Shown piece after piece: positions 1 through 64,000 of a DNA stretch of 64,000 nucleotides (positions are counted from its first letter, which is position 1; each line of letters opens with the position of its first letter). A program made the translations under genes and the position numbers. The notes below the pieces were generated by a model. The model saw only the letters and a list, made by a program, of their open reading frames with translations. It was not told where the DNA came from and did not search any database. Origin of the DNA: Rhodospirillaceae bacterium (GTDB lineage Bacteria; Pseudomonadota; Alphaproteobacteria; Rhodospirillales; JABHCV01); NCBI GenBank assembly GCA_014382375.1, contig JACNJU010000086.1, forward strand, positions 1-64,000, read 5' to 3'.

Positions 1-984
1 GCGCCCCACCAACCCCGGGCGCCCGTGCCCCAAACCCAAAACAACGGCCCAGCCGCAAACAGGGGAGGCCGTTTTGGAACCCACGGCATTGATAAAGACG
101 ACCCCCACCAGTGTCGCGGCGGCGGCCGGGACACCCCCACCCGCCAGTGCGGCGGGGGCGGTCGCCCCGGCTTGTCCGGCTGAAAGCAACAGCACCGGCA
201 TTCCGCCGCGCGCCGCCGTCTCAAGGATCGCGCAGGCATTGGCCTCAAAGGTCATGGGTGGGACGACGAAACAATTGGACTGGCTGACAAAGGGCCGTTC
301 CCGCCATTGTTTTTCGCCACCGGCGATCATGTGCAGCATTTCCAGCGCCTCGGTCACATGGGCCGGATTGACGAAACTGGTGCCGATATGCTTGGAGGTG
401 CCGCTGACGCAGGCATAAAGAGTGTTAAAATCAAGATCGCGACTGGTTTCCGTGTCACGGGTGACAACAGGACGCTGGAAATAGTGAATATGTTCAAGGG
501 CGTCAACCATCCGACCGATGTCGAACAAATCCTTCACAGTCGATTCGCGAAAGGCCCCGGTTTCGGCATCGACGATATTGATTGCGGCCCCGCCGGTGCC
601 AAAATAGACGCGCTTGCCGTGGGGCGACATATCATGTTCAGGCTTTTGCCCGCACATTTGAAAATCCCGATTTGCTTTTGCAATGGTGTCCTCTACCAGT
701 GCAGGTGGCAGACGCAGGCGCCCATCATCACCCATCATGCCACCGGCTGCCGTAATCGCCTCGACACACGAAGGTGGCGCCTTTGAAAAGCCGACGTTTT
801 CGAGAACATGCAGGATGGCATGGTGAATTTTCTGAATATCGGGCTCGCTTAAGGGCCGGTAATTGCCGTTTTCCATGCCGGGATGGACGGGGCGGGCGTC
901 ATGGCTCAGGGGTTGGGCTCTTAATGCCTGTCTGGCGGAACGACCGCCACGACGGCGGCTAAGGTCGGGGGATGCGGACGTCAT
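1..984 (-). CDS. MttB-family trimethylamine/betaine methyltransferase, 3' end cut off
   Basis: The reverse strand is open from an ATG at 984 to the window edge (328 codons). It contains the stretches VYFGTGGAAINIVDAETG, DFNTLYACVSGTSKHIGTSF and LLSAGQAGATAPAALAG, which I recognise as the MttB superfamily. Family members move a methyl group from trimethylamine, glycine betaine or related quaternary amines to a corrinoid protein. The pyrrolysine position of true MttB lies beyond the cut, so the substrate cannot be judged. A GGAG sits 8 bases before the ATG. Sarcosine oxidase genes 2.5 kb away make a betaine-type substrate the better guess (inference). The last ~50 codons drift from the family pattern in a G-rich way, probably through poor sequence at the contig end. 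Confidence 0.85.
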   Translation of the reverse strand, partial: MTSASPDLSRRRGGRSARQALRAQPLSHDARPVHPGMENGNYRPLSEPDIQKIHHAILHVLENVGFSKAPPSCVEAITAAGGMMGDDGRLRLPPALVEDTIAKANRDFQMCGQKPEHDMSPHGKRVYFGTGGAAINIVDAETGAFRESTVKDLFDIGRMVDALEHIHYFQRPVVTRDTETSRDLDFNTLYACVSGTSKHIGTSFVNPAHVTEALEMLHMIAGGEKQWRERPFVSQSNCFVVPPMTFEANACAILETAARGGMPVLLLSAGQAGATAPAALAGGGVPAAAATLVGVVFINAVGSKTASPVCGWAVVLGLGHGRPGLVGR

Positions 985-1013
985 TCAGAAAACTCCATGA
1001 AAGAATAAGCCTG

Positions 1014-1025
1014 ACTACGCGTAGT
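1014..1025. promoter_or_regulatory. 12-bp palindrome upstream of the MttB-family gene
   Basis: ACTACGCGTAGT is a perfect palindrome about 30 bases before the methyltransferase start codon, in the 145-base gap between it and the PHP gene. This is a plausible operator position for a dimeric regulator. No regulator is assigned, and a perfect 12-mer can occur by chance. Confidence 0.25.
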
Positions 1026-1129
1026 ATCGAAGACTTTAACTGAAAAATACAAACACCGTTTTACCAAGGCGACGTAATACGTACATATGACGACGCCGGA
1101 GGTTTTAAAATAATCCGCAAGGACCGGAG

Positions 1130-2032
1130 TCAATCCCTCCAGATCGGGTTAGACCAGGCCCTGCGATCCAGTTCATCCCTGAGGGAAATACGAAAATAAC
1201 TGTCCTTGAATCGAGACAGCGGCAAGCGGCAATGGGTCATTCCTTGGTTATTTTTTTGGACCGAAAGCGCCCCCCTGCCGACAGCCGAAACAAAATCAAC
1301 AGGAGAGCATTCAATATCGACGTGGCCCTCACTGATGCGAACATCGAAAATTTCCGGCCCCTGACTGGAATAGTAACGACCGGCTTTAAGGGACTGAACG
1401 ATCTCATCGGGATCCAGGCTGCTTGCATGGACCTGTACCCAGCCGCCGAAGCAGTCATGGGTCATGTGGTGGGAATCATCGGTGGCGAACCCGCTCAGTC
1501 GCCAGCCCTCGTTTAGAAGGCTGTCGCAGAAACCCCAATCGGTTCCCCGGTCGACTTCCACGTGGGAGCCATGGTTATAAATTTCGATGCCGTGGGCGCA
1601 GGTTATGGAGCGGGCGTCTTCCAGGGTCAGGCCATACCAGGATGGATGAACAATGCCGATAAAGGCGCCTTCCCTGGCTGCCCGGGCGGCGATTTCAGGC
1701 CCGGTTTCACCATTTTTCGGGGGCGCGAAATCCAGCGGCAGGCCAACGGCCAGGATGTGCCATATCTCGCCAACCTGAGTTTCAGGGACGTGCAGCTCAG
1801 CGGTGATCAGGGTGGTGAAATCCTTGCTGCGGTAGGGTATCGAATCAGCAATGGGGAAATCATAATGCTCAATGAAATGCTCGCTCAGGGCGAGAAAATC
1901 ATAACCGGCTTTTTGGTAATGAGCGACCACATCGGCGGGCGAAAACTTACCGTCGGAAAGCGTCGAATGGGTGTGCAGGTTTCCCTTGTAGAACTGACCC
2001 GGCTGTCCAAAAGGCAGATTTTTCATTTTCAT
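1130..2032 (-). CDS. PHP-domain metal-dependent phosphoesterase-like protein
   Basis: This 300-residue protein starts with the PHP signature NLHTHSTLSDG and keeps the later metal-binding patterns SEHF, GIVHPSW, HGIEIYN and ATDDSHH, so a metal-dependent hydrolase active site is likely intact. PHP proteins include DNA-polymerase-associated, histidinol phosphatase and small-molecule phosphoesterase branches. The exact substrate is not visible. The chosen ATG begins MKMKNLPF and has only a weak purine-rich stretch upstream. The gene lies between the MttB-family gene (same strand) and a divergent MFS gene. A role in the amine block is only inferred from position. Confidence 0.8.
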   Translation of the reverse strand: MKMKNLPFGQPGQFYKGNLHTHSTLSDGKFSPADVVAHYQKAGYDFLALSEHFIEHYDFPIADSIPYRSKDFTTLITAELHVPETQVGEIWHILAVGLPLDFAPPKNGETGPEIAARAAREGAFIGIVHPSWYGLTLEDARSITCAHGIEIYNHGSHVEVDRGTDWGFCDSLLNEGWRLSGFATDDSHHMTHDCFGGWVQVHASSLDPDEIVQSLKAGRYYSSQGPEIFDVRISEGHVDIECSPVDFVSAVGRGALSVQKNNQGMTHCRLPLSRFKDSYFRISLRDELDRRAWSNPIWRD

Positions 2033-2175
2033 TTCCGCGGATGTAAAACCATTGCTGAATTAATGATGCTTTGCCGACTTCGGTCAACTGAATAATCGAT
2101 GATTTTTCTCTCGTCATGTGATGTTCCTCGCGATAGGGTTTCAAGCCTAAGTTTTCCCAAGGGATGTCCTGACAG

Positions 2176-3441
2176 ATGCTGCAGTCCATAAGGTCCGTCG
2201 CTTCGTTATTGTTAAGTTACGGATTGCTTTTAGTGGCCAATGGCATGTTCGCTACCCTTTTGGGTTTGCGCGCCAAACTCGAAGGATTTTCCACCGAAAC
2301 AGTCGGCTTCGTCATGGCCGGATTTTTTATCGGCCTGTTGGTGGGTGCACTCTATGCCGTCAGGGTGGTCTCCGCGGTAGGGCACATCCGTGGATTCGCC
2401 GCCTTTGCATCGATCATGTCAGTCGCGGTGCTGGGCCATGTCTTGTTGATTGATCCCTTTGCCTGGTTTTTCTTTCGTCTGGCTGCCGGGTTTTGTATGG
2501 CTGGCATGGTGATGGTGGTTGAAAGCTGGCTTAACGAGCGGTCAACAAATCAAACCCGCGGCCAAATCCTGTCCATTTATATGATCACCAACTATCTGGG
2601 AGCAGGCCTGGGCCAGTTCATGGTCAGCATCGCCGACCCGGCTGAATTCCAGTTGTTTGTTGTCGCTTCGATCGTATTTTCCATCGCCCTGGTACCGGTA
2701 CTGCTAACCCGGGCAAGCGCACCTAGACCGACCACCCCGCAAAGGATGAAATTCCGCGACCTGTATGGCATTTCACCGTTGGGGGTTGTCGGTACTGTCA
2801 GTGCTGGCATGGTAAATTCGTCCATCAACAGTATGGGTCCGATATTCGCAAAGGACAGTGGGCTGTCGTTGCTGGGAGTTTCTACTTTTATGGCGTGCAT
2901 CATCATGGGCGGCATGGTGTTGCAATTTCCTATAGGCCGTCTGTCGGACCGCTATGACAGGCGAACCATTTTACTGACGGTCACCGTTATAACGGTTGCG
3001 GCTGCACTTACCGTTATCTGGGCGGCTGGCCAATCACCAATCTGGCTGTATGCTGCCGCAGCTTTCTTCGGTGCTTTTTGTTACACGGTTTATCCCCTGT
3101 GCATGGCTCAGATAAATGATATGGCCTCACCCGATAAATTGGTTCAGGTGTCGGCCGGATTGCTATTTGCTTACGGCGCCGGGGCCAGTGTTGGCCCCAT
3201 TGTTGCGGCACAAATGATGGGAAAATTCGGGCCTGAGGGGATGTTTATGTCGAGTGCAGCGCTAACGGGAATGCTGGCCTTGTTTACCGCCTACAGGATG
3301 TTGCGGCGCGACCGCCATGTTAAAGCCAAGGCGACGTTTATTCCCCTTGGCGGCACCGGCGTGTCAAGCAGACAGCTCTATTCCGCTGCCTTGAAATCTT
3401 TTCTGCAAAACCGGAAAAAATATGATAAGCCGAAGGTGTGA
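2176..3441 (+). CDS. MFS transporter, YcaD-like
   Basis: This 421-residue protein has about 12 hydrophobic segments in two halves. The second half carries a motif-A-like loop GRLSDRYDRRTIL, which places it in the major facilitator superfamily. The overall layout, with an ESWLNERS stretch after TM4, resembles the YcaD branch, whose substrates are poorly known. It is transcribed away from the PHP gene and toward soxB, with 88 bases between. It may import a methylated amine or amino acid for the sox operon (inference). The basic tail after TM12 is about 40 residues long. Confidence 0.8.
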   Translation: MLQSIRSVASLLLSYGLLLVANGMFATLLGLRAKLEGFSTETVGFVMAGFFIGLLVGALYAVRVVSAVGHIRGFAAFASIMSVAVLGHVLLIDPFAWFFFRLAAGFCMAGMVMVVESWLNERSTNQTRGQILSIYMITNYLGAGLGQFMVSIADPAEFQLFVVASIVFSIALVPVLLTRASAPRPTTPQRMKFRDLYGISPLGVVGTVSAGMVNSSINSMGPIFAKDSGLSLLGVSTFMACIIMGGMVLQFPIGRLSDRYDRRTILLTVTVITVAAALTVIWAAGQSPIWLYAAAAFFGAFCYTVYPLCMAQINDMASPDKLVQVSAGLLFAYGAGASVGPIVAAQMMGKFGPEGMFMSSAALTGMLALFTAYRMLRRDRHVKAKATFIPLGGTGVSSRQLYSAALKSFLQNRKKYDKPKV

Positions 3442-3480
3442 ATTTGGCTGCCTAGTTTAGCGATACTTGTAAGGCCTCAT

Positions 3481-3504
3481 CTTGCATGGGTGAGCCCATG
3501 CAAG
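3481..3504 (+). other. Perfect 10-bp stem-loop before soxB
   Basis: CTTGCATGGG and CCCATGCAAG form a perfect 10-bp stem around TGAG, 26 bases before the soxB ATG and 40 bases after the MFS stop codon. No T-tract follows on the plus strand, so it is not a standard intrinsic terminator. It could be an mRNA processing or stability element, or an attenuator between the transporter and the sox genes. Confidence 0.5.
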
Positions 3505-3529
3505 AACAGAATTAGAAGCAGAACACGCT

Positions 3530-4798
3530 ATGACGCGCTTTTCCGGATGGAATGTTTTTTGGAATGGGTTAACTGGTCAAACGGGCTGGCAGCGCCAATG
3601 GCGAGATCCTGAACCGAAGCCACACTATGATATTCTGATTGTCGGGGCCGGGTTGCACGGTTTGGCGACTGCTTATTATCTGGCCAAAAATCATGGACTT
3701 AAAAACATCGCCGTGCTGGAGAAGGGCTGGCTGGGCGGCGGCAACGCCGGGCGCAATACGACGATTGTCCGCTCAAACTACATGATGCCGGGTAACCGTG
3801 AGTTTTATGAACATTCCTTGAAGCTGTGGGAAAACCTCAGTCATGATCTGAACTATAATGTAATGTTCAGTCAGCGCGCCCATGTCAGTCTGTTGCATAG
3901 CCCGGCGGCAAGGGACGCTGCGGCGCGTCGCTACAACACCATGCGGTTGACCGGATCAGACGGCGAGCTTTGGAATCTGGAAACCCTGAAGGCCAACGTT
4001 CCGCTTCTCAATTACAGCCCGGATGCCCGTTTCCCGATCACCGGGGCAGCGGTGCAAAGGCGTGCCGGCACCGCCCGCCATGACGCCGTCGCATGGGGCT
4101 ACGCACGGGCCGCCGATCAGTTGGGTGTCGATATTATTCAGAATTGTGAAGTCATCGGGGTAACCAGAAAGAACGGCCAGATCGAAAATCTTGAGACATC
4201 CCGTGGAAGCATTGGAGCTAAGAAAATCGGTTTTGCGGTTGCCGGTAATAGTTCGCGCCTGTGGGACATGGCTGGCCTGGGCACGTTACCGATCGAGTCT
4301 CACAAGCTGCAGGCCTTTGTCAGCGAACCCTTAAAGCCGTTGCTTGATCAGGTTGTCGTTTTTGGTGTCGGTGGCGCTCATTTTTATATTTCCCAGTCCA
4401 ATAAGGGCGGCATGGTTTTTGGCGGCGATCTGGATTGGTATAAGTCCTATGCCCAGCGTGGCAATCTGCCGATCGTTCAGGATGTCGCCGAATGCGCCAT
4501 GTCGATCCTGCCCTGCCTGGGCCGGGTTCGCTTGCTGCGCCACTGGTCCGGAGTGATGGATATGTCCATGGACGGATCACCGTTTATTTGCAAGACGCCG
4601 CTGGATAATCTTTACCTGAACGCGGGCTGGAATTATGGCGGCTTTAAAGCCAGCCCGGCATCAGGTTGGTATTTTGCCGACCTGATCGCCAATGACCGTC
4701 CCCACCAGTTCATCGTCAATCATGACCTCAAACGTTTCGAGCGTGGTTACAATATTGATGAGCGCGGCGCTGGCCCTGACCCGAAATTACATGGATGA
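3530..4798 (+). CDS. soxB: Sarcosine oxidase beta subunit
   Basis: SoxB is the FAD/FMN subunit of heterotetrameric sarcosine oxidase, which oxidatively demethylates sarcosine to glycine and passes the C1 unit to tetrahydrofolate, releasing H2O2. The 422-residue protein has an FAD-binding GAGLHG at residues 39-44. His184, in GTARHDAVAWGYA, aligns with the histidine that covalently holds FMN in characterised SoxB. KGWLGGGNAGRNTTIVRSNY is also typical. The length is normal. It is the first gene of soxBDAG, with 12 bases before soxD. Confidence 0.96.
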   Translation: MTRFSGWNVFWNGLTGQTGWQRQWRDPEPKPHYDILIVGAGLHGLATAYYLAKNHGLKNIAVLEKGWLGGGNAGRNTTIVRSNYMMPGNREFYEHSLKLWENLSHDLNYNVMFSQRAHVSLLHSPAARDAAARRYNTMRLTGSDGELWNLETLKANVPLLNYSPDARFPITGAAVQRRAGTARHDAVAWGYARAADQLGVDIIQNCEVIGVTRKNGQIENLETSRGSIGAKKIGFAVAGNSSRLWDMAGLGTLPIESHKLQAFVSEPLKPLLDQVVVFGVGGAHFYISQSNKGGMVFGGDLDWYKSYAQRGNLPIVQDVAECAMSILPCLGRVRLLRHWSGVMDMSMDGSPFICKTPLDNLYLNAGWNYGGFKASPASGWYFADLIANDRPHQFIVNHDLKRFERGYNIDERGAGPDPKLHG

Positions 4799-4810
4799 GG
4801 ATGTAACACC

Positions 4811-5095
4811 ATGATTCGCATTCCATGCCCCTTTTGCGGCGAGCGCGACCACAGTGAATTTAGCTATGGCGGCGACGCCACGATTGAATATCCGGCCCTT
4901 GATGCGTCGATTGCTAATTGGCACGACGCGGTTTTCCAGCGTCAGAATATCTGCGGCATGCAGTTTGAGACCTGGCAGCATTTAAACGGCTGCCGTATGT
5001 GGCTGGTCGTTGAGCGCGATACCATGAGCCATGAAATTCGTTCGGTGCGTCCGGCCCATACAGGCATGGCCAAAGCGCTGGAGGACGAGACATGA
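4811..5095 (+). CDS. soxD: Sarcosine oxidase delta subunit
   Basis: This 94-residue protein is the small zinc-binding subunit that stabilises the sarcosine oxidase heterotetramer. Cys6 and Cys9 (CPFCG) with His57 and Cys61 (HLNGC) match the SoxD zinc ligand set. It lies between soxB and soxA and overlaps soxA by 4 bases (ATGA), which suggests translational coupling. Confidence 0.95.
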   Translation: MIRIPCPFCGERDHSEFSYGGDATIEYPALDASIANWHDAVFQRQNICGMQFETWQHLNGCRMWLVVERDTMSHEIRSVRPAHTGMAKALEDET

Positions 5096-8082
5096 GCGCC
5101 CGGCGTCTTTCCACAGGCGGTCGGGTTGATCGCTCTCAAACCCTATCATTCAAATGGGAAGGCAGGGACTATTCCGGGTACGCTGGCGATACGCTGGCCT
5201 CGGCTCTGATGGCCAACAATCAACGGCTGGTTGGTCGCAGTTTCAAATATCACCGGCCACGTGGCATTATGTCCGCCGGGGTAGAAGAATCAGGGGCTAT
5301 CGTCAGCATTGGCGAGGGGGCGCGTCACGAGCCCAATGTCAGGGCGACGACACAACAGCTATTTGATGGTCTTGTCGCCCGTGGTCAGAATGCCTGGCCC
5401 AGTGTCGGATTTGATATGGGTGCTGTGACCGGCCTGTTCAGCCGGTTCTTTGCCGCCGGATTCTACTACAAAACCTTTATGGGCATCCCGCCTTTTGAAT
5501 GGGGCAGCGGTACCGGCATCTGGATGCAATATGAAAAACTGATCCGAAAAGCCGCTGGCATGGGGGACGCCCCCAGCGCACCCGACCCGGACAGTTACGA
5601 GCACGCCCATGATCATTGCGATGTGTTGGTTGTCGGTTCCGGGCCTGCGGGACTGAACGCCGCCGTCAGTGCCGCCAGGGCTGGGCTGGATGTCATTCTG
5701 GTTGAACAGGACTTTGAGCTTGGCGGCGATTTTCTGAACCAGCCGGACGCAGAAGCGGAAATCAAGCGAACAAATCTGATCGCCCTGATTAAGGCCGTCA
5801 ATGTGCGGATCATGACTCGCACCACGGCTTTCGGATTATACGAATACGGTGTTGCTGGCCTGCTTGAACAGGTTACCGATCACATGGCTTCAGGGTCAGA
5901 GCATTTGCCACGTCAGCGGTTCTGGACGGTACGGGCGAAAAGCACTGTTCTTGCCACCGGCGCGCTGGAGCGCAGTATCGCTTTTGGCAATAACGACAGA
6001 CCCGGCGTGATGACCGTCGCTGCTGCGGGTGTCTATCTGAACCGATACGGCGTCCTGGCTGGTGAGAAAATTGCTATCGCCACCAACAATGACTCGGTTT
6101 ATCAAACTGCTGGTGACTTGAGCAGAGCCGACGCTACGGTGAGCATTTTTGATGCCCGCAAAGAGGTATCTCATGCCCTTGGCGAGGCTGCTGAAAGGGA
6201 TGGCATCACCGTTCAACTGGCGATGGCACCGATGAATGTCCTGGGATCAAAAACGGTTAGCGGGTTAAGCCTTGCCATTGCCAATGGCGATGACTGGAAG
6301 GCCGGGGGAACCCGGTCTTGTGACCTTGTTCTTGTTTCAGGCGGTTGGTCCCCTGTTGCAAGTTTGCTTTCTCACCGGGGCGGCAAACTATCCTGGGATT
6401 CTGAAAACGCCTGTTTTGTCCCCAACACATTCAGTGATCGTATCCACATGGCCGGGTCGGCGGCAGGGGTCTGGAATCTGGATGATTGCGAAGTTTCAGG
6501 CATGGTGGCCGGGGCTGCGGCAGTGAAGGATTTTGGCAAGTCTGCGCCCTCTATGAGCGCCCCAATGGTTGGTGGCTGGGAAAATCCGATCCGTCCGCTC
6601 TATGAGATCAAGGTTGCTGGCGAGAAACTAAAAAGTTTTGTCGATCCCCAACATGACGTCACCGCCGCTGATGTGCGTCTCGCCCACAGGGAAGGTTTCG
6701 TGTCCGTCGAGCACCTGAAGCGCTATACGACCCTGGGCATGGCCAATGATCAGGGCAAGATGGGAAATATTATCGGACTGGCGTTGATGGCCGAGGCATT
6801 GGGCAAGGAGATCCCGGAAGTCGGCACCACGACCTTCCGGCCACCTTACACGCCGGTTAGCATTGGTGCCCTGTGCGGTCGTAATTCCGGCAGTCATTTC
6901 CGGCCTTTGCGGCGGACCCCCATGCATGACTGGAATCTGGACCACGGCGCGACCATGACCGATGCCGGATTGTGGCAGCGGCCCTGGTATTTCGCCCGCG
7001 ACGGGGAAACCATTACGGAAGCCTACATTCGCGAGGCGACAACGACACGTAGCGCAGTCGGCCTTTGTGATGTCACCTCGCTTGGTAAAATTGCCGTTCA
7101 GGGGCCCGATGCCACGGAATTTCTTAACCGGGTCTATACAAATCCCTTCGCCAAGTTGCCCATTGGCAAGGCCCGTTACGGCATTATGCTGCGTGATGAC
7201 GGGTTGGTCATGGACGACGGCACAACGTGGCGTTTGTCAGAAACCGAATATTTTATGACCACGACGACCGCCCATGCGGGCAAGGTGATGGTTTGGCTTG
7301 AAGAATTGTTACAGGTCCGCTGGCCTGATTTGAAAGTCCATGTGACCTCTGTTTCCGATCAGTGGGCAGGCTGCGCCGTGGCTGGGCCAAAATCCCGGGC
7401 ATGCCTTGCGGCATGTGTTGAAGACCCGGCGGTGATGGAAAATGATGTGTTGCCGTTTATGGGGGTTATCGAAACGACGTTGAAGGGCGGTACCCCGTGC
7501 CGCATAGCACGGATCAGCTTTTCGGGGGAAATGGCCTTCGAGGTTTATGTGCCCTCCGACTATGCCCCTGCCATGATGCAGATATTATGGGATGAGGCGC
7601 AACCGCTGCAGGGCTGCCTGTACGGGACGGAAGCCCTGGGTACATTGCGTATTGAAAAGGGTCATGTCACCGGCGCCGAACTGGATGGCCGGGTCAACAT
7701 TGATGATGCGGGGCTTGGTAAAATGGCTTCAGATAAAAAGTCCTATGTCGGCGACACGCTTCGCAAGCGTCCAGAGATGTTGCGCGAAGACAGGCCCAGA
7801 CTGGTCGGTATTTTCCCCAAGGATCGCCAGCAAACCTTTAACGGTGGCGCGCTTCTTTGTAAGGCGGACACGGTTTCGGGCTTTGGTGAAGGCTGGATAA
7901 CCGGGGTCACCCATTCGCCGGAACTGGGGCACTGGATTGGCATTGGCTTCGTTTCAGGAGGTCATGAGGCCTGGGCCGGACAAACGCTTGTCGCCGCCGA
8001 TCCCTTGCGAAAAGGCAACGTAGACGTCGAGGTTGTCTCCCCGCACATGGTCGATCCCGGGGGGGAGAGAATGCATGGTTGA
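5092..8082 (+). CDS. soxA: Sarcosine oxidase alpha subunit
   Basis: This 996-residue protein is the large subunit. The N-terminal ~100 residues form a 2Fe-2S-ferredoxin-like fold without cluster cysteines (GDTLASALMANN). A dinucleotide-binding domain follows, with VLVVGSGPAGLNAA around residue 178. From about residue 600 there is a GcvT/aminomethyltransferase-type folate domain (GLCDVTSLGKIAVQGPDATE), where the methyl-derived carbon is captured as 5,10-methylene-THF. The length is normal for the family. The stop overlaps the soxG start by 8 bases. Confidence 0.96.
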   Translation: MSARRLSTGGRVDRSQTLSFKWEGRDYSGYAGDTLASALMANNQRLVGRSFKYHRPRGIMSAGVEESGAIVSIGEGARHEPNVRATTQQLFDGLVARGQNAWPSVGFDMGAVTGLFSRFFAAGFYYKTFMGIPPFEWGSGTGIWMQYEKLIRKAAGMGDAPSAPDPDSYEHAHDHCDVLVVGSGPAGLNAAVSAARAGLDVILVEQDFELGGDFLNQPDAEAEIKRTNLIALIKAVNVRIMTRTTAFGLYEYGVAGLLEQVTDHMASGSEHLPRQRFWTVRAKSTVLATGALERSIAFGNNDRPGVMTVAAAGVYLNRYGVLAGEKIAIATNNDSVYQTAGDLSRADATVSIFDARKEVSHALGEAAERDGITVQLAMAPMNVLGSKTVSGLSLAIANGDDWKAGGTRSCDLVLVSGGWSPVASLLSHRGGKLSWDSENACFVPNTFSDRIHMAGSAAGVWNLDDCEVSGMVAGAAAVKDFGKSAPSMSAPMVGGWENPIRPLYEIKVAGEKLKSFVDPQHDVTAADVRLAHREGFVSVEHLKRYTTLGMANDQGKMGNIIGLALMAEALGKEIPEVGTTTFRPPYTPVSIGALCGRNSGSHFRPLRRTPMHDWNLDHGATMTDAGLWQRPWYFARDGETITEAYIREATTTRSAVGLCDVTSLGKIAVQGPDATEFLNRVYTNPFAKLPIGKARYGIMLRDDGLVMDDGTTWRLSETEYFMTTTTAHAGKVMVWLEELLQVRWPDLKVHVTSVSDQWAGCAVAGPKSRACLAACVEDPAVMENDVLPFMGVIETTLKGGTPCRIARISFSGEMAFEVYVPSDYAPAMMQILWDEAQPLQGCLYGTEALGTLRIEKGHVTGAELDGRVNIDDAGLGKMASDKKSYVGDTLRKRPEMLREDRPRLVGIFPKDRQQTFNGGALLCKADTVSGFGEGWITGVTHSPELGHWIGIGFVSGGHEAWAGQTLVAADPLRKGNVDVEVVSPHMVDPGGERMHG

Positions 8083-8638
8083 GCGCGTTTCTGCCCTAAG
8101 CGGCCATTATTCAAAAACCAGTCACGATAACGGCAGTGTGACGTTTACCGAGATTGAGGATTTGTCACTTATTCAGCTGGCTGCCTGGCCCGACACACTG
8201 GCCTTAGTGGCTGCCAAGGCGGTTGACATTATTGGTGCACAGGAGGCTCCCGGGCCTGGACGGGCCGTGAGTACACATAAAGGCACCCTTTTGCGCATTG
8301 AGCCCCTGAAATGGTGGCTTGTTGAATGTCGCGATTTTGCGCTATCTTCTGACCCGTTAGCTACCCAAGGGGCGGTTCTTGACGTGTCACATTCGCGCAC
8401 ACAGCTCAGGATTTCCGGGCCGCAGGCGGCGTTGTTGTTAAACCGCCATCTGCCACTGGATTTACGAGATGCCGCGTTTCCGGTCGGAACCGTTGCCTCT
8501 ACGGCTTTTCATCACACGGGCGTCACGCTGTGGCGCTCTGAACAAGGATATGAGCTTTTTATGATCCGTGGTTTCGCCCTTTCCCTGTGGGAGTTGTTAC
8601 GTGAAAGTGGCGCACAATTTAATGCTGAAATCGCTTAG
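8075..8638 (+). CDS. soxG: Sarcosine oxidase gamma subunit
   Basis: The 187-residue product is the GcvT-like gamma subunit of sarcosine oxidase. It has little motif content, but AVLDVSHSRTQLRISGP and LNRHLPLDLR are family-typical. I chose the ATG at 8075, inside the soxA end, because a G-rich ribosome site (GGGGGAGAG) directly precedes it. An upstream in-frame start would run far into soxA. It completes the order B-D-A-G. Confidence 0.92.
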   Translation: MVERVSALSGHYSKTSHDNGSVTFTEIEDLSLIQLAAWPDTLALVAAKAVDIIGAQEAPGPGRAVSTHKGTLLRIEPLKWWLVECRDFALSSDPLATQGAVLDVSHSRTQLRISGPQAALLLNRHLPLDLRDAAFPVGTVASTAFHHTGVTLWRSEQGYELFMIRGFALSLWELLRESGAQFNAEIA

Positions 8639-8665
8639 ATAATTTTAGGAATCAAAGAAACAGTC

Positions 8666-9640
8666 ATGATTGATAATGAGACCATTCGCTCGCAGATCGA
8701 TAACGTTCTGACCGACGCCACCATTGCCGAATTGCCCAATCATTACAAAGGCAAGGTCCGCGACACCTATGTCCTTGAAGATGGCCGCATGGTCATTATT
8801 GCCACCGACCGCCAGAGCGCCTTTGATAGGAACCTCGCCGCCGTTCCTTTCAAAGGACAGGTATTGACCCAGACGGCCCGTTTCTGGTTTGAGGCGACCC
8901 GCGACATTTGCCCCAATCATGTGATCGAGTATCCCGATCCCAACGTGGTCGTTTGCAAGAATCTGGAAATGCTGCCGGTCGAAATGGTGGTCCGTGACTA
9001 TATGACCGGTTCAACCAATACATCGATCTGGCCCATGTACCGGGATGGCGCGCGCCAGATGTACGGGGTGACGTTCCCCGATGGATTGGTTAAAAACCAG
9101 AAACTTCCCGAGACCATCCTGACCCCGACAACCAAAGCCGCCCAGGGCGAGCACGACGCGCCGGTAACCCCAGCGGAAATTGTCGAGCAGGGGCTGTTAT
9201 CCCAGGAGCGATGGGATGAACTGGCCGAACTGTCTCTCGCGGTTTTCGCCCGGGGCAGGGAACTTGCCGCAGAGCGAGGCTTGATCCTGGTTGATACAAA
9301 ATTCGAGTTTGGCCTTGATGAAAACGGTGATGTTTGCCTGGCCGATGAAATTTTGACCCCCGACAGCAGTCGCTTTTGGCTAAATGACAGTTATGCCGAG
9401 AAAATGGCGGCGGAAGAAAACCCGGAAGGCCTGGATAAGGAATTTCTGCGTTTGTGGGTTAATGCCCGTTGCGACCCCTATAAAGATCCGATCCCGGAAA
9501 TTCCTGAAGAGACACTGGTTGAATTTTCAGGGCGCTATATTCGCCTGTACGAGACCGTTACCGGTCAGGAATTTACAGCCGACGGTAGCGATATGCAGGT
9601 GTTGGAGCGGATCAGGGGGAACTTGGCGGCCTATTTCTAA
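8666..9640 (+). CDS. purC: Phosphoribosylaminoimidazole-succinocarboxamide synthase
   Basis: PurC (SAICAR synthetase) joins aspartate to CAIR in step 7 of purine synthesis, using ATP. The 324-residue protein is the long, yeast-ADE1-like form rather than the ~240-residue E. coli form. Visible motifs are HYKGKVRDTYVLEDGRMVII, VVRDYMTGSTNTSIW, LVDTKFEFG and ADEILTPDSSRFW. It starts 27 bases after soxG on the same strand, so cotranscription with the C1-yielding sox genes is possible, although purC is not a standard sox partner. Confidence 0.95.
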   Translation: MIDNETIRSQIDNVLTDATIAELPNHYKGKVRDTYVLEDGRMVIIATDRQSAFDRNLAAVPFKGQVLTQTARFWFEATRDICPNHVIEYPDPNVVVCKNLEMLPVEMVVRDYMTGSTNTSIWPMYRDGARQMYGVTFPDGLVKNQKLPETILTPTTKAAQGEHDAPVTPAEIVEQGLLSQERWDELAELSLAVFARGRELAAERGLILVDTKFEFGLDENGDVCLADEILTPDSSRFWLNDSYAEKMAAEENPEGLDKEFLRLWVNARCDPYKDPIPEIPEETLVEFSGRYIRLYETVTGQEFTADGSDMQVLERIRGNLAAYF

Positions 9641-9725
9641 GGCGGTTATTTTTCCTGTTGACCCGACTACGGCTTCATAGTTGAGAGTGATGATCCTTGA
9701 TACTTGAAAAAGGATAGGAATTATC

Positions 9726-9878
9726 ATGTCAAACACCACCGGCGTCTGCAAAGCCGTCTCTCACCGAATTGGCATAAATGCCCAGGCTTCAGGAATTTTC
9801 CCGCTGCTTTGCTGGCGATCTCGGGGCATTTCGGAAGATGAAATCAGGCAAATTCGCAACCTCGGCCAAAAAGCCTGA
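9726..9878 (+). CDS. Small hypothetical protein (50 aa)
   Basis: A 50-codon frame starts MSNTTGVCKAVSHRIG and ends SEDEIRQIRNLGQKA, with an AGGA-type ribosome site before the ATG. The basic middle (CWRSRGIS) followed by an acidic-to-helical tail is loosely like short DUF1127-type proteins. I cannot assign a family. It lies in the otherwise empty purC-fbpA gap, upstream of the fbpA promoter. Confidence 0.35.
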   Translation: MSNTTGVCKAVSHRIGINAQASGIFPLLCWRSRGISEDEIRQIRNLGQKA

Positions 9879-9909
9879 GCCCTTTAAATGACCGTCCAAA
9901 TTATCCCTG

Positions 9910-9938
9910 TTGACAGTAGGTCTATTGCGTCGCATTAT
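9910..9938 (+). promoter_or_regulatory. Predicted sigma-70 promoter of the fbp operon
   Basis: TTGACA at 9910-9915 is followed after 17 bases by CATTAT at 9933-9938. The spacing is optimal and the -35 is consensus. A Fur-type palindrome begins 5 bases downstream, so the start site would lie inside the operator. Confidence 0.5.
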
Positions 9939-9942
9939 GTTA

Positions 9943-9965
9943 TTGCAAATGCAAGTCATTCTCAA
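9943..9965. promoter_or_regulatory. Putative Fur box upstream of fbpA
   Basis: TTGCAAATG-CAAG-TCATTCTCAA resembles the Fur box (ATGAnAATCATT core, flanked by TTGCAA-type ends). It lies right after the predicted -10 and about 40 bases before the Fe(III)-binding protein gene. Iron repression by Fur or an Irr-like regulator is expected. The assignment rests on motif similarity and gene context. Confidence 0.55.
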
Positions 9966-10004
9966 CTATAACCCTGTGCTGAGGATAACGAAGGAAACTT
10001 AATC

Positions 10005-11039
10005 ATGCGAAACCACCGGAAATATTATGTCACAGCACTTTTTGCCATCGTTCTGGCCCTTTCATCAATTGCCCGCGCAGCAGATAACGAGGTGAATCTG
10101 TATTCAGAACGTCAAGCCTTTCTGATTGACCCTTTGCTTAAAGCCTTCACCAAGGAAACCGGCATCAAGGTTAATCTTGTCTATATGAAAAAGGGGATGC
10201 TTGAACGGCTTAAACTCGAAGACCGCAACAGCCCTGCCGACGCTATTCTGACCAGTGATATCGGTAATCTCCATAATCATGCCAAAGCGGGCTTGTTGCA
10301 AGCTGTCGCCTCAAAGGTTTTGGAACACAATATTCCGGCTAACCTGCGTGATCCGGGTGGCCTGTGGTACGGGTTGACGGTTCGGGCACGTGTTATTTAT
10401 GCCCACAAGGACAGGGCGAAACCGGGTGAGGTCACCTCTTACGAGGATCTTGCCAGACCTGAAATGGCGGGCCGGGTTTGCAGTCGTTCGGGCAAGCATA
10501 TCTATAATATCTCGCTATTAGCTTCGATTATCGCGGCCAAGGGTCGCGAAGAAGCACTGGTGTGGGCGCGCGGGCTTAAAGGGTCACTGGCGCGCCGTCC
10601 GCAGGGCAATGATCGCTCGCAAGTCAAGGCAGTGTTTGAAGGAATTTGTGATTTTGCCCTTGGCAACACCTATTACATGGGCAAGATGGCGACCAACGAA
10701 AAGGAACCGGAGCAGAAGCAATGGGCCAATTCAGTAAACATCATTTTCCCCAATCAGAAAGACCGGGGAACACACGTCAATATCAGTGGTGCCGGTGTGA
10801 CTAAATACGCGAAGAATAAGGCCAATGCGGTCAAACTGATTGAGTATCTGAGCAGCGACACAGCGCAAAAACAATATGCCATGGGAAACTTTGAATACCC
10901 GGTGAGAGCGAACATTCCTTTACATCCCCTGGTCGCCGGATGGGGACAGTTCAAGGCCGACACGGTATTTCTTGCCGCAATCGCCGAACAACGGACGGAG
11001 GCCTCAAAGATTATGGATGAAGTCGGATTTAATCAATAA
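10005..11039 (+). CDS. fbpA: Fe(III) ABC transporter periplasmic binding protein
   Basis: This 344-residue protein has a Sec signal peptide (residues 1 to about 25, ending ARAA) and then the FbpA/FutA fold (VNLYSERQAFLIDPLL, YSSR-like region). The adjacent tyrosines in GNTYYMGKM match the iron-binding tyrosine pair of FbpA. It captures ferric iron in the periplasm and delivers it to FbpB. It is the first gene of fbpABC, and its TAA is followed directly by the fbpB ATG. Confidence 0.93.
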   Translation: MRNHRKYYVTALFAIVLALSSIARAADNEVNLYSERQAFLIDPLLKAFTKETGIKVNLVYMKKGMLERLKLEDRNSPADAILTSDIGNLHNHAKAGLLQAVASKVLEHNIPANLRDPGGLWYGLTVRARVIYAHKDRAKPGEVTSYEDLARPEMAGRVCSRSGKHIYNISLLASIIAAKGREEALVWARGLKGSLARRPQGNDRSQVKAVFEGICDFALGNTYYMGKMATNEKEPEQKQWANSVNIIFPNQKDRGTHVNISGAGVTKYAKNKANAVKLIEYLSSDTAQKQYAMGNFEYPVRANIPLHPLVAGWGQFKADTVFLAAIAEQRTEASKIMDEVGFNQ

Positions 11040-12722
11040 ATGACGGCCAGCCCAACCCTTGCCGGCAGCACCGAACGGCGTTTGAAGATAGATGGTTGGA
11101 CGTTAGGTACGGCGGCAATTTCGATGGCCGTGATGTTGCCGATTGTCGCGGTTGTCATTATTGCCTTCACACCTGGAGATGATATTTGGGGTCATCTGAC
11201 ATCGACGGTTCTGCCGCTCTATATTGCAACCACCGTGCAATTGATGGTTGGTGTCGGCGTTGGAACCTTCCTGATCGGTGTCGGTGGTGCCTGGCTTGTC
11301 ACCATTTACCGGTTTCCGGGCAAGCGGTTTTTCGAATGGGCCTTGCTTCTGCCCATGGCCATGCCTGCCTATGTCATCGCCTACGTGTATACGGACGTTC
11401 TGGAATATGCAGGCCCGGTGCAGGGGGCGCTCAGACATCTGTTTGGCTGGACTTCCATACAACAATACTGGTTCCCGGAGATTCGTTCTCTGGGGGGCGC
11501 GATCTCGATGATGACACTGGTTCTTTACCCCTACGTGTACCTGCTTTCCCGGGCCGCCTTTCTGGAACAGTCGGTGGGTGTTCTTGAAGCCAGCCGGGTG
11601 CTTGGGCGTAGCCAGTGGCAAAGCTTTTATTCCGTCGCTCTGCCGCTAGCCAGGCCAGCTATTGTGATCGGGCTATCGCTGGTGCTGATGGAAACCCTGA
11701 ATGACTTTGGCACCGTCGATTTTTTCGCCGTCTATACCTTTACCCTTGGCATTTTCGATGTGTGGATGAATATGAGTAACATCGCCGGGGCGGCGCAACT
11801 GGCTTCCTTGATGCTGTTATTCGTCATCGCTCTGGTGCTTGCCGAACGCTTCGCGCGCCGCAAGAAGCGTTTTCACCAAACCACGACAACGTACAAGGAA
11901 TTACCGGGCTATGAACTCGGCGGCTTTAAGGGGCTGTTGGCAGTCGTCGTCTGCGCCCTGCCGGTGGTGTTGGGATTTGTTTTGCCCAGCATTGTCCTGT
12001 CTACCTACGCTGTCCTCCACTTCGACAAGGAAGTCGTTTCGCAGATGCTCGAGACGGCGGGTAACTCATTATTGCTTTCGGGTACGGCGGCGATGATTGC
12101 CGTTATCGTCGCCATTTTTATGGCTTACGGTGTCCGAATCAAGGGTAGCCCGGTCTTAAAAGTCATGACCCGTATAGCGGCGCTGGGTTACGCCGTTCCG
12201 GGCTCGGTTCTGGCCGTTGGCGTGATCGCCGTATTGGCATCTTTGGATAATTCCATTGATGGCTTCATGCGTGAGAATTTTGGCGTTTCCACGGGGCTGC
12301 TCTTCAGTGGCACCGTGGTGGCGGTTATTTTTGGCTATCTGGTGCGCTTTCTGGCGCTTTCCTTTGGGACGGTTGAGGCCAGCTTGACAAAAATAACACC
12401 AAACATGGACGGCGCGGCACGGACACTGGGGCACGGCCCATTTGAGACCCTGCGCCGGGTCCATATGCCACTGATGAAGACATCAATATTGACGGCGGCG
12501 ATGCTGGTTTTTGTCGATGGCATGAAAGAACTGCCACTGACGATCATCCTGCGACCATTCAATTTCCAGACGCTGGCGACATATGTTCATCAGTTTGCCT
12601 CTGACGAGCAATTAGGCGAGGCCTCGCTCGCCGCCCTGGCTATCGTTGGCACCGGTATTATTCCTGTTATTCTGCTAAGCTTGATGATTAGAAAATCACG
12701 ACCGGGACATGAAATCACATGA
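11040..12722 (+). CDS. fbpB: Fe(III) ABC transporter permease, fused two-domain type
   Basis: The 560-residue inner-membrane protein contains two homologous permease halves with about 12 membrane segments. Each half has an EAA loop: EASRVLGRSQWQSFYSVALPLARPA in the first half (shown in parts VLGRSQWQSFYSV) and GAARTLGHGPFETLRRVHMP in the second. This is the FbpB/SfuB architecture. It starts immediately after fbpA and overlaps fbpC by 4 bases. Confidence 0.93.
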   Translation: MTASPTLAGSTERRLKIDGWTLGTAAISMAVMLPIVAVVIIAFTPGDDIWGHLTSTVLPLYIATTVQLMVGVGVGTFLIGVGGAWLVTIYRFPGKRFFEWALLLPMAMPAYVIAYVYTDVLEYAGPVQGALRHLFGWTSIQQYWFPEIRSLGGAISMMTLVLYPYVYLLSRAAFLEQSVGVLEASRVLGRSQWQSFYSVALPLARPAIVIGLSLVLMETLNDFGTVDFFAVYTFTLGIFDVWMNMSNIAGAAQLASLMLLFVIALVLAERFARRKKRFHQTTTTYKELPGYELGGFKGLLAVVVCALPVVLGFVLPSIVLSTYAVLHFDKEVVSQMLETAGNSLLLSGTAAMIAVIVAIFMAYGVRIKGSPVLKVMTRIAALGYAVPGSVLAVGVIAVLASLDNSIDGFMRENFGVSTGLLFSGTVVAVIFGYLVRFLALSFGTVEASLTKITPNMDGAARTLGHGPFETLRRVHMPLMKTSILTAAMLVFVDGMKELPLTIILRPFNFQTLATYVHQFASDEQLGEASLAALAIVGTGIIPVILLSLMIRKSRPGHEIT

Positions 12723-13810
12723 AGGGCCTTTTGATTCACGGCGTCAGCCATGCATATGGCGATAACAAGGTGCTCGATAAGGTCGCCGTTGTGGTTCCGG
12801 CTGGCGAACTGGTGTGTCTGCTGGGACCATCGGGTTGCGGCAAGTCGACACTGTTGCGCCTCGCAGCGGGTCTTGAGGTTTTGCAGGAAGGTAGCATTGT
12901 TATCGATGATGTCACCGTTGCATCAAACACTGTCCACGTGGAGCCCGAAAACAGGCACATCGGTTTCATGTTTCAGGACTACGCGTTGTTTCCGCATTTG
13001 AACGTTCTCGACAATGTCATTTTTGGCATGGTCGGATCTGCGGCCGACAAGGCCAGATCAAGGGCCATGGAAATGCTAGATCAGGTCGGCATGGTCGATC
13101 AGGCCTCGAAGCACCCGCATACGTTATCGGGGGGCCAGCAACAGCGTGTCGCTTTGGCCCGGGCCTTAGCGCCGGAACCGAAACTGTTGCTTCTCGACGA
13201 GCCTTTTTCGGGCCTTGATACCAACATGCGGGCCCGCATTCGGGAAGAAACCCTTGGTGTTCTCAAAGAATTCGGCGTCGCCACCCTGATGGTCACCCAT
13301 GACCCGGAAGAGGCCATGTTTATGGCTGACCGTATTAAAATTCTTGGCAGCGATGGCCACATATTGCAGGCGGCCCGACCCCACGAAATCTACTATCATC
13401 CCAAGCATGAATTCGTCGCCAAGATGTTTGGATTGATGAACCGTTTTGACAGTGTGGTCGTTAACTCCCAGGTCGAGACCCCGCTTGGCAGTGTCGCGGC
13501 ACCCGATATGGCCGATGGCATAAAAGTACAGGTTTTGATCCGTCCGGAAGGCATCGTCCTTGAAAGTCATGAGAACGCAAGCGGCACCGCCGTTGAGTTG
13601 CTATCGACCCATTTGCTGGGCCATGATAATATCGTTCGAGTGCGTCTGGCATCGGGATCCTCAAGCGAGCTTTATGTTCGTGTTCATCATGCTTTCGAGC
13701 CCGAACTGGCGCTGGGGATAAAGGCGACAATCGATTCCGATTACGCCTTTGTTTTCCCGCTTGATGTGGAAGAAGGCGGATCATCCTCTCTGGTGAAAGC
13801 AGCGCAGTAA
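12719..13810 (+). CDS. fbpC: Fe(III) ABC transporter ATPase
   Basis: The 363-residue ATPase has Walker A GPSGCGKST near residue 38, signature LSGGQQQRVALARAL, Walker B LLLLDEPFSGLD and H-loop MVTHDPEEA. A ~120-residue C-terminal TOBE-like regulatory region follows. It energises FbpB. Its TAA shares one base with the start codon of the hemerythrin gene (TAATG), so the two are probably translationally coupled. Confidence 0.94.
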   Translation: MKGLLIHGVSHAYGDNKVLDKVAVVVPAGELVCLLGPSGCGKSTLLRLAAGLEVLQEGSIVIDDVTVASNTVHVEPENRHIGFMFQDYALFPHLNVLDNVIFGMVGSAADKARSRAMEMLDQVGMVDQASKHPHTLSGGQQQRVALARALAPEPKLLLLDEPFSGLDTNMRARIREETLGVLKEFGVATLMVTHDPEEAMFMADRIKILGSDGHILQAARPHEIYYHPKHEFVAKMFGLMNRFDSVVVNSQVETPLGSVAAPDMADGIKVQVLIRPEGIVLESHENASGTAVELLSTHLLGHDNIVRVRLASGSSSELYVRVHHAFEPELALGIKATIDSDYAFVFPLDVEEGGSSSLVKAAQ

Positions 13811-14205
13811 TGGTTGAACTTACATCATCCTTCGAGTTGGAATTTGATGCCCTTGATCAGGATCACCAAAAGATGGTCGATCAGGTCAATGCCATCATCA
13901 AAAAAATAGACGCTGGCAATACGGATGACTGCAAGGCCCTGGTGGCGGATTTCGTCGCCCTGTCAAAGCGTCATTTCGCCCGTGAGGAGGCGCTTCTGGT
14001 CTCGGTTCATTATCCTGATGTGGAAAAACACCGCAAACATCATTTGGATTTGAACGACAAATTCGACCACATGCTGGAATTTGCCAAAATGGCGCCGGAA
14101 AATGATATGGCCTGCGAAAGCCTGAAAAAGGAACTGGTCTACTTCATCATGGATGACGTCATCACCGCTGACCTTGAATTCAAGGATTTCCTTTCGCAAA
14201 CTTAG
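13810..14205 (+). CDS. Hemerythrin-like protein with one altered metal ligand
   Basis: This 131-residue protein has the bacteriohemerythrin pattern for a diiron site: His19 (DQDH), His55 and Glu59 (RHFAREE), His74 and His78 (HRKHH) and Asp121. The seventh ligand, normally a His five residues before the final Asp, is Asp116 here. Hemerythrins bind O2, sense O2 or hold iron. As the fourth gene of a Fur-box iron-import operon, it could buffer or deliver the imported iron (inference). The stop overlaps the end of the convergent mscS gene by 4 bases (TTAG). Confidence 0.88.
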   Translation: MVELTSSFELEFDALDQDHQKMVDQVNAIIKKIDAGNTDDCKALVADFVALSKRHFAREEALLVSVHYPDVEKHRKHHLDLNDKFDHMLEFAKMAPENDMACESLKKELVYFIMDDVITADLEFKDFLSQT

Positions 14206-15017
14206 ATCATGTGGACGTCGCGCTGCGGGTAGGGGATGGAATAACCCTTCTCATCCAAACGTAGCTTGGCGTCGCGGGTCAGGTCGGTAAGCGTTCCCCA
14301 GTAATCGCCGGAATTAACCCAGCTTCTTAATGTCATGTTGACGGAATTGTCGGCCAGTTCAGTAACAAAAACCTCTGCTGCCGGGTCTTTAAGAATGCGC
14401 GGGTCTGTGTTCATCAGGTCAACCATTTCAGCCATCGCACCCTTAAGATCATCGTCATATCCGATGCCAATGACGAGATCGATGCGGCGTAAGGGATTAC
14501 GGGAATAATTGGTTATTACCGAATTCCAAAGGCTCGAATTGGGGGCGACGACGAACAGGCCACCGGGTGTTTTGAAACGGGTCGTAAACAAGCCAATTTC
14601 CACGACCGTGCCCGATGTGCTTCCGGCATCGACATATTCGCCGACGCTGAACGGCCGCAGCAGTAAAAGCATGACCCCGGCGGCGATATTGGACAGTGTT
14701 CCTTGCAGGGCAAGGCCAATGGCCAGGCCGGCAGCGCCAATGACAGCGATGATGCTTGTTGTTTCAACCCCGAAGCGGGCCAAGACGGCGACGATAACAA
14801 ATGCCAGAATGACATAACGTACACTGTTGGACAGAATCGGCTTCAGGGTATCGTCGATGTGGGGAACACGATTTAAGGCGCCAAAAGTCAGGCGCCGTGC
14901 CCAGCCTGCCGCCATCCAGCCGATAATCAAAATGGCGATGGCGCTGATTATGTCGACGCCGTAACCAAGCGCCAGATCTTTAAGCGTCGCTATCAGTTCA
15001 AGTGTGCTGTCTTCCAT
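14202..15017 (-). CDS. Small-conductance mechanosensitive channel, MscS family
   Basis: This 271-residue protein has three N-terminal membrane segments and then the MscS beta domain (GTLSNIAAGVMLLLLRPF, VVEIGLFTTRF, VVAPNSSLWNSVITNYSR). It opens under membrane tension to release solutes at osmotic downshock. I start it at the ATG at 15017 (MEDSTLEL). A TTG 21 bases further upstream is a possible but weaker start. It converges on the hemerythrin gene with a 4-base overlap. Confidence 0.92.
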   Translation of the reverse strand: MEDSTLELIATLKDLALGYGVDIISAIAILIIGWMAAGWARRLTFGALNRVPHIDDTLKPILSNSVRYVILAFVIVAVLARFGVETTSIIAVIGAAGLAIGLALQGTLSNIAAGVMLLLLRPFSVGEYVDAGSTSGTVVEIGLFTTRFKTPGGLFVVAPNSSLWNSVITNYSRNPLRRIDLVIGIGYDDDLKGAMAEMVDLMNTDPRILKDPAAEVFVTELADNSVNMTLRSWVNSGDYWGTLTDLTRDAKLRLDEKGYSIPYPQRDVHMI

Positions 15018-15164
15018 GATTCTGCCCGATAATGTCAAAATTTCTGTCTCTGATTTTATAACCGGATCGGCAGAATTTTATAAGGTTATTTGGTTGACTT
15101 AAACGTGAATACCTTTTCCCTGGGGATAATATATGATGAAGGGATTGAACAAAGGTATGTGCTG

Positions 15165-15743
15165 ATGAACCTGTGGCAGACATTGATGCGCCCGGACCGC
15201 GAAGAACTTGAGCTCGGCGAGCGTATGTTGGTGGCAAAGGCCGCCAATATTTTGCAAGTGGGCGAGTTTCAATTGCTGCAACTGGCCTATCAGGGTTGGC
15301 ACAACAGGGATTTGCCTGAAGCCCTGGTCTCACAACTGTTTTCATCATACATGTTGAAAAACGAAGTGCCCCACTGGGCCCGTCATTACGCCCGTAAAAT
15401 AATCGATGCAGATACCATGAATTCACTGAATGAAAACGCCCACGCGTTTCATGTTTATGACCATGAATATCGGACATCCGTACAGGGTGGTGTGCGCCGA
15501 TTCTGGACGGCGGTTGGGATGTTGACCCTGTTCATTGGCGGCGCCATTATTCTTGCCGATCTGTCTGTGACGACGTCGGCGAGCCAGTTCCCGCCGTATC
15601 TAAATGAAGAAGATTTGAAAACGAACACAACCAATTCGTCCTATGGACGCGCCGATATTATCCCGGTTTCGAGCGTTGTAAATTCGTCTCTTCCCGATAT
15701 GGGCATCCCTCAACCAACAGACATGTTGCCAGCACCCCGCTGA
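15165..15743 (+). CDS. Hypothetical single-pass membrane protein
   Basis: The 192-residue product has a soluble, Glu/Arg-rich, helical N-terminal half, one predicted membrane helix at about residues 113-133 (FWTAVGMLTLFIGGAIIL) and a Pro/Ser/Thr-rich tail that is probably periplasmic. I do not recognise the family. The ATG at 15165 has AAAGG upstream. The frame also extends 25 codons further to a TTG without clear support. It is followed 18 bases later by a second small membrane protein, which suggests a two-gene unit. Confidence 0.65.
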   Translation: MNLWQTLMRPDREELELGERMLVAKAANILQVGEFQLLQLAYQGWHNRDLPEALVSQLFSSYMLKNEVPHWARHYARKIIDADTMNSLNENAHAFHVYDHEYRTSVQGGVRRFWTAVGMLTLFIGGAIILADLSVTTSASQFPPYLNEEDLKTNTTNSSYGRADIIPVSSVVNSSLPDMGIPQPTDMLPAPR

Positions 15744-15761
15744 GAGGTTAACGTCCCACTC

Positions 15762-15962
15762 ATGTTTGAATTTGCCGGGCAGTATGAGTCTTTTATCAAT
15801 ATGGTGTTCCTCGCCGTGACGGGCTATATCGCCCTGCACGGTATTCGCTTTCGCGATGAGGATGGCAACACGGACTTTGTGCGATTGCTGTTTGGTTCAA
15901 TCGCCGCCGTCTTTTTCTTTATGGTGCTTTTTCAGGACGTCTTGGGAATCGCCACTTTTTAG
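15762..15962 (+). CDS. Small two-helix membrane protein (66 aa)
   Basis: The 66-residue product has two hydrophobic segments (around residues 13-27 and 43-62) separated by a charged loop, GIRFRDEDGNTDF. No family is recognised. It probably shares a transcript with the preceding membrane protein. Its TAG overlaps the stop codon of the convergent TPR gene by 4 bases (TTAG). Confidence 0.55.
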   Translation: MFEFAGQYESFINMVFLAVTGYIALHGIRFRDEDGNTDFVRLLFGSIAAVFFFMVLFQDVLGIATF

Positions 15963-16606
15963 GGCTTGTAAACCCGCTCTTCGGCGTCTTTTTCGGGCAT
16001 CAACAGGCACTCTCCTTCTTTTAAGGTATCGATTCGTTGATGAAGGAATTGCGCCCGTTTTAGCGGTGTCGAAGGATTGGCGGAATAGAGAATCTTATCG
16101 ATTAGGCCCGGCCCTTTGACGGCGACTTCGTCAGTTGTCAGGGCAGCTATATAATCGGCTAACGCCTCCTTATGGCGGCATTGGCGATCGAGCAGGATGG
16201 CCCGGTTATTGTAGGCGGCGGCAAGTGTTCCGGTGCCGGTGCGATCATCAGCCTCAAGGTTTCCCTTTAAAAAGTCTATCAGGTTTGTCAATTCGGTCTC
16301 TGCTTCCTGCGTCCTGCCGCTTAGCATGAACGATAGTGCGCGGCCCATCATGGCACCCCGGTGGGTGGGAGAGACGCTCAAGGCGGCGTTGAAGCGTTCC
16401 AGGGCATCGTCATATTTCTCATCGCTCAGAAAGATATCACCCTGGCGGACTTCGTAATCACCAAGCGGGGTTTGTGTGTACGATTTGACCACGGCCCAGA
16501 TACTGAACATGACAAAGGTAGCTATGGCCATCAGGACAATGAAACGACGGGTTACTTGCGGATTGGAAAAAGGATTAAGGGAGGCCATAAGCTGGATTCT
16601 ATCCAT
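15959..16606 (-). CDS. Membrane-anchored TPR-repeat protein
   Basis: This 215-residue protein has one N-terminal membrane helix (about residues 20-45) and then tetratricopeptide-like helices (GDIFLSDEKYDDALERFNAA, HRGAMMGRALSFMLSGRTQE, AAYNNRAILLDRQCRHKEA). TPRs usually bind partner proteins, and the partner here is unknown. The ATG at 16606 overlaps the end of the upstream small membrane gene by 8 bases. An internal ATG at 16588 (MASLNPF) is an alternative start. Confidence 0.75.
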   Translation of the reverse strand: MDRIQLMASLNPFSNPQVTRRFIVLMAIATFVMFSIWAVVKSYTQTPLGDYEVRQGDIFLSDEKYDDALERFNAALSVSPTHRGAMMGRALSFMLSGRTQEAETELTNLIDFLKGNLEADDRTGTGTLAAAYNNRAILLDRQCRHKEALADYIAALTTDEVAVKGPGLIDKILYSANPSTPLKRAQFLHQRIDTLKEGECLLMPEKDAEERVYKP

Positions 16607-16835
16607 TAAAAAGATGGTTAACGTAAAGCACCGAGAAAACGAAACACAGAAGGCCCGCAGTCACATTAGCGCTGCGCTTCAGGCGAAGGCTCGCTGCCTC
16701 ATCGACATCCAGGCCTTTGGCGTCGGCACGGCGTACCGACAGGCCCCAAATAAACTGTCTGACGGGGAAAAAAAGGGCAGCCCCCAGGACCACTGTCCAT
16801 AGCCATTGATATTCAGCCGTAAATAAAATTTCCAT
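16599..16835 (-). CDS. Small two-helix membrane protein (78 aa)
   Basis: The 78-residue product has two predicted membrane helices with a charged middle (RRADAKGLDVDEAASLRLKR). It is not the DUF4212 small partner of some acetate-type symporters as far as I can tell. GGAA precedes the ATG. It overlaps and probably couples to the TPR gene, and is separated from the upstream symporter by a strong terminator, so it needs its own promoter or read-through. Confidence 0.6.
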   Translation of the reverse strand: MEILFTAEYQWLWTVVLGAALFFPVRQFIWGLSVRRADAKGLDVDEAASLRLKRSANVTAGLLCFVFSVLYVNHLFNG

Positions 16836-16869
16836 GATCGATTCCGTGGATAGGAAGTCGGAATGTTAA

Positions 16870-16904
16870 CAAAAAAAAAGGGGAAGGACCAAGGCCCTTC
16901 CCCC
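16870..16904 (-). terminator. Intrinsic terminator of the symporter gene
   Basis: On the minus strand GGGGAAGG and CCTTCCCC form an 8-bp stem (16880-16887 with 16896-16903) followed by a run of nine to ten T. It sits about 20 bases after the symporter stop codon. Confidence 0.9.
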
Positions 16905-16925
16905 GATTTTCAGAAGATAGAAGTG

Positions 16926-18899
16926 TTAATTGCTCGGTGTTTCTAAGGTCGTGTCACCGATGTCATCTACCAATGCCTCAACTTCACGATCAGGCACAGT
17001 CGACATTTCCATCTTGTAGGCCAGGAACCACATCATTCCGACGCCCAGGATCCAGAATAGGATCTGCCAGGCCCAGATTGACGGCATTCCGAAGGTCCAC
17101 CCATCGACGCCCGCATTTGGTGCGCCGAAGATGTCGTTACCGATAACGGCCCCAGGTCCGATTCCGAAGAACATCCACGCAAGCGTGATGATCCAGGCGA
17201 TCGGCTTCAGGCCTTGCTTGTCGGCAGGTAACGTCGCGTGTTCCCTAAGGAAGTTGTGGTACTTACTGCGGTGTGCCGATCCCTCGTCGCTCTGCGTCAT
17301 CGCCGAAATAGGCAGACAGAACGCCAAGTTGAAGAACATACCCCAGAAGGCCGAGTGCATGGTCAGCGGCCAACGGCCCCACGGCAGTTCCATACCCAAC
17401 GCGCCGGCGATAGAAGCGCCGAAACTCTCGGTAAAGATAACCGCAAGAAGACCGAAGAACAGGCCAATCGTGGCACCCTGACGGGTAATCCATGGGAACC
17501 ATGTTACGGCAGCCAGTGCAGGCCACATCTGGAAGCCGAAGGCGACAGCCAGTCCACCAAGAAGCACAAGTGCGTCCTGGGAGTACGTGGCAACCAACAG
17601 GGCCGAGAGGACGATGAACAGAACGCCCATGCGACCGAACAGCTTCTGCGTGGTGTGTGAAGCAGTCGGGTTCAGGTAACGCTTGTAAAGATCGCGCGTC
17701 AGCATACCGCCGGCGGTTGACATATAAGCGGCACCCGTGGACTGCATGGCAGCAAGTGCACACACGGCCAACAAACCAACCAACCACGGATAGTCATCAC
17801 CGATGGAGTTGAAGTAGTGCGGCACCAGTCCGCCCTGCTTGTTGGCAGTCAGGTCGGGCAGAATATTATTCAACGCCAACCCGGCTTCCGTTACAGCACC
17901 ATTGGCACCAAGAAGATGGGCACCCATACCCTGGAACGCCGTGAAGAAAAACAGGATGAAACCAATTGCAAAAGAAGAGGCCCACACCTGTTGTGGCGCG
18001 AAAGGCTTTGGACTGTTGTTGGAGAAAGACCACATGGTGAACGCCGGTGCCGACTGAATACCCATAAGGGCAAACATATACGTCAGACACATAACGCCGG
18101 TCCAAAGACCGCCAACCGGGGTTTCCTTACCAAGACCAGCCGTCCATTGAATGACGCCGGGAATGGCCAGGTAGGCGTTATAGTCGCCGCCGCCATAGCC
18201 CTTGGTCGTTCCCCATTTACCAATGTCGGTTTTGCCGAGAGCGGCAAAGCCCTGTTGCAGGGAATCCCAACCGCCAGCTGCGTTAAGAGCGATAAAGCCG
18301 GTGATGACGATACCAAGCGCCAGCAGGATACATTGTAGAGTGTCCACATAAGCCACAGCGCGTAGACCGCCGGTGCCGACATAGATCAACACAACAGCTG
18401 ACAGAACCCACATGCCGACGTCCTTGTCGATCATGCCATCGGTCAGGACGTTGAACAGGAAGCCGGAAGCTCCAAGCTGAACGCCCAGATAAGGGATCGA
18501 GAACAGCAATGCCACACAGACCGTCAGGATGCGAATGCCATCGCCCTGGAAATAGTCTGACAGCATTTCACCGGGCGTTACATAACCGAAGCGTTTGCCC
18601 AGCATCCACTGGCGCTTCAGGAACAGAACACCCGTGAACGGGATGGTGATGGTGTAAAAGGATGCGTAGGCATACTGGAAGCCATCACGATAAACCAGTC
18701 CCGGGTGACCCATGAAGGTCCAGCCGGAAAAGGATGTCGCGGTAGCCGCAAGAACAAACACCCACATTGAAATTTGACGACCAGCAATAAAATAATCACT
18801 GGCAGTTTTAGCCATGCGCGAACTTTTGATACCCCAAAAAATACAGTAGGCCCAATAGAGCGCAACAAAGCTGAATAGCCATACAACTTTAGCAGACAA
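16926..18899 (-). CDS. Sodium:solute symporter (SSS family)
   Basis: The 657-residue protein has about 14 membrane segments and SSS features near the start (SDYFIAGRQISMWVFVLA, SFSGWTFMGHPG) and in the core (GGLRAVAYVDTLQ, AAMQSTGAAYMSTAGGMLTRDLY). Such proteins import small solutes with Na+; the substrate (acetate, another organic acid or proline-like) is not evident. The start is a TTG at 18899, with AGGGGAG 7 bases upstream; no in-frame ATG lies nearby. It faces a CBS/nucleotidyltransferase gene and a DnaQ-type exonuclease gene, a grouping I associate with acetate-type SSS transporters. Confidence 0.9.
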   Translation of the reverse strand: MSAKVVWLFSFVALYWAYCIFWGIKSSRMAKTASDYFIAGRQISMWVFVLAATATSFSGWTFMGHPGLVYRDGFQYAYASFYTITIPFTGVLFLKRQWMLGKRFGYVTPGEMLSDYFQGDGIRILTVCVALLFSIPYLGVQLGASGFLFNVLTDGMIDKDVGMWVLSAVVLIYVGTGGLRAVAYVDTLQCILLALGIVITGFIALNAAGGWDSLQQGFAALGKTDIGKWGTTKGYGGGDYNAYLAIPGVIQWTAGLGKETPVGGLWTGVMCLTYMFALMGIQSAPAFTMWSFSNNSPKPFAPQQVWASSFAIGFILFFFTAFQGMGAHLLGANGAVTEAGLALNNILPDLTANKQGGLVPHYFNSIGDDYPWLVGLLAVCALAAMQSTGAAYMSTAGGMLTRDLYKRYLNPTASHTTQKLFGRMGVLFIVLSALLVATYSQDALVLLGGLAVAFGFQMWPALAAVTWFPWITRQGATIGLFFGLLAVIFTESFGASIAGALGMELPWGRWPLTMHSAFWGMFFNLAFCLPISAMTQSDEGSAHRSKYHNFLREHATLPADKQGLKPIAWIITLAWMFFGIGPGAVIGNDIFGAPNAGVDGWTFGMPSIWAWQILFWILGVGMMWFLAYKMEMSTVPDREVEALVDDIGDTTLETPSN

Positions 18900-19363
18900 G
18901 ATATTTCTCCCCTTAATCTAGTCTCTGTTGTGTTAAACGGGCCGCCAACCTAAATGAACGACTTAAGTCAAATGCCGCATCTAACTGCGAAAAGTGCTCA
19001 ACTAATCCAGCCCAATGACAAGAAACAAGCCGGATAAAAGTTGGTAATTGAATAACATTTTCAAGGAATATAAACAACGATGTAAACAGTGTTTCTCATA
19101 ATTCGGAAAATTGAAATTTTATTTCAATATACAGGAACGTAAAAGGCTTGAAAAAAGAACGAAATTTCTCCTATTATTCCTTCTATCTAATTGATTTTAT
19201 TTGATTTTATAACAAGCCAACTATAATTCCATAAACCAGAATTGAAAGAACCATGTTAAAACGGGATTCTTTTGAAAAGTAGCTACAGGGCTAACTTTTA
19301 TATTAGGGCTTTTGAATGAAAGTGAAAAATGACCAAATATAGACAGAATCGGAGTTAGATTCG
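18900..19363. other. AT-rich divergent intergenic region
   Basis: These 464 bases separate the symporter and the CBS gene, which are transcribed in opposite directions, and must hold both promoters. The stretch is much more AT-rich than its neighbours and contains a tandem direct repeat, TTGATTTTAT twice at 19191-19210. For the CBS gene a weak TTGAAA (19272) and TTTTAT (19296) pair with 18-base spacing is visible. I see no open frame and no clear operator. Confidence 0.5.
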
Positions 19364-20824
19364 ATGCGCTCTCAAACGGCTATTTTCTCCAAATTGGTCA
19401 GGGATTTCATGCGACAGGCACCGCTTGTACTGGGCCAATCCAGCCCCGTTTCCGAGGCCGTCGAGGCCATGCGCGCTGCGCGTGTTTCAAGTGTTGTCGT
19501 CGCTGATGCTCAAGGCATGATTGTTGGCATTGTTACCGAGCAGGATATTAATCACCGAGTCGCCTTTCAGGTTCCCCCGGACACCCCGTTGGCGAACGTG
19601 ATGACGGCGCCGGTGATGTCCATTTCATCCAATGATTATCTGTTTCGCGCCATCGCTCGCATGCGCCGTTACAATTTAAAGCATATGCCGGTCGTCGATG
19701 AAAATGGGCACCCGCAGGGCATGATCGACCTGCATGACGCCATGGCCGTAAGCAATGAAAAGATGATGGGCCAAATCGATCAGTTGACCCACCGGGGGAC
19801 CATTGAGGGCCTTAAAAAAGTCAAGCAAGCCCAGGTCGATCTTGCCCGTGATCTTCTTGATGACAATCTTCCTGCCTCCGAAGTGCAGTCTTTGCTGACC
19901 CATGTTAACAACCTTATTTACCATCGCGTGATCGAGGCCTGCTTAAGTGATATGGAAGCCGAAGGGCTGGGTACCCCGCCTGTGAAATTTGCGGCCATCG
20001 TATTTGGTTCGGGCGGCCGCGGCGAAAATTATCTGTTCCCCGATCAGGATAACGGGTTCATTCTTGAGGATTACCCTGACAAGGACCACACCCGGATTGA
20101 TGGTTTTTTTATGGAACTGGCTGATCGCATGACCCGGGAACTCGATAGTGTCGGCCTGCCCCTGTGCAAGGGCTACTGCATGGCGATCAATCCGTTATGG
20201 CGTAAAACAATATCACAGTGGATCACCCAAATTGATTTGTGGGGACGCAAGCATAACTTCGTCGCCATCCGCCTGTCGGATATTTTCTTCGATTTTCAAT
20301 CAGTCTATGGGGATATCAACCTGGCTATAGAACTGCGCAATCAGGTTGCCAAAATGATTTCGGCAAATCATTTTTATTTATCGGCGATGTTCTCTGAAAT
20401 TGCCGATCATAATGTCGCCCTGGGATTTTTTGGTGGTTTCATCACGGATGATGAAGCGCAGGAATTTAAAGGCCAAATCAACCTGAAGCACACCGGCACC
20501 TTGCCCATGGTCGAGGCCATCCGCCTGCTTTCCCTGCGAGAAGAGATCACCGAAGCCGCTACATTAAGCAGGATAAAAGCGCTTCATTTAAAAGGAATTC
20601 TGGACGATACGGAACGCGAAACACTGGATGCCGCCTTTGAGTTACTGACCGGAATATTGCTGGATAAACAGATCATGGACTTCAAAGAAGGCCGAAAAGT
20701 CGGCTACCATGTGGATCCGGAGACACTGTCCAAGCGACAGCAAAAACGCCTGACCGAGGCCCTGAAAACCATTGATGCTCTGCGCAAGCGGGTTAGATCC
20801 GAATTCACCGCAGATATATTTTGA
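19364..20824 (+). CDS. CBS-domain putative nucleotidyltransferase (DUF294 type)
   Basis: This 486-residue protein has two CBS domains in the first ~140 residues (VSEAVEAMRAARVSSVVVAD, AIARMRRYNLKHMPVVDENG), which usually bind adenosine nucleotides. A GlnD-like nucleotidyltransferase domain follows, with FGSGGRGENYLFPDQDNGF near residue 210, then a helical DUF294 C-terminal part. The GSGGR and DQDN motifs look intact. Proteins of this type are often encoded beside SSS symporters and DnaQ-type exonucleases, as here. A role in nucleotidylation control of uptake is inferred, not shown. Confidence 0.88.
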   Translation: MRSQTAIFSKLVRDFMRQAPLVLGQSSPVSEAVEAMRAARVSSVVVADAQGMIVGIVTEQDINHRVAFQVPPDTPLANVMTAPVMSISSNDYLFRAIARMRRYNLKHMPVVDENGHPQGMIDLHDAMAVSNEKMMGQIDQLTHRGTIEGLKKVKQAQVDLARDLLDDNLPASEVQSLLTHVNNLIYHRVIEACLSDMEAEGLGTPPVKFAAIVFGSGGRGENYLFPDQDNGFILEDYPDKDHTRIDGFFMELADRMTRELDSVGLPLCKGYCMAINPLWRKTISQWITQIDLWGRKHNFVAIRLSDIFFDFQSVYGDINLAIELRNQVAKMISANHFYLSAMFSEIADHNVALGFFGGFITDDEAQEFKGQINLKHTGTLPMVEAIRLLSLREEITEAATLSRIKALHLKGILDDTERETLDAAFELLTGILLDKQIMDFKEGRKVGYHVDPETLSKRQQKRLTEALKTIDALRKRVRSEFTADIF

Positions 20825-20928
20825 TGAGAGTTTTAAAGACATAACTGAGCGGGAAAAAGGCTCCGGCGCGGGGATTTCGAAATGCCGTCTACGGGGTAGC
20901 ATGGCGAGGAGTAACGACCGGCAACTCG

Positions 20929-21813
20929 CTAGAATTGTTCCTGTTGCTTGCGCACTTCGACCATCTGGTTAGAGGCATTGATGGCTTGTCTGAGGGTGCT
21001 AATCCCGCGCGTTTCCAACATATCGAGCATTCTTAACAGAATACCGGCGGTGACCATGGAGTCGCCCAGGGCCGTATGCCGACCTTCTATTTCCACACCC
21101 AGGCGCTCGGCAATGGCATCCAGGGTGTGCTTCGTTGTTTTGTCGTGCATGAACACCGACAGCAAAAGGGTATCAAGAACAATGTGATCAAAAACGACAT
21201 GGCATTGTTCTTCCTTCAACTTCAGGAATTTCATATCGAAAGCGGCGTTGTGAGCAACCAGAACGGAGTCGCCGACGAATGTTTTGAATTCCGGCAACAC
21301 CGTTGCAATGTCTCGCTCACCGGCAACCATGTCATCGGTGATGCCATGGAATTGGATCGAGGCCTTGGGAATGCTTCGTCCAGGATTGACCAAAGAGGTA
21401 AAGATATCGCCCCGCTCGACCTTGCCATCACGAACCCGAACCCCGGCGATAGAGATAATTTCATCGCCGTTTGACGGACTTAAGCCCGTGGTTTCTGTGT
21501 CGAAAACCACATAAGTAAGGGATTTAAGGGATCTGCCGCCCAGTTCCTCAATGTGCATAGGTTGATTGAGCAGGTCGTGATCGTAAAATTCCGGCCTTTC
21601 GGGCAAATTCCTGTGATCGTGCTGGCGCGCCGCCATCACCCGGTCGAGGATCAGCCAGGTCGGCAAAAGGATGGCAACGAGTGCGAGCACGCCCAGGGCG
21701 GCGGTTTGACCGGCCCATGTCCAGGCAAACCCCGCAATGATCAGGGCGAGGACTATCAGGCCGGCAAAGGTGACGGCAATAATGGTTCTCAAGCTGGTGG
21801 CGTGATGGTTCAT
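20929..21813 (-). CDS. Membrane-anchored DnaQ-like 3'-5' exonuclease
   Basis: The 294-residue protein starts with two membrane helices (about residues 8-55) and continues with a DEDDh exonuclease domain: Exo[13 protein letters not shown], Exo[14 protein letters not shown] and Exo[14 protein letters not shown]. All catalytic acidic residues and the His are present. It resembles the polymerase III epsilon family but is tethered to the membrane and sits beside the symporter/CBS pair, so it is unlikely to be the replicative proofreader. The nucleic acid or nucleotide substrate is unknown. Confidence 0.88.
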
Positions 21814-21924
21814 GGTGTCTTTATCTTAACATACCAATCCTCTGTTTGCAGCGTCTTGGATTCATTTGCGCAATAGGTTACAAACGGCCCCTGTTCAAAT
21901 TGATTTAAAGTTCCGGAGACCTAA

Positions 21925-23604
21925 ATGGCGTCCTATCAGTATTCCTACGTGATGAAAAACCTGACCAAGACTTTCCCCGGAGGAAAGGAAATATTGAAGG
22001 GCATCACACTTTCATTTCTGCCCGGAGCTAAAATTGGCGTCCTTGGTCCCAACGGCGCCGGTAAATCAACATTGATGAAGATCGTCGCCGGCATCGATAC
22101 GGATTTTGGCGGCGAGGCGTGGGCCGCTGATGGTGTTCGTGTTGGCTATCTGGAACAGGAACCTAAGCTTGACCCGACCAAGAACGTCGAAGCCAATATC
22201 TTGGAAGGACTAGGTGAAACCAAGGACCTGCTTGAGCGCTTTAATGAAATCAGCGCCCGTTTTGCCGAACCCATGGATGATGATGAAATGAATGAGTTGC
22301 TCACCGAGCAGGGTGATTTGCAGGAAAAAATTGATGCCGTGGGTGGCTGGGAGGTTGAGCGGACCATTGAAATCGCCATGGACGCATTGCGTTGTCCCCC
22401 TGGTGATGCCGATGTCAGCACCCTTTCGGGCGGCGAGCGGCGTCGCGTTGCCTTATGCAAACTGTTGCTGGAGCGCCCGGACATCCTGATGCTCGATGAA
22501 CCGACCAACCATCTGGACGCCGAATCGGTTGCGTGGCTGGAACACTTTCTTCACGATTACGAAGGCACGGTCATGATCGTTACCCATGATCGCTACTTCC
22601 TTGATAACGTCACTGGCTGGATTCTGGAACTGGATCGCGGCAGGGGCATTCCCTACGAAGGAAATTATTCGGCCTGGCTGGAACAAAAACGGAAACGTCT
22701 GGCCCAGGAAGAAAGTGAAGAAAGCGCAAGGCAGCGCACACTGAAGAAAGAGCTGGAATGGATTCAGGCTTCGCCAAGGGCCCGCCAGGCAAAAAGCAAG
22801 GCCCGCATCACCGCCTATGATGACCTGCTGGCCAAGGCCGAAGAACGTAACACAGACCGCGCTCAGATCGTTATTCCGCCGGGGCCGCGCCTGGGCAGCC
22901 TGGTGATCGAGGCCGAAGGCCTTAACAAGGGATATGCCGACAGAATGCTGATTGAAAATTTGAGCTTCAAATTGCCACCGGGCGGGATCGTCGGTGTTAT
23001 CGGCGCCAACGGTGCCGGCAAAACGACCTTGTTCAAAATGATAACCGGCACTGAAGAGCCCGATGGCGGGTCGCTTCGCATGGGCGACACGGTCAAACTT
23101 GGTTATGTGGATCAATCCCGTGATTCCCTTGATGACAAGAAAACCGTGTGGGAAGAAATCAGCGGCGGCCATGATGAAATCATGCTCGGCAAGCGCTCAG
23201 TGCAAAGCCGCGCTTACGTGGCACGTTTCAATTTCAAGGGCGGCGACCAACAAAAGAAAGTCGGTCAGCTTTCAGGTGGTGAGAGAAACCGCGTCCACCT
23301 GGCCAACATGCTGAAGTCAGGCTCCAACGTTCTGTTGCTTGATGAACCGACCAATGATCTTGATCTTGAGACCCTCAGCGCCCTTGAAGATGCGCTGGCC
23401 AATTTTGCCGGTTGCGCCATTATCATCAGCCATGATCGCTGGTTCCTGGACAGGCTGGCGACCCACATGCTGGCCTTCGAAGGGGACAGTCAGGTGGTTT
23501 GGTTTGAAGGAAATTACGAAGATTACGAAGCCGACCGTCATCGCCGCCTGGGCACTGACGCCGACCAACCGCACCGCATCAAGTACAAGCCGCTTAAAAG
23601 GTAG
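21925..23604 (+). CDS. ettA: Energy-dependent translational throttle protein EttA (ABC-F)
   Basis: The 559-residue soluble protein has two ABC ATPase domains: Walker [10 protein letters not shown] with signature [16 protein letters not shown], and Walker [10 protein letters not shown] with signature [16 protein letters not shown] charged linker joins them. No membrane segments are present. EttA binds the ribosomal E site and gates the first peptide bond according to ATP/ADP level. The length matches EttA (about 555). A GGAG precedes the ATG. The 3' side abuts a nested repeat element. Confidence 0.94.
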
Positions 23605-23819
23605 AGTTCCTTTTAAGGATCAAGCCCCTTAAGGATCAAGCCCCTCAAGCGCCGGCCCGCAGTCGCGGGCTTGCGAAACCAAGAATTAATGGCGACAGGA
23701 GAATATCCTGTCGCCATTAATATTTTGACTTCCAGAGGCCAAGCCAAGCGAACGGAGTGAGCGCCCGGCGCTTGAGGGGCTTGACCCTAAAGAGGGGCTT
23801 GATCCTAAAGAGGTGCTTA
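23605..23819. repeat. Nested inverted-repeat element between ettA and mlaC
   Basis: The whole convergent gap is repeat-structured. The left arm 23615-23655 contains AAGGATCAAGCCCCTT followed by a second copy of AAGGATCAAGCCCCT and CAAGCGCCGG. The right arm 23765-23806 is its inverted copy, CCGGCGCTTGAGGGGCTTGA and onward, with about 85% complementarity. The right side is built of 18-base units (GAGGGGCTTGACCCTAAA, GAGGGGCTTGATCCTAAA, then a degenerate third). A separate 16-bp hairpin lies at the centre. The layout resembles a REP/BIME-like or MITE-like unit, and no coding capacity is seen. Confidence 0.75.
23685..23727. terminator. Long perfect hairpin, probable bidirectional terminator
   Basis: ATTAATGGCGACAGGA (23685-23700) and TCCTGTCGCCATTAAT (23706-23721) form a perfect 16-bp stem with a 5-base loop, followed on the plus strand by ATTTTG. 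It lies midway between the convergent ettA and mlaC genes and could stop transcription from both sides, although the T-tract is short. Confidence 0.6.
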
Positions 23820-24461
23820 TCAGCCGTCATTTTCGCGCAACTTGGCAGTTTTTTCACGCAGGGCTTCCAGTAAGCCCGCGACCTTGCCGCCACGCTGGCG
23901 GATGATCGAACCAAAATCCGAGCGTAGCGTGTTGCTCATGGATGTTCCCTCGACGACGACATCGACGATCTTTAAAAGATCGTCCTTACGCCCAACGCGC
24001 CAGTCAACCCGAACGGCGGCGCCGCCTTCTTCCTGATGGATATCGGAATACACAGTGACGTTGTTATCATCCTGAACCAGAGATTTGTGAATATGCAGGG
24101 GTTCCCCGACGTAGGCGGCGAAGCGGTCGACGTAGGAAACCACCATCAGGTCTTCAAACAGTTGCAGGTATTCGGCGCGCTCGGCTTCGTTGGCCTTGCG
24201 CCAATGGCGGCCCAATATCCATTTGCCGATGCCGCTTACGGCGAAATGATCGTTGAAGTATGTCCGAAACTGATCGATGCGCTCGTCTCGCGGCTTATTC
24301 TTATCGGTCAGTTCCCGGATTGCTTTTTCGGCCAGGTTTTGAACGAAAGTGGTCGCTTCCTCTTCAAATGAGGCCGATAGACTTTGATGCGGTGAAAAAG
24401 AAAGCCCGGCAAATACAATGAGAGCGGGCAGAAAGGAAAGCATGCGAGGGCAGATTTTCAT
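23820..24461 (-). CDS. mlaC: MlaC/Ttg2D periplasmic phospholipid-binding protein
   Basis: The 213-residue protein has a signal peptide (MKICPRMLSFLPALIVFAG onward) and the MlaC fold (FRTYFNDHFAVSGIGKWILG, YLQLFEDLMVVSYVDRFA, VDWRVGRKDDLLKIVDVVVE). MlaC ferries phospholipids between the outer-membrane MlaA and the inner-membrane MlaFEDB complex. I use the ATG at 24461, with GGGGTGGAG upstream. It follows mlaA closely, so both are one operon. mlaFEDB is not in this window. Confidence 0.92.
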   Translation of the reverse strand: MKICPRMLSFLPALIVFAGLSFSPHQSLSASFEEEATTFVQNLAEKAIRELTDKNKPRDERIDQFRTYFNDHFAVSGIGKWILGRHWRKANEAERAEYLQLFEDLMVVSYVDRFAAYVGEPLHIHKSLVQDDNNVTVYSDIHQEEGGAAVRVDWRVGRKDDLLKIVDVVVEGTSMSNTLRSDFGSIIRQRGGKVAGLLEALREKTAKLRENDG

Positions 24462-24475
24462 CGTCTCCACCCCAG

Positions 24476-25324
24476 TTATCGGTTTTGAGAAATCTCGTCG
24501 TTCGCAGACTTCTCTTGATTGTCGTCAAAGAATTGTCCGATGCTTGGAACAGCGGTTGAAGGATCAACCTTACCATTGTTGATTTCGTCTGTCCGGCGCT
24601 GACGATAGAGACTGCGAATGGTGGCGTAGAAATCAAGAGAAGATTTCTCGAGATCTTCAATGGCATCGTAATGAAGGGCCCTGAAATCAACAGCATCAAC
24701 AGCGGTGCGTGTCGGGATTGTCCAGTCTTCGTTGTTATTTCTGGCCCAGATGTTGAGCGGATCAATAAAGAAATCGACAACCCGGCCAATTGCGTCGCGC
24801 GGGTTGGACGGGCCAAAGACCGGTAGCATCAGGTATGGACCTTCGGGCATATTCCAGACGGCAAGAGTTTGACCGAAGTCTTCGTTCTTGAACTCAATGC
24901 CCAGGTCGCTTGCTGTATCGTTAAGGCCAAAAAGCCCAGCCGTTGTGTTGATCAGGAAGCGCACCAGGGTGGTGATGGCATTCTCAAATTCGCCCTGCAG
25001 CACATCATTGAAGAAAATCACCGGGGTGCGCAGGTGGTTCAGGAAATTATGAACACCGGTGCGAACCTTTTCAGGCGCGGTTTGACGGTAGGCATTGGAA
25101 ACCGGTTTCAGGATAGCCGTGTCGAGGGCTTGATTGAAGGCGAAAATCGCCCGCATGGTGGGTTCTGCGGGATCATTGATTTCCTGATATTCAGCGACGG
25201 CTTCGGGATCATTAGAATCGGGCGCAGTCGCGCAGCCAGCCATCATCGCAGCAGCAAAAGCAAGAACCAGGAAGCGTGAGCTTAACCGGGGCTTGGTGAT
25301 TGTTTCCAATAAGCGAATAAGCAT
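24476..25324 (-). CDS. mlaA: MlaA/VacJ outer-membrane lipoprotein
   Basis: The 282-residue lipoprotein has a signal peptide ending in the lipobox MAGC and the MlaA signature stretches YQEINDPAEPTMRAIFAFNQ, TPVIFFNDVLQGEF, RFLINTTAGLFGLNDTAS, EDFGQTLAVWNMPEGPYLM and FGPSNPRDAIGR. It removes phospholipids from the outer leaflet of the outer membrane to keep lipid asymmetry. The start at 25324 (MLIRLLET) gives a proper lipoprotein leader; the frame extends 28 codons further upstream without support. It is followed by mlaC. Confidence 0.93.
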   Translation of the reverse strand: MLIRLLETITKPRLSSRFLVLAFAAAMMAGCATAPDSNDPEAVAEYQEINDPAEPTMRAIFAFNQALDTAILKPVSNAYRQTAPEKVRTGVHNFLNHLRTPVIFFNDVLQGEFENAITTLVRFLINTTAGLFGLNDTASDLGIEFKNEDFGQTLAVWNMPEGPYLMLPVFGPSNPRDAIGRVVDFFIDPLNIWARNNNEDWTIPTRTAVDAVDFRALHYDAIEDLEKSSLDFYATIRSLYRQRRTDEINNGKVDPSTAVPSIGQFFDDNQEKSANDEISQNR

Positions 25325-25716
25325 TTTAAAAAAACACGTCCCGTCGTTATTTATTTTCGCGTCGAAAAAACGCCATCCGGCAGCAGCAAAAAAACCACCA
25401 AATAACAAAACCTCGTAACGGGATCGTATTGCGTCCCGATTGCCACACCCGCTTCATCGTCAGAACAAATGACGAGCGAATCTATCAATGAAATAACATA
25501 GCATTCGGATAAAAACCAGCGCAGACAGGCCGCTTTCAAACCAAATGGCGACATATGTTGCAAAAAGGCAACAGCTGCGGGCACATCATACCTCGTAACA
25601 AAAACGACATCGACTCCGGTTCTGGGGAAATCCTGTGGAAAATTAAGAATAATCAATAAAAACATAAGCCTATATGAGCGGCAAAAAGGGCTGGACCTTC
25701 ATGTTTAAGTCATATA
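25325..25716. other. Intergenic region between mlaA and the ArsR-type gene
   Basis: This stretch must hold the mlaA promoter. A 104-codon frame on the minus strand (25351-25665, MFLLIILNFPQDF onward) is open, but it has no convincing ribosome site, an atypical composition (many Val/Phe/Cys) and no recognisable family, so I do not call it a gene. No other signal is seen. Confidence 0.4.
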
Positions 25717-25734
25717 AAGATATGCTTATATCTT
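25717..25734. promoter_or_regulatory. Palindromic operator candidate for the ArsR-type regulator
   Basis: AAGATAT-GCTT-ATATCTT is a perfect 7+7 inverted repeat 70 bases before the ArsR-methyltransferase gene. ArsR-family dimers bind such short AT-rich palindromes, and autoregulation of this met operon is likely. Binding is inferred from position and shape. Confidence 0.5.
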
Positions 25735-25803
25735 GATTTAATTACATTTAGATTCGGTTTTTGCCCTCATTTTCAGCGATACCGGACCAGAAAGAGTCAC
25801 CGT

Positions 25804-26757
25804 ATGGAGTCTATCGAACCCTTGTTGAGTGCGCTTCGGGCGGCGGCGGAACCGACCCGGCTGCGCCTGTTGGCGCTGTGTGCCCATGGTGAATTGACGG
25901 TCAGTGAACTCGTTGGAATTTTGGGACAGAGCCAGCCCAGAGTGTCGCGGCATTTGAAATTACTCACCGAGGCAGGGCTGCTTGAGCGCATTCGGGAAGG
26001 CAGTTGGGTGTTCCACAGGCAGGCCCAGGAGGGCGCTGCTGCTCACCTGGCCAGGCAATTAAATGAAATGTTGCCCGATCAGGACGGGACGTTGACGCGT
26101 GATCTGGAACGTCTGTCGCTGGTCAAAAATGAGCGTGAGCGGGCGGCAGCAGATTATTTTCGCCGCAACGCTGAAAGTTGGGACAAACTGCGCTCGCTGC
26201 ATGTCGATGACAGTATTGTTGAGCGGGTTTTGCTCGACATGCTTGAGGGGCACCAGATTGATCAGCTGCTGGATGTTGGAACCGGCACCGGGCGCATGTT
26301 GGAGCTTTTCGGTGAGCGCCTGATCAAGGGCGAAGGGATCGATCTTTCACGGGAAATGTTAAGCGTCGCACGGGCCAATCTGGAACGGGCGGGCCGCGAC
26401 AACTGTGCCGTGCGCCAGGCTGATATGTATCAAATTCCATTTCAGGCGAGCGCCTTCGACGCGGTGACCATGCATCAGGTTTTACATTTTCTCGATCATC
26501 CCGGTCGGGCTGTCGGCGAGGCGGTGCGTGTGCTTAAGGCAGGGGGTCTGCTTTTATTGGTTGATTTTGCTCCTCATAATGAAGAAAGCCTGCGCGACGA
26601 GCATGCCCACCGGCGTTTGGGGTTTGATGACACCGAAGTGACCGCATGGTTCAAGGCAAGCGGTATGTCTTTGCTGAAGAGCGAGCATCTGCCGGGTAAT
26701 CCGCTGACGGTCACCATCTGGCTGGGGCAAAAGAATGACAGTGGAAATTCTGTATGA
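25804..26757 (+). CDS. ArsR-type regulator fused to a SAM-dependent methyltransferase domain
   Basis: The 317-residue protein has an ArsR winged helix (residues 1 to about 80: AAAEPTRLRLLALCAHGELT, QSQPRVSRHLKLLTEAGLLE) and a class I methyltransferase domain from about 130 (LLDVGTGTGRMLELF, DLSREMLSVARANLE, VLKAGGLLLLVDFAPH). Fusions of this kind precede metF-metH in many alphaproteobacteria and probably sense S-adenosyl compounds to control methionine recycling (inference). No metalloregulatory Cys pair of ArsR/SmtB type is apparent. Its stop overlaps the metF start by 4 bases. Confidence 0.9.
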   Translation: MESIEPLLSALRAAAEPTRLRLLALCAHGELTVSELVGILGQSQPRVSRHLKLLTEAGLLERIREGSWVFHRQAQEGAAAHLARQLNEMLPDQDGTLTRDLERLSLVKNERERAAADYFRRNAESWDKLRSLHVDDSIVERVLLDMLEGHQIDQLLDVGTGTGRMLELFGERLIKGEGIDLSREMLSVARANLERAGRDNCAVRQADMYQIPFQASAFDAVTMHQVLHFLDHPGRAVGEAVRVLKAGGLLLLVDFAPHNEESLRDEHAHRRLGFDDTEVTAWFKASGMSLLKSEHLPGNPLTVTIWLGQKNDSGNSV

Positions 26758-27710
26758 TGACCAGAAAAGAAAAAACCAGACGTTATCAGGAATTGTTGAA
26801 CGTGACAGCGGCGGGTCGCAGGCCCCATCCGTCCATGATCGTCGCTTTGCCGCTTCCTGAAGGGGTCAAGGTCTCCTTTGAATTTTTCCCGCCGACCACC
26901 GAAAAGGCCGAAGCATCCCTGTGGTCGTGCATCGAAAGATTATCCCCGGTGAGGCCGTCATTTGTATCGGTGACCTACGGGGCAGGCGGGACGACCCGTG
27001 AGCGAACCCACGAAACGGTCGTTAAAATCGCCAGGAAAACCAATCTGGAAGCAGCAGCCCACTTAACGTGCGTCGGATCACATCGTCAGGAAATCGACGC
27101 CATCGCCAAACGTTATTGGCAAGCCGGCATTCGTCACATCGTTGCCTTGCGTGGCGACGCACCCGAAGGTGCGGGGTCTTATCAGGCAAATCCGGACGGT
27201 TACGCTTATGCTTCGGATCTGGTTTCGGGGCTGAAAAAAGTCGCTGATTTTGAAATCAGTGTCGCCGCCTACCCTGAAAGCCATCCGGAATCGAAGAGCC
27301 CGGAAGCCGATCTTAATAACCTGAAGCGGAAGGTAGATGCAGGGGCGACCCGCGCCATCACCCAGTATTTCTTCGAACCTGAAACCTACCTCAGGTTTCT
27401 TGAGCGGGCCCGCGCGGCTGGCATTCATGTGCCTATCGTTCCGGGTATTCTGCCGGTGACCAACATTGCCCAGGTGAAAAAATTCTCGAAACTCAGTGGC
27501 ACCACCGTCCCTGACTGGCTGACTGAATTGTTTGATGGACTGGATAATGATCCGGAAACACGCAAACTTATCGCCGCTTCGGTGGCCGCAGAACAATGCC
27601 GCATCCTGCATGCCAGCGGCGTCAACGATTTTCACTTTTACACTCTAAACCGCGCCGATCTGACGTATGCCATCTGTCATATTCTGGGCGTCAGGAAACA
27701 ATTGATATGA
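26754..27710 (+). CDS. metF: 5,10-Methylenetetrahydrofolate reductase
   Basis: MetF reduces 5,10-methylene-THF to 5-methyl-THF, the methyl donor for MetH. The 318-residue TIM-barrel flavoprotein shows [63 protein letters not shown] and [11 protein letters not shown]. The ATG at 26754 gives a 27-residue N-terminal extension before the core; the next ATG, at 26835, is an alternative. It is translationally coupled to both neighbours through ATGA overlaps. Confidence 0.95.
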
Positions 27711-30700
27711 ACCACCCGATTGAGAAATTACTGCGCCAACGCATTCTCGTCCTTGACGGGGCAATGGGAACGATGATCCAGGACAGAAAACTGGTTGAAG
27801 CTGACTACAGGGGCCAGTTGTTTGCAGATCATGGCCAGGATTTGAAGGGCAACAATGACCTGTTGAGTCTGACCATGCCTGACCTGATCAAGGAATTGCA
27901 CGGCGCCTTCCTTGATGCCGGATCAGACATCGTCGAAACCAACACCTTCAATGCGACGACGATTTCCCAAGGTGATTACGGGCTTGAGGATCGGGTCCGC
28001 GAAATGAACGTCGCTTCAGCCCGTCTTGCCCGCGAAGCTGCTGATGAGGCACAGGCAAAAACGCCGGACAGGCCGCGCTTCGTCGCGGGTGTCCTGGGGC
28101 CAACCAACCGAACCGCTTCCATATCGCCTGATGTCAATGATCCGGGTTATCGCAATATCCAGTTTGACGATCTGGTCGCAGCTTATACCGAGCAGATTGA
28201 TGGGTTGCTTGAAGGCGGGGCCGACCTTCTGTTGATCGAAACCGTGTTCGACACCTTGAACTGCAAGGCCGCCATTTATGCTGTGCTGAAGTATTTTGAT
28301 GAACACGACAACCAAGTCCCTGTGATGATATCGGGAACCATCACCGATGCTTCGGGGCGGACCTTGACCGGGCAAACCCCTGAAGCGTTCTGGAATTCGG
28401 TCGCCCATGTCAGGCCGATCAGCATTGGCTTCAATTGCGCCCTGGGGGCCAAGGATTTGCGTCCCCATGTACAGGCCGTTTCAAACGTTGCCCAGGTCGC
28501 CGTCAGCGTTCATCCCAACGCCGGTTTGCCAAATGAATTCGGCGACTATGACGATAGCCCGGAATATATGGCCGACATGCTCAAGGAATTTGCCTTAAGC
28601 GGGCTTGTCAATATTGTTGGTGGTTGTTGCGGCACTACCCCGGATCATATTCGCGCCATTGCTGGGGCGGTCGATGGTATCAAACCGCGGACCTATGCCA
28701 ATCCCGACGGCCATGCCCATCTGTCCGGGCTGGAACCCTTAAGCATTGATGACGTCACCGGTTTTATCAATGTTGGTGAGCGCACCAATGTTGCGGGTTC
28801 GGCCAAATTTGCCCGCCTGATCCGCGAAGGCGACTATGAAACCGCACTCGATATTGCCCGTGGCCAGGTTGAAAGCGGGGCCCAGATTATCGACGTCAAT
28901 GTCGACGACGCCATGCTTGATGCAGAAAAGGAAATGCACAGGTTCCTGAACCTGCTGGCCTCTGAACCCGATATCAGCCGGGTGCCGGTGATGATCGATT
29001 CGTCGAGATTTCCGGTTATCGTCGCCGGCCTTAAATGTGTTCAGGGCAAGGGGGTGGTAAATTCCATCAGCATGAAGGAAGGCGAGGACATTTTCGCCGA
29101 CCAGGCACGCGAGGTTTTGCGCTATGGTGCCGCTGTTATCGTCATGGCTTTTGACGAGCAGGGACAGGCTGACAGTTACGAGCGGATGATCGACATTTGC
29201 GGGCGCTCCTACAAAGTGCTGACCGAGCGGGTCGGTTTTCCGCCCCAGGATATTATCTTCGATCCCAACATTTTCCCCATTGCTACGGGCATCGACGAGC
29301 ATCGCAATTTCTCTGTCGATTACATTCGAGCCTGCGCCTGGATTAAAGAAAATCTACCCGGTGCCTCCATATCCGGCGGTGTCTCAAACATGTCCTTCTC
29401 GTTCAGGGGCAATAACCCGGTGCGCGAGGCCATGCACTCGGTGTTTCTCTATCACGCCATCAACGCCGGTATGACCATGGGCATCGTTAATGCCGGTCAG
29501 TTGGCGATTTACGCTGATATACCTGAAGAACTGCGGATGCGGGTTGAAGACGTGGTTCTCAACCGCCGCGACGACGCCACCGAACGACTGCTTGATGTTG
29601 CCGACGCAACAAAGGGCATCGCCGCCAAGGACATGGCTCCGGACTTAAGCTGGCGCGAAGCCCCCGTCGCGGGGCGGCTCGAACACGCCCTGGTCAAGGG
29701 GATCACGGAATACGTGGTCGAGGACACTGAAGAAGCCAGGCTCTCGGCCGGTCGCGCCATTGAGGTTATCGAAGGGCCATTGATGGATGGCATGAACGTG
29801 GTTGGCGACCTGTTTGGGTCGGGCCAGATGTTCCTGCCGCAAGTGGTTAAATCGGCGCGGGTGATGAAACAGGCGGTGGCCCACCTGTTGCCGTTTATCG
29901 AGTCCGAAAAACAAGCCTCCGGCGACAGCTCTTCGGCCAAGGGCAAGATTCTGATGGCGACGGTCAAGGGCGACGTTCATGACATCGGCAAGAACATCGT
30001 CGGCGTCGTCCTGCAATGCAACAACTTTAAGGTTATCGATCTGGGCGTCATGGTTCCTTACGCGAAAATTCTGGAAGTCGCCAAACAGGAAAACGTCGAT
30101 ATGATCGGTCTGTCCGGCCTGATTACACCGTCGCTCGATGAAATGTGCACGGTCGCCGCCGAAATGCAGCGCGAAGGCTTTGATCTGCCGCTCCTGATTG
30201 GCGGGGCGACGACCTCGCCCGTTCATACGGCGGTCAAGATCGCTCCCAACTACGAAGGCCCCATCGTCCATGTAAACGATGCCTCGCGCGCCGTTGGCGT
30301 TGCCACCAACTTGCTGTCTGAAAGCACCCGTGTCGATTATGTGGCCGGGGTTGCCGCCGAATACGAGGGTTTACGGGAACGTCATGCCAATCGCAACCGC
30401 AGCGGCCGCCAGCATACGCTGGAGGCGGCCAGGCAGGCCAGACACAGCATCGACTGGTCGAACGTCGCACCGCCCAAGCCGATGTTTTTAGGCACCAAGA
30501 CTTTTAAAAATTACGATTTGACACCGCTGGCCGAATGCATCGACTGGACGCCATTCTTCCGCACCTGGGAGATGAAGGGAAACTATCCGGCGATTCTGGA
30601 AGACGAGATCAGCGGCGAGGCGGCGCGTTCGCTGTTTCACGACGCCCTGGCCATGTTGGAGAAAATCATTGACGAGAAATGGCTCGATGCCGGCGCCGTC

Positions 30701-31393
30701 ATCGGCTTTTTCCCGGCCAATTCAGTCGGCCATGACGATGTGGAACTGTATAAAGACGACAGCCGCTCGGAAGTTGGCTCGAAACTGCATTTCCTGCGCC
30801 AGCAAATGCTTAAAAATTCTGATCGCGCCAATTTCTCGCTGGCAGATTTCATTGCTCCCAAGGAAACTAACGTCGCCGACTACATAGGTGGTTTCGCGGT
30901 GACGACGGGCCATGGAATGCGCGAACGGGTCGAGGCCTTCAAGGATGCGGGTGATGATTACAGCGCGATCATGCTCGAAGCCCTTGCCGACCGGTTGGCT
31001 GAAGCCTTCGCAGAGCATCTGCATCAGCGGGTGCGGCGCGAATTCTGGGCCTACGCGGTCCACGAAGACCTGGCCAATGAAGACCTGATCAAAGAAAAAT
31101 ATCAGGGCATCCGCCCGGCCCCGGGTTATCCTGCGTGCCCGGACCACACCGAAAAATCGACTCTTTTCAAACTTCTTGATGCCGAGTCGCAAACCGGCAT
31201 TTCGCTGACTGAAAGTTTTGCCATGTTACCGGCGGCATCGGTCTCGGGTTTCTATTTTTCACACCCGGAAGCACAATATTTCGGCATCGGCAAAATCTCA
31301 AAAGACCAGCTCGAAGACTACGCCGAGCGTAAGGGCGTCAGCCAACAGGAAGCCGAACGCTGGCTGGCTCCCAGCTTGGATTATGATCGCTAG
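27707..31393 (+). CDS. metH: Cobalamin-dependent methionine synthase
   Basis: The 1228-residue enzyme moves the methyl group of 5-methyl-THF to homocysteine via cob(I)alamin. Domains run in order: homocysteine/zinc ([10 protein letters not shown]; Cys307-Cys308 in GGCCGTT), pterin-binding ([23 protein letters not shown]), B12-binding with DVHDIG (lower cobalt ligand His758) and the C-terminal SAM reactivation domain ([17 protein letters not shown]). The length and residue positions match E. coli MetH closely. The start overlaps metF by 4 bases. The reading frame extends further upstream into metF but the ATG at 27707 gives the standard N-terminus. Confidence 0.97.
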
Positions 31394-31440
31394 AAGGGTA
31401 AACTGGAGCCCTTGAAGAAACCCTACCCATCGGGACACAG

Positions 31441-32208
31441 ATGAGCAAACTGCACCAAAAGCTTACCAGACTTTACAACGGGCGCTCGCGTCAAGCGGTG
31501 CATTTCCGTTATGGACTGCTTGCATTCGATATCGCCACCATCTGTTTTTTTATCGCCACCTCCATGGTCGAGATGACACCGCTTATCATCACCCTGGATT
31601 TTATTCTGGCGGCCATTTTGTCGGTGGATTTCGCGGTCCGCTTTTGGATTGAAAAAGACCGCCCCCGCTACATGATGCAGTTGATGACGTGGGTCGATTT
31701 GATCGTCATCTTCACCTTGATGGCACCGGTGCTGACGGGGAATTTCGCCTTCCTGCGGGTGATGCGGGCGCTCAGGCTGTTGCGTTCCTACCACGTTCTC
31801 AAAGATCTGCGCGGCGAGTTCAAATTCTTTGCCCACAATGAAGACATCATTCATTCCATCGTCAACCTGTTCGTCTTTATCTTTTTCATCACCGCCATCG
31901 TATATGTGCTTGAAGAACGCATTAACCCTGAAATTTCCACCTACATGGACGCCCTCTACTTCACTGTTGCCACCCTGACGACGACTGGCTTTGGCGACAT
32001 CACCCTGCATGATGACATGGGGCGGGGGCTTTCAGTGGTGATTATGGTGTTCGGGGTGGCCTTGTTCCTGCGCTTGGTGCAGACCATCTTTCAACCGGCC
32101 AAAGTGCGCTACAAATGCCCGACCTGTGGCCTGAAGCGCCACGACCCTGACGCCATCCACTGCAAGCACTGCGGTGAGAGCTTGAACATCGAGACAAAGG
32201 GTTCTTAA
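31441..32208 (+). CDS. Voltage-gated-type potassium channel with C-terminal zinc ribbon
   Basis: The 255-residue protein has six membrane segments. An S4-like helix, RVMRALRLLRSYHVLKDLR, carries the positive charges, and a pore loop holds the filter TTGFGD (residues 181-186). The soluble tail has CPTC (226, 229) and CKHC (241, 244), a four-cysteine zinc ribbon. Potassium selectivity is likely but the filter differs from classical TVGYGD. It follows metH by 47 bases and converges on an unknown gene with a TTAA overlap. Zinc or redox gating through the ribbon would be speculation. Confidence 0.85.
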   Translation: MSKLHQKLTRLYNGRSRQAVHFRYGLLAFDIATICFFIATSMVEMTPLIITLDFILAAILSVDFAVRFWIEKDRPRYMMQLMTWVDLIVIFTLMAPVLTGNFAFLRVMRALRLLRSYHVLKDLRGEFKFFAHNEDIIHSIVNLFVFIFFITAIVYVLEERINPEISTYMDALYFTVATLTTTGFGDITLHDDMGRGLSVVIMVFGVALFLRLVQTIFQPAKVRYKCPTCGLKRHDPDAIHCKHCGESLNIETKGS

Positions 32209-33041
32209 GCGTTACCGGCGAGCATGTTGTTGATGTCGTCCATGGACATCTGTGATGTCTTGAGCGCCGCCAGCAATTCGATTTCCGTTGCCGCCACGTC
32301 GCCCAGTTTCTGAATAATGGCGTCGCGGACAAAATCAGCAAGCCGTTTTTCCAGGCCCTCAAGGGTCAGAAGATTTGTCAGCAGCTCGCGGCGAATGGTC
32401 GCCGGGAAGCCGAGCAATTCTGAAACCACATAACCTTTGGCTTTCATGGGGATTTGCTCGTTTGCGAAAATACGGTCCAGGCAGAAGCTGTAAATGCCGA
32501 AATCGAGACGACCGGCCACCGCGTATGTGAAGTCCAGGAATTCGTCCCTGAAAAGCTGCGGGGTGATTTTGTGTTCGGTCAGGTGGCGGACAATTTCAAG
32601 GAAGGCGCGATAGCGAATCCGGGCCGGGCTTAACTTACCGCTCAGGGTTTCTTCGATCTCACGGATACGGGCCTCGCGGAAACCGGATTCCAGCAAAGAC
32701 TGGGCTGATTCCTTAACCGTTGAATTTAACGCCTGGGCTTCAATAAGCGTGAACAGTTCCTCGTAGCGTTCGCGTTCGTTGTTGTCTTTGGCCAGCGCCG
32801 CCTTGCCGAGCGGCAGCAGGGCCGCTTCGGCGACCAGTGGATCGTTTGAGAAAATAGAAGCGACGGCGGCGGCGGTCCGGTTGACCGCGCCTTCCTGGTT
32901 AAAATCGTCGGTAATGACAAAACGGCTCTCGTCAAAGACCGTCAGATAGCGTCCAAGTGAACTACAGGCGATGAAATGGTCAGCCAGATCGGGCTTCCTG
33001 GGCATCTTGATACCGGGCGCGTCGGGGTTTGCATAAGCCAT
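32205..33041 (-). CDS. Hypothetical helical protein (278 aa)
   Basis: I do not recognise this family. The 278-residue protein is predicted soluble and nearly all-helical, without a signal peptide or cysteine clusters. It resembles stacked helical-hairpin scaffolds (ASIFSNDPLVAEAALLPLGK, QSLLESGFREARIREIEETL, FVRDAIIQKLGDVAATEIEL). It converges on the K+ channel gene with a shared TTAA and lies upstream of neither fetB nor fetA (all minus strand, fetB ends 98 bases away on the other side). The codon pattern fits a genuine gene. Confidence 0.7.
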   Translation of the reverse strand: MAYANPDAPGIKMPRKPDLADHFIACSSLGRYLTVFDESRFVITDDFNQEGAVNRTAAAVASIFSNDPLVAEAALLPLGKAALAKDNNERERYEELFTLIEAQALNSTVKESAQSLLESGFREARIREIEETLSGKLSPARIRYRAFLEIVRHLTEHKITPQLFRDEFLDFTYAVAGRLDFGIYSFCLDRIFANEQIPMKAKGYVVSELLGFPATIRRELLTNLLTLEGLEKRLADFVRDAIIQKLGDVAATEIELLAALKTSQMSMDDINNMLAGNA

Positions 33042-33138
33042 GGCGGGACAGATCCTCTCCTCTGAACTGAAATCAGCATAGGCGATTCTACGACTGGCTG
33101 ACGACTCTATTTTGATTCAGTTTAGGAATAATGAATCA

Positions 33139-33930
33139 TCACGCCAAACGGTCCAGGCGCAGGCGGTGGCGACCGTCGGTTAGCCTGCGGGCCGCGAACA
33201 CCACCGCGGCCAGGGTGCCAAGGGCGGTTGAGCCGGCAATCAGGAACATGATCAGGATCTGGTACTTTACCGCTTCGGTCGGATCGACACCGGCCAGAAT
33301 TTGTCCTGTCATCATGCCGGGCAGTGAAATCAATCCGGCAGCCGACATGGCGTTGATAATGTGAATAAGCCCGGCGCGCACGGACTCCTGGACCAGTGGT
33401 TTGAATGCCCTGACCCGGTCATGACCCAGTGAAAGACGTGCCTCGATGATGGCGCGGCCCTCAACGGCAGAGCTCATCAATCTGTCCAGACCGATAGAAA
33501 CGCCGTTCATGGTGTTGCCCAGAATCATCCCCAAAATCGGTATGGCGAAGCGCGGGTCAAACCAGGGTTCCGGCCTGATCTGGGTGGTCAGGGCAAGCAC
33601 GGTGACGATGGAACAGGCAATCATCAGGCTTGATGTGCCAAGGCCATAAGTCCACCAGCCGGAAAATTTGCGCTTTTGGCGGGCCGCCGCCTCGCGCCCG
33701 GCAAGGGCAATCATGATTGCGGCCGCAACCCCGGTCCACAGCGGCGAGACCATTTGAAAGAGGAATTTTAAAACCAGGCCAATCAACATCAGTTGAATGA
33801 CCATTCGCAGGGCAGCGATACCGATCTGGCGTTCAATCTTTAAACGCAGGAATATGGACAGCAGGCCGCTCAACAGCAACAACAACGAGGCGATGACAAG
33901 GTCGGCGTAGCCAAGGGCGATGAAGGTCAT
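33139..33930 (-). CDS. fetB: FetB-type ABC permease (UPF0014)
   Basis: The 263-residue inner-membrane protein has about seven helices and UPF0014 signatures (FAIPILGMILGNTMNGVSIG, EARLSLGHDRVRAFKPLVQE, GLISLPGMMTGQILAGVDP, QILIMFLIAGSTALGT). In E. coli FetAB is linked to iron homeostasis and resistance to oxidative stress, probably as an exporter. It overlaps fetA by 4 bases. The pair gives this window a possible iron efflux system besides the FbpABC importer. Confidence 0.9.
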   Translation of the reverse strand: MTFIALGYADLVIASLLLLLSGLLSIFLRLKIERQIGIAALRMVIQLMLIGLVLKFLFQMVSPLWTGVAAAIMIALAGREAAARQKRKFSGWWTYGLGTSSLMIACSIVTVLALTTQIRPEPWFDPRFAIPILGMILGNTMNGVSIGLDRLMSSAVEGRAIIEARLSLGHDRVRAFKPLVQESVRAGLIHIINAMSAAGLISLPGMMTGQILAGVDPTEAVKYQILIMFLIAGSTALGTLAAVVFAARRLTDGRHRLRLDRLA

Positions 33931-34520
33931 GGGGTCGCCTCCAAAAGCCCAGCTTCAAGATGATAGCGTTTTGCCTTTAAGCGTTTGGCCTGCTCCGGGT
34001 CATGGGTGACGATGATAATGGACGTTCCCTCACCAAGCCGCCCGGTAAGAAGCTGCTCGACAAGTTCCCGATTGGCAGCGTCCAGCGCCGAGGTTGGTTC
34101 ATCAAGCAGTAAAACCCGGGGCTTGCCCATTAGGGAGCGGGCCAATCCCAGACGTTGTTTCTCGCCTGTGGACACTCTTGGGATCGACCAGTCAAGGGCA
34201 CTTTCTCCCAGTCCGACCTGTTCCAGCAGTTGGGTTGCGGCTCGCTTGTCTTCAAAATGATCGCCGACACGTTCCGCCCACCAACTGGTTTCCGAAGCGA
34301 CGTAAGCGACCTGGGCGCGCCAGCTTGGTGCGGACATTTTTAAGCGCTCTTCGCCGTCGAGCATGATTTCCCCATCATTGGGGTCGAGATCGGCAATGGC
34401 CCGTAGCAACAGCGACTTGCCGGCACCCGAGGGGCCGGTGATCGCCGCCACCTCGCCGCCAGCCAGTTTCAGGGCAATGGGGCCAATGCCGGTTCCGGTA
34501 AGATTGCGGATACTCAGCAT
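33927..34520 (-). CDS. fetA: FetA-type ABC ATPase
   Basis: This compact 197-residue ATPase has Walker A GPSGAGKSLLLRAIADLDP, Walker [14 protein letters not shown] and H-loop IIVTHDPEQAKRL. The signature is VSTGEKQRLGLARSL, where most ABC proteins have LSGGQ; the first half is unusual but the Gly and the following basic stretch are kept. It drives FetB and precedes it in the operon. A 418-residue unknown gene lies 9 bases upstream on the same strand. Confidence 0.88.
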   Translation of the reverse strand: MLSIRNLTGTGIGPIALKLAGGEVAAITGPSGAGKSLLLRAIADLDPNDGEIMLDGEERLKMSAPSWRAQVAYVASETSWWAERVGDHFEDKRAATQLLEQVGLGESALDWSIPRVSTGEKQRLGLARSLMGKPRVLLLDEPTSALDAANRELVEQLLTGRLGEGTSIIIVTHDPEQAKRLKAKRYHLEAGLLEATP

Positions 34521-34529
34521 GAATTTGCC

Positions 34530-35786
34530 CTATTTGTAGAATTGGGAAAGTTGTTTGTCGAAAAAATTGTTTTCAATCATACCCTTGACCTTTTCCGGCG
34601 TCGTCGCCTCCACTCCCATCTGCTGGATCTTTGCGACAATCGACTTTAGTGCGCTGATGGCCTCAGGCGTGGTCAGATGTTGTTCCATGAATTCGCGGCT
34701 GACGGTACTCCATAATCCTTCCATAATGTTGACCGTATAGGCGAAGGGAAGCTCTGCCAGGGCCTCGATCACATCGCCGTTAATATAACCGACAAAGAAC
34801 TTGATGCGTTCGATTTCCTCATCTTTCCAGTTTCCGGCCTGATCAATGACGGCAGCGTTGGACTTCATTAAAATTTTAAATTCGTCCCCCAGCAACTTTC
34901 GAACCTGCTCAATACGGGTGATGTAGGTTTTTTTCTTGCCCTTCACCTTGTCTTTGACGAGGGCTTCTTCAATGGGCCAGCGACCAAGGGCGCGGGCTAT
35001 TTCCGGGTCTTTGATTTCAAGCAGGCTTCGACCCAAGGCGATAATCTTGGCGCTATGCTCCAGGCCTTCGGCAACGGCACGGATAAAAGTTCCGTCCCAC
35101 TCAAGAATATCGGGAAAATTCTTGCCCAGGGTTTTGCGCAACGGGCGCAGGAAATTCGTTGGCTTGGCCTTTTTCAGGACCTTGAAAAATTCCTCGTCGC
35201 AATCGAACAGTTTTCCCATGTTGCCGCGCAGACCTTCCCTCAGTTCGGAAATGGTCAGCGGGTCAAAGGTCGCCATCAACTTTAACTTAAAAAGGACTGA
35301 GGGATCATTAAGGTCATAATTGCCAAGCATTTCGTGCAGTTTTTTTGGATCGTGCCCGGCTTCCTTAAGGATATTGCGAGCGGCGTCCTCTAGGAAATAA
35401 CGTCGGGCCTCAGCCAGGCTCATGCCGCAACTGCCGACCGGGGTCTTGGGGCCGGGTTTTGCAGCTTTTTTTGCGCCTTTGTTGACGAATTTCAGCAGTC
35501 CCTGATCGAGGGCAATGTCAAACAGATGCAGGGCAAGAACGGTGGATGATATATCGGCTTCGATATCGTTTATGGACATACCTGAAATATGACGGTTCTT
35601 GCTGTCACCAGAGCGCGGGAACATGTCATCAAGTTTATAAAGAAGGGGAAGTATTTTCTCATTGACCGTGCGACGCAGGCGAATGGCTTGCAGGGGAGGG
35701 ACTTTTTGCCATAGGGCGTCCGGAAATTCCCACAGCTTTCCGCCTGTGGAATCGATAATGACTGGACTGGGTCTCTCATTGGCCAT
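34530..35786 (-). CDS. Hypothetical protein (418 aa), possibly cotranscribed with fetAB
   Basis: I do not recognise this family. The protein is soluble, Lys-rich and helical, with no signal peptide or membrane segment. Notable stretches are GKLWEFPDALWQKVPPLQAI near the N-terminus, a basic Pro/Lys linker (KKAAKPGPKTPVGSCG) around residue 130 and NIMEGLWSTVSREFMEQHL near the end. I start it at 35786 (MANERPSP), preceded by GGGGAAAAAG. It ends 9 bases before fetA, so all three probably share an mRNA. It could be a partner of FetAB or only a passenger. Confidence 0.7.
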   Translation of the reverse strand: MANERPSPVIIDSTGGKLWEFPDALWQKVPPLQAIRLRRTVNEKILPLLYKLDDMFPRSGDSKNRHISGMSINDIEADISSTVLALHLFDIALDQGLLKFVNKGAKKAAKPGPKTPVGSCGMSLAEARRYFLEDAARNILKEAGHDPKKLHEMLGNYDLNDPSVLFKLKLMATFDPLTISELREGLRGNMGKLFDCDEEFFKVLKKAKPTNFLRPLRKTLGKNFPDILEWDGTFIRAVAEGLEHSAKIIALGRSLLEIKDPEIARALGRWPIEEALVKDKVKGKKKTYITRIEQVRKLLGDEFKILMKSNAAVIDQAGNWKDEEIERIKFFVGYINGDVIEALAELPFAYTVNIMEGLWSTVSREFMEQHLTTPEAISALKSIVAKIQQMGVEATTPEKVKGMIENNFFDKQLSQFYK

Positions 35787-35884
35787 AATCGCTTTTTCCC
35801 CGCAAATCCCCGTTTGCATTCTGACAGATTTTTTCTAAATGGAATAAATATTTCGTTTTTTAATGCCCTCACCTGTGGGCCGCT

Positions 35885-35890
35885 TATAAT
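35885..35890 (+). promoter_or_regulatory. Consensus -10 box just before dinG
   Basis: TATAAT ends 8 bases before the dinG ATG, with only a poor -35 (around 35861-35867). If used, transcription would begin at or within a base or two of the ATG, giving a leaderless mRNA. No Shine-Dalgarno-like sequence lies between. Confidence 0.4.
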
Positions 35891-35898
35891 CCGGCCCC

Positions 35899-38715
35899 AT
35901 GAACGAAGAAACACCCGCCCCGTCCCGCCCTGTTCTGTTACCTGAGGCCCCGGCCCTGATCGCCGGGGTCAGGGGTGTGGTTTGGTTAAGCGCCGATGGC
36001 GAGGTTGAAACCCTGGCCGGGAATGAGGTTGCACGGCGTCTTCAACCCGAACAACCACCCATTATTTGTCATGGCAGAAGTTTTTTTGCCAGGCTGGGTG
36101 TAAAGCCGTTTGCCGTCTTTGATGTGCTTGAACTGTATGCCTTCGTCCGCCCCGCCGAGTTCACCCTGCCGACGCCGCGCGGGCTGGCCGAAGTTCTTGG
36201 CCTTGCCTTGCCAACCAGTCACGAGCAGGAAGCTGAAAGTTTAATGGCTGCGGCTCATGCCCTGATTTCCGAATTGGCGACCATGCCCATAGACAGAGAC
36301 TCCGGTGCTATTGCCTGGGCCATGCACCGCGGCGGCTGGCGCTGGGCGGAACCGGTGCTGGCCGCTTTGGGGGCGGGTGAGCGGCCTCATTCGGGTAGTG
36401 CGGCGGCCGGGCTTGCGGTCTGGGACCGTCTATCGGAATGGAATGACCGCGGCCCTGAAACGCCGCCCCGTGACCTGCCCGTGGAGCCGGTTGAGGCACG
36501 TGCTCAACTGGTCAAGTTGCTTGGGCATGGTGCCGAAAACCGGCCCGGACAATCCGATTATGCAGGTGCCGTCGTCCCCGCCTTCGATGCCAGGAACAAG
36601 CGCGGGGAACCCAATGTCGTCCTTGCCGACGCCGGAACCGGTGTCGGCAAGACCATGGGCTACATTGCCCCGGCCAGTGTGTGGGCTGAAAAAAATGAAG
36701 GGGCGGTGTGGATATCGACCTTTACCCGCAACCTGCAACGTCAACTTGACGCCGAGCTGGACCGTTTGTACCCGGACCCGGCCGAAAAAATCGACAAGGT
36801 GGTTATTCGTAAAGGTCGCGAAAACTATTTCTGCCTGCTTAATTTTGCCGAGGCAACCGGCCGCCTGCGTTCGGGTGCCTGTGCTGCCAGCGAGGCTATT
36901 GGCCTGGGTCTGATGGCTCGCTGGGCGCTTATGTCGCGCGATGGTGATATGATTGGTGGCGATTTCCCCTCCTGGCTTGCCGATCTGGTCGGTCGCGGAA
37001 CGACTCTTGATCTGACCGACAAGCGCGGAGAGTGCACTTATTCAGCCTGCCTGCACTACAGTCGGTGCTTTATTGAGCGCACCATAAGGCGCGCCCGTGG
37101 GGCCCGTATCGTTGTCGCCAACCATGCCCTGGTGATGGTTCAGGCGGCCATGGGTGGTGGCGGTGGTGAGGAAGGCCAGCTACCGACCCGTTACGTGTTC
37201 GATGAGGGACATCATATTTTCGGTGCTGCCGACAGTGCTTTTTCCGCCGACTTGACAGGCTACGAGGCGGAAGATCTGCGGCGCTGGTTGCTGGGGGCCG
37301 AAGCCGGTCGTCATTCGCGTTCGCGGGGTCTTGCCGCCCGTATGGAAGACCTGATCGCCGGTGATGACGAGGCCATGGCCGCTCTTGATGAAGCCCTGCG
37401 CGCCGCCCGTGTGCTTCCCGGCCCGGCCTGGCGGCAGCGGGTTGGTGGTGGCGAGGCGGTCGGGCCGACGGAGACATTCCTGAGCTTCGTGCGCCAACAG
37501 GTCTACGCCCGCGAAACCGGGGGCGCTGCGACCTATAGCCTGGAAGCGGGAACGGAAAGTCCGGTCCCCGGATTGCTCGATGCTGCTGGGGCTCTTGAAT
37601 CCGCCCTGTTTCGCCTGCGCAAGCCTTTGCAATTGCTGATCCAGTCACTGGTCCGCCTGCTTGATGTGGAAGCTGATACGTTGGACAGCGCTACCCGTAA
37701 TCGTATTGAGGCGGTCAGCCGTGGCCTGCAACGCCGTGGTGTCGATCAATTGAACGCCTGGGCGGCGATGTTGAAGGCGCTACATAACGAAACCGCCGAA
37801 GAAGTAATCGACTGGTTCGGTGTTGAACGTATCGATGGCCGCGAGGTTGATGTCGGTTTGCACCGTCATTACGTTGATCCAACCTTGCCTTTTGCCGAAA
37901 CCGTGCTGGGCCCTGCGCATGGCGCGCTGATAACCTCGGCGACACTGCGCGACCACGGGCCTGAAGGCGGTGACGAACCGGCTCATATGCGTGATCAGGA
38001 TGACACTCAGGATCTTTCCGGCTGGGCCGGGGCCGAAACACGGACAGGCTCACGGCATTTGCCCGCACCGGCCATTCTGGCAGCGGTCGACTCACCTTTT
38101 GATTACGCCGGGCGAACCCGTGTGCTGGTTGTCGGTGACGTCGATAAATCAGATATGACCCAGGTTGCTGCAGCTTACCGGGAACTGTTTTTGGCCAGCG
38201 GTGGCGGCGGACTGGGTCTGTTCACGGCGATATCCAGATTACGGGCCGTTCATGACCGCATTGCCGCACCGCTTGACGAGGTTGGCATGCAGGTTTTGGC
38301 CCAGCATGTGGAGGCCCTTGATACGGGAACCCTAATCGATATTTTCAGGGCCGAGGAAGATTCCTGTTTACTGGGTACCGACGCGGTCAGGGACGGGGTC
38401 GATGTGCCGGGGCGCTCGTTACGTCTGATTGTTTTTGACCGGGTGCCGTGGCCGCGTCCCGACATCCTGCATCGGGCACGTCGCGCGGCTTTTGGGGGCC
38501 GCGCTTACGATGAAACCCTGACCCGGCTAAAACTGAAGCAAGCCTATGGACGGCTGATCAGGCGGGCCAGTGACAAGGGGGTTTTCGTCATGCTCGACCG
38601 CGCCTTGCCGTCACGACTGTTAAACGCTTTTCCCGAAGGGGTGCAGGTCTCCCGGGTTGGCTTGAAGGATGCGGTTATGGAAATTCGCGGCTTTCTGGCC
38701 GATGATGAAACCTGA
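35899..38715 (+). CDS. dinG: DinG-family ATP-dependent DNA helicase (XPD-like)
   Basis: The 938-residue superfamily 2 helicase has Walker A DAGTGVGKT near residue 244, DEAH-box variant DEGHH, and four spaced cysteines between them (NYFC, GECTYSACLHYSRC) for a 4Fe-4S cluster as in DinG/XPD. The C-terminal helicase domain has VRDGVDVPGRSLRLIVFDRV and QAYGRLIRR. It unwinds R-loops, D-loops and similar structures. It is longer than E. coli DinG (716), with a ~200-residue N-terminal region lacking an obvious exonuclease motif. No SD is visible. Confidence 0.9.
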   Translation: MNEETPAPSRPVLLPEAPALIAGVRGVVWLSADGEVETLAGNEVARRLQPEQPPIICHGRSFFARLGVKPFAVFDVLELYAFVRPAEFTLPTPRGLAEVLGLALPTSHEQEAESLMAAAHALISELATMPIDRDSGAIAWAMHRGGWRWAEPVLAALGAGERPHSGSAAAGLAVWDRLSEWNDRGPETPPRDLPVEPVEARAQLVKLLGHGAENRPGQSDYAGAVVPAFDARNKRGEPNVVLADAGTGVGKTMGYIAPASVWAEKNEGAVWISTFTRNLQRQLDAELDRLYPDPAEKIDKVVIRKGRENYFCLLNFAEATGRLRSGACAASEAIGLGLMARWALMSRDGDMIGGDFPSWLADLVGRGTTLDLTDKRGECTYSACLHYSRCFIERTIRRARGARIVVANHALVMVQAAMGGGGGEEGQLPTRYVFDEGHHIFGAADSAFSADLTGYEAEDLRRWLLGAEAGRHSRSRGLAARMEDLIAGDDEAMAALDEALRAARVLPGPAWRQRVGGGEAVGPTETFLSFVRQQVYARETGGAATYSLEAGTESPVPGLLDAAGALESALFRLRKPLQLLIQSLVRLLDVEADTLDSATRNRIEAVSRGLQRRGVDQLNAWAAMLKALHNETAEEVIDWFGVERIDGREVDVGLHRHYVDPTLPFAETVLGPAHGALITSATLRDHGPEGGDEPAHMRDQDDTQDLSGWAGAETRTGSRHLPAPAILAAVDSPFDYAGRTRVLVVGDVDKSDMTQVAAAYRELFLASGGGGLGLFTAISRLRAVHDRIAAPLDEVGMQVLAQHVEALDTGTLIDIFRAEEDSCLLGTDAVRDGVDVPGRSLRLIVFDRVPWPRPDILHRARRAAFGGRAYDETLTRLKLKQAYGRLIRRASDKGVFVMLDRALPSRLLNAFPEGVQVSRVGLKDAVMEIRGFLADDET

Positions 38716-38738
38716 ATATTTCAAGATGGGAAAAACAC

Positions 38739-39635
38739 ATGAGCATAAATAAAAACCCGGCCATCGCCTTTATTGGCGTCGGTTTTATGGGACATGGCAT
38801 CGTTAAGAATATTTTGCACGGTGGCTACGCGCTCAGCATTCTGGACCATCCGGGCAACCGTCCCGTCGATGATCTGGTGTCAGCCGGAGCGCGCCTTGGG
38901 CAGAGCGCCGAAGGATTGGCCGCCGCCGCCGATGTTGTCTTCATCTGTGTCACCGGAACCCCGGAAGTCGAAGACATCATGCTTTCCAAGGGAGGCGTTT
39001 TGGGGGGCTTGCGGGAAGGCTCAATCGTTGTCGATTGCTCGACTGCACTTCCCCAGTCAACAATAAAACTGGCGGCGACGGTGGCCGAAAAGGGTGGGTC
39101 ACTGATCGATGCACCAATGACGCGGACGCCCAAGGAAGCCGAAGAAGGGCGTTTGAATGTGATGCTTGGCGGCGAGGGGGCGGTGATCGAGGCGGTCATC
39201 CCAATCATCAACTGTTACGCTGAAAACATTTACCGCACCGGGGCGGTCGGATCGGGCCACAAGATGAAGTTGCTCCATAATTATCTGGCACTGGGCAACG
39301 CCGTATTGGCGGCAGAAGCGACGGCATGCGCCGAAATTTGTGGTGTCGACATGGATACCTACTGTGAAGTGATTATGAGCGGTGGCGGAGATAGTCTCGT
39401 TTTCAGACGTCTGCTACCCTATATACAGAATGGCGATGATGGCAGTTTCAAGTTTTCCGTCGCCAACGCCGAAAAGGATTTGCGTTATTATGCGAGCATG
39501 GCAGATGGACTTGGGGCGGCGAAGGCAGGATCGGAGGCCGTTCATGAACTACTTGAGCAAGCAAGGGCGGCTGGCCTGGAAGGGCAATCCATGCCTAAAC
39601 TGATCGATTATTTTAGGGGGCTTGGGCAGTCATGA
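38739..39635 (+). CDS. Beta-hydroxyacid dehydrogenase, first of a tandem pair
   Basis: The 298-residue protein belongs to the 3-hydroxyisobutyrate/tartronate-semialdehyde reductase family: N-terminal Rossmann motif GVGFMGHGI, IVVDCSTALPQ and the catalytic-Lys helix VGSGHKMKLLHNYL. The substrate loop usually written DAPVSGG is DAPMTRTPKEAEEG here, so it belongs to a branch with different acid specificity. NAD(P) preference and substrate are not determinable. It follows dinG by 23 bases and overlaps the next gene by 4. Confidence 0.88.
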   Translation: MSINKNPAIAFIGVGFMGHGIVKNILHGGYALSILDHPGNRPVDDLVSAGARLGQSAEGLAAAADVVFICVTGTPEVEDIMLSKGGVLGGLREGSIVVDCSTALPQSTIKLAATVAEKGGSLIDAPMTRTPKEAEEGRLNVMLGGEGAVIEAVIPIINCYAENIYRTGAVGSGHKMKLLHNYLALGNAVLAAEATACAEICGVDMDTYCEVIMSGGGDSLVFRRLLPYIQNGDDGSFKFSVANAEKDLRYYASMADGLGAAKAGSEAVHELLEQARAAGLEGQSMPKLIDYFRGLGQS

Positions 39636-40522
39636 CGTCATTGAAAGGTCAAACCATCGGTTTTGTCGGCCTCGGCCTGATGGGTATGCCCATGTGTAAA
39701 AACCTGATCAATGCAGGGGCTGATGTGGTTGCCACGACCCGCTCCCCTGATGCTTTGAAATTAATTTCTAATGAAGGGGCCAGGACGGTCGCAAACCCGC
39801 AAATCGTTGCCGAAAGTGCCGATATCGTTGTCATGATGGTCGCTGACACCGTCGCCGTAGAAGCCGTTATGTTTGACGAGCACGGCATTCTCGCCGGTGT
39901 CACTTCCTCCAGTCTGGTTATTGACATGGGAACGACGGCGGTGACACGGACCCGTGCTTTTGCGGCCCGTATTGCCGAAGCCGGTGGTGCCTATGTGGAC
40001 GCACCCGTTTCGGGCGGCACCCTGGGGGCGGAGGCAGGTTCTCTGACTATTATGGCTGGTGGTGACAATCAGGCGATTGAGCGGGCCCGTCCGGTTCTTG
40101 AAGTGCTCGGCGCGCGGCTCACCCATGTCGGCCCGGTCGGTACCGGTCAGGTCGCCAAGGCGGCCAACCAGGTCATTGTCGGGCTCAATATAGGGGCCGT
40201 AGCCGAAGCCCTGATGCTGGCCGCCCACGCCGGTGCCGATCCGGCTCGCGTACGCGAGGCATTGAAGGGCGGCTTTGCCGATTCCCGTATTCTCGAGGTC
40301 CACGGCCAACGCATGATTGACCGGGCGTTCAGCCCCGGCGGCAAGGTGACGACCCAGCGTAAGGATATGACCCAAGCCCTGGAGCTGGCCGCCGAACTGG
40401 CTATAGAAATGCCGGCCACAAACCTAAATAAAAGCCTTTACGAAAAGCTGATTGAAGACGGTGATGGCGGCCTTGATCATTCGGCCCTGATCAAGGCTCT
40501 CGATCCAGACTGGACGGGTTAG
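39632..40522 (+). CDS. Beta-hydroxyacid dehydrogenase (2-hydroxy-3-oxopropionate reductase type), second of the pair
   Basis: The 296-residue protein carries GLGLMGMPMCKNL, DAPVSGGTLGAEAGSLTIM and the catalytic GTGQVAKAANQVIVG (Lys, Asn). These are canonical for 3-hydroxyisobutyrate dehydrogenase and tartronate semialdehyde reductase. Unlike its upstream neighbour it keeps the SGG substrate-binding loop. The two share an ATGA overlap but are clearly diverged, so they probably act on different hydroxyacids or as an unequal pair. Confidence 0.9.
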   Translation: MTSLKGQTIGFVGLGLMGMPMCKNLINAGADVVATTRSPDALKLISNEGARTVANPQIVAESADIVVMMVADTVAVEAVMFDEHGILAGVTSSSLVIDMGTTAVTRTRAFAARIAEAGGAYVDAPVSGGTLGAEAGSLTIMAGGDNQAIERARPVLEVLGARLTHVGPVGTGQVAKAANQVIVGLNIGAVAEALMLAAHAGADPARVREALKGGFADSRILEVHGQRMIDRAFSPGGKVTTQRKDMTQALELAAELAIEMPATNLNKSLYEKLIEDGDGGLDHSALIKALDPDWTG

Positions 40523-40573
40523 GGTGATAAATTGTATGCCATGCATCAAGGTTGTTAAAGGGAATAGACTTAA

Positions 40574-42112
40574 GTGACCCATAGATCTGTAAAAGTGTGC
40601 CTGATCAGGCCATCAATTGTGGTTCCGGCCAACAACCAGACGTCCATGTTTACACCGCCGCTGGGCTTGGCTTACGTTGCCGGGACCCTTCGTGAAGGTG
40701 GTCATGATGTCAGTTTTATTGATGGTGTGGGCGAGGCTCTGGATACCCGCCACACGGTTAAGAACGACTGTTTCCTTTATGGTCTTTCGCTTGAGGATAT
40801 TGTCAAGCGGATTCCTTCGGACGCTGAAGTCGTTGGCGTTGCCTGCGGTTTTTCCTTCGAATGGCCAACCTGCCGGGACTTGATCGCGGGGATCCGCAAA
40901 AGATTCCCCAATGCCCTCCTGATCGGTGGCGGTGAACACGTCACCGCGATGCCGGTGCAAAGTATCGAGGAAAGTGAACTCGATCTGGGAGTGCTTGGCG
41001 AAGGGGAAGAAACAGCGCTTGAAGTCATCAATGCCTTTTCCACAGGAACAATCGATAAAACCCTGATCGAAGGGATCGTCTACAAGGACGGGGACGGCAA
41101 GGCGCAGAGCAACCCGAGGCGGGCGCGAAAACGCGACCTGGATACCATTCCCGTTCCGGCCTGGGATATCACTCCCATCGAGAACTATTTGGAACGCGGG
41201 TTTGGTTTTGGCGTTGATCGCGGGCGTTCAATGCCGCTGATGGCCAGTCGCGGATGTCCTTATCAGTGTACATTTTGTTCTAATCCGTTGATGTGGACGA
41301 CCCGGTGGATCGCCCGAGATCCGGACCTGCTGCTTGATGAAATCGTCACCTATCAGGAAAAATACAAGGCGGTCAATTTTGATTTTTATGACCTGACTGC
41401 GATTGTTAAAAAAAGCTGGATCGTCGATTTTTGCCGTAAAATTGAAGAGCGCGGCCTGACGTTTACATGGCAACTGCCCAGTGGCACCCGTTCAGAGGCC
41501 ATTGATGATGAAGTGGCGGGACTGCTTTTCAAGTCGGGCTGTCGAAATTTGTCCTATTCGCCTGAAAGCGGCTCGCCAGGTGTGCTGGCCCGTATCAAGA
41601 AGAAGATCACGACGGATTCGGTTATCGAGTCGATTTCCAGTAGTTTTGCCCAGGGCATGAACGTTAAGTGCAATATTATTTTCGGGTTTCCCGGCGAAAC
41701 CTTAAAGGAAGTCTTTGAAAGTTATCGTTTCATCATCCGTATGGGTATGGCCGGGGCTTATGATATCAGCATCTGGGCTTTCTCGCCTTATCCGGGGTCT
41801 GAATTGTTTGAACAAATCAGGGAAGATAGAGGCATCATACTGGACGACAAATATTACGATAGCCTTCGCTCCTATGCTGATGCATCGCGGACCGTTTCGT
41901 ACAGCAAGAACTTCAGCGATAAAAAACTTAAAACCCTGCGCTGGATTGGCGTCGCCCTGTTTTACAGTTCAGCATGGGCCAGGCGCCCTCTCAGGCCCTT
42001 CAAGATGATCATGAATGTTTTGCGGGGGACCCAGGAATCCCGTTCGGAAATGGCGTTGGCTAATATGCTGCGTCGCAAGACTTTGGCAAATGACGCGGGC
42101 GTACAGGACTAG
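40574..42112 (+). CDS. B12-binding-domain radical SAM protein
   Basis: The 512-residue protein starts at a GTG with GGGAATAG upstream. The N-terminal ~170 residues form a cobalamin-binding-type Rossmann domain (MFTPPLGLAYVAGTLREGG, ALLIGGGEHVTAMP) without the DxHxxG His ligand. The radical SAM core has Cys228, Cys232, Cys235 (CPYQCTFC), followed by SYSPESGSPGVL and IIFGFPGETLKE. Family members methylate or rearrange unreactive carbons in lipids, cofactors and natural products. The substrate is unknown. It shares its stop-codon bases with the convergent membrane protein. Confidence 0.88.
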   Translation: MTHRSVKVCLIRPSIVVPANNQTSMFTPPLGLAYVAGTLREGGHDVSFIDGVGEALDTRHTVKNDCFLYGLSLEDIVKRIPSDAEVVGVACGFSFEWPTCRDLIAGIRKRFPNALLIGGGEHVTAMPVQSIEESELDLGVLGEGEETALEVINAFSTGTIDKTLIEGIVYKDGDGKAQSNPRRARKRDLDTIPVPAWDITPIENYLERGFGFGVDRGRSMPLMASRGCPYQCTFCSNPLMWTTRWIARDPDLLLDEIVTYQEKYKAVNFDFYDLTAIVKKSWIVDFCRKIEERGLTFTWQLPSGTRSEAIDDEVAGLLFKSGCRNLSYSPESGSPGVLARIKKKITTDSVIESISSSFAQGMNVKCNIIFGFPGETLKEVFESYRFIIRMGMAGAYDISIWAFSPYPGSELFEQIREDRGIILDDKYYDSLRSYADASRTVSYSKNFSDKKLKTLRWIGVALFYSSAWARRPLRPFKMIMNVLRGTQESRSEMALANMLRRKTLANDAGVQD

Positions 42113-43953
42113 GGTTTTTCCCAGGTCTTAATGATGCGCCAGCCGCCGTTGCGGTCATTTTCAAGCAAATATGAATGTTTCTCGTCCATATCCAGTGCCA
42201 GTACTTCCTGCACCACCGGGCTTAAAGAGTGAACGAGCAAGTGTGATGCATTAGTGTTCAGGTCTGATCGAAGCACTTCCTTTTCAGGATGGTGAAAGAT
42301 ACTCAGGAAACCTCTGTATATTCCGATGCGGCCCAATTCGTAACGGGCGATAATGCCTGACTCACCGCTACCTTTCGGGTCAAGTACGTTAACCTTGTTT
42401 CCTGAAACGAGCAGATCATTCAATTCAGCCGCCACGACGCGAAAATAAGGCACCGGTTGATGGCGGTCGAAACGTAATTTATTAGCGAAAATGAAAGGCG
42501 CAATGATCATCAGCACAACCGGCAGCCAGCTATATCTTTTTGGCCATGCTCGGCCTTCAATATGCTTTTGCCACAAGATACCTAATCCGTAAGTGGTAAA
42601 GACAACCCCGATCATGCCCAATTGCATATTATAACGCCAATAGGATGCGGCCCTGAGGGCGTCATATTGTCCAAAAGAGCTAAGATAAGCAACAAACAGG
42701 AAGGCATTGTGGCCAAGAAAGACTGCACCGGCGATGATTGCAAACCGGTCAAAAGGGGTACGGTATTTTACCATTGCCCTTATACCAAAGCCGATGATGA
42801 CGACCAACAAGAACAGGTATGCCCCTTTTTTCGTCAGAACGAGTAGCATCCTCGAAAGGATTTGCGGAATATATTCAAAGAACCAGTCTGAAAATGCCGC
42901 CATCTTCATTTCTCTGGCGGGGAGTTCTTGACCGATGTAATAGCGCCAAACAATGAAAATAAAAATTGCCGGAATAACCATTCTTGGCAACATCGCGAAC
43001 AAGTCGCGAATGGTGATTTTGGGGTCTCGCAATCCAGCTAGGCCAATAGCGCAGACAACAATCACGGCCATAACGACAGTTGATTGTTTCAGATTGACAA
43101 GTAGCATCATAAGCAAGCCAATCTGAAGGGCGTTTTTAAGGGCTTCCCTATGTTTCCCTTCGGCCAGGGCACCCAGCATGTACCAGCCAATAACGACACT
43201 CAAACCCGTGACTGTCGCCGTCGCCACATCGGCATAGGATGTCAGGGCGACTTTTTGTACAAATGTCGTATTGAGTAACGTCGTCGATAACCCGCCAATG
43301 GCGCATAACGTCCAACCCGGGGTGGAAATGTCATCCTCTTGGCCAAGGCCTGTGCGGATAAATCTTATGGACAAGAAGCTAAATGTCAGCAACATGAAAA
43401 CATTGATCAGAGCACCGGCATTTTCGAGAAAACGTCCCGCTATAAGGCTGGCCAGGTACGTTACGAAATGCCACCCATAGGGATAGGCGGCCAGGGTGCC
43501 GCCGCGATGGGCGTCAGCGGCAGTTGGAAATGTTCCTGTTTCCAACATTAAGCGTGGGCTGATCAACCAATCGGAAAATTCGTCCCATTGTGAGCCAACC
43601 ATGGCCGAAACAAGGAGCAAAAGAGGGGTTGCCAGCAGTATGATCTTTACAGTTCCTGCCGGAAACAATCTTTGTTCCCGCTTAAAGGCAAAAATCAGCG
43701 CCACTGTGGCAATTCCGCCTAGGCCAACTGCAACAATGGGGAAGGGGAAACGACCAAAAACACCCAGAACGGTCAGTACAAAATTGATAATGGCCCAACC
43801 GAAAAAAGGTGCTGCTTCGTACACTTTTTTTTCGCCCTTAGTGCCGATGAAGAAAGATCCTATGGCGAAAAAACCTACCCACAGGATCGCCGATGCCAGG
43901 AATGAATCAATTTGCCCACCGTGCTGAACAAAATTAGCAAAATAGTCTGTCAT
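42109..43953 (-). CDS. Polytopic membrane protein, GT-C glycosyltransferase-like
   Basis: The 614-residue protein has about 12-13 membrane helices and a C-terminal soluble domain of ~130 residues. After TM4 comes an outward loop with WDEFSDWLISPRLMLETG followed by an AAYPYGWHFVTYL stretch, which looks like the acidic catalytic loop of GT-C enzymes that use polyprenyl-phosphate sugars. The family assignment is inference. It is encoded opposite the radical SAM gene (shared CTAG) and divergently from the amidotransferase fusion, so it fits a surface glycan module. Confidence 0.65.
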   Translation of the reverse strand: MTDYFANFVQHGGQIDSFLASAILWVGFFAIGSFFIGTKGEKKVYEAAPFFGWAIINFVLTVLGVFGRFPFPIVAVGLGGIATVALIFAFKREQRLFPAGTVKIILLATPLLLLVSAMVGSQWDEFSDWLISPRLMLETGTFPTAADAHRGGTLAAYPYGWHFVTYLASLIAGRFLENAGALINVFMLLTFSFLSIRFIRTGLGQEDDISTPGWTLCAIGGLSTTLLNTTFVQKVALTSYADVATATVTGLSVVIGWYMLGALAEGKHREALKNALQIGLLMMLLVNLKQSTVVMAVIVVCAIGLAGLRDPKITIRDLFAMLPRMVIPAIFIFIVWRYYIGQELPAREMKMAAFSDWFFEYIPQILSRMLLVLTKKGAYLFLLVVIIGFGIRAMVKYRTPFDRFAIIAGAVFLGHNAFLFVAYLSSFGQYDALRAASYWRYNMQLGMIGVVFTTYGLGILWQKHIEGRAWPKRYSWLPVVLMIIAPFIFANKLRFDRHQPVPYFRVVAAELNDLLVSGNKVNVLDPKGSGESGIIARYELGRIGIYRGFLSIFHHPEKEVLRSDLNTNASHLLVHSLSPVVQEVLALDMDEKHSYLLENDRNGGWRIIKTWEKP

Positions 43954-44208
43954 TTTAAGTGATTACCTGACGCGGTCGGCTAAAGGAAATTTTGGAGGCC
44001 CAACCTAATTAATTTCTGATCGTCTGACCACTTAAAAAAACGCCATGAAGGATAACTTAGAAAGTCTTATAAATAGTGTCTCAATGGTTCCATGGACAGC
44101 AGCATCTGATAGTGTTAGCGTCCCGCAAAATTGCCGATATTTAGTGTGAATCACAAAGGTATTTCGGTGTTTATTTTTTTATTTTAAAGGTGTTGTCAGG
44201 CTTTAATT

Positions 44209-46149
44209 ATGTGCGGAATATTTGGAATTGTCGCCGGAAGAGGCGCATCGTGCGACAAGACGGCTTTTCATCAGTCAATCATTGATCTTTTCAAACTATC
44301 TGAACCGCGTGGACGAGAGGCAAGCGGTCTTGTCATTTCGGCAAGGAATGAAGTGCTGGTGTTCAAGCGTCCGATTGCGCCCTCTTCCATGCTCCGCTCT
44401 GCCGATTTCAAATCATTCGTCAAAGCCAGTGAAGCGGCCTACAAGGTCGATGAAAACGGGGCCGTATCCGAGGCTTACGCCGCTATTGGTCATTGCCGCC
44501 TTGTTTACAACGGAACAGAAACGGTTGCCGGCAATAACCAGCCGATTATTTCCGATCATTGTGTCGGCGTTCATAACGGATTGATTACAAATGACTGTGA
44601 TCTTTGGAATCAACATGCTGGAATCGACCGTACACTCGATACTGATTCAGAGATAATTTACCGATTGATCGACCGTTTCGTTGATGAAGGGAACGATTTG
44701 TCTAAAGCGATATCCCTGACCTTCGCCGAACTGGAGGGAACCGCATCCCTGGGCTTTTTCAGAAATGATGCCAGATTGATGGTCCTTGCGACAAATAACG
44801 GTTCCATCTACACGGCCCATTTCGAGAAGCAGGGTGTTTTCGTTTTTGCTTCTGAAAAGTTCATTCTGGAAAGTTTTATCGCCAATGGTCCGTTCATGGC
44901 AAAGGCGCAGGCAACTGCTGTTGAGCAACTTGCCGCCGGTAAGGGCATGATTATTCCATTCAGGGACGCGATCCCGCAAATCTTCGATTTCGATAAGGTG
45001 GTCAAAATTACTGCGGATATTTCCGCAACCTCTATCATGACGGTAAAGGACATGACCGACCATCTGGGCGATGTGAAACGCTGTACGAAATGCGTGTTAC
45101 CTGAAACCTATCCCTATATCGAATACGACCAGGACGGGGTTTGTAATTTTTGCCGTAATTACAAAACGCAAAAACCCCAAGGTCGTGATGCGCTTGAAAA
45201 TATCCTCGCCGAGTATCGAAAAAGTGATGGCTCTCCTGATTGTATCGTCGCCTTTAGCGGAGGGCGGGACAGTTCCTATGGATTGCACATGATCAAGAAC
45301 GAAATGGGCATGAACCCCATCGCCTTTACTTATGACTGGGGCATGGTCACTGACATTGCCCGCCGCAATTCGGCGCGCATGTGCGGGCAGCTTGGTATTG
45401 AGCATATTCTGCGGGCTGCTGATATTCCGGCTAAGCGCCGGTATATTCGTAAAAATATCCATGCTTGGCTGGCCCGTCCGAAGCTCGGCATGATTCCGAT
45501 CTTTATGGCCGGAGATAAAATGTTCTTCCATTACCTAAGGGAGCTGCGTAGGGAAACTGGTATTGATCTTGTCCTCTTCTGTGGCGGTAATTTGCTTGAG
45601 CGGACGGACTTCAAGGCAGGTTTTGCGGGGGTCAAGGAAAACGAGCACGGTAATCGCCTGTTTGGACTTTCGTTGGCCAACAAGACGGGATTATTCCTTT
45701 GGTACGCCTCGCAATATTTATTGAACCCCCGTTACTTTAATGAGTCATTCATCGATACAATGTGGGCTTATTTTTCGACCTTCATTGCCAAGGATGACTT
45801 CACCTACCTATATCATTACCTGCCTTGGAATGAAGAAGAGATCAACAAAACCCTGATCGGACAGTACGGTTGGGAAGGGGCGGCCGATAGCGACAATACG
45901 TGGCGTATCGGTGATGGCTACACATCGTTTATCAATTACATTTATCATACCGTTGCCGGATTTTCTGAATACGATACCTTCCGCTCAAACCAGATCCGCG
46001 AAGGTCTGATCACGCGCGAGCAGGCGCAGGAATTGCTCGCCCAAGACAATGAACCGAAGCTCGATGTGCTTTACGATTTCGCCAAGCACACAGGGTTTAA
46101 TCTGGAAGAAGTCCTGACCCGGATTAATTCCATCGAAAAACTGTATTAA
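44209..46149 (+). CDS. Fused class II glutamine amidotransferase and N-acetyl-sugar amidotransferase-like protein
   Basis: The 646-residue protein begins MCGIFGIVAG, with Cys2 as the expected N-terminal glutaminase nucleophile, and has GHCRLVYNG and GVHNGLITND as in GlmS, PurF and AsnB. From residue ~285 it switches to the WbpG/PseA-like amidotransferase domain: four cysteines CTKC (292, 295) and CNFC (312, 315), the PP-loop SGGRDSS (350-356), FTYDWGMVTDIARRN and LFCGGNLLERTDF. WbpG-type enzymes normally receive ammonia from a separate HisH-like glutaminase; here a different glutaminase is fused. The likely job is amidation of a nucleotide-activated amino sugar for a surface glycan (inference). 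The next gene is a flippase 11 bases downstream. Confidence 0.85.
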   Translation: MCGIFGIVAGRGASCDKTAFHQSIIDLFKLSEPRGREASGLVISARNEVLVFKRPIAPSSMLRSADFKSFVKASEAAYKVDENGAVSEAYAAIGHCRLVYNGTETVAGNNQPIISDHCVGVHNGLITNDCDLWNQHAGIDRTLDTDSEIIYRLIDRFVDEGNDLSKAISLTFAELEGTASLGFFRNDARLMVLATNNGSIYTAHFEKQGVFVFASEKFILESFIANGPFMAKAQATAVEQLAAGKGMIIPFRDAIPQIFDFDKVVKITADISATSIMTVKDMTDHLGDVKRCTKCVLPETYPYIEYDQDGVCNFCRNYKTQKPQGRDALENILAEYRKSDGSPDCIVAFSGGRDSSYGLHMIKNEMGMNPIAFTYDWGMVTDIARRNSARMCGQLGIEHILRAADIPAKRRYIRKNIHAWLARPKLGMIPIFMAGDKMFFHYLRELRRETGIDLVLFCGGNLLERTDFKAGFAGVKENEHGNRLFGLSLANKTGLFLWYASQYLLNPRYFNESFIDTMWAYFSTFIAKDDFTYLYHYLPWNEEEINKTLIGQYGWEGAADSDNTWRIGDGYTSFINYIYHTVAGFSEYDTFRSNQIREGLITREQAQELLAQDNEPKLDVLYDFAKHTGFNLEEVLTRINSIEKLY

Positions 46150-46160
46150 GATGAGGACCC

Positions 46161-47465
46161 ATGGCGGACGGTAAGTTTCGGCAGCAATCGAAATTTCTGA
46201 ATGACGCCATCTGGAATTACGGCGCCTTTGCAGTGATGGCTGCGAGCGGTGTGATCCTCAATTTTTTCATCGCCGCCCATTTCGGTATCGAGGCCCTGGG
46301 CGTCTTCAATCAAATTTACGCACTCTACGTCGTCACCGCCCAGTTCGCGGTATTGGGCTTTCATGATTCCGCACAAAAGCATGTTTCCGAATTGGACGCC
46401 GAACCCCATCATATTGGCGTGGTGTCGGCCGCAGCGCTGGTGCTGGCGGCGGGGTTCGGTTTGTTAACGGCCTTTGGCGTTTATTTTCTCAGCCAGCCAA
46501 TTGGTTTTTTGGCCGATAGCGAAGCGGTTGGCAAGGGTATTGCGCTGGCCGCACCGGGGCTTGTCTTCTTCGCCATAAACAAGGTGCTGATGGGGATTTT
46601 AAACGGTGTACGCCGAATGAAGGCTTTTGCCGGGGCGCAAGCCTTGCGGGTCTCGGTAATACTTCTTAGTTGTCTGGGCGTCGCCTGGATTGAGCAACCG
46701 GCCTTTATGTTGGGTCTCAGTTTTACCATTGCCGAGGTTGTCTTGCTGCCGTTTTTGCTTTATCTGATCCGCCCGCACCCAACGGATTTTTCTTCTGGCG
46801 AGGCTCTCAGGCGCTGGATCAAGGTTCATTTTCACTTTGGTTCTCGCGCCCTGATAAATGGCTTCCTGGCTGAATCATATATCCGTATTGATATCATCAT
46901 GCTTGGTATTTTCATGAGCGACCGGGACGTCGGCATCTACAGTTTTGCGGCGCTGTTTATTGAAGGTCTGTTCCAGGTGCCCGTGGTATTTCGCACTTTG
47001 GCAAACCCGGAATTGGCGCGTTTACTAAAAGCAGGCGACAAGCAGGCCAGCGCTAAATTTTGCCGCAAGGTGGCGTTGATGAGCCTTGGTGTTTTTGGTG
47101 TCGCTGCGGCCATTGTGCTCTTTGTATATCCTTATCTCGGCCCCTGGTTCCCTGACGATCTGGTGAACCTCAGTTATCCGCTGCTGCTGGTGCTGATCGG
47201 GGGCTTGACCGTTTACGCCGTGATGATCCCCACAGATATGATCGTCTTGCAGGCAGGGATGCCCGGCAGACAAAGCCTGCTTATGACTTTCAACGTGCTG
47301 GTCAATGCAGTGCTTAATCTGGCGCTGATTCCGCTGTTTGGGCTTTACGGGGCGGCGAGCGCGACGGCCATTGCCTTTGTTGTCGCCTCAGTCGCTATCA
47401 ACGGGGCGACCTGGAAGTGGCTAGGTTTTAAGGGCGGTGTACTGCTGTATCGAAATCCCGAGTGA
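46161..47465 (+). CDS. Polysaccharide flippase (Wzx-like, MOP superfamily)
   Basis: The 434-residue protein has about 12-14 membrane segments with the MATE/Wzx layout (NYGAFAVMAASGVILNFFIA, IEALGVFNQIYALYVVTAQF, GLYGAASATAIAFVVASVAI). Such proteins flip lipid-linked oligosaccharides across the inner membrane. A GAGG precedes the ATG, 11 bases after the amidotransferase fusion, so they form an operon. No Wzy polymerase or full set of sugar genes is adjacent, so the substrate may be a small decorated unit. Confidence 0.88.
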   Translation: MADGKFRQQSKFLNDAIWNYGAFAVMAASGVILNFFIAAHFGIEALGVFNQIYALYVVTAQFAVLGFHDSAQKHVSELDAEPHHIGVVSAAALVLAAGFGLLTAFGVYFLSQPIGFLADSEAVGKGIALAAPGLVFFAINKVLMGILNGVRRMKAFAGAQALRVSVILLSCLGVAWIEQPAFMLGLSFTIAEVVLLPFLLYLIRPHPTDFSSGEALRRWIKVHFHFGSRALINGFLAESYIRIDIIMLGIFMSDRDVGIYSFAALFIEGLFQVPVVFRTLANPELARLLKAGDKQASAKFCRKVALMSLGVFGVAAAIVLFVYPYLGPWFPDDLVNLSYPLLLVLIGGLTVYAVMIPTDMIVLQAGMPGRQSLLMTFNVLVNAVLNLALIPLFGLYGAASATAIAFVVASVAINGATWKWLGFKGGVLLYRNPE

Positions 47466-47498
47466 AAAAAAGGGGCCGTATCTTTCGATACGACCCCG
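47465..47498. terminator. Bidirectional intrinsic terminator
   Basis: GGGGCCGTATC and GATACGACCCC pair (11 bp with one mismatch) around TTTC. On the minus strand a run of seven T follows, as in a classic terminator for transcripts coming from groEL. On the plus side GATTCTT follows, so it can also stop the flippase operon. Confidence 0.75.
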
Positions 47499-47545
47499 AT
47501 TCTTAGAGCTTTTGAGTGGAATTGAAAGCGCTGGCTTAGATCAAA

Positions 47546-47566
47546 CTTCCATCATTTTGATGGAAG
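47546..47566. terminator. Second hairpin downstream of groEL
   Basis: CTTCCATCA and TGATGGAAG form a 9-bp stem with a TTT loop. No long T-run follows either side. It may add to termination or protect mRNA 3' ends. Confidence 0.5.
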
Positions 47567-47605
47567 ATGACTTGATCTATTCCTTGAGAGTTAGAACAAC
47601 TTATC

Positions 47606-47624
47606 TGCCCTCATTGAGGGCAGG
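47606..47624. terminator. Third hairpin immediately after groEL
   Basis: CTGCCCT and AGGGCAG form a 7-bp stem around CATTG, only a few bases after the groEL stop codon. Probably a transcript-end structure. Confidence 0.4.
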
Positions 47625-47629
47625 CTGCT

Positions 47630-49303
<1,674 letters not shown>

Positions 49304-49322
49304 TTACAATTGGGCTCAAAAT

Positions 49323-49634
49323 TTATTTCTTTTTCTTCTTTGCGGCACCTTCGATGACGCCAAGAAGATCGGATTCCTTCATGATCAACAGGTCTTCCCC
49401 GTCAACCGTGACTTCAGTGCCGGACCACTTGCCGAAAAGCACATTGTCGCCAGCCTTGACGTCAAGGGGAACAACAGTGCCATCGTCGCGGCGTGCACCG
49501 GAACCGACTGCAACAATCTTACCTTCGCTGGGTTTTTCCTGAGCGGTATCGGGAATAATGATACCGCCGGCGGTTTTTTCTTCCTGCTCTACGCGCCTGA
49601 CGAGCACGCGATCATGCAGAGGCCTGAATTTCAT
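49323..49634 (-). CDS. groS: Co-chaperonin GroES (10 kDa)
   Basis: The 103-residue protein shows the GroES core ([52 protein letters not shown]) and a Lys-rich end. It caps GroEL. The ATG is preceded by CGGAGT. It leads the groESL operon and lies ~50 bases downstream of a perfect CIRCE element. Confidence 0.97.
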
Positions 49635-49683
49635 CGTTCATACTCCGTGAACTTATTGATAAATAACAAGAAAAAAGTGCTTG

Positions 49684-49710
49684 TTAGCACTCCCTTCGCT
49701 CGAGTGCTAA
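49684..49710. promoter_or_regulatory. CIRCE operator (HrcA site) of groESL
   Basis: TTAGCACTC-N9-GAGTGCTAA matches the CIRCE consensus exactly. It lies between the predicted groES promoter and the groES start codon, so HrcA repression relieved by heat is expected. Confidence 0.95.
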
Positions 49711-49712
49711 GG

Positions 49713-49740
49713 ATTTAGGTGTCTTTGATGCTGCTGTCAA
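49713..49740 (-). promoter_or_regulatory. Predicted groESL promoter
   Basis: On the minus strand TTGACA (49740-49735) is followed after 16 bases by CTAAAT (49718-49713), directly upstream of the CIRCE element. This is the usual sigma-70-CIRCE layout; the transcription start would fall in the operator. Confidence 0.6.
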
Positions 49741-49771
49741 GGTTATCGAGAGTAATTTCTGAAACTTTTGC

Positions 49772-51505
49772 TTAATCCAGAATGGTCGGGTGGGCCAGGG
49801 CCTGTGCGGAGTCGATGACAATAAGATTTTGGCCACGATACGGTTGCGCATAAATCGGGGTCGTGATGACGGGAAGTTCGGCGCGGATATAGATGAGCTT
49901 GCCTTCGGGATTTTTAGCGAGCCAGTCTTCCAGGTCAGGGGCCTGCAAGCCGACACTGGCAATGGTCTCACTCAACCGACCCAGGAAATTAAACTGACCA
50001 TGATATTTACCAACATAGGCAAGATGGGTGCCGGCGAGTTGCCAATCACCAAATTTTTGCGAAACCTCTTTCATATTGAAGCGTTCCGCCAGCGCTGGGC
50101 GCAGGCTTAGATTGACACTCAATACAAGCGCCATGGACAGGATGCTTATAGCGCTCAGGCGGCTCAAAAGGCTTGCTGTCGAACGGTTAAGGATAAGGAC
50201 GATCATGGCAAGAAGGGCCAGCACCAATCCCCAGATAGAATCGGTTTCCCTGACAACGACCGGTAATTTAAAAAGGTCACCACTCAGGGGGGCCGCGGCC
50301 AATATCAGGCCGATAACAATAAACAGGGTGCAGGGAATGTGTAGTCCCCAGCCAGCCCAGGAAACCTGATCCGGGAATTTGGCAAAATGATCAACCAGCA
50401 GGCGGCCAAAAAGGAGAGCCAGGGCCGGAAAGACGGGCAAAAGATAATGCAGTTGTTTCCCGCTGATCGCCGAAAAGGTGATCAGGGCGGGGATAAACCA
50501 GATCAGGCAGAAGCGGATGCCGTTGTCCTTCCCCACATCCAGCAAGCCGCGGATGGAACGCCAGGAAGCAGGCCATAGAGTCCACGGCAGCACCAGCGCG
50601 GGCAGGACGGCAAGGAACCACCACCACGGGCGGCCATGGGCGAAACTGTCAACCATGCGTCCGGCTGACTGGCCCCATAAAATGGCGTAACGGTACTCTT
50701 CACCGCCGACAATCGCCGCCGGGAGCGCCCAGGCCAGACCAATGGCAACACCCCCTAGAACAGCTAAGCCAACAGCGGTGTACCATCGCTTCCAGCCACG
50801 GTCCCACATTATTGAGGTGGCTGTAGATGGGGTGGCGGCCGTTACATCAAGGCCATCGTCGTTAATTTCTGGTTCTGTGCTGTTATCTCTTGCCGCCCAC
50901 AGTGGCGCCAACAAGGCAACCGGCAGGGTCGATAGCAAAATAGCCGGACCCTTGGCCAATGCGCCAAGGCCAATGGCCAGGGCCAGCCAGACAAATCCAT
51001 CAGTTTTATTATCCTGCCAGGCGCGCAGGATGCCCAACATCGCCAATAGGGCACAAAAGGCAAGCAGCATGTCGAACATGGTCAATGTTGTGAACAAGGT
51101 CCAGAACAGGCAGGCGAATAAAATCAAGGGTGCTGCCACGGCGACGGTAGAACGGCTGGGCCACAAACGGCGGGCCAGCATGGAGGTCAGAAATAAACTT
51201 GCCAGACCGAACAGGGGTGCGACCAGCCGCGGCCACCATTCATTGACACCGAAAACCGCCCAACCGACATTCATCAACCAGAACAACAACGGTGGTTTAT
51301 GGCTGTAGGGTTCACCGTTCAGGTGTGGAACAAGAAAATGCCCGTCCCGCCACATTTCCCAGGCGACGGCAAAATAGCGTGTCTCATCGACCGGCAACAA
51401 CGGGCGAAATTTCAGCATTGCTGCCATCAGCGCCAACCACATAGCGCTCCATAACAGGGCGTAAGCGGTGGCTGAAAGGCGACTTGTCGAAGTTGTTTCG
51501 TTCAT
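49772..51505 (-). CDS. ArnT-like lipid-A/glycan glycosyltransferase (GT-C, PMT family)
   Basis: The 577-residue membrane protein has about 12 helices and the PMT/ArnT opening: a first loop with PVDETRYFAVAWEMWRDGHF, followed by PHLNGEPYSHKPPLLFWLMN. The Asp-Glu in that loop is the catalytic pair of GT-C enzymes. It likely transfers a sugar from undecaprenyl phosphate to lipid A or another envelope acceptor. It overlaps the TVP38 gene by 4 bases, which in turn overlaps a DPM1-like gene that could make the lipid-linked sugar donor. Confidence 0.88.
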   Translation of the reverse strand: MNETTSTSRLSATAYALLWSAMWLALMAAMLKFRPLLPVDETRYFAVAWEMWRDGHFLVPHLNGEPYSHKPPLLFWLMNVGWAVFGVNEWWPRLVAPLFGLASLFLTSMLARRLWPSRSTVAVAAPLILFACLFWTLFTTLTMFDMLLAFCALLAMLGILRAWQDNKTDGFVWLALAIGLGALAKGPAILLSTLPVALLAPLWAARDNSTEPEINDDGLDVTAATPSTATSIMWDRGWKRWYTAVGLAVLGGVAIGLAWALPAAIVGGEEYRYAILWGQSAGRMVDSFAHGRPWWWFLAVLPALVLPWTLWPASWRSIRGLLDVGKDNGIRFCLIWFIPALITFSAISGKQLHYLLPVFPALALLFGRLLVDHFAKFPDQVSWAGWGLHIPCTLFIVIGLILAAAPLSGDLFKLPVVVRETDSIWGLVLALLAMIVLILNRSTASLLSRLSAISILSMALVLSVNLSLRPALAERFNMKEVSQKFGDWQLAGTHLAYVGKYHGQFNFLGRLSETIASVGLQAPDLEDWLAKNPEGKLIYIRAELPVITTPIYAQPYRGQNLIVIDSAQALAHPTILD

Positions 51506-52200
51506 GGCTGGCTGTCCTCGACGCCCAGTTCGCGTTCAACCCGGATATCGAAAGATTTGCCGCGACGGTATTTACGAAAAAGGAAGACGCCAAGAAAGCC
51601 TGATACCGCAAACAAGATAATGCTGATGGCGATGCGTAATTCAGGATCAACGCTGAAACCGCTGCCAACAAGTGCGAACACAAGGGTTTGAGGCAGATAG
51701 CCGATAGCCGAACCAAGGAAGAAAGGTACCGCGCCGACACCAGAAACTCCTGCCGCAAGATTTGTCACCACATTGCTGCCCAGGGGTAGTAGGCGAATAA
51801 GCAGGGTCATGCTGAGCGGATTTTCGTGCAGGAAGTCGTCAATACGCTGAACCCGGTCGGGAAAACGGCCGACAACGAATGACCGACCCATGACACGGGC
51901 ATAGAAAAAAGCGACAATACAGCCCAGCACCGTCGCCACCATTGCCAACGCCGTCCCTTCGAGCAGGCCAAAGGCGTATCCGGCAAGGAAACAGATAACC
52001 TGACGGGGTAGACCGACGGCGGTGAACATCATACCGACGCCAACAAACAACAACTCACCGGTAAAACCCTGCCCCCGGATATCGCTGTCAACCCATGCCT
52101 TGTCGATGGATGAACCCAGGCCGCTGACTTTCAGGGCATAGCCGATGGCGACCAGTGATGTGATCCAGATCAGGCCGCGAAACAGGATTTTAGCGGTCAT
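51502..52200 (-). CDS. TVP38/TMEM64 (DedA-like) membrane protein
   Basis: The 232-residue protein has about five to six membrane helices and the conserved core GLPRQVICFLAGYAFGLLEG, NPLSMTLLIRLLPLGSNVVT, NLAAGVSGVGAVPFFLGS and IGYLPQTLVFALVGSG. Relatives in the VTT/DedA group are linked to scrambling or flipping of polyprenyl phosphate and other lipids. Located between two polyprenyl-sugar glycosyltransferases, it may recycle or flip their lipid carrier (inference). Confidence 0.87.
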   Translation of the reverse strand: MTAKILFRGLIWITSLVAIGYALKVSGLGSSIDKAWVDSDIRGQGFTGELLFVGVGMMFTAVGLPRQVICFLAGYAFGLLEGTALAMVATVLGCIVAFFYARVMGRSFVVGRFPDRVQRIDDFLHENPLSMTLLIRLLPLGSNVVTNLAAGVSGVGAVPFFLGSAIGYLPQTLVFALVGSGFSVDPELRIAISIILFAVSGFLGVFLFRKYRRGKSFDIRVERELGVEDSQP

Positions 52201-52997
52201 TGAGAGATAGCCTTTTGGGGCTTTGGGTTTTTATTGATTGTTAATTCCTGGACTTCAGGCTTGTTGGCCCGGCGCAACAACCAAAGCACGCCAAACAAAT
52301 CGACGATGCCGACACGAAGGCGGTCCCACGTCCCGTATTTGGAAACCCCGCGTTCGCGGGGCCGGTGGTTCACGTCAAGCGAGATCACAGTGCCGCCACG
52401 GCGGATCATCAGGGCCGGCAGAAAACGATGCATGTGATCGAATTGCGGCATCTCCAGGAAGGCCGTGCGGGTGAAGACTTTAAGGCTGCAGCCAGTGTCA
52501 GGGGTATCGTCGTTAAGTAAACGAGAGCGAACGCCGTTGGCTATTTTTGACGATACCCGTTTAATCCATGTATCCCGGCGCTTGGCGCGCAGGCCCGCAA
52601 CCATCAGATTGTCACGCTCCGGGGCGCCTTTCAGGGCTGAATAGAGTGCCGGAATATCGCCCGGATCGTTTTGCCCGTCGCCGTCCAGGGTGGCGATGAT
52701 AGGTGCTTTGGCGGCCTTGATGCCGGTCATGATAGCGGCACTTTGACCACAACAGTTTCGATGACTTAAAATCCTCAATTGTGGGCATTCAGCCTTTACA
52801 TCAAGCAACCTTTGGGCGCTGTCATCGGAGCTGCCATCATCGATATAAATGATTTCATAGTGCCCACAGACAGGATCAAGGGCAGCCCGGATTTCAGCAG
52901 TCAACGGGGCAAGGTTTTCGGCCTCGTTAAAGACGGGTACAACGACAGCTAATTCCGGCGTGCTGGATTGATTTTCGTGTTGCTTTGGCTCAGTCAT
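52197..52997 (-). CDS. GT2 family glycosyltransferase, DPM1/ArnC-like
   Basis: The 266-residue protein has the GT-A fold of polyprenyl-phosphate sugar synthases: VVVPVFNEAENLAPL, IIYIDDGSSDDSAQ, TLDGDGQNDPGDIPAL and HRPRERGVSKYG. It lacks the two C-terminal membrane helices found in ArnC/GtrB-type enzymes and has only a short amphipathic tail. It probably makes a polyprenyl-phosphate sugar used by the ArnT-like enzyme two genes downstream. It is first in the operon and overlaps the next gene by 4 bases. Confidence 0.88.
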   Translation of the reverse strand: MTEPKQHENQSSTPELAVVVPVFNEAENLAPLTAEIRAALDPVCGHYEIIYIDDGSSDDSAQRLLDVKAECPQLRILSHRNCCGQSAAIMTGIKAAKAPIIATLDGDGQNDPGDIPALYSALKGAPERDNLMVAGLRAKRRDTWIKRVSSKIANGVRSRLLNDDTPDTGCSLKVFTRTAFLEMPQFDHMHRFLPALMIRRGGTVISLDVNHRPRERGVSKYGTWDRLRVGIVDLFGVLWLLRRANKPEVQELTINKNPKPQKAISQ

Positions 52998-53122
52998 TAT
53001 CTAACGGATCGCTTACGGTGGAGTGAACAGAACCGATACTTATCATTGAGGGCGGGTTCGGCAAAGGTCTTTCCGAACTCCCTGATGATGGGCAATTATG
53101 GTTGAAAATGGGGAGTGATGAA

Positions 53123-53617
53123 ATGACGGCGATTATAATGGGTGATGGTGGCAGGCTTGTTCACGAAGAAATAGTGCAACCTGACTGGGTTGATTACAAT
53201 GGACACATGAATGTTGCGTACTACGTGCTGGTGTTCGACCACGCCACAGACGCCATGCTGGGGCTTCTTGATATGGGTGATGATTATCGGACCCGCACCG
53301 ACAGTTCAGACTTCGTCATAGAATCTCATGTCAGCTATTTGTCCGAGGTGGTTAAGGGCGATCCTTTACAGGTTGCCTCGTTATTGTTGGGCTTTGATGA
53401 CAAACGCCTGCATCTGTTCCATCACATGTATCATGGGCAAAATGGACAGCTTTGCGCGACCATCGAATTGATGCTTGTTCATGTTGATATGAAGTCCAGG
53501 CGCTCGGCGATATTTCCTGGTCAGGTGCTGGAAAGTCTGCGGACTTTTTCAGAAAACCAGCAACCCTTTGGGCAACCCAGTCAATGTGGCGCGGTCATTG
53601 AAATCAGGCGGCGTTAA
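53123..53617 (+). CDS. Hotdog-fold acyl-CoA thioesterase (4HBT type)
   Basis: The 164-residue protein has the hotdog active-site stretch DWVDYNGHMNVAYYVLVFDH, with the catalytic Asp-x-x-GH pattern, and a second core strand SYLSEVVKGDPLQV. It resembles the thioesterases associated with carnitine/betainyl-CoA breakdown, which would suit the betaine genes at the window start, but the substrate is not certain. I chose the ATG at 53123, with GGGGAG 8 bases upstream. A diguanylate cyclase gene follows closely. Confidence 0.82.
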   Translation: MTAIIMGDGGRLVHEEIVQPDWVDYNGHMNVAYYVLVFDHATDAMLGLLDMGDDYRTRTDSSDFVIESHVSYLSEVVKGDPLQVASLLLGFDDKRLHLFHHMYHGQNGQLCATIELMLVHVDMKSRRSAIFPGQVLESLRTFSENQQPFGQPSQCGAVIEIRRR

Positions 53618-53684
53618 TTTTTTACTTGGACTCAATGACGGGAAGTCTATTCTCTGGAGTGGGGGGATAGATCGAAGTTTGGAG

Positions 53685-54749
53685 ATGTCATTGGATTACA
53701 CGGAATCGTTTGAACAGGCCACTGAATACGGGAATTCAGCCCTGAAAATGATGAAAAAGAACGGAATTGCGGCGAATCCGAACAATTTTACGGTTTGGTA
53801 TCATTATTTTTCTGGCCAGATTCCTGATCTCAAAAGAACCATCGACATCCTGATCGACAACGATCAGGCATTCAGTGAAGGGCGAAATGAAGAAATTCAC
53901 AAAAAATTCTTCACTTTTGACATGGAAACCCAAGCTATTGGCGACGCGGCCACTCGTGCGGAGGCAGAATTAACCCGTATCCTTGATTATCTGGGCGTCG
54001 CCGGTGATGGTGCCGCTGAATATGGGAAAGCGCTTGAGGCGTTTTCGGGTGACATCAGCGGTAGCGGGGAGTCTGAAACAATCAAGACGGTGATCACCAG
54101 CGCCTTGAACGCAACCCGCGAAATGGAACTTCAGAACAAAAGTCTGGAGGAGAAATTCAACGCTTCTTCGGTCGAGATCAATCGTTTGCGCGAAGATCTG
54201 GAAACCATGCGTCTGGAGGCAATGACTGATGGCCTGACCGGCATTGCCAACCGTAAACTTTTTGATGCCGAATTGCGTCGTTCTGCGATCCAGGCGATGG
54301 AAAATGGTGAGGCTTTATGTCTGCTCATCCTCGATATTGATCATTTCAAAAAATTCAACGATACCTATGGCCATCAGGTCGGTGATCAGGTCCTGAAACT
54401 TCTGGCCCAGACCTTGACCTCAAGTATCAAGGGCCAGGATTTGGCGGCCCGCTTCGGGGGTGAAGAGTTTTGTGTCATCTTGCCGGGTACCAGTCTGAAA
54501 AACGCCATAAAAGTTGCCGAGGTCATTAGAAACAAGGTCGGCAAGAAACAGGTGATGAATCGCAAGACGGGGGAATCGATGGGGCAGGTTACGGTTTCTG
54601 TCGGCGTCGGTGAATTCCGTTACGGTGAACCGCTAACTCAATTGATTCTGCGTTCTGATGAAGCCATGTATGTGGCAAAACGCAGCGGGCGCAATCGGGT
54701 TGTTTCCGAAACCATGGTCGACAGTAAGGAATTATCCTTCGATAATTGA
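53685..54749 (+). CDS. Diguanylate cyclase (GGDEF)
   Basis: The 354-residue protein has an N-terminal helical sensory or dimerisation domain of ~170 residues with the YGNSALKMMKKNGI and NNFTVWYHYFSGQ stretches, a coiled-coil linker (EMELQNKSLEEKFNASS, INRLREDLETMRLEAM) and a GGDEF domain with an active GGEEF at residues 258-262 (RFGGEEFCVILPG). It should make c-di-GMP. The position of the inhibitory RxxD site reads KGQD, so feedback inhibition is probably lost. The ATG at 53685 is the best start; the frame extends upstream to a TTG inside the thioesterase gene. Confidence 0.9.
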   Translation: MSLDYTESFEQATEYGNSALKMMKKNGIAANPNNFTVWYHYFSGQIPDLKRTIDILIDNDQAFSEGRNEEIHKKFFTFDMETQAIGDAATRAEAELTRILDYLGVAGDGAAEYGKALEAFSGDISGSGESETIKTVITSALNATREMELQNKSLEEKFNASSVEINRLREDLETMRLEAMTDGLTGIANRKLFDAELRRSAIQAMENGEALCLLILDIDHFKKFNDTYGHQVGDQVLKLLAQTLTSSIKGQDLAARFGGEEFCVILPGTSLKNAIKVAEVIRNKVGKKQVMNRKTGESMGQVTVSVGVGEFRYGEPLTQLILRSDEAMYVAKRSGRNRVVSETMVDSKELSFDN

Positions 54750-54787
54750 CACTCCTCCGTATTGGGCCTGGGGGGCCTGTCGTGTCC

Positions 54788-56557
54788 ATGCGCTATCTTT
54801 CATTTAGTCGGCTTACTGTCCTTCTTCGTCGCCTGACCCAAAGTGGCCAGATGGCCTTAACCATTCTTGCCTTTCTGATTGGCGGCGGCGCTGGTGGTGC
54901 GGTTGTGCTTTTTCGCGAAGCCATTGGTCTGGTCCAGAACCTTGCCTTTGGCACCGACAGCGAGCGGTTGTTCCTGCATCTTGATAGCTTGCCCTGGTGG
55001 CAGATCGTGTCTGTACCGGCGTTTGGCGGCCTCATCATTGGCTTGCTTGTCAAATACCTGATGCCTGAAAAGCGCCCTGAAGGGGTCGCTGACGTTATCG
55101 AGGCCGGTGCCTTGCGCGGTGGCCGCATGTCATTACTGACCGGCATCAAGGCGGCGCTGGTTAATGCGATTTCCATCGGTTTTGGTGCCTCTGTCGGGCG
55201 TGAAGGCCCGGCGGTTCATATCGGTGCGGCGTTCGGGGGCTGGCTTGCCTCATCCCTGCATTTGACCCGCTCTGTCTCGCGAACGCTTCTGGGTTGCGGC
55301 GCGGCGGCGGCAGTTGCGGCTTCCTTCAATGCGCCCATTGCCGGGGCCTTGTTTGCATCCGAAGTGGTGATCGGCCATTACGCCTTAAGCGCCTTTGCCC
55401 CCATCGTTATCGCCAGCGTCACCGGGACAGCTATCTCGCGTTATTATTTTGGCGATTTTCCGGCCTTTGTTATCCCCGAGCACATCATCGAGTCGTTCTG
55501 GGAATTCCCCGCTTTTATCGTCCTTGGCATCATCGCCGGACTGGCCGCCATGGCGTTTATGAAAAGTGTCATGCTGTGCAATTCCCTGGCCGGGCGGGTG
55601 CCGGTCCCGGACATTGTCAAACCGGCAATTGGCGGTGCGCTGATCGGCCTTATCGCGATCTGGTTCCCGCAGGTCTTAGGTGTCGGTTACGGCGCTACAG
55701 AGGCCGCCGTGATGGAATCCTTCCCGCTGATGTTGCTGGTATCGGTATGCATTGCCAAAATTCTGGCGACCTCAATCAGCATCGGTTTTGGTTTTGGCGG
55801 CGGTGTGTTCTCACCGGCACTGGTGATCGGGGCAATGCTGGGCGGTGCCTACGGGATGATCTTCACCGGCCTGTTTCCTGACCTGTCTACCGGCATTGGT
55901 GCGTATACCATCCTTGGTATGGGTGCGATGGCCGCGGCGGTGCTTGGCGCACCGATTTCCACCGCCCTGATTATCTTTGAAATGACCGGCGATTACGCCC
56001 TGACAATGGCCCTGATGGTTGCGGTCGTCATTGCCTCGATGATTACCCGGCAGTTTCATGGCGGTTCGTTCTTTGCCTGGCAGCTTGAACGGCGTGGTCA
56101 TGACCTTCGTGATGGCCTTGAAGTTGCCCTGCTTCGGAATCTTAAAGTGCGTTCGGTGCTTTCAAGCGCCGGGGAACTGGTGACCCTGGGGGTAGGATTG
56201 CCTGACATCCGCTCGATGTTGCAAAATTCCGAAGCCGGTGAGCTTTTTGTTATTGATGAAGACGGCATCCTGTTTGGCACCATCACCCTAGCCGATATGA
56301 GCGAGTTCGCTTTCGATCCGGAACTCGATCAGTTGATCACTGCAAGCGACGTGGCGCGCCGCCATCCGCCGGTTCTGGCAGCCGGTGACGATCTTGAAAC
56401 GGCAATGACAATCATGCGCGACAATGGCGAGGAATACATCGCGGTGGTCGAGAACCGCGACAATATGAAATTTCTCGGCTGTGTCCGTGAAGGTCGGGTG
56501 ATGAGCGCTTATAACCGGGCCCTTGTCGAAAACCGCCGCGAGGAACGCGGGCACTGA
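54788..56557 (+). CDS. ClC-type chloride channel/antiporter with C-terminal CBS pair
   Basis: The 589-residue protein has the ClC core with GREGPAVHIGAAFGG (gating Glu139) and FGFGGGVFSPALVIGAMLGG. The usual GSGIP chloride-binding motif is not obvious (ADVIEAGALRGGRMS at that place), as in some CBS-bearing bacterial ClCs. A CBS domain pair occupies the last ~130 residues. It moves Cl- or a similar anion, perhaps against H+. The start may be this ATG or a GTG at 54782, which is better spaced from a run of six G. Confidence 0.88.
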   Translation: MRYLSFSRLTVLLRRLTQSGQMALTILAFLIGGGAGGAVVLFREAIGLVQNLAFGTDSERLFLHLDSLPWWQIVSVPAFGGLIIGLLVKYLMPEKRPEGVADVIEAGALRGGRMSLLTGIKAALVNAISIGFGASVGREGPAVHIGAAFGGWLASSLHLTRSVSRTLLGCGAAAAVAASFNAPIAGALFASEVVIGHYALSAFAPIVIASVTGTAISRYYFGDFPAFVIPEHIIESFWEFPAFIVLGIIAGLAAMAFMKSVMLCNSLAGRVPVPDIVKPAIGGALIGLIAIWFPQVLGVGYGATEAAVMESFPLMLLVSVCIAKILATSISIGFGFGGGVFSPALVIGAMLGGAYGMIFTGLFPDLSTGIGAYTILGMGAMAAAVLGAPISTALIIFEMTGDYALTMALMVAVVIASMITRQFHGGSFFAWQLERRGHDLRDGLEVALLRNLKVRSVLSSAGELVTLGVGLPDIRSMLQNSEAGELFVIDEDGILFGTITLADMSEFAFDPELDQLITASDVARRHPPVLAAGDDLETAMTIMRDNGEEYIAVVENRDNMKFLGCVREGRVMSAYNRALVENRREERGH

Positions 56558-56559
56558 GG

Positions 56560-56801
56560 GAAAAAAGACCGTCCTTCTGGCGCTTGGGCAATCTCCTTTC
56601 AGCCGTTCCGAATTACCAGCGGTGAAGGCTTTTATTTCTGCTTATAGTCTGGCTTACGGGGCAATACCATCTGCCCAGACCGCACAGGGGTACAATGCCG
56701 CCCGACGTATTGATCGCGCCGTTCGCTCTCAGGACGGGATTGAAGACGGCACCGCATTGCGACGAAATTTCAGGGAAACAGCACACGGTTTTGACTGGTG
56801 A
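56560..56801 (+). pseudogene. Remnant of the 3' end of a LivK-like ABC substrate-binding protein gene
   Basis: In the 248-base gap after the ClC gene one frame reads PFSRSELPAVKAFISAYSLAYG, here cited as AVKAFISAYSLAYG, then PSAQTAQGYNAARRIDRAV and ALRRNFRETAHGFDW before a TGA at 56799. This is the recognisable C-terminal lobe pattern of Peripla_BP_6/LivK proteins (YG..PSA.AAQGYDAA...DAAL...ALR). No start, signal peptide or N-terminal lobe exists: the upstream sequence is the ClC gene in another frame. I read it as a decayed leftover of a deleted amino-acid transporter gene. Confidence 0.55.
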
Positions 56802-56805
56802 TCCT

Positions 56806-57825
56806 TTAATGTCCAAGCAGCCAGTCGTAGCGATCAATGGATTTGATGTTGATTTTTTTGATCGTCAGGTCCGTCGAGGCTGCCGACAGGATATCCAGTT
56901 GAATCGGGCTTCCGGCATTTCCCTGAATGCGCACTTTTCGGAAAAACTCAAGCATCGTGCCAATGCGCCTGCCACCGACGCCGATGATGATGTCACCCCT
57001 TTTAAGCCCCGCCTGTTCGGCAGGGCCGCCTTCGCTCAAACGGGTGATGAAAACCCGGCCCTGGGCTTCGTCCGTATTAAGACCAAGCCACGGCGGCACC
57101 GGTGGTTTACGTCGCCCACTTGCGACTAAATCAGCGATGATCGGTTTCAGGTCATCAATGGGAACGAACATATTTCCGATTACCGGGTGATCGGCGACAA
57201 TAGCGTCATTGACCAACAGCGAGCCAATACCAACCAGTTCGCCTTTTCGGTCGATTAATGCAGCACCACCAAATTCATGATGGGGCGGCATGGTGAAAAT
57301 GGCTTTTTCCAAAAGATATTCCCAGTACCCGGCGAACGAGCGTCGCGAAACCACCTGGGCTGCGACAATGGCGTCCGGGCCACCGAAACTGACAGCGAGA
57401 ACCGGGGTGCCGTCGTTTAAACTTTTCGAGGACCCCATCTTTAATGCTGTCGCCCCTACGGGTTCGCGGGCCCGGATCAGGCCAAAGCCGGTGGTGTGGT
57501 CGTAGGCGACGAGGTTGGCCTCAATCTGGTTTCCCTGAGGCCCGACAACAGCAATTTCATCGGCCTCCAGAATCAGATAACCGATGGTCAAGATCAGTCC
57601 GTCGTTATCGATCAAAACCCCGCTACCCTGGCGCTGGACGCCTAGACTATCTGCGGTGCGGGCGGTTTCCGGAATATTTGCGTAGACGCCAACGACCGCC
57701 GAAAAGGCAGAATCAAAGGGCGCGGTTGTGATTTCAGGAGCAGGCACTGTCGCCGTCGAACAGGCACTTACGAAAAGCGCTGCGCAAAGCAGCAGGGCGT
57801 GAGTCCGATCAAGCAAGACCTTCAT
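56806..57825 (-). CDS. HtrA-like lipoprotein with PDZ domain, catalytic triad lost
   Basis: The 339-residue protein has a lipoprotein signal (lipobox VSAC, Cys22), a trypsin-like domain of HtrA/DegP type and a C-terminal PDZ domain (PPWLGLNTDEAQGRVFI, GPAEQAGLKRGDIIIGVGG). Aligned by eye to HtrA, the catalytic His position in ILTIGYLI is Tyr83, the Asp position in YDHTTGFGLI is Gly113, and the Ser position in HEFGGAAL is Phe185. All three are replaced while the fold motifs (GSGVLIDNDG, GELVGIGS) are kept, so it is probably a pseudoprotease that binds peptides. I start it at 57825, with GGAAAC upstream. Confidence 0.85.
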   Translation of the reverse strand: MKVLLDRTHALLLCAALFVSACSTATVPAPEITTAPFDSAFSAVVGVYANIPETARTADSLGVQRQGSGVLIDNDGLILTIGYLILEADEIAVVGPQGNQIEANLVAYDHTTGFGLIRAREPVGATALKMGSSKSLNDGTPVLAVSFGGPDAIVAAQVVSRRSFAGYWEYLLEKAIFTMPPHHEFGGAALIDRKGELVGIGSLLVNDAIVADHPVIGNMFVPIDDLKPIIADLVASGRRKPPVPPWLGLNTDEAQGRVFITRLSEGGPAEQAGLKRGDIIIGVGGRRIGTMLEFFRKVRIQGNAGSPIQLDILSAASTDLTIKKINIKSIDRYDWLLGH

Positions 57826-57963
57826 TGTTTCCGGCATCTGCATCATCTCCGGACTGGGAACCATCCAAGTATAGCGCCGCAGTACCTTATCGTCCGCTCT
57901 GTTGAGAAAAAATGCAAAAGGATTCGGGTTCTAATCAGATCACCGGCGCGCTATACATTTGTT

Positions 57964-60204
57964 ATGTCTGATTCTTTTGATCTAGCCGCCGAAGCACCCC
58001 CGGCACCAACCGCTCCTGCCTATCTGGATGGTTTGAATGAGAGCCAGCGCGACGCTGTTGAGGCCATCGACGGCCCAGTTCTTGTTTTGGCGGGTGCCGG
58101 TACCGGCAAGACTCGGGTTTTGACGACGCGGCTTTCCCATATCCTGATGCAGGGCAAAGCCGCACCCTGGGAAGTTCTCGCCGTGACGTTTACCAACAAG
58201 GCGGCGCGCGAAATGCAGGACCGGGTCGGCGGGCTTTTGGGGCGGGCCACCGAAGGCTGGTGGATCGGGACTTTCCACGCCCTGGGGGCGCGCATCCTAC
58301 GCCGTCATGCAGAGGCTGCCGGCCTTAAATCAAATTTCACCATTATCGATCAGGACGATCAGGTTCGATTGCTCAAACAGTTGGTGGAAGCCCACAATAT
58401 AGATGAAAAACGCTGGCCACCGCGGGTCATCTGCAACCTTATTCAACGCTGGAAAGATCGCGGCCTGATGCCGGACGCCGTCGGTGATACGGAAGGTTCG
58501 GACAGCGCCGATGGTAAGGCGGTGCAAATTTACCGTGAGTATCAAGACCGGTTGCAAACCCTGAACGCCGCTGATTTCGGCGATCTGCTGCTGTTGTGCC
58601 TGGAACTGTTCAAGGCCCAGCCGTCTATCCTGCAGGAATACCAGCGCAAGTTTCGTTTTCTGTTGGTCGATGAATATCAGGACACCAATGTGGCTCAATA
58701 TCTGTGGCTCAGGATGCTTGCTCAATCCCACAAGAATATTTGTTGCGTCGGTGATGATGATCAGTCGATCTACTCGTGGCGCGGCGCGGAAGTCGGCAAT
58801 ATCCTGCGTTTCGAGAAAGATTTTCCCGGTGCCAAAGTCGTCCGTCTGGAACGCAATTACCGCTCCACTCCGCATATTCTGGGGGCGGCCTCCGGCCTGA
58901 TCGCTCACAACGAAGGACGCTTGGGCAAGACCCTGTGGACCGAGCTGAACGAGGGCGAGAAGGTCGGCGTTCGCGGCGTCTGGGACGGGGTCGAGGAAGC
59001 CCGCGTCGTTGGCGATGAAATAGAAGTCCAGCAAAACAGGGGCCATAAGCTCAACGATATGGCGGTATTGGTCAGGGCAGGATTTCAGACTCGCGAATTT
59101 GAAGAACGCCTGATCACACTGGGCCTTCCTTACCGGATCATCGGTGGCGCCCGGTTTTACGAGCGCCTGGAAATTCGCGACGCCATCGCCTACCTGCGGG
59201 TGATCGCCCAGCCCGATGATGACCTGGCTTTCGAACGGATTGTCAATACGCCAAAGCGAGGGCTTGGCGACACCACCATTCAAACCATTAACATCTACGC
59301 CCGGGCCGAGCGTATTCCGATGATTGTAGCGATCCACAAATTGCTTGAAACGGATGAACTGCGGGCCAGGGCGCGCACCACCTTGCATGAACTGCTGAAC
59401 GATTTTAGCCGCTGGCGCACTCTTGCATCGGAGGTCAATCATGTGGACCTGACCCGTCAGGTTCTCGACGAGTCCGGTTATACCGTCATGTGGAAAATGA
59501 GCAAGGCTCCTGAAGCGCCGGGACGGCTTGAGAACCTGAAAGAATTGCTTACCGCTATGGAGGATTTCGAGAATCTGCAAGGCTTCCTTGAGCATGTCTC
59601 GCTGGTTATGGAAAACGAGGCGACGACAGCCGATGATAAACTCACCCTGATGACCCTGCACGGCGCCAAAGGGCTTGAATTTGACACCGTCTTCCTGCCC
59701 GGATGGGAGGAGGGCCTGTTCCCCCATCAGCGGGCTCTCGACGAAGGCGGCCTGTCGGCGCTTGAGGAAGAACGTCGCCTCGCTTACGTCGGTTTAACCC
59801 GTGCCCGAAAGCGCGCCATGATCAGTTTTGCCGCCAATCGGCGCATTTATGGCAATTGGCAATCGGCCATTCCGTCGCGTTTTATCGATGAATTGCCGCC
59901 CGATAGCGTCGAGCAATCGGCCGATCAGGGCCTGTACGGGGCTGCTACAGAATCGGGTAGTTTTCTTGATGTTCCGCGTCAACGCAGTCGCCGCACCGGA
60001 TTTTCAGAACAACCGGGGCGCTGGGCGGGTCAAAAGAGTAGTAGCGGTAATCAGGATGGGGACGATCTGCAAACCGGCCAGCGGGTGTTTCATCAGAAAT
60101 TCGGCTACGGCGCGATCCTGTCCATTGACGGTGACAAGCTGGAAATTGCCTTCGAGAAAGCCGGAACCAAAAAGGTGATGGCGGGATTTGTCGAGCAAAC
60201 CTGA
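57964..60204 (+). CDS. uvrD: UvrD/PcrA-type DNA helicase
   Basis: The 746-residue superfamily 1A helicase has the motifs GAGTGKT, VTFTNKAAREMQDRV, DEYQDTN, VGDDDQSIYSWRGAE, TLHGAKGLEFDTVFLPGWEE and EERRLAYVGLTRARK in order. It translocates 3' to 5' and works in nucleotide-excision and mismatch repair and in clearing replication obstacles. The C-terminal ~70 residues form a Tudor-like end (FHQKFGYGAILSIDGDKLEI) as in PcrA/UvrD. I use the ATG at 57964 (MSDSFDLA); the frame continues upstream without support. Confidence 0.95.
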   Translation: MSDSFDLAAEAPPAPTAPAYLDGLNESQRDAVEAIDGPVLVLAGAGTGKTRVLTTRLSHILMQGKAAPWEVLAVTFTNKAAREMQDRVGGLLGRATEGWWIGTFHALGARILRRHAEAAGLKSNFTIIDQDDQVRLLKQLVEAHNIDEKRWPPRVICNLIQRWKDRGLMPDAVGDTEGSDSADGKAVQIYREYQDRLQTLNAADFGDLLLLCLELFKAQPSILQEYQRKFRFLLVDEYQDTNVAQYLWLRMLAQSHKNICCVGDDDQSIYSWRGAEVGNILRFEKDFPGAKVVRLERNYRSTPHILGAASGLIAHNEGRLGKTLWTELNEGEKVGVRGVWDGVEEARVVGDEIEVQQNRGHKLNDMAVLVRAGFQTREFEERLITLGLPYRIIGGARFYERLEIRDAIAYLRVIAQPDDDLAFERIVNTPKRGLGDTTIQTINIYARAERIPMIVAIHKLLETDELRARARTTLHELLNDFSRWRTLASEVNHVDLTRQVLDESGYTVMWKMSKAPEAPGRLENLKELLTAMEDFENLQGFLEHVSLVMENEATTADDKLTLMTLHGAKGLEFDTVFLPGWEEGLFPHQRALDEGGLSALEEERRLAYVGLTRARKRAMISFAANRRIYGNWQSAIPSRFIDELPPDSVEQSADQGLYGAATESGSFLDVPRQRSRRTGFSEQPGRWAGQKSSSGNQDGDDLQTGQRVFHQKFGYGAILSIDGDKLEIAFEKAGTKKVMAGFVEQT

Positions 60205-60266
60205 TTTTTTAACCAATTGTTGAGAAACGGCCGTTAGCCTGATTCCTTAAATGAAGGAGGGCCAGA

Positions 60267-60596
60267 ATGGCTTTATTTTTATCAGTTGCGGCATTGTTGT
60301 TGGCGATTTCAGCGGTTGTGGTCAGTGCTGAAGCCTTGCGCCGGATCAACGGCCAGAACGAAGAGTTTTTGAAATCCTACGTTAAGCAGATTCGTGTTGA
60401 TCTGGATAACAAGGATGGACAACTGGTCTCCTTGAAACAGGAAGTTCAGGAATTAAAACGGGCCCGCCAAACAAGCCGGGAAACCTTGCGTAAACTTGAA
60501 AATGACGCCAAGCAAAAAAGCGCCGGCGACCCAGTTGACAGGTATGGTGATTTCATTCCCAGTACTGCCGCCCCGCGCACCCGCAGTGTCGCCTGA
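60267..60596 (+). CDS. Hypothetical membrane-anchored coiled-coil protein (109 aa)
   Basis: The 109-residue product has one N-terminal membrane helix (about residues 2-22), then a charged coiled coil (about 35-85) rich in Lys/Glu/Gln with heptad-like Leu/Val spacing, and a short polar end. AAGGAGG lies upstream of the ATG, a strong ribosome site that supports a genuine gene. No family is recognised. It follows uvrD by 62 bases. Confidence 0.65.
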   Translation: MALFLSVAALLLAISAVVVSAEALRRINGQNEEFLKSYVKQIRVDLDNKDGQLVSLKQEVQELKRARQTSRETLRKLENDAKQKSAGDPVDRYGDFIPSTAAPRTRSVA

Positions 60597-60615
60597 GCGT
60601 CTGCTCATTTAATTT

Positions 60616-61194
60616 TCAGGGTGCAATAATACCCATGTGAACCGCCCGCGCGACGGCCTGTTCACGGGTTGTCGAGGCCAGCTTGCGCCTGGCATTCGAA
60701 ATATGAAGGTTTACAGTGACCCGCTTGATTCCCATACGATAGGCGATTTTGTCACTTCGAAAACCCCGTGCCAATAGCAGCAGGGTTTCGCGTTCCCGGG
60801 GCGTTATCCTCGCCTTTAACGCTCTTTCTTTCTGTCTCAGGGATATAATACAGGTGTGAGCGTAGAGAATGCTGGCGGCGATGGCTGGCAGATAATTTCC
60901 GTCTCCGTTTTTGCTGGAAAGCCCCAGGGATGTCTTTTTCGGCGTTTCAGTACTGCCCTCTGGCGGTTCAACAAGCATCCATAAATAGTTTGTGACGCGT
61001 ATGGTTTGCGGACTTTTCTTGAAAGCCTGATTTTTACCCTCCTCGCGCAACGCAGTGCTTTTTCCGGAACTGTCGACCATCCAGATCATATGCTTGTTAA
61101 ACTTGTCGGAAATACGAGAGAGAAATCCGGCGGTGAGCTGACTGGCCTCTTTCGCATCTTTCGCCTGCTTTAGTGACGAAAATAACGGGTTCAT
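60616..61194 (-). CDS. LuxR-family transcriptional regulator
   Basis: The 192-residue protein ends in a LuxR/FixJ helix-turn-helix (ITPRERETLLLLARGFRSDK, AYRMGIKRVTVNLHISNARR). The ~125-residue N-terminal part is shorter than a standard autoinducer-binding domain and is not recognisable as a receiver, so the input signal is unknown. GAAGG lies before the ATG at 61194. It is transcribed toward the coiled-coil gene and divergently from a small Cys-containing ORF. Confidence 0.85.
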   Translation of the reverse strand: MNPLFSSLKQAKDAKEASQLTAGFLSRISDKFNKHMIWMVDSSGKSTALREEGKNQAFKKSPQTIRVTNYLWMLVEPPEGSTETPKKTSLGLSSKNGDGNYLPAIAASILYAHTCIISLRQKERALKARITPRERETLLLLARGFRSDKIAYRMGIKRVTVNLHISNARRKLASTTREQAVARAVHMGIIAP

Positions 61195-61358
61195 GATCTG
61201 CCTTCTTTCCACCAGTCTTCCTTATTCCATACCATAACTAGAATGGACATTGATGAAATGCAACCTATGCAAATGGATAGGTTGTAGGGCCAATTTGCAG
61301 CGGGTAGCGTTTCTGGATAGATGTTAAACCTATATTTGTATTTCGGTTTCTTTTGCCT

Positions 61359-61622
61359 ATGGATCAAAGACTCATCGATTTGCTTTCTATAAAAGCATGG
61401 AAAAAGGCCGTAGAAATATGGTCTCAGATTCGAACTGAGTCTGGGACATGTGCTGATGATTGTGTTTTTGGGGGGGCAAAAAGCCCGATGAAATGTGCGC
61501 ACTGCCTCGAGGGCCGGTTGCGAACTATATCCCTGTCGCGCCACTCAAAGAACGATAAAGAAGATCAATATCTGGAATTTGCCCGCCAATTGAATGCGTG
61601 GTCCAGGAAGAAGTCAGATTGA
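61359..61622 (+). CDS. Small hypothetical protein with Cys pairs (87 aa)
   Basis: An 87-codon frame, MDQRLIDLLSIKAWKKAV onward, contains CADDC and CAHC, which could form a small metal site or disulfides. It has no membrane helix or signal. No clear ribosome site is visible. It lies in the gap between the divergent LuxR gene and prmA, which is otherwise empty. No family is recognised and the coding call is uncertain. Confidence 0.4.
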   Translation: MDQRLIDLLSIKAWKKAVEIWSQIRTESGTCADDCVFGGAKSPMKCAHCLEGRLRTISLSRHSKNDKEDQYLEFARQLNAWSRKKSD

Positions 61623-61705
61623 AGTCGGCCAAAAGGTGCCCCTTGATGGCGGAAAAGCCGAATTTTTGTTGACGCCGGAAGGCGCGCTCCCCCATACCTT
61701 GCCAG

Positions 61706-62599
61706 ATGAATAATAAACCAGAGGGTCTTTGGCGTATCGAAGTCGCCGCGACGGCGCAAAGCGTTAATGCTTTTGAAGAAGCCCTTGATCCGTTTTGTCA
61801 ATCAATTTCCTGGTTCGCCACCGACAGCGAAGGTGAATGGCGCATCGAAGGCTTTACAGAATACAAGCCCGAAGGAGCTGCCCTGGCCGCAGCCATGAGC
61901 GTTGTCGCGGGTGAGTTTTCAATTGCCGTTCCCGAAGTGACGGTCATTCCGGTTTCTCCCCGCGACTGGGTTGCCGACAGTTTGCGGATGTTCCCGCCGA
62001 CTGATGCGGGTCGTTTTTTTATCTATGGCACCCATTACGATAGTGATCTTCCGGCGGCTCGTATTCCGATCTGTCTTAATCCCGGCCGGGCCTTCGGTTC
62101 AGGCGAACACGCCACGACCATGGGCTGCCTGCTGGCGCTCAGTGATCTTGTCGGGCGGCGAGGCGTTATCAATCCACTGGACATGGGTTGTGGATCGGGC
62201 ATTTTGTCGATCGCCATTGCCAAGGCGTGGCGGGTGTCTGTGCATGGCATGGATCTTGAAACCAACGCCGTTCTGGTGGCCCGCGAAAACAGCCACCGCA
62301 ACGGTGTCGGGCCGCTGGTGCGGATTTCGCGTTCCAACGGCTATCACTCACCAGCGGTCAAGCAAAACGGGCCTTACGACCTGATCGTCTCGAATATTCT
62401 CGCCAACCCGCTTTGCAAAATGGCCAAGGCCGTCGGCGCGACGTCCAGAAGTCGTGCACTGGGTGGCGGTATTGTCATTCTTGGCGGCTTTTTGGAAATC
62501 GACGCCAATCGTGTTTACGCCGCCTACTATCGCCAGGGGTTCCGACTGATTAGATCTTATCATATCAAGGGCTGGCGAACCCTTGTTCTGAGGCGTTGA
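61706..62599 (+). CDS. prmA: Ribosomal protein L11 methyltransferase
   Basis: PrmA trimethylates several sites on ribosomal protein L11. The 297-residue protein has the substrate-binding N-terminal part (SINAF-like region, WRIEGFTEYKPEG), the LNPGRAFGSGEHATTMGCL motif and the SAM-binding LDMGCGSGILSIAIAKAW near residue 160, plus DLIVSNILANPL. The length is normal. The start ATG lacks a strong SD. It is followed 102 bases later by a histidine kinase gene. Confidence 0.92.
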   Translation: MNNKPEGLWRIEVAATAQSVNAFEEALDPFCQSISWFATDSEGEWRIEGFTEYKPEGAALAAAMSVVAGEFSIAVPEVTVIPVSPRDWVADSLRMFPPTDAGRFFIYGTHYDSDLPAARIPICLNPGRAFGSGEHATTMGCLLALSDLVGRRGVINPLDMGCGSGILSIAIAKAWRVSVHGMDLETNAVLVARENSHRNGVGPLVRISRSNGYHSPAVKQNGPYDLIVSNILANPLCKMAKAVGATSRSRALGGGIVILGGFLEIDANRVYAAYYRQGFRLIRSYHIKGWRTLVLRR

Positions 62600-62701
62600 G
62601 AAAACATTGTGTCGAAACGCCTGGCCGTTTCCTTTTTTACGGTTGGGCGCTAAAATGACTGACGGTTGCTTATCCTGTTCCCTAAAGGTGGCGCATAACC
62701 G

Positions 62702-63883
62702 ATGACCGAATTCAAGCGCGATCAATATCAGATTCTTTTCGAGCATTCAGCCGATGCCATGCTGATTATCGATCATGAGAAATTCGTTGATTGCAATGAT
62801 GCGGTCCTGAAGATGCTGGGATATGCGAACCGCGAGGAAATGCTTCAAACGCACCCCTCGCAGTTGTCCCCGTCCCACCAACCCGATGGTCAACCTTCGT
62901 TCGAAAAAGCAAACAAGATGATATCCATTGCCCTGTCTTCGGGAAGCCACCGGTTTGTCTGGATTCACACCCGCGCAAATGGTGAAGACTTCCCGGTCGA
63001 GGTGTTGTTGACGGCGGTGCCGTTTCAGAAACGAAAACTTGTGCATGTGGTCTGGCGCGATATTTCCAAACGGCTTCGTCTTGAAGAAGAACTTGCCAAT
63101 CACCGTGACCAGCTTCAACAACTGGTCGATGAACAAACCCGCGATCTTGTCGAGGCCCGGGACGCTGCAGAGGCGGCAACACGCGTCAAATCGCTTTTTC
63201 TGGGCTCCATGAGCCATGAATTACGGACACCGCTCAACGCTATTATCGGTTTTAGCGACGCCATGAAGAACCGGATTTTCGGGGCTATCGATAATCCCAA
63301 GTACGAGGAATATGTCGATCTTATTTACGGGTCGGGCAAACATCTGCTGCAGCTCATTGATGACATCCTTGATGTGTCCGCTATCGAGGCCGGCGAGCTA
63401 TCAGTTGATGAAGTCGCGGTCAACATAGAGGACATCATTTCGGCTTGTCAGAGCCTTGTTGAACAAAGGGCTGCCGCTGCTGGTATCAGTATCTACATAA
63501 AGGTCCCAAATGCCATTCCACCACTTTTTATTGATGAACGACGGATCAAGCAGATTTTCCTCAATTTGCTGACAAACTCCATCAAGTTCACCCCGGAAGG
63601 CGGCTCTGTAACAATCGAAAGTGGTCTGAATGACAAGGGCGACCTGGTTATATCCGTTGCCGATACGGGCATTGGAATGACCAGTGATGATATTTCCATC
63701 GCCCTGACCCAGTTTGGTCAGGTCGATCATAGTCTGATCAGGAAGAATGAAGGCACCGGCCTTGGCTTGCCGATAACAAAGTCCCTGGTTGAAATGCACG
63801 ATGGCAGCCTGGAAATCTCCAGCACTCCCGGCGAAGGGACAAAGGTGTCGCTGACCTTCCCCTCAACGCGTCTTCATCAATAA
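62702..63883 (+). CDS. PAS-domain sensor histidine kinase
   Basis: The 393-residue cytoplasmic kinase has a PAS domain (residues ~8-125: QYQILFEHSADAMLIIDHEK, CNDAVLKMLGYANREEML), a coiled-coil linker, an HisKA domain with phosphoacceptor His172 in SHELRTPLNAIIGFSDAM, and an HATPase domain (NLLTNSIKFTPEGG, VADTGIGM, GTGLGLPITKSLVEMHDG). No membrane helix is present, so it senses an internal signal. No response regulator gene is adjacent in the window, so it is an orphan here. Confidence 0.93.
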   Translation: MTEFKRDQYQILFEHSADAMLIIDHEKFVDCNDAVLKMLGYANREEMLQTHPSQLSPSHQPDGQPSFEKANKMISIALSSGSHRFVWIHTRANGEDFPVEVLLTAVPFQKRKLVHVVWRDISKRLRLEEELANHRDQLQQLVDEQTRDLVEARDAAEAATRVKSLFLGSMSHELRTPLNAIIGFSDAMKNRIFGAIDNPKYEEYVDLIYGSGKHLLQLIDDILDVSAIEAGELSVDEVAVNIEDIISACQSLVEQRAAAAGISIYIKVPNAIPPLFIDERRIKQIFLNLLTNSIKFTPEGGSVTIESGLNDKGDLVISVADTGIGMTSDDISIALTQFGQVDHSLIRKNEGTGLGLPITKSLVEMHDGSLEISSTPGEGTKVSLTFPSTRLHQ

Positions 63884-63920
63884 ATTGTTTTGGCCTGTGG
63901 TATAAATGGTGGGCACGCGC

Positions 63921-63945
63921 CAAGCCGCCTTGGCGGCTTGCTTTC
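63921..63945 (+). terminator. Terminator-like hairpin after the histidine kinase gene
   Basis: CAAGCCGCC and GGCGGCTTG form a perfect 9-bp stem around TT, followed by CTTTC. It lies about 40 bases after the stop codon. Confidence 0.5.
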
Positions 63946-63970
63946 ATATGTTTCAGTCGTGTCCACAAAA

Positions 63971-64000
63971 AAAAGCCCAAGCTTTAGGCTTGGGTTTTTT
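63971..64000. terminator. Bidirectional intrinsic terminator at the window end
   Basis: CCCAAGC (63976-63982) and GCTTGGG (63988-63994) form a GC-rich stem with a 5-base loop, flanked by a run of A on the left and at least six T on the right, so it can act in both directions. Confidence 0.85.

Follow-up and report, generated by a model that had tools for sequence, protein, structure and literature searches.

We identified, in a 64,000-nucleotide stretch of DNA (hereafter, the window) from a marine bacterium (genome G000), a gene predicted to encode a one-piece glutamine-dependent N-acetyl-sugar amidotransferase, which forms a three-gene cassette together with a flippase gene and a gene for a GT-C-like membrane protein. 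For the whole scheme, in which the product would be exported by the flippase and transferred by the GT-C-like protein, we estimate a probability of about 0.58 from the sequence evidence described below. The initial annotation of this DNA had grouped four genes here, including one encoding a B12-binding radical SAM protein, and all four open reading frames were found where it had placed them. The features of the locus are as follows:

39632..40522, + strand: NAD-binding (6-phosphogluconate/hydroxyisobutyrate dehydrogenase-like) gene, left-hand boundary of the cassette site from synteny
40574..42112, + strand: B12-binding radical SAM protein, 512 aa (PF04055 63.8 bits and PF02310 56.5 bits, both over cut-off)
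42109..43953, - strand: GT-C-like membrane protein, 614 aa, ending in a soluble domain; transcribed away from the fusion gene
43954..44208, no strand: divergent intergenic region of 255 bp between the GT-C and fusion genes, from the gene layout
44209..46149, + strand: fusion gene, 646 aa (Pfam GATase_6/GATase_7 plus NCBIfam TIGR03573)
44209..45018, + strand: class II glutaminase domain, residues ~1-270 (alignment to 1xff; residues invariant in 13/13)
Residues ~290-634 of the fusion, + strand: N-acetyl-sugar amidotransferase (NASAT, WbpG/WbuX-type) domain (TIGR03573)
45082..45153, + strand: Zn tetracysteine C292-x2-C295 ... C312-x2-C315 (invariant in 13/13)
45256..45273, + strand: ATP-pyrophosphatase PP-loop SGGRDS, residues 350-355 (invariant in 13/13)
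46161..47465, + strand: MOP/Wzx-type flippase, 434 aa (PF13440 29.7 against a cut-off of 23)
47630..49291, - strand: groEL, right-hand boundary of the cassette site (synteny in G001, G003, G004, G005, G465, G489 and others)

The description of the fusion as a WbpG-type amidotransferase joined to an N-terminal class II glutaminase with Cys2 is borne out by family matches and conserved residues. Its first 218 residues match GATase_6/GATase_7 over the Pfam cut-off, its residues 290-634 match TIGR03573 (WbuX) from NCBIfam with E=1.3e-41, and the protein starts with MCGIFG, which gives Cys2. Both halves were matched by profile search in 13/13 fusion homologues, and Cys2, Arg97, Asn123, Gly124 and Asp146, which align with Cys1, Arg73, Asn98, Gly99 and Asp123 of GlmS (1xff), are invariant in all of these; the glutaminase catalytic residues are unchanged among homologues down to 36% identity. 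The tetracysteine and the SGGRDS motif, corresponding to the NASAT signatures defined as CxxC ... [GN]xCxxC and SGGxDS (PMC10607449), were also found in 17 further homologues, with SGGRDS present in all 30 fusions checked. The glutaminase domain was modelled with a pLDDT of about 85, and the fusion model adopts the glutaminase fold of PurF, GFAT and GlmS (Z 24-26 over 224-240 residues, rmsd 2.3-2.9); the fold run on homologues covered 11 sequences, two plasmid proteins being left out of the 13. The closest solved structures are the GlmS glutaminase domain and 8wex (LpNASAT), the latter being the nearest solved NASAT in a profile search (5e-18), and the top Foldseek match is asparagine synthetase. 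Since the full-length homologues that were found each have a single uninterrupted frame, the fusion is neither a chance event nor a frameshift artefact, and its residues indicate that the enzyme is catalytically intact.

Searching for this domain order, a GATase followed by a WbpG-like domain, revealed that the fusion recurs across genomes as a distinct clade. It was found in 26/317 genomes of the order and also in three plasmids, one Omnitrophota and two further Pseudomonadota among those sampled; it is plasmid-borne in the cultivable Agrobacterium sp. RAC06 and Solidesulfovibrio carbinolicus. In a tree, the amidating domains of the fusions form one clade (support 99/99) apart from ordinary WbpG, and the window fusion scores 143.2 bits against TIGR03573, below the curated cut-off of 203.2, with stand-alone WbpG homologues scoring 281-346 bits. 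Judged by sequence alone, the NASAT half is a sister branch and does not belong to the WbuX subfamily proper; because it falls under the WbuX cut-off, its substrate or even its reaction may differ. A literature search returned no paper describing the fusion, and the one-piece form is apparently an undescribed, separate branch of a known enzyme family; to call it an undescribed system, as was initially done, is an overstatement, the parts being of known kinds that are newly combined. Public records name the fusions "7-cyano-7-deazaguanine synthase", "hypothetical protein" or "glucosamine 6-phosphate synthetase", which is why they are currently overlooked. Viral carriage was also considered and rejected: the IMG/VR search gave no viral relative, no phage match covered 80% of the fusion query, and the phage matches listed were partial, glutaminase-like proteins with 27% identity over 55% of the query.

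The usual systems were expected to rely on separate HisH and HisF partners for ammonia, and such partners are indeed seen beside stand-alone WbpG genes: HisH and HisF adjoin WbpG in L041, L042, L045 and L046, and extra HisF copies occur in G013 and G053 (and G007), genomes in which WbpG stands alone. A HisF-like partner was looked for elsewhere in the window genome, as the initial annotation had advised, and this gave only the HisF and HisA of histidine synthesis, with no extra HisF/WbuZ; neither was any WbuZ-like HisF found beyond HisF/HisA in G002, G003, G004, G061, G063 and G064. Since no such extra copy was found in the window genome, the glutaminase domain very probably takes over the HisH/HisF role. 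Two genomes (G060 and G062) have the fusion plus extra HisF with separate WbpG genes. One cluster (L041) contains both a classical WbpG-HisH-HisF set and a fusion, whose function may thus not be that of the classical set.

Genes for sugar metabolism give some clues to the substrate. The claim that the usual sugar-nucleotide genes are missing holds for the immediate surroundings, as none adjoins the four genes, but not for the genome, where the UDP-ManNAcA genes wecB-wecC lie on another contig; wecB and wecC score over their equivalog cut-offs in G000, G004 and G691. Fusion clusters in two other loci (L021 and L040) include Gfo/Idh oxidoreductase, hexapeptide acetyltransferase and DegT aminotransferase genes, with a UDP-sugar dehydrogenase gene in L040, gene sets like those for diacetamido-uronic acids. 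Such a pathway was rejected for the window genome, in which no WbpE- or WbpD-type homologue was found at the thresholds used; since genes of these types are present in L021, different genomes probably use different substrates. In the window genome the only strong DegT gene is clustered with a flagellin-like gene and is uninformative on the substrate.

The co-occurrence expected of four genes was observed for three of them: a flippase homologue adjoins the fusion in 21/31 loci and the GT-C gene in 14/31, with the radical SAM gene doing so in just 5/31. The unit is thus a three-gene cassette made of the fusion, flippase and GT-C genes, usually located between the dehydrogenase gene and groEL. 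The flippase gene, which encodes 12 hydrophobic segments, starts 11 bp after the fusion gene in the window; in 20 of the 21 loci it follows the fusion gene on the same strand, with the fusion gene inverted in G002. The flippase is missing from ten fusion loci, some of which lie at contig ends. The 614-aa membrane protein is a predicted GT-C-like glycosyltransferase: it has no Pfam or NCBIfam match, and the best structural matches of its low-confidence model (pLDDT 53, folded from 5 sequences) are AftA, AglB, Pmt4, ArnT and PglB (Z 8-11, rmsd 6-7), with no significant match in Foldseek. All of the fusion-linked GT-C proteins (14/14), drawn from three or more families of the order, fall in one clade (support 100/100; 0/500 shuffles match), and in a same-genus genome that lacks the fusion the GT-C at the site shares 34% identity, although its neighbors share 86-97%. 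This co-segregation could come from plain physical linkage. The 255-bp divergent region probably contains one or more promoters; promoter and terminator scans of the locus gave no more sites than shuffled sequence. Contig C52 of the window genome holds a second copy of the cassette; since this copy shares 99.3% identity with G003 and 75% with the window, the contig was rejected as most likely a contaminant of the MAG.

In the mechanism that we favor, Cys2 of the class II glutaminase would free ammonia from glutamine, and the ammonia would travel within the protein, through a presumed internal channel, to the C-terminal PP-loop domain. This domain would use ATP, with PPi as by-product, to activate a sugar's N-acetyl group and would put nitrogen in place of its oxygen to give an acetamidino sugar, as for WbpG with HisH/HisF, an amidine being the anticipated product. 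Given wecB-wecC in the genome, UDP-ManNAcA or a lipid-linked glycan containing ManNAcA is a candidate substrate. The flippase would then move the lipid-linked product over the inner membrane, and the periplasmic step, its transfer or elaboration, would fall to the GT-C-like protein; this sequence of steps is provisional.

It is quite unlikely that all four genes, the radical SAM gene included, amidate and C-methylate one and the same lipid-linked sugar. What speaks for such a pathway is that the radical SAM gene and the fusion are neighbors in the window, G003, G004, G060 and L021 (another context), and that the radical SAM gene is adjacent to a GT-C gene in many fusion-free genomes, likely as an operon in G021, G030 and G041. 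However, these are only five of the 31 fusion loci, eight relatives carry the gene without the fusion (G001, G005, G021, G030, G031, G041, G048 and G049), G002 has the fusion, flippase and GT-C genes with no radical SAM ortholog, and the radical SAM tree scatters the fusion-linkage label instead of tracking the fusion. The protein, which has the cluster motif CPYQCTFC (CxxxCxxC) at residue 228, belongs to no named equivalog (Sden_1168, 155.5 against a cut-off of 575; BchE, 140 against 481), and a literature search on cobalamin radical SAM enzymes and polysaccharides gave nothing. Its gene is probably a separate resident of the locus, outside the cassette, and this leaves C-methylation of the same sugar unproven; the linkage of the flippase and GT-C genes does fit the other part of the initial idea, the modification and export of a lipid-linked sugar. 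We consider it quite unlikely that these two neighbors serve another surface glycan while the amidotransferase acts alone on a nucleotide sugar: fusions without them do occur in other glycan clusters (L018, L020, L037, L038, L040, L041 and L128) and G001 has kept a flippase and a GT-C in the absence of the fusion, yet the fusion recurs with this GT-C family in 14 loci from several families and a single GT-C clade is tied to it.

As for the enzyme itself, the histidine-synthesis HisF offers a conceivable route by which a vestigial glutaminase domain could be bypassed, with ammonia coming from the HisH/HisF of that pathway or from free ammonia; this is barely credible, considering that the class II catalytic residues remain invariant in such distant homologues and that ordinary WbpG systems come with HisH/HisF copies of their own, none of which was found here. 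The enzyme might instead amidate a carboxyl group, converting a hexosaminuronic acid such as ManNAcA into a uronamide in the manner of asparagine synthetase B, with which it shares the order of a class II glutaminase and a PP-loop ATPase, the top Foldseek match and a weak match to TIGR01536; uronic acids also form a common thread between genomes (wecC in G000, the UDP-sugar dehydrogenase in L040). We nevertheless find this unlikely, as the synthetase half is WbuX-like and reaches 32.6 bits against the TIGR01536 cut-off of 267.1, the NASAT-specific tetracysteine is present, and a separate AsnB gene also occurs in clusters L021, L037 and L038.

Returning to the acetamidino-sugar reading, a wider proposal that we advance tentatively, and with some doubt, is that a class II NASAT, a flippase and a dedicated GT-C allele may together make up an envelope system of three genes that has so far gone undescribed. 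In marine Rhodospirillales-like bacteria this system would be exchanged at a single conserved chromosomal site; it would add an amidine to an N-acetylated uronic acid and join the sugar to an envelope glycan in the absence of a classical O-antigen cluster. To our knowledge, the working of WbpG-type enzymes is little understood, because a three-protein complex is needed for ammonia. The one-piece enzyme provides a single protein for a glutamine, ATP and sugar-nucleotide assay, making the long-inferred acetamidino-sugar chemistry directly testable, and it suggests that two unrelated types of glutaminase have come to serve one and the same chemistry.

The closest known systems share some of these features. 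In its weak model, the window GT-C protein shows numerous membrane helices plus a soluble domain at the C-terminus, like the GT-C enzymes that use polyprenyl-phosphate donors (ArnT, AftA, PglB/AglB), but it has no Pfam family, and neither its sequence nor its family profile matched a solved structure. The NASAT family is described as converting a sugar N-acetyl group into NC(=NH)CH3 in a reaction that consumes ATP (PMC10607449). With WbpG/WbuX, which work with HisH2/HisF2 (WbuY/WbuZ), the fusion has in common the PP-loop SGGxDS, the tetracysteine Zn motif and the glycan setting, whereas it carries its own class II glutaminase within the chain, is accompanied by no dedicated HisH/HisF found in the window genome, and falls under the TIGR03573 cut-off in a clade of its own. 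In Crenarchaeota and phages, GAT-QueC likewise joins an amidotransferase to a PP-loop domain, giving the amidine archaeosine (PMC5485725, PMC6884629), and WbpG has been assigned to the QueC superfamily (PMC13329287); the two resemble each other in fusing a glutamine amidotransferase domain to a QueC/WbpG-superfamily PP-loop domain. In contrast to GAT-QueC, the PP-loop half of the fusion is WbuX-like and the genes around it are glycan-related; PF06508 (QueC) has no match in the window fusion and a weak one in 1/13 members. Asparagine synthetase B and beta-lactam synthetase show the same order of a class II glutaminase (or its relic) and a PP-loop ATPase, but the synthetase half of the fusion comes from another branch and has the Zn tetracysteine. 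Finally, a HisF-WbpG fusion in G053 (L045, 7646-9724) also links a NASAT domain with one component of the ammonia supply; that protein represents a class I system, with a fused WbuZ/HisF-like domain and an adjacent HisH, whereas the window fusion is of class II.

Four intact genes occupy positions 40574-47465 of the window:

40574-42112, + strand, B12-binding radical SAM protein
42109-43953, - strand, membrane protein (614 aa)
within 40574-47465, + strand, amidotransferase fusion (646 aa)
within 40574-47465, + strand, Wzx-type flippase

The radical SAM gene and the membrane-protein gene converge, their 3' ends overlapping by 4 bases. A 255-bp gap lies between the membrane-protein gene and the amidotransferase gene, which point away from each other, and the flippase gene follows the amidotransferase gene at a distance of 11 bp. 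Beyond the flippase come groEL/groES and then genes for a PMT-type membrane protein, a VTT protein and a GT2 glycosyltransferase; this PMT-type GT-C/VTT/GT2 set (49772-52997), which adjoins groESL and is kept at the site in many relatives, may belong to a further polyprenyl-phosphate sugar pathway.

The initial annotation had proposed that a class II glutaminase is fused to a WbpG-type N-acetyl-sugar amidotransferase (NASAT), and the sequence bears this out through both domain matches and the intact motifs of both halves. A GATase_6/7 match over cut-off covers residues 81-218, and a WbuX match (TIGR03573) covers residues 290-634 (E=1.3e-41), its 143 bits not reaching the curated cut-off of 203; stand-alone WbpG proteins of relatives, used as a control, scored 281-346 bits. 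Cys2, Arg97, Asn123, Gly124 and Asp146, as well as C292/C295/C312/C315 and SGGRDS, are invariant in 13/13 fusion proteins, namely that of the window and 12 homologues with 36-85% identity to it, and the MCGI start, the tetracysteine and the PP-loop are present in 17 further homologues. Arg97, Asn123, Gly124 and Asp146 correspond by alignment to the glutamine site of GlmS, whose residues have established roles; Cys2, which lies outside that alignment, is taken as the counterpart of its cysteine. The tetracysteine and PP-loop are marks of the NASAT family, as described with the LpNASAT crystal structure 8wex (PMC10607449). In the predicted structure, the glutaminase half is good, with PurF, GFAT and GlmS as matches (Z 24-26), and the NASAT half is of low confidence.

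In line with the contrast first drawn with systems using separate HisH-like and HisF-like ammonia partners, a WbuZ search of the window's genome returned the HisF and HisA of histidine synthesis and nothing else. The same search found no further full-length HisF in the fusion genomes G002, G003, G004, G061, G063 and G064, and additional HisF copies in the stand-alone-WbpG genomes G007, G013 and G053. Since those fusion genomes thus lack an extra HisF and since HisH/HisF adjoin stand-alone WbpG (loci L041, L042, L045 and L046), the class II domain very probably serves instead of HisH/HisF. In G060 and G062 the fusion coexists with an extra HisF, which has separate WbpG genes close by. In one glycan cluster (L041:8347-14616, G087) the class II fusion occurs together with a classical WbpG-HisH-HisF set, which shows it to be more than a substitute. 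At another locus (L045:7646-9724, G053), a single ORF of 692 aa, adjoined by HisH, encodes a WbuZ/HisF-like domain fused to a WbuX domain, making it a class I counterpart of the window's fusion.

At L021 and L040, the fusion stands alongside genes for a Gfo/Idh oxidoreductase, a hexapeptide acetyltransferase and a DegT aminotransferase, and L040 also holds a UDP-sugar dehydrogenase gene; such a gene set would be expected for making diacetamido-uronic acids, the class of substrate assigned to WbpG in the Wbp pathway. Since no homologues of that type were found in the window's genome at the thresholds used and since it carries one wecB with wecC directly after it (both over equivalog cut-offs, as in G004 and G691), we infer that UDP-ManNAcA is the leading candidate substrate; wecBC are common in bacteria. 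Cys2 would hydrolyse glutamine, the ammonia would pass internally, and the PP-loop domain would activate the N-acetyl group at ATP's expense, yielding an acetamidino group. The lipid-linked sugar would then be flipped and transferred in the periplasm by the GT-C-like membrane protein. The sequence itself shows the domains, the motifs, the lack of a HisF partner and the gene linkage; all of the chemistry is inferred. The main rival to an acetamidino product is a uronamide, formed in the style of asparagine synthetase.

The genes had also been grouped as a module of four, which holds for the flippase, adjoining the fusion in 21 of 31 fusion loci, and for the membrane protein (14/31, two further loci being truncated there by a contig end), but not for the radical SAM gene (5/31). 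The module is therefore one of three genes, usually sited between a dehydrogenase gene and groEL. Without the fusion, that site holds radical SAM alone in G005, with GT-C in G031, G049 and G030, and with GT-C and flippase in G001; radical SAM and GT-C also occur together at other sites in the fusion-less G021, G041 and G048, and G002 carries the three cassette genes at another site without a radical SAM ortholog. Their pairing in fusion-less relatives suggests that radical SAM and GT-C may form a second, older functional pair. In several such relatives (L064, L065, L066), the two are same-strand neighbours. Individual cassettes vary: G002 (L025:8405-14959) has an inverted fusion gene, with a 3' fragment (residues 571-646) remaining next to the flippase and a methyltransferase gene in between; a methyltransferase gene 48% identical to that one is found in the G502 cassette (L124:9843-10493); and in G499 (L125:5782-13424) fusion and flippase are flanked by two different GT-C genes.

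In G001, from the window's own genus, the flanking genes share 86-97% identity with those of the window, but GT-C shares 34% and the fusion is absent. On a GT-C tree of 21 proteins, the 14 fusion-adjacent ones form one clade (100/100; 0/500 in label shuffles), whereas in the radical SAM tree this label is scattered and needs four changes. The fusion is therefore accompanied by a matched GT-C allele. The simple alternative is that neighbouring genes are physically linked, which accounts for the co-transfer of the pair, but it leaves its retention unexplained. The membrane protein, whose family is common in the order (31/60 relatives), has no Pfam family and no PDB match by sequence. Its model is poor (pLDDT 53) and gave no Foldseek match; a second structural comparison placed AftA, AglB, Pmt4, ArnT and PglB among the top matches (Z 8-11, rmsd 6-7), and the protein is tentatively called GT-C-like.

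The fusion was found in 26/317 genomes of the order, a few partial matches included, and in 2/398 sampled Pseudomonadota, the window's genome not counted. It is plasmid-borne in Solidesulfovibrio and two Agrobacterium strains and also occurs in one Omnitrophota MAG. A tree was built from 24 fused NASAT domains and 13 stand-alone ones; one branch (99/99) has all the fused domains on the same side, placement within that side being less sure because of the long branches of some stand-alone domains. The window's assembly has a second cassette copy (L022) on a 5.6-kb contig, C52; as this copy shares 99.3% identity with G003 but just 75% with the window, C52 is probably a contaminant of the MAG.

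A literature search found no paper on the fusion, which is weak evidence since most subscription papers were outside its reach; the ordinary arrangement, with WbuX, HisF2 and HisH as separate genes, is seen in a Sphingomonas exopolysaccharide locus (PMC11340318). The closest known systems are WbpG/WbuX, which share the reaction domain of the fusion but have a separate glutaminase; GAT-QueC, in which a fusion of the same kind, built on a related PP-loop domain, leads to an amidine (PMC5485725, PMC6884629, PMC13329287); and asparagine synthetase, which has the same domain order.
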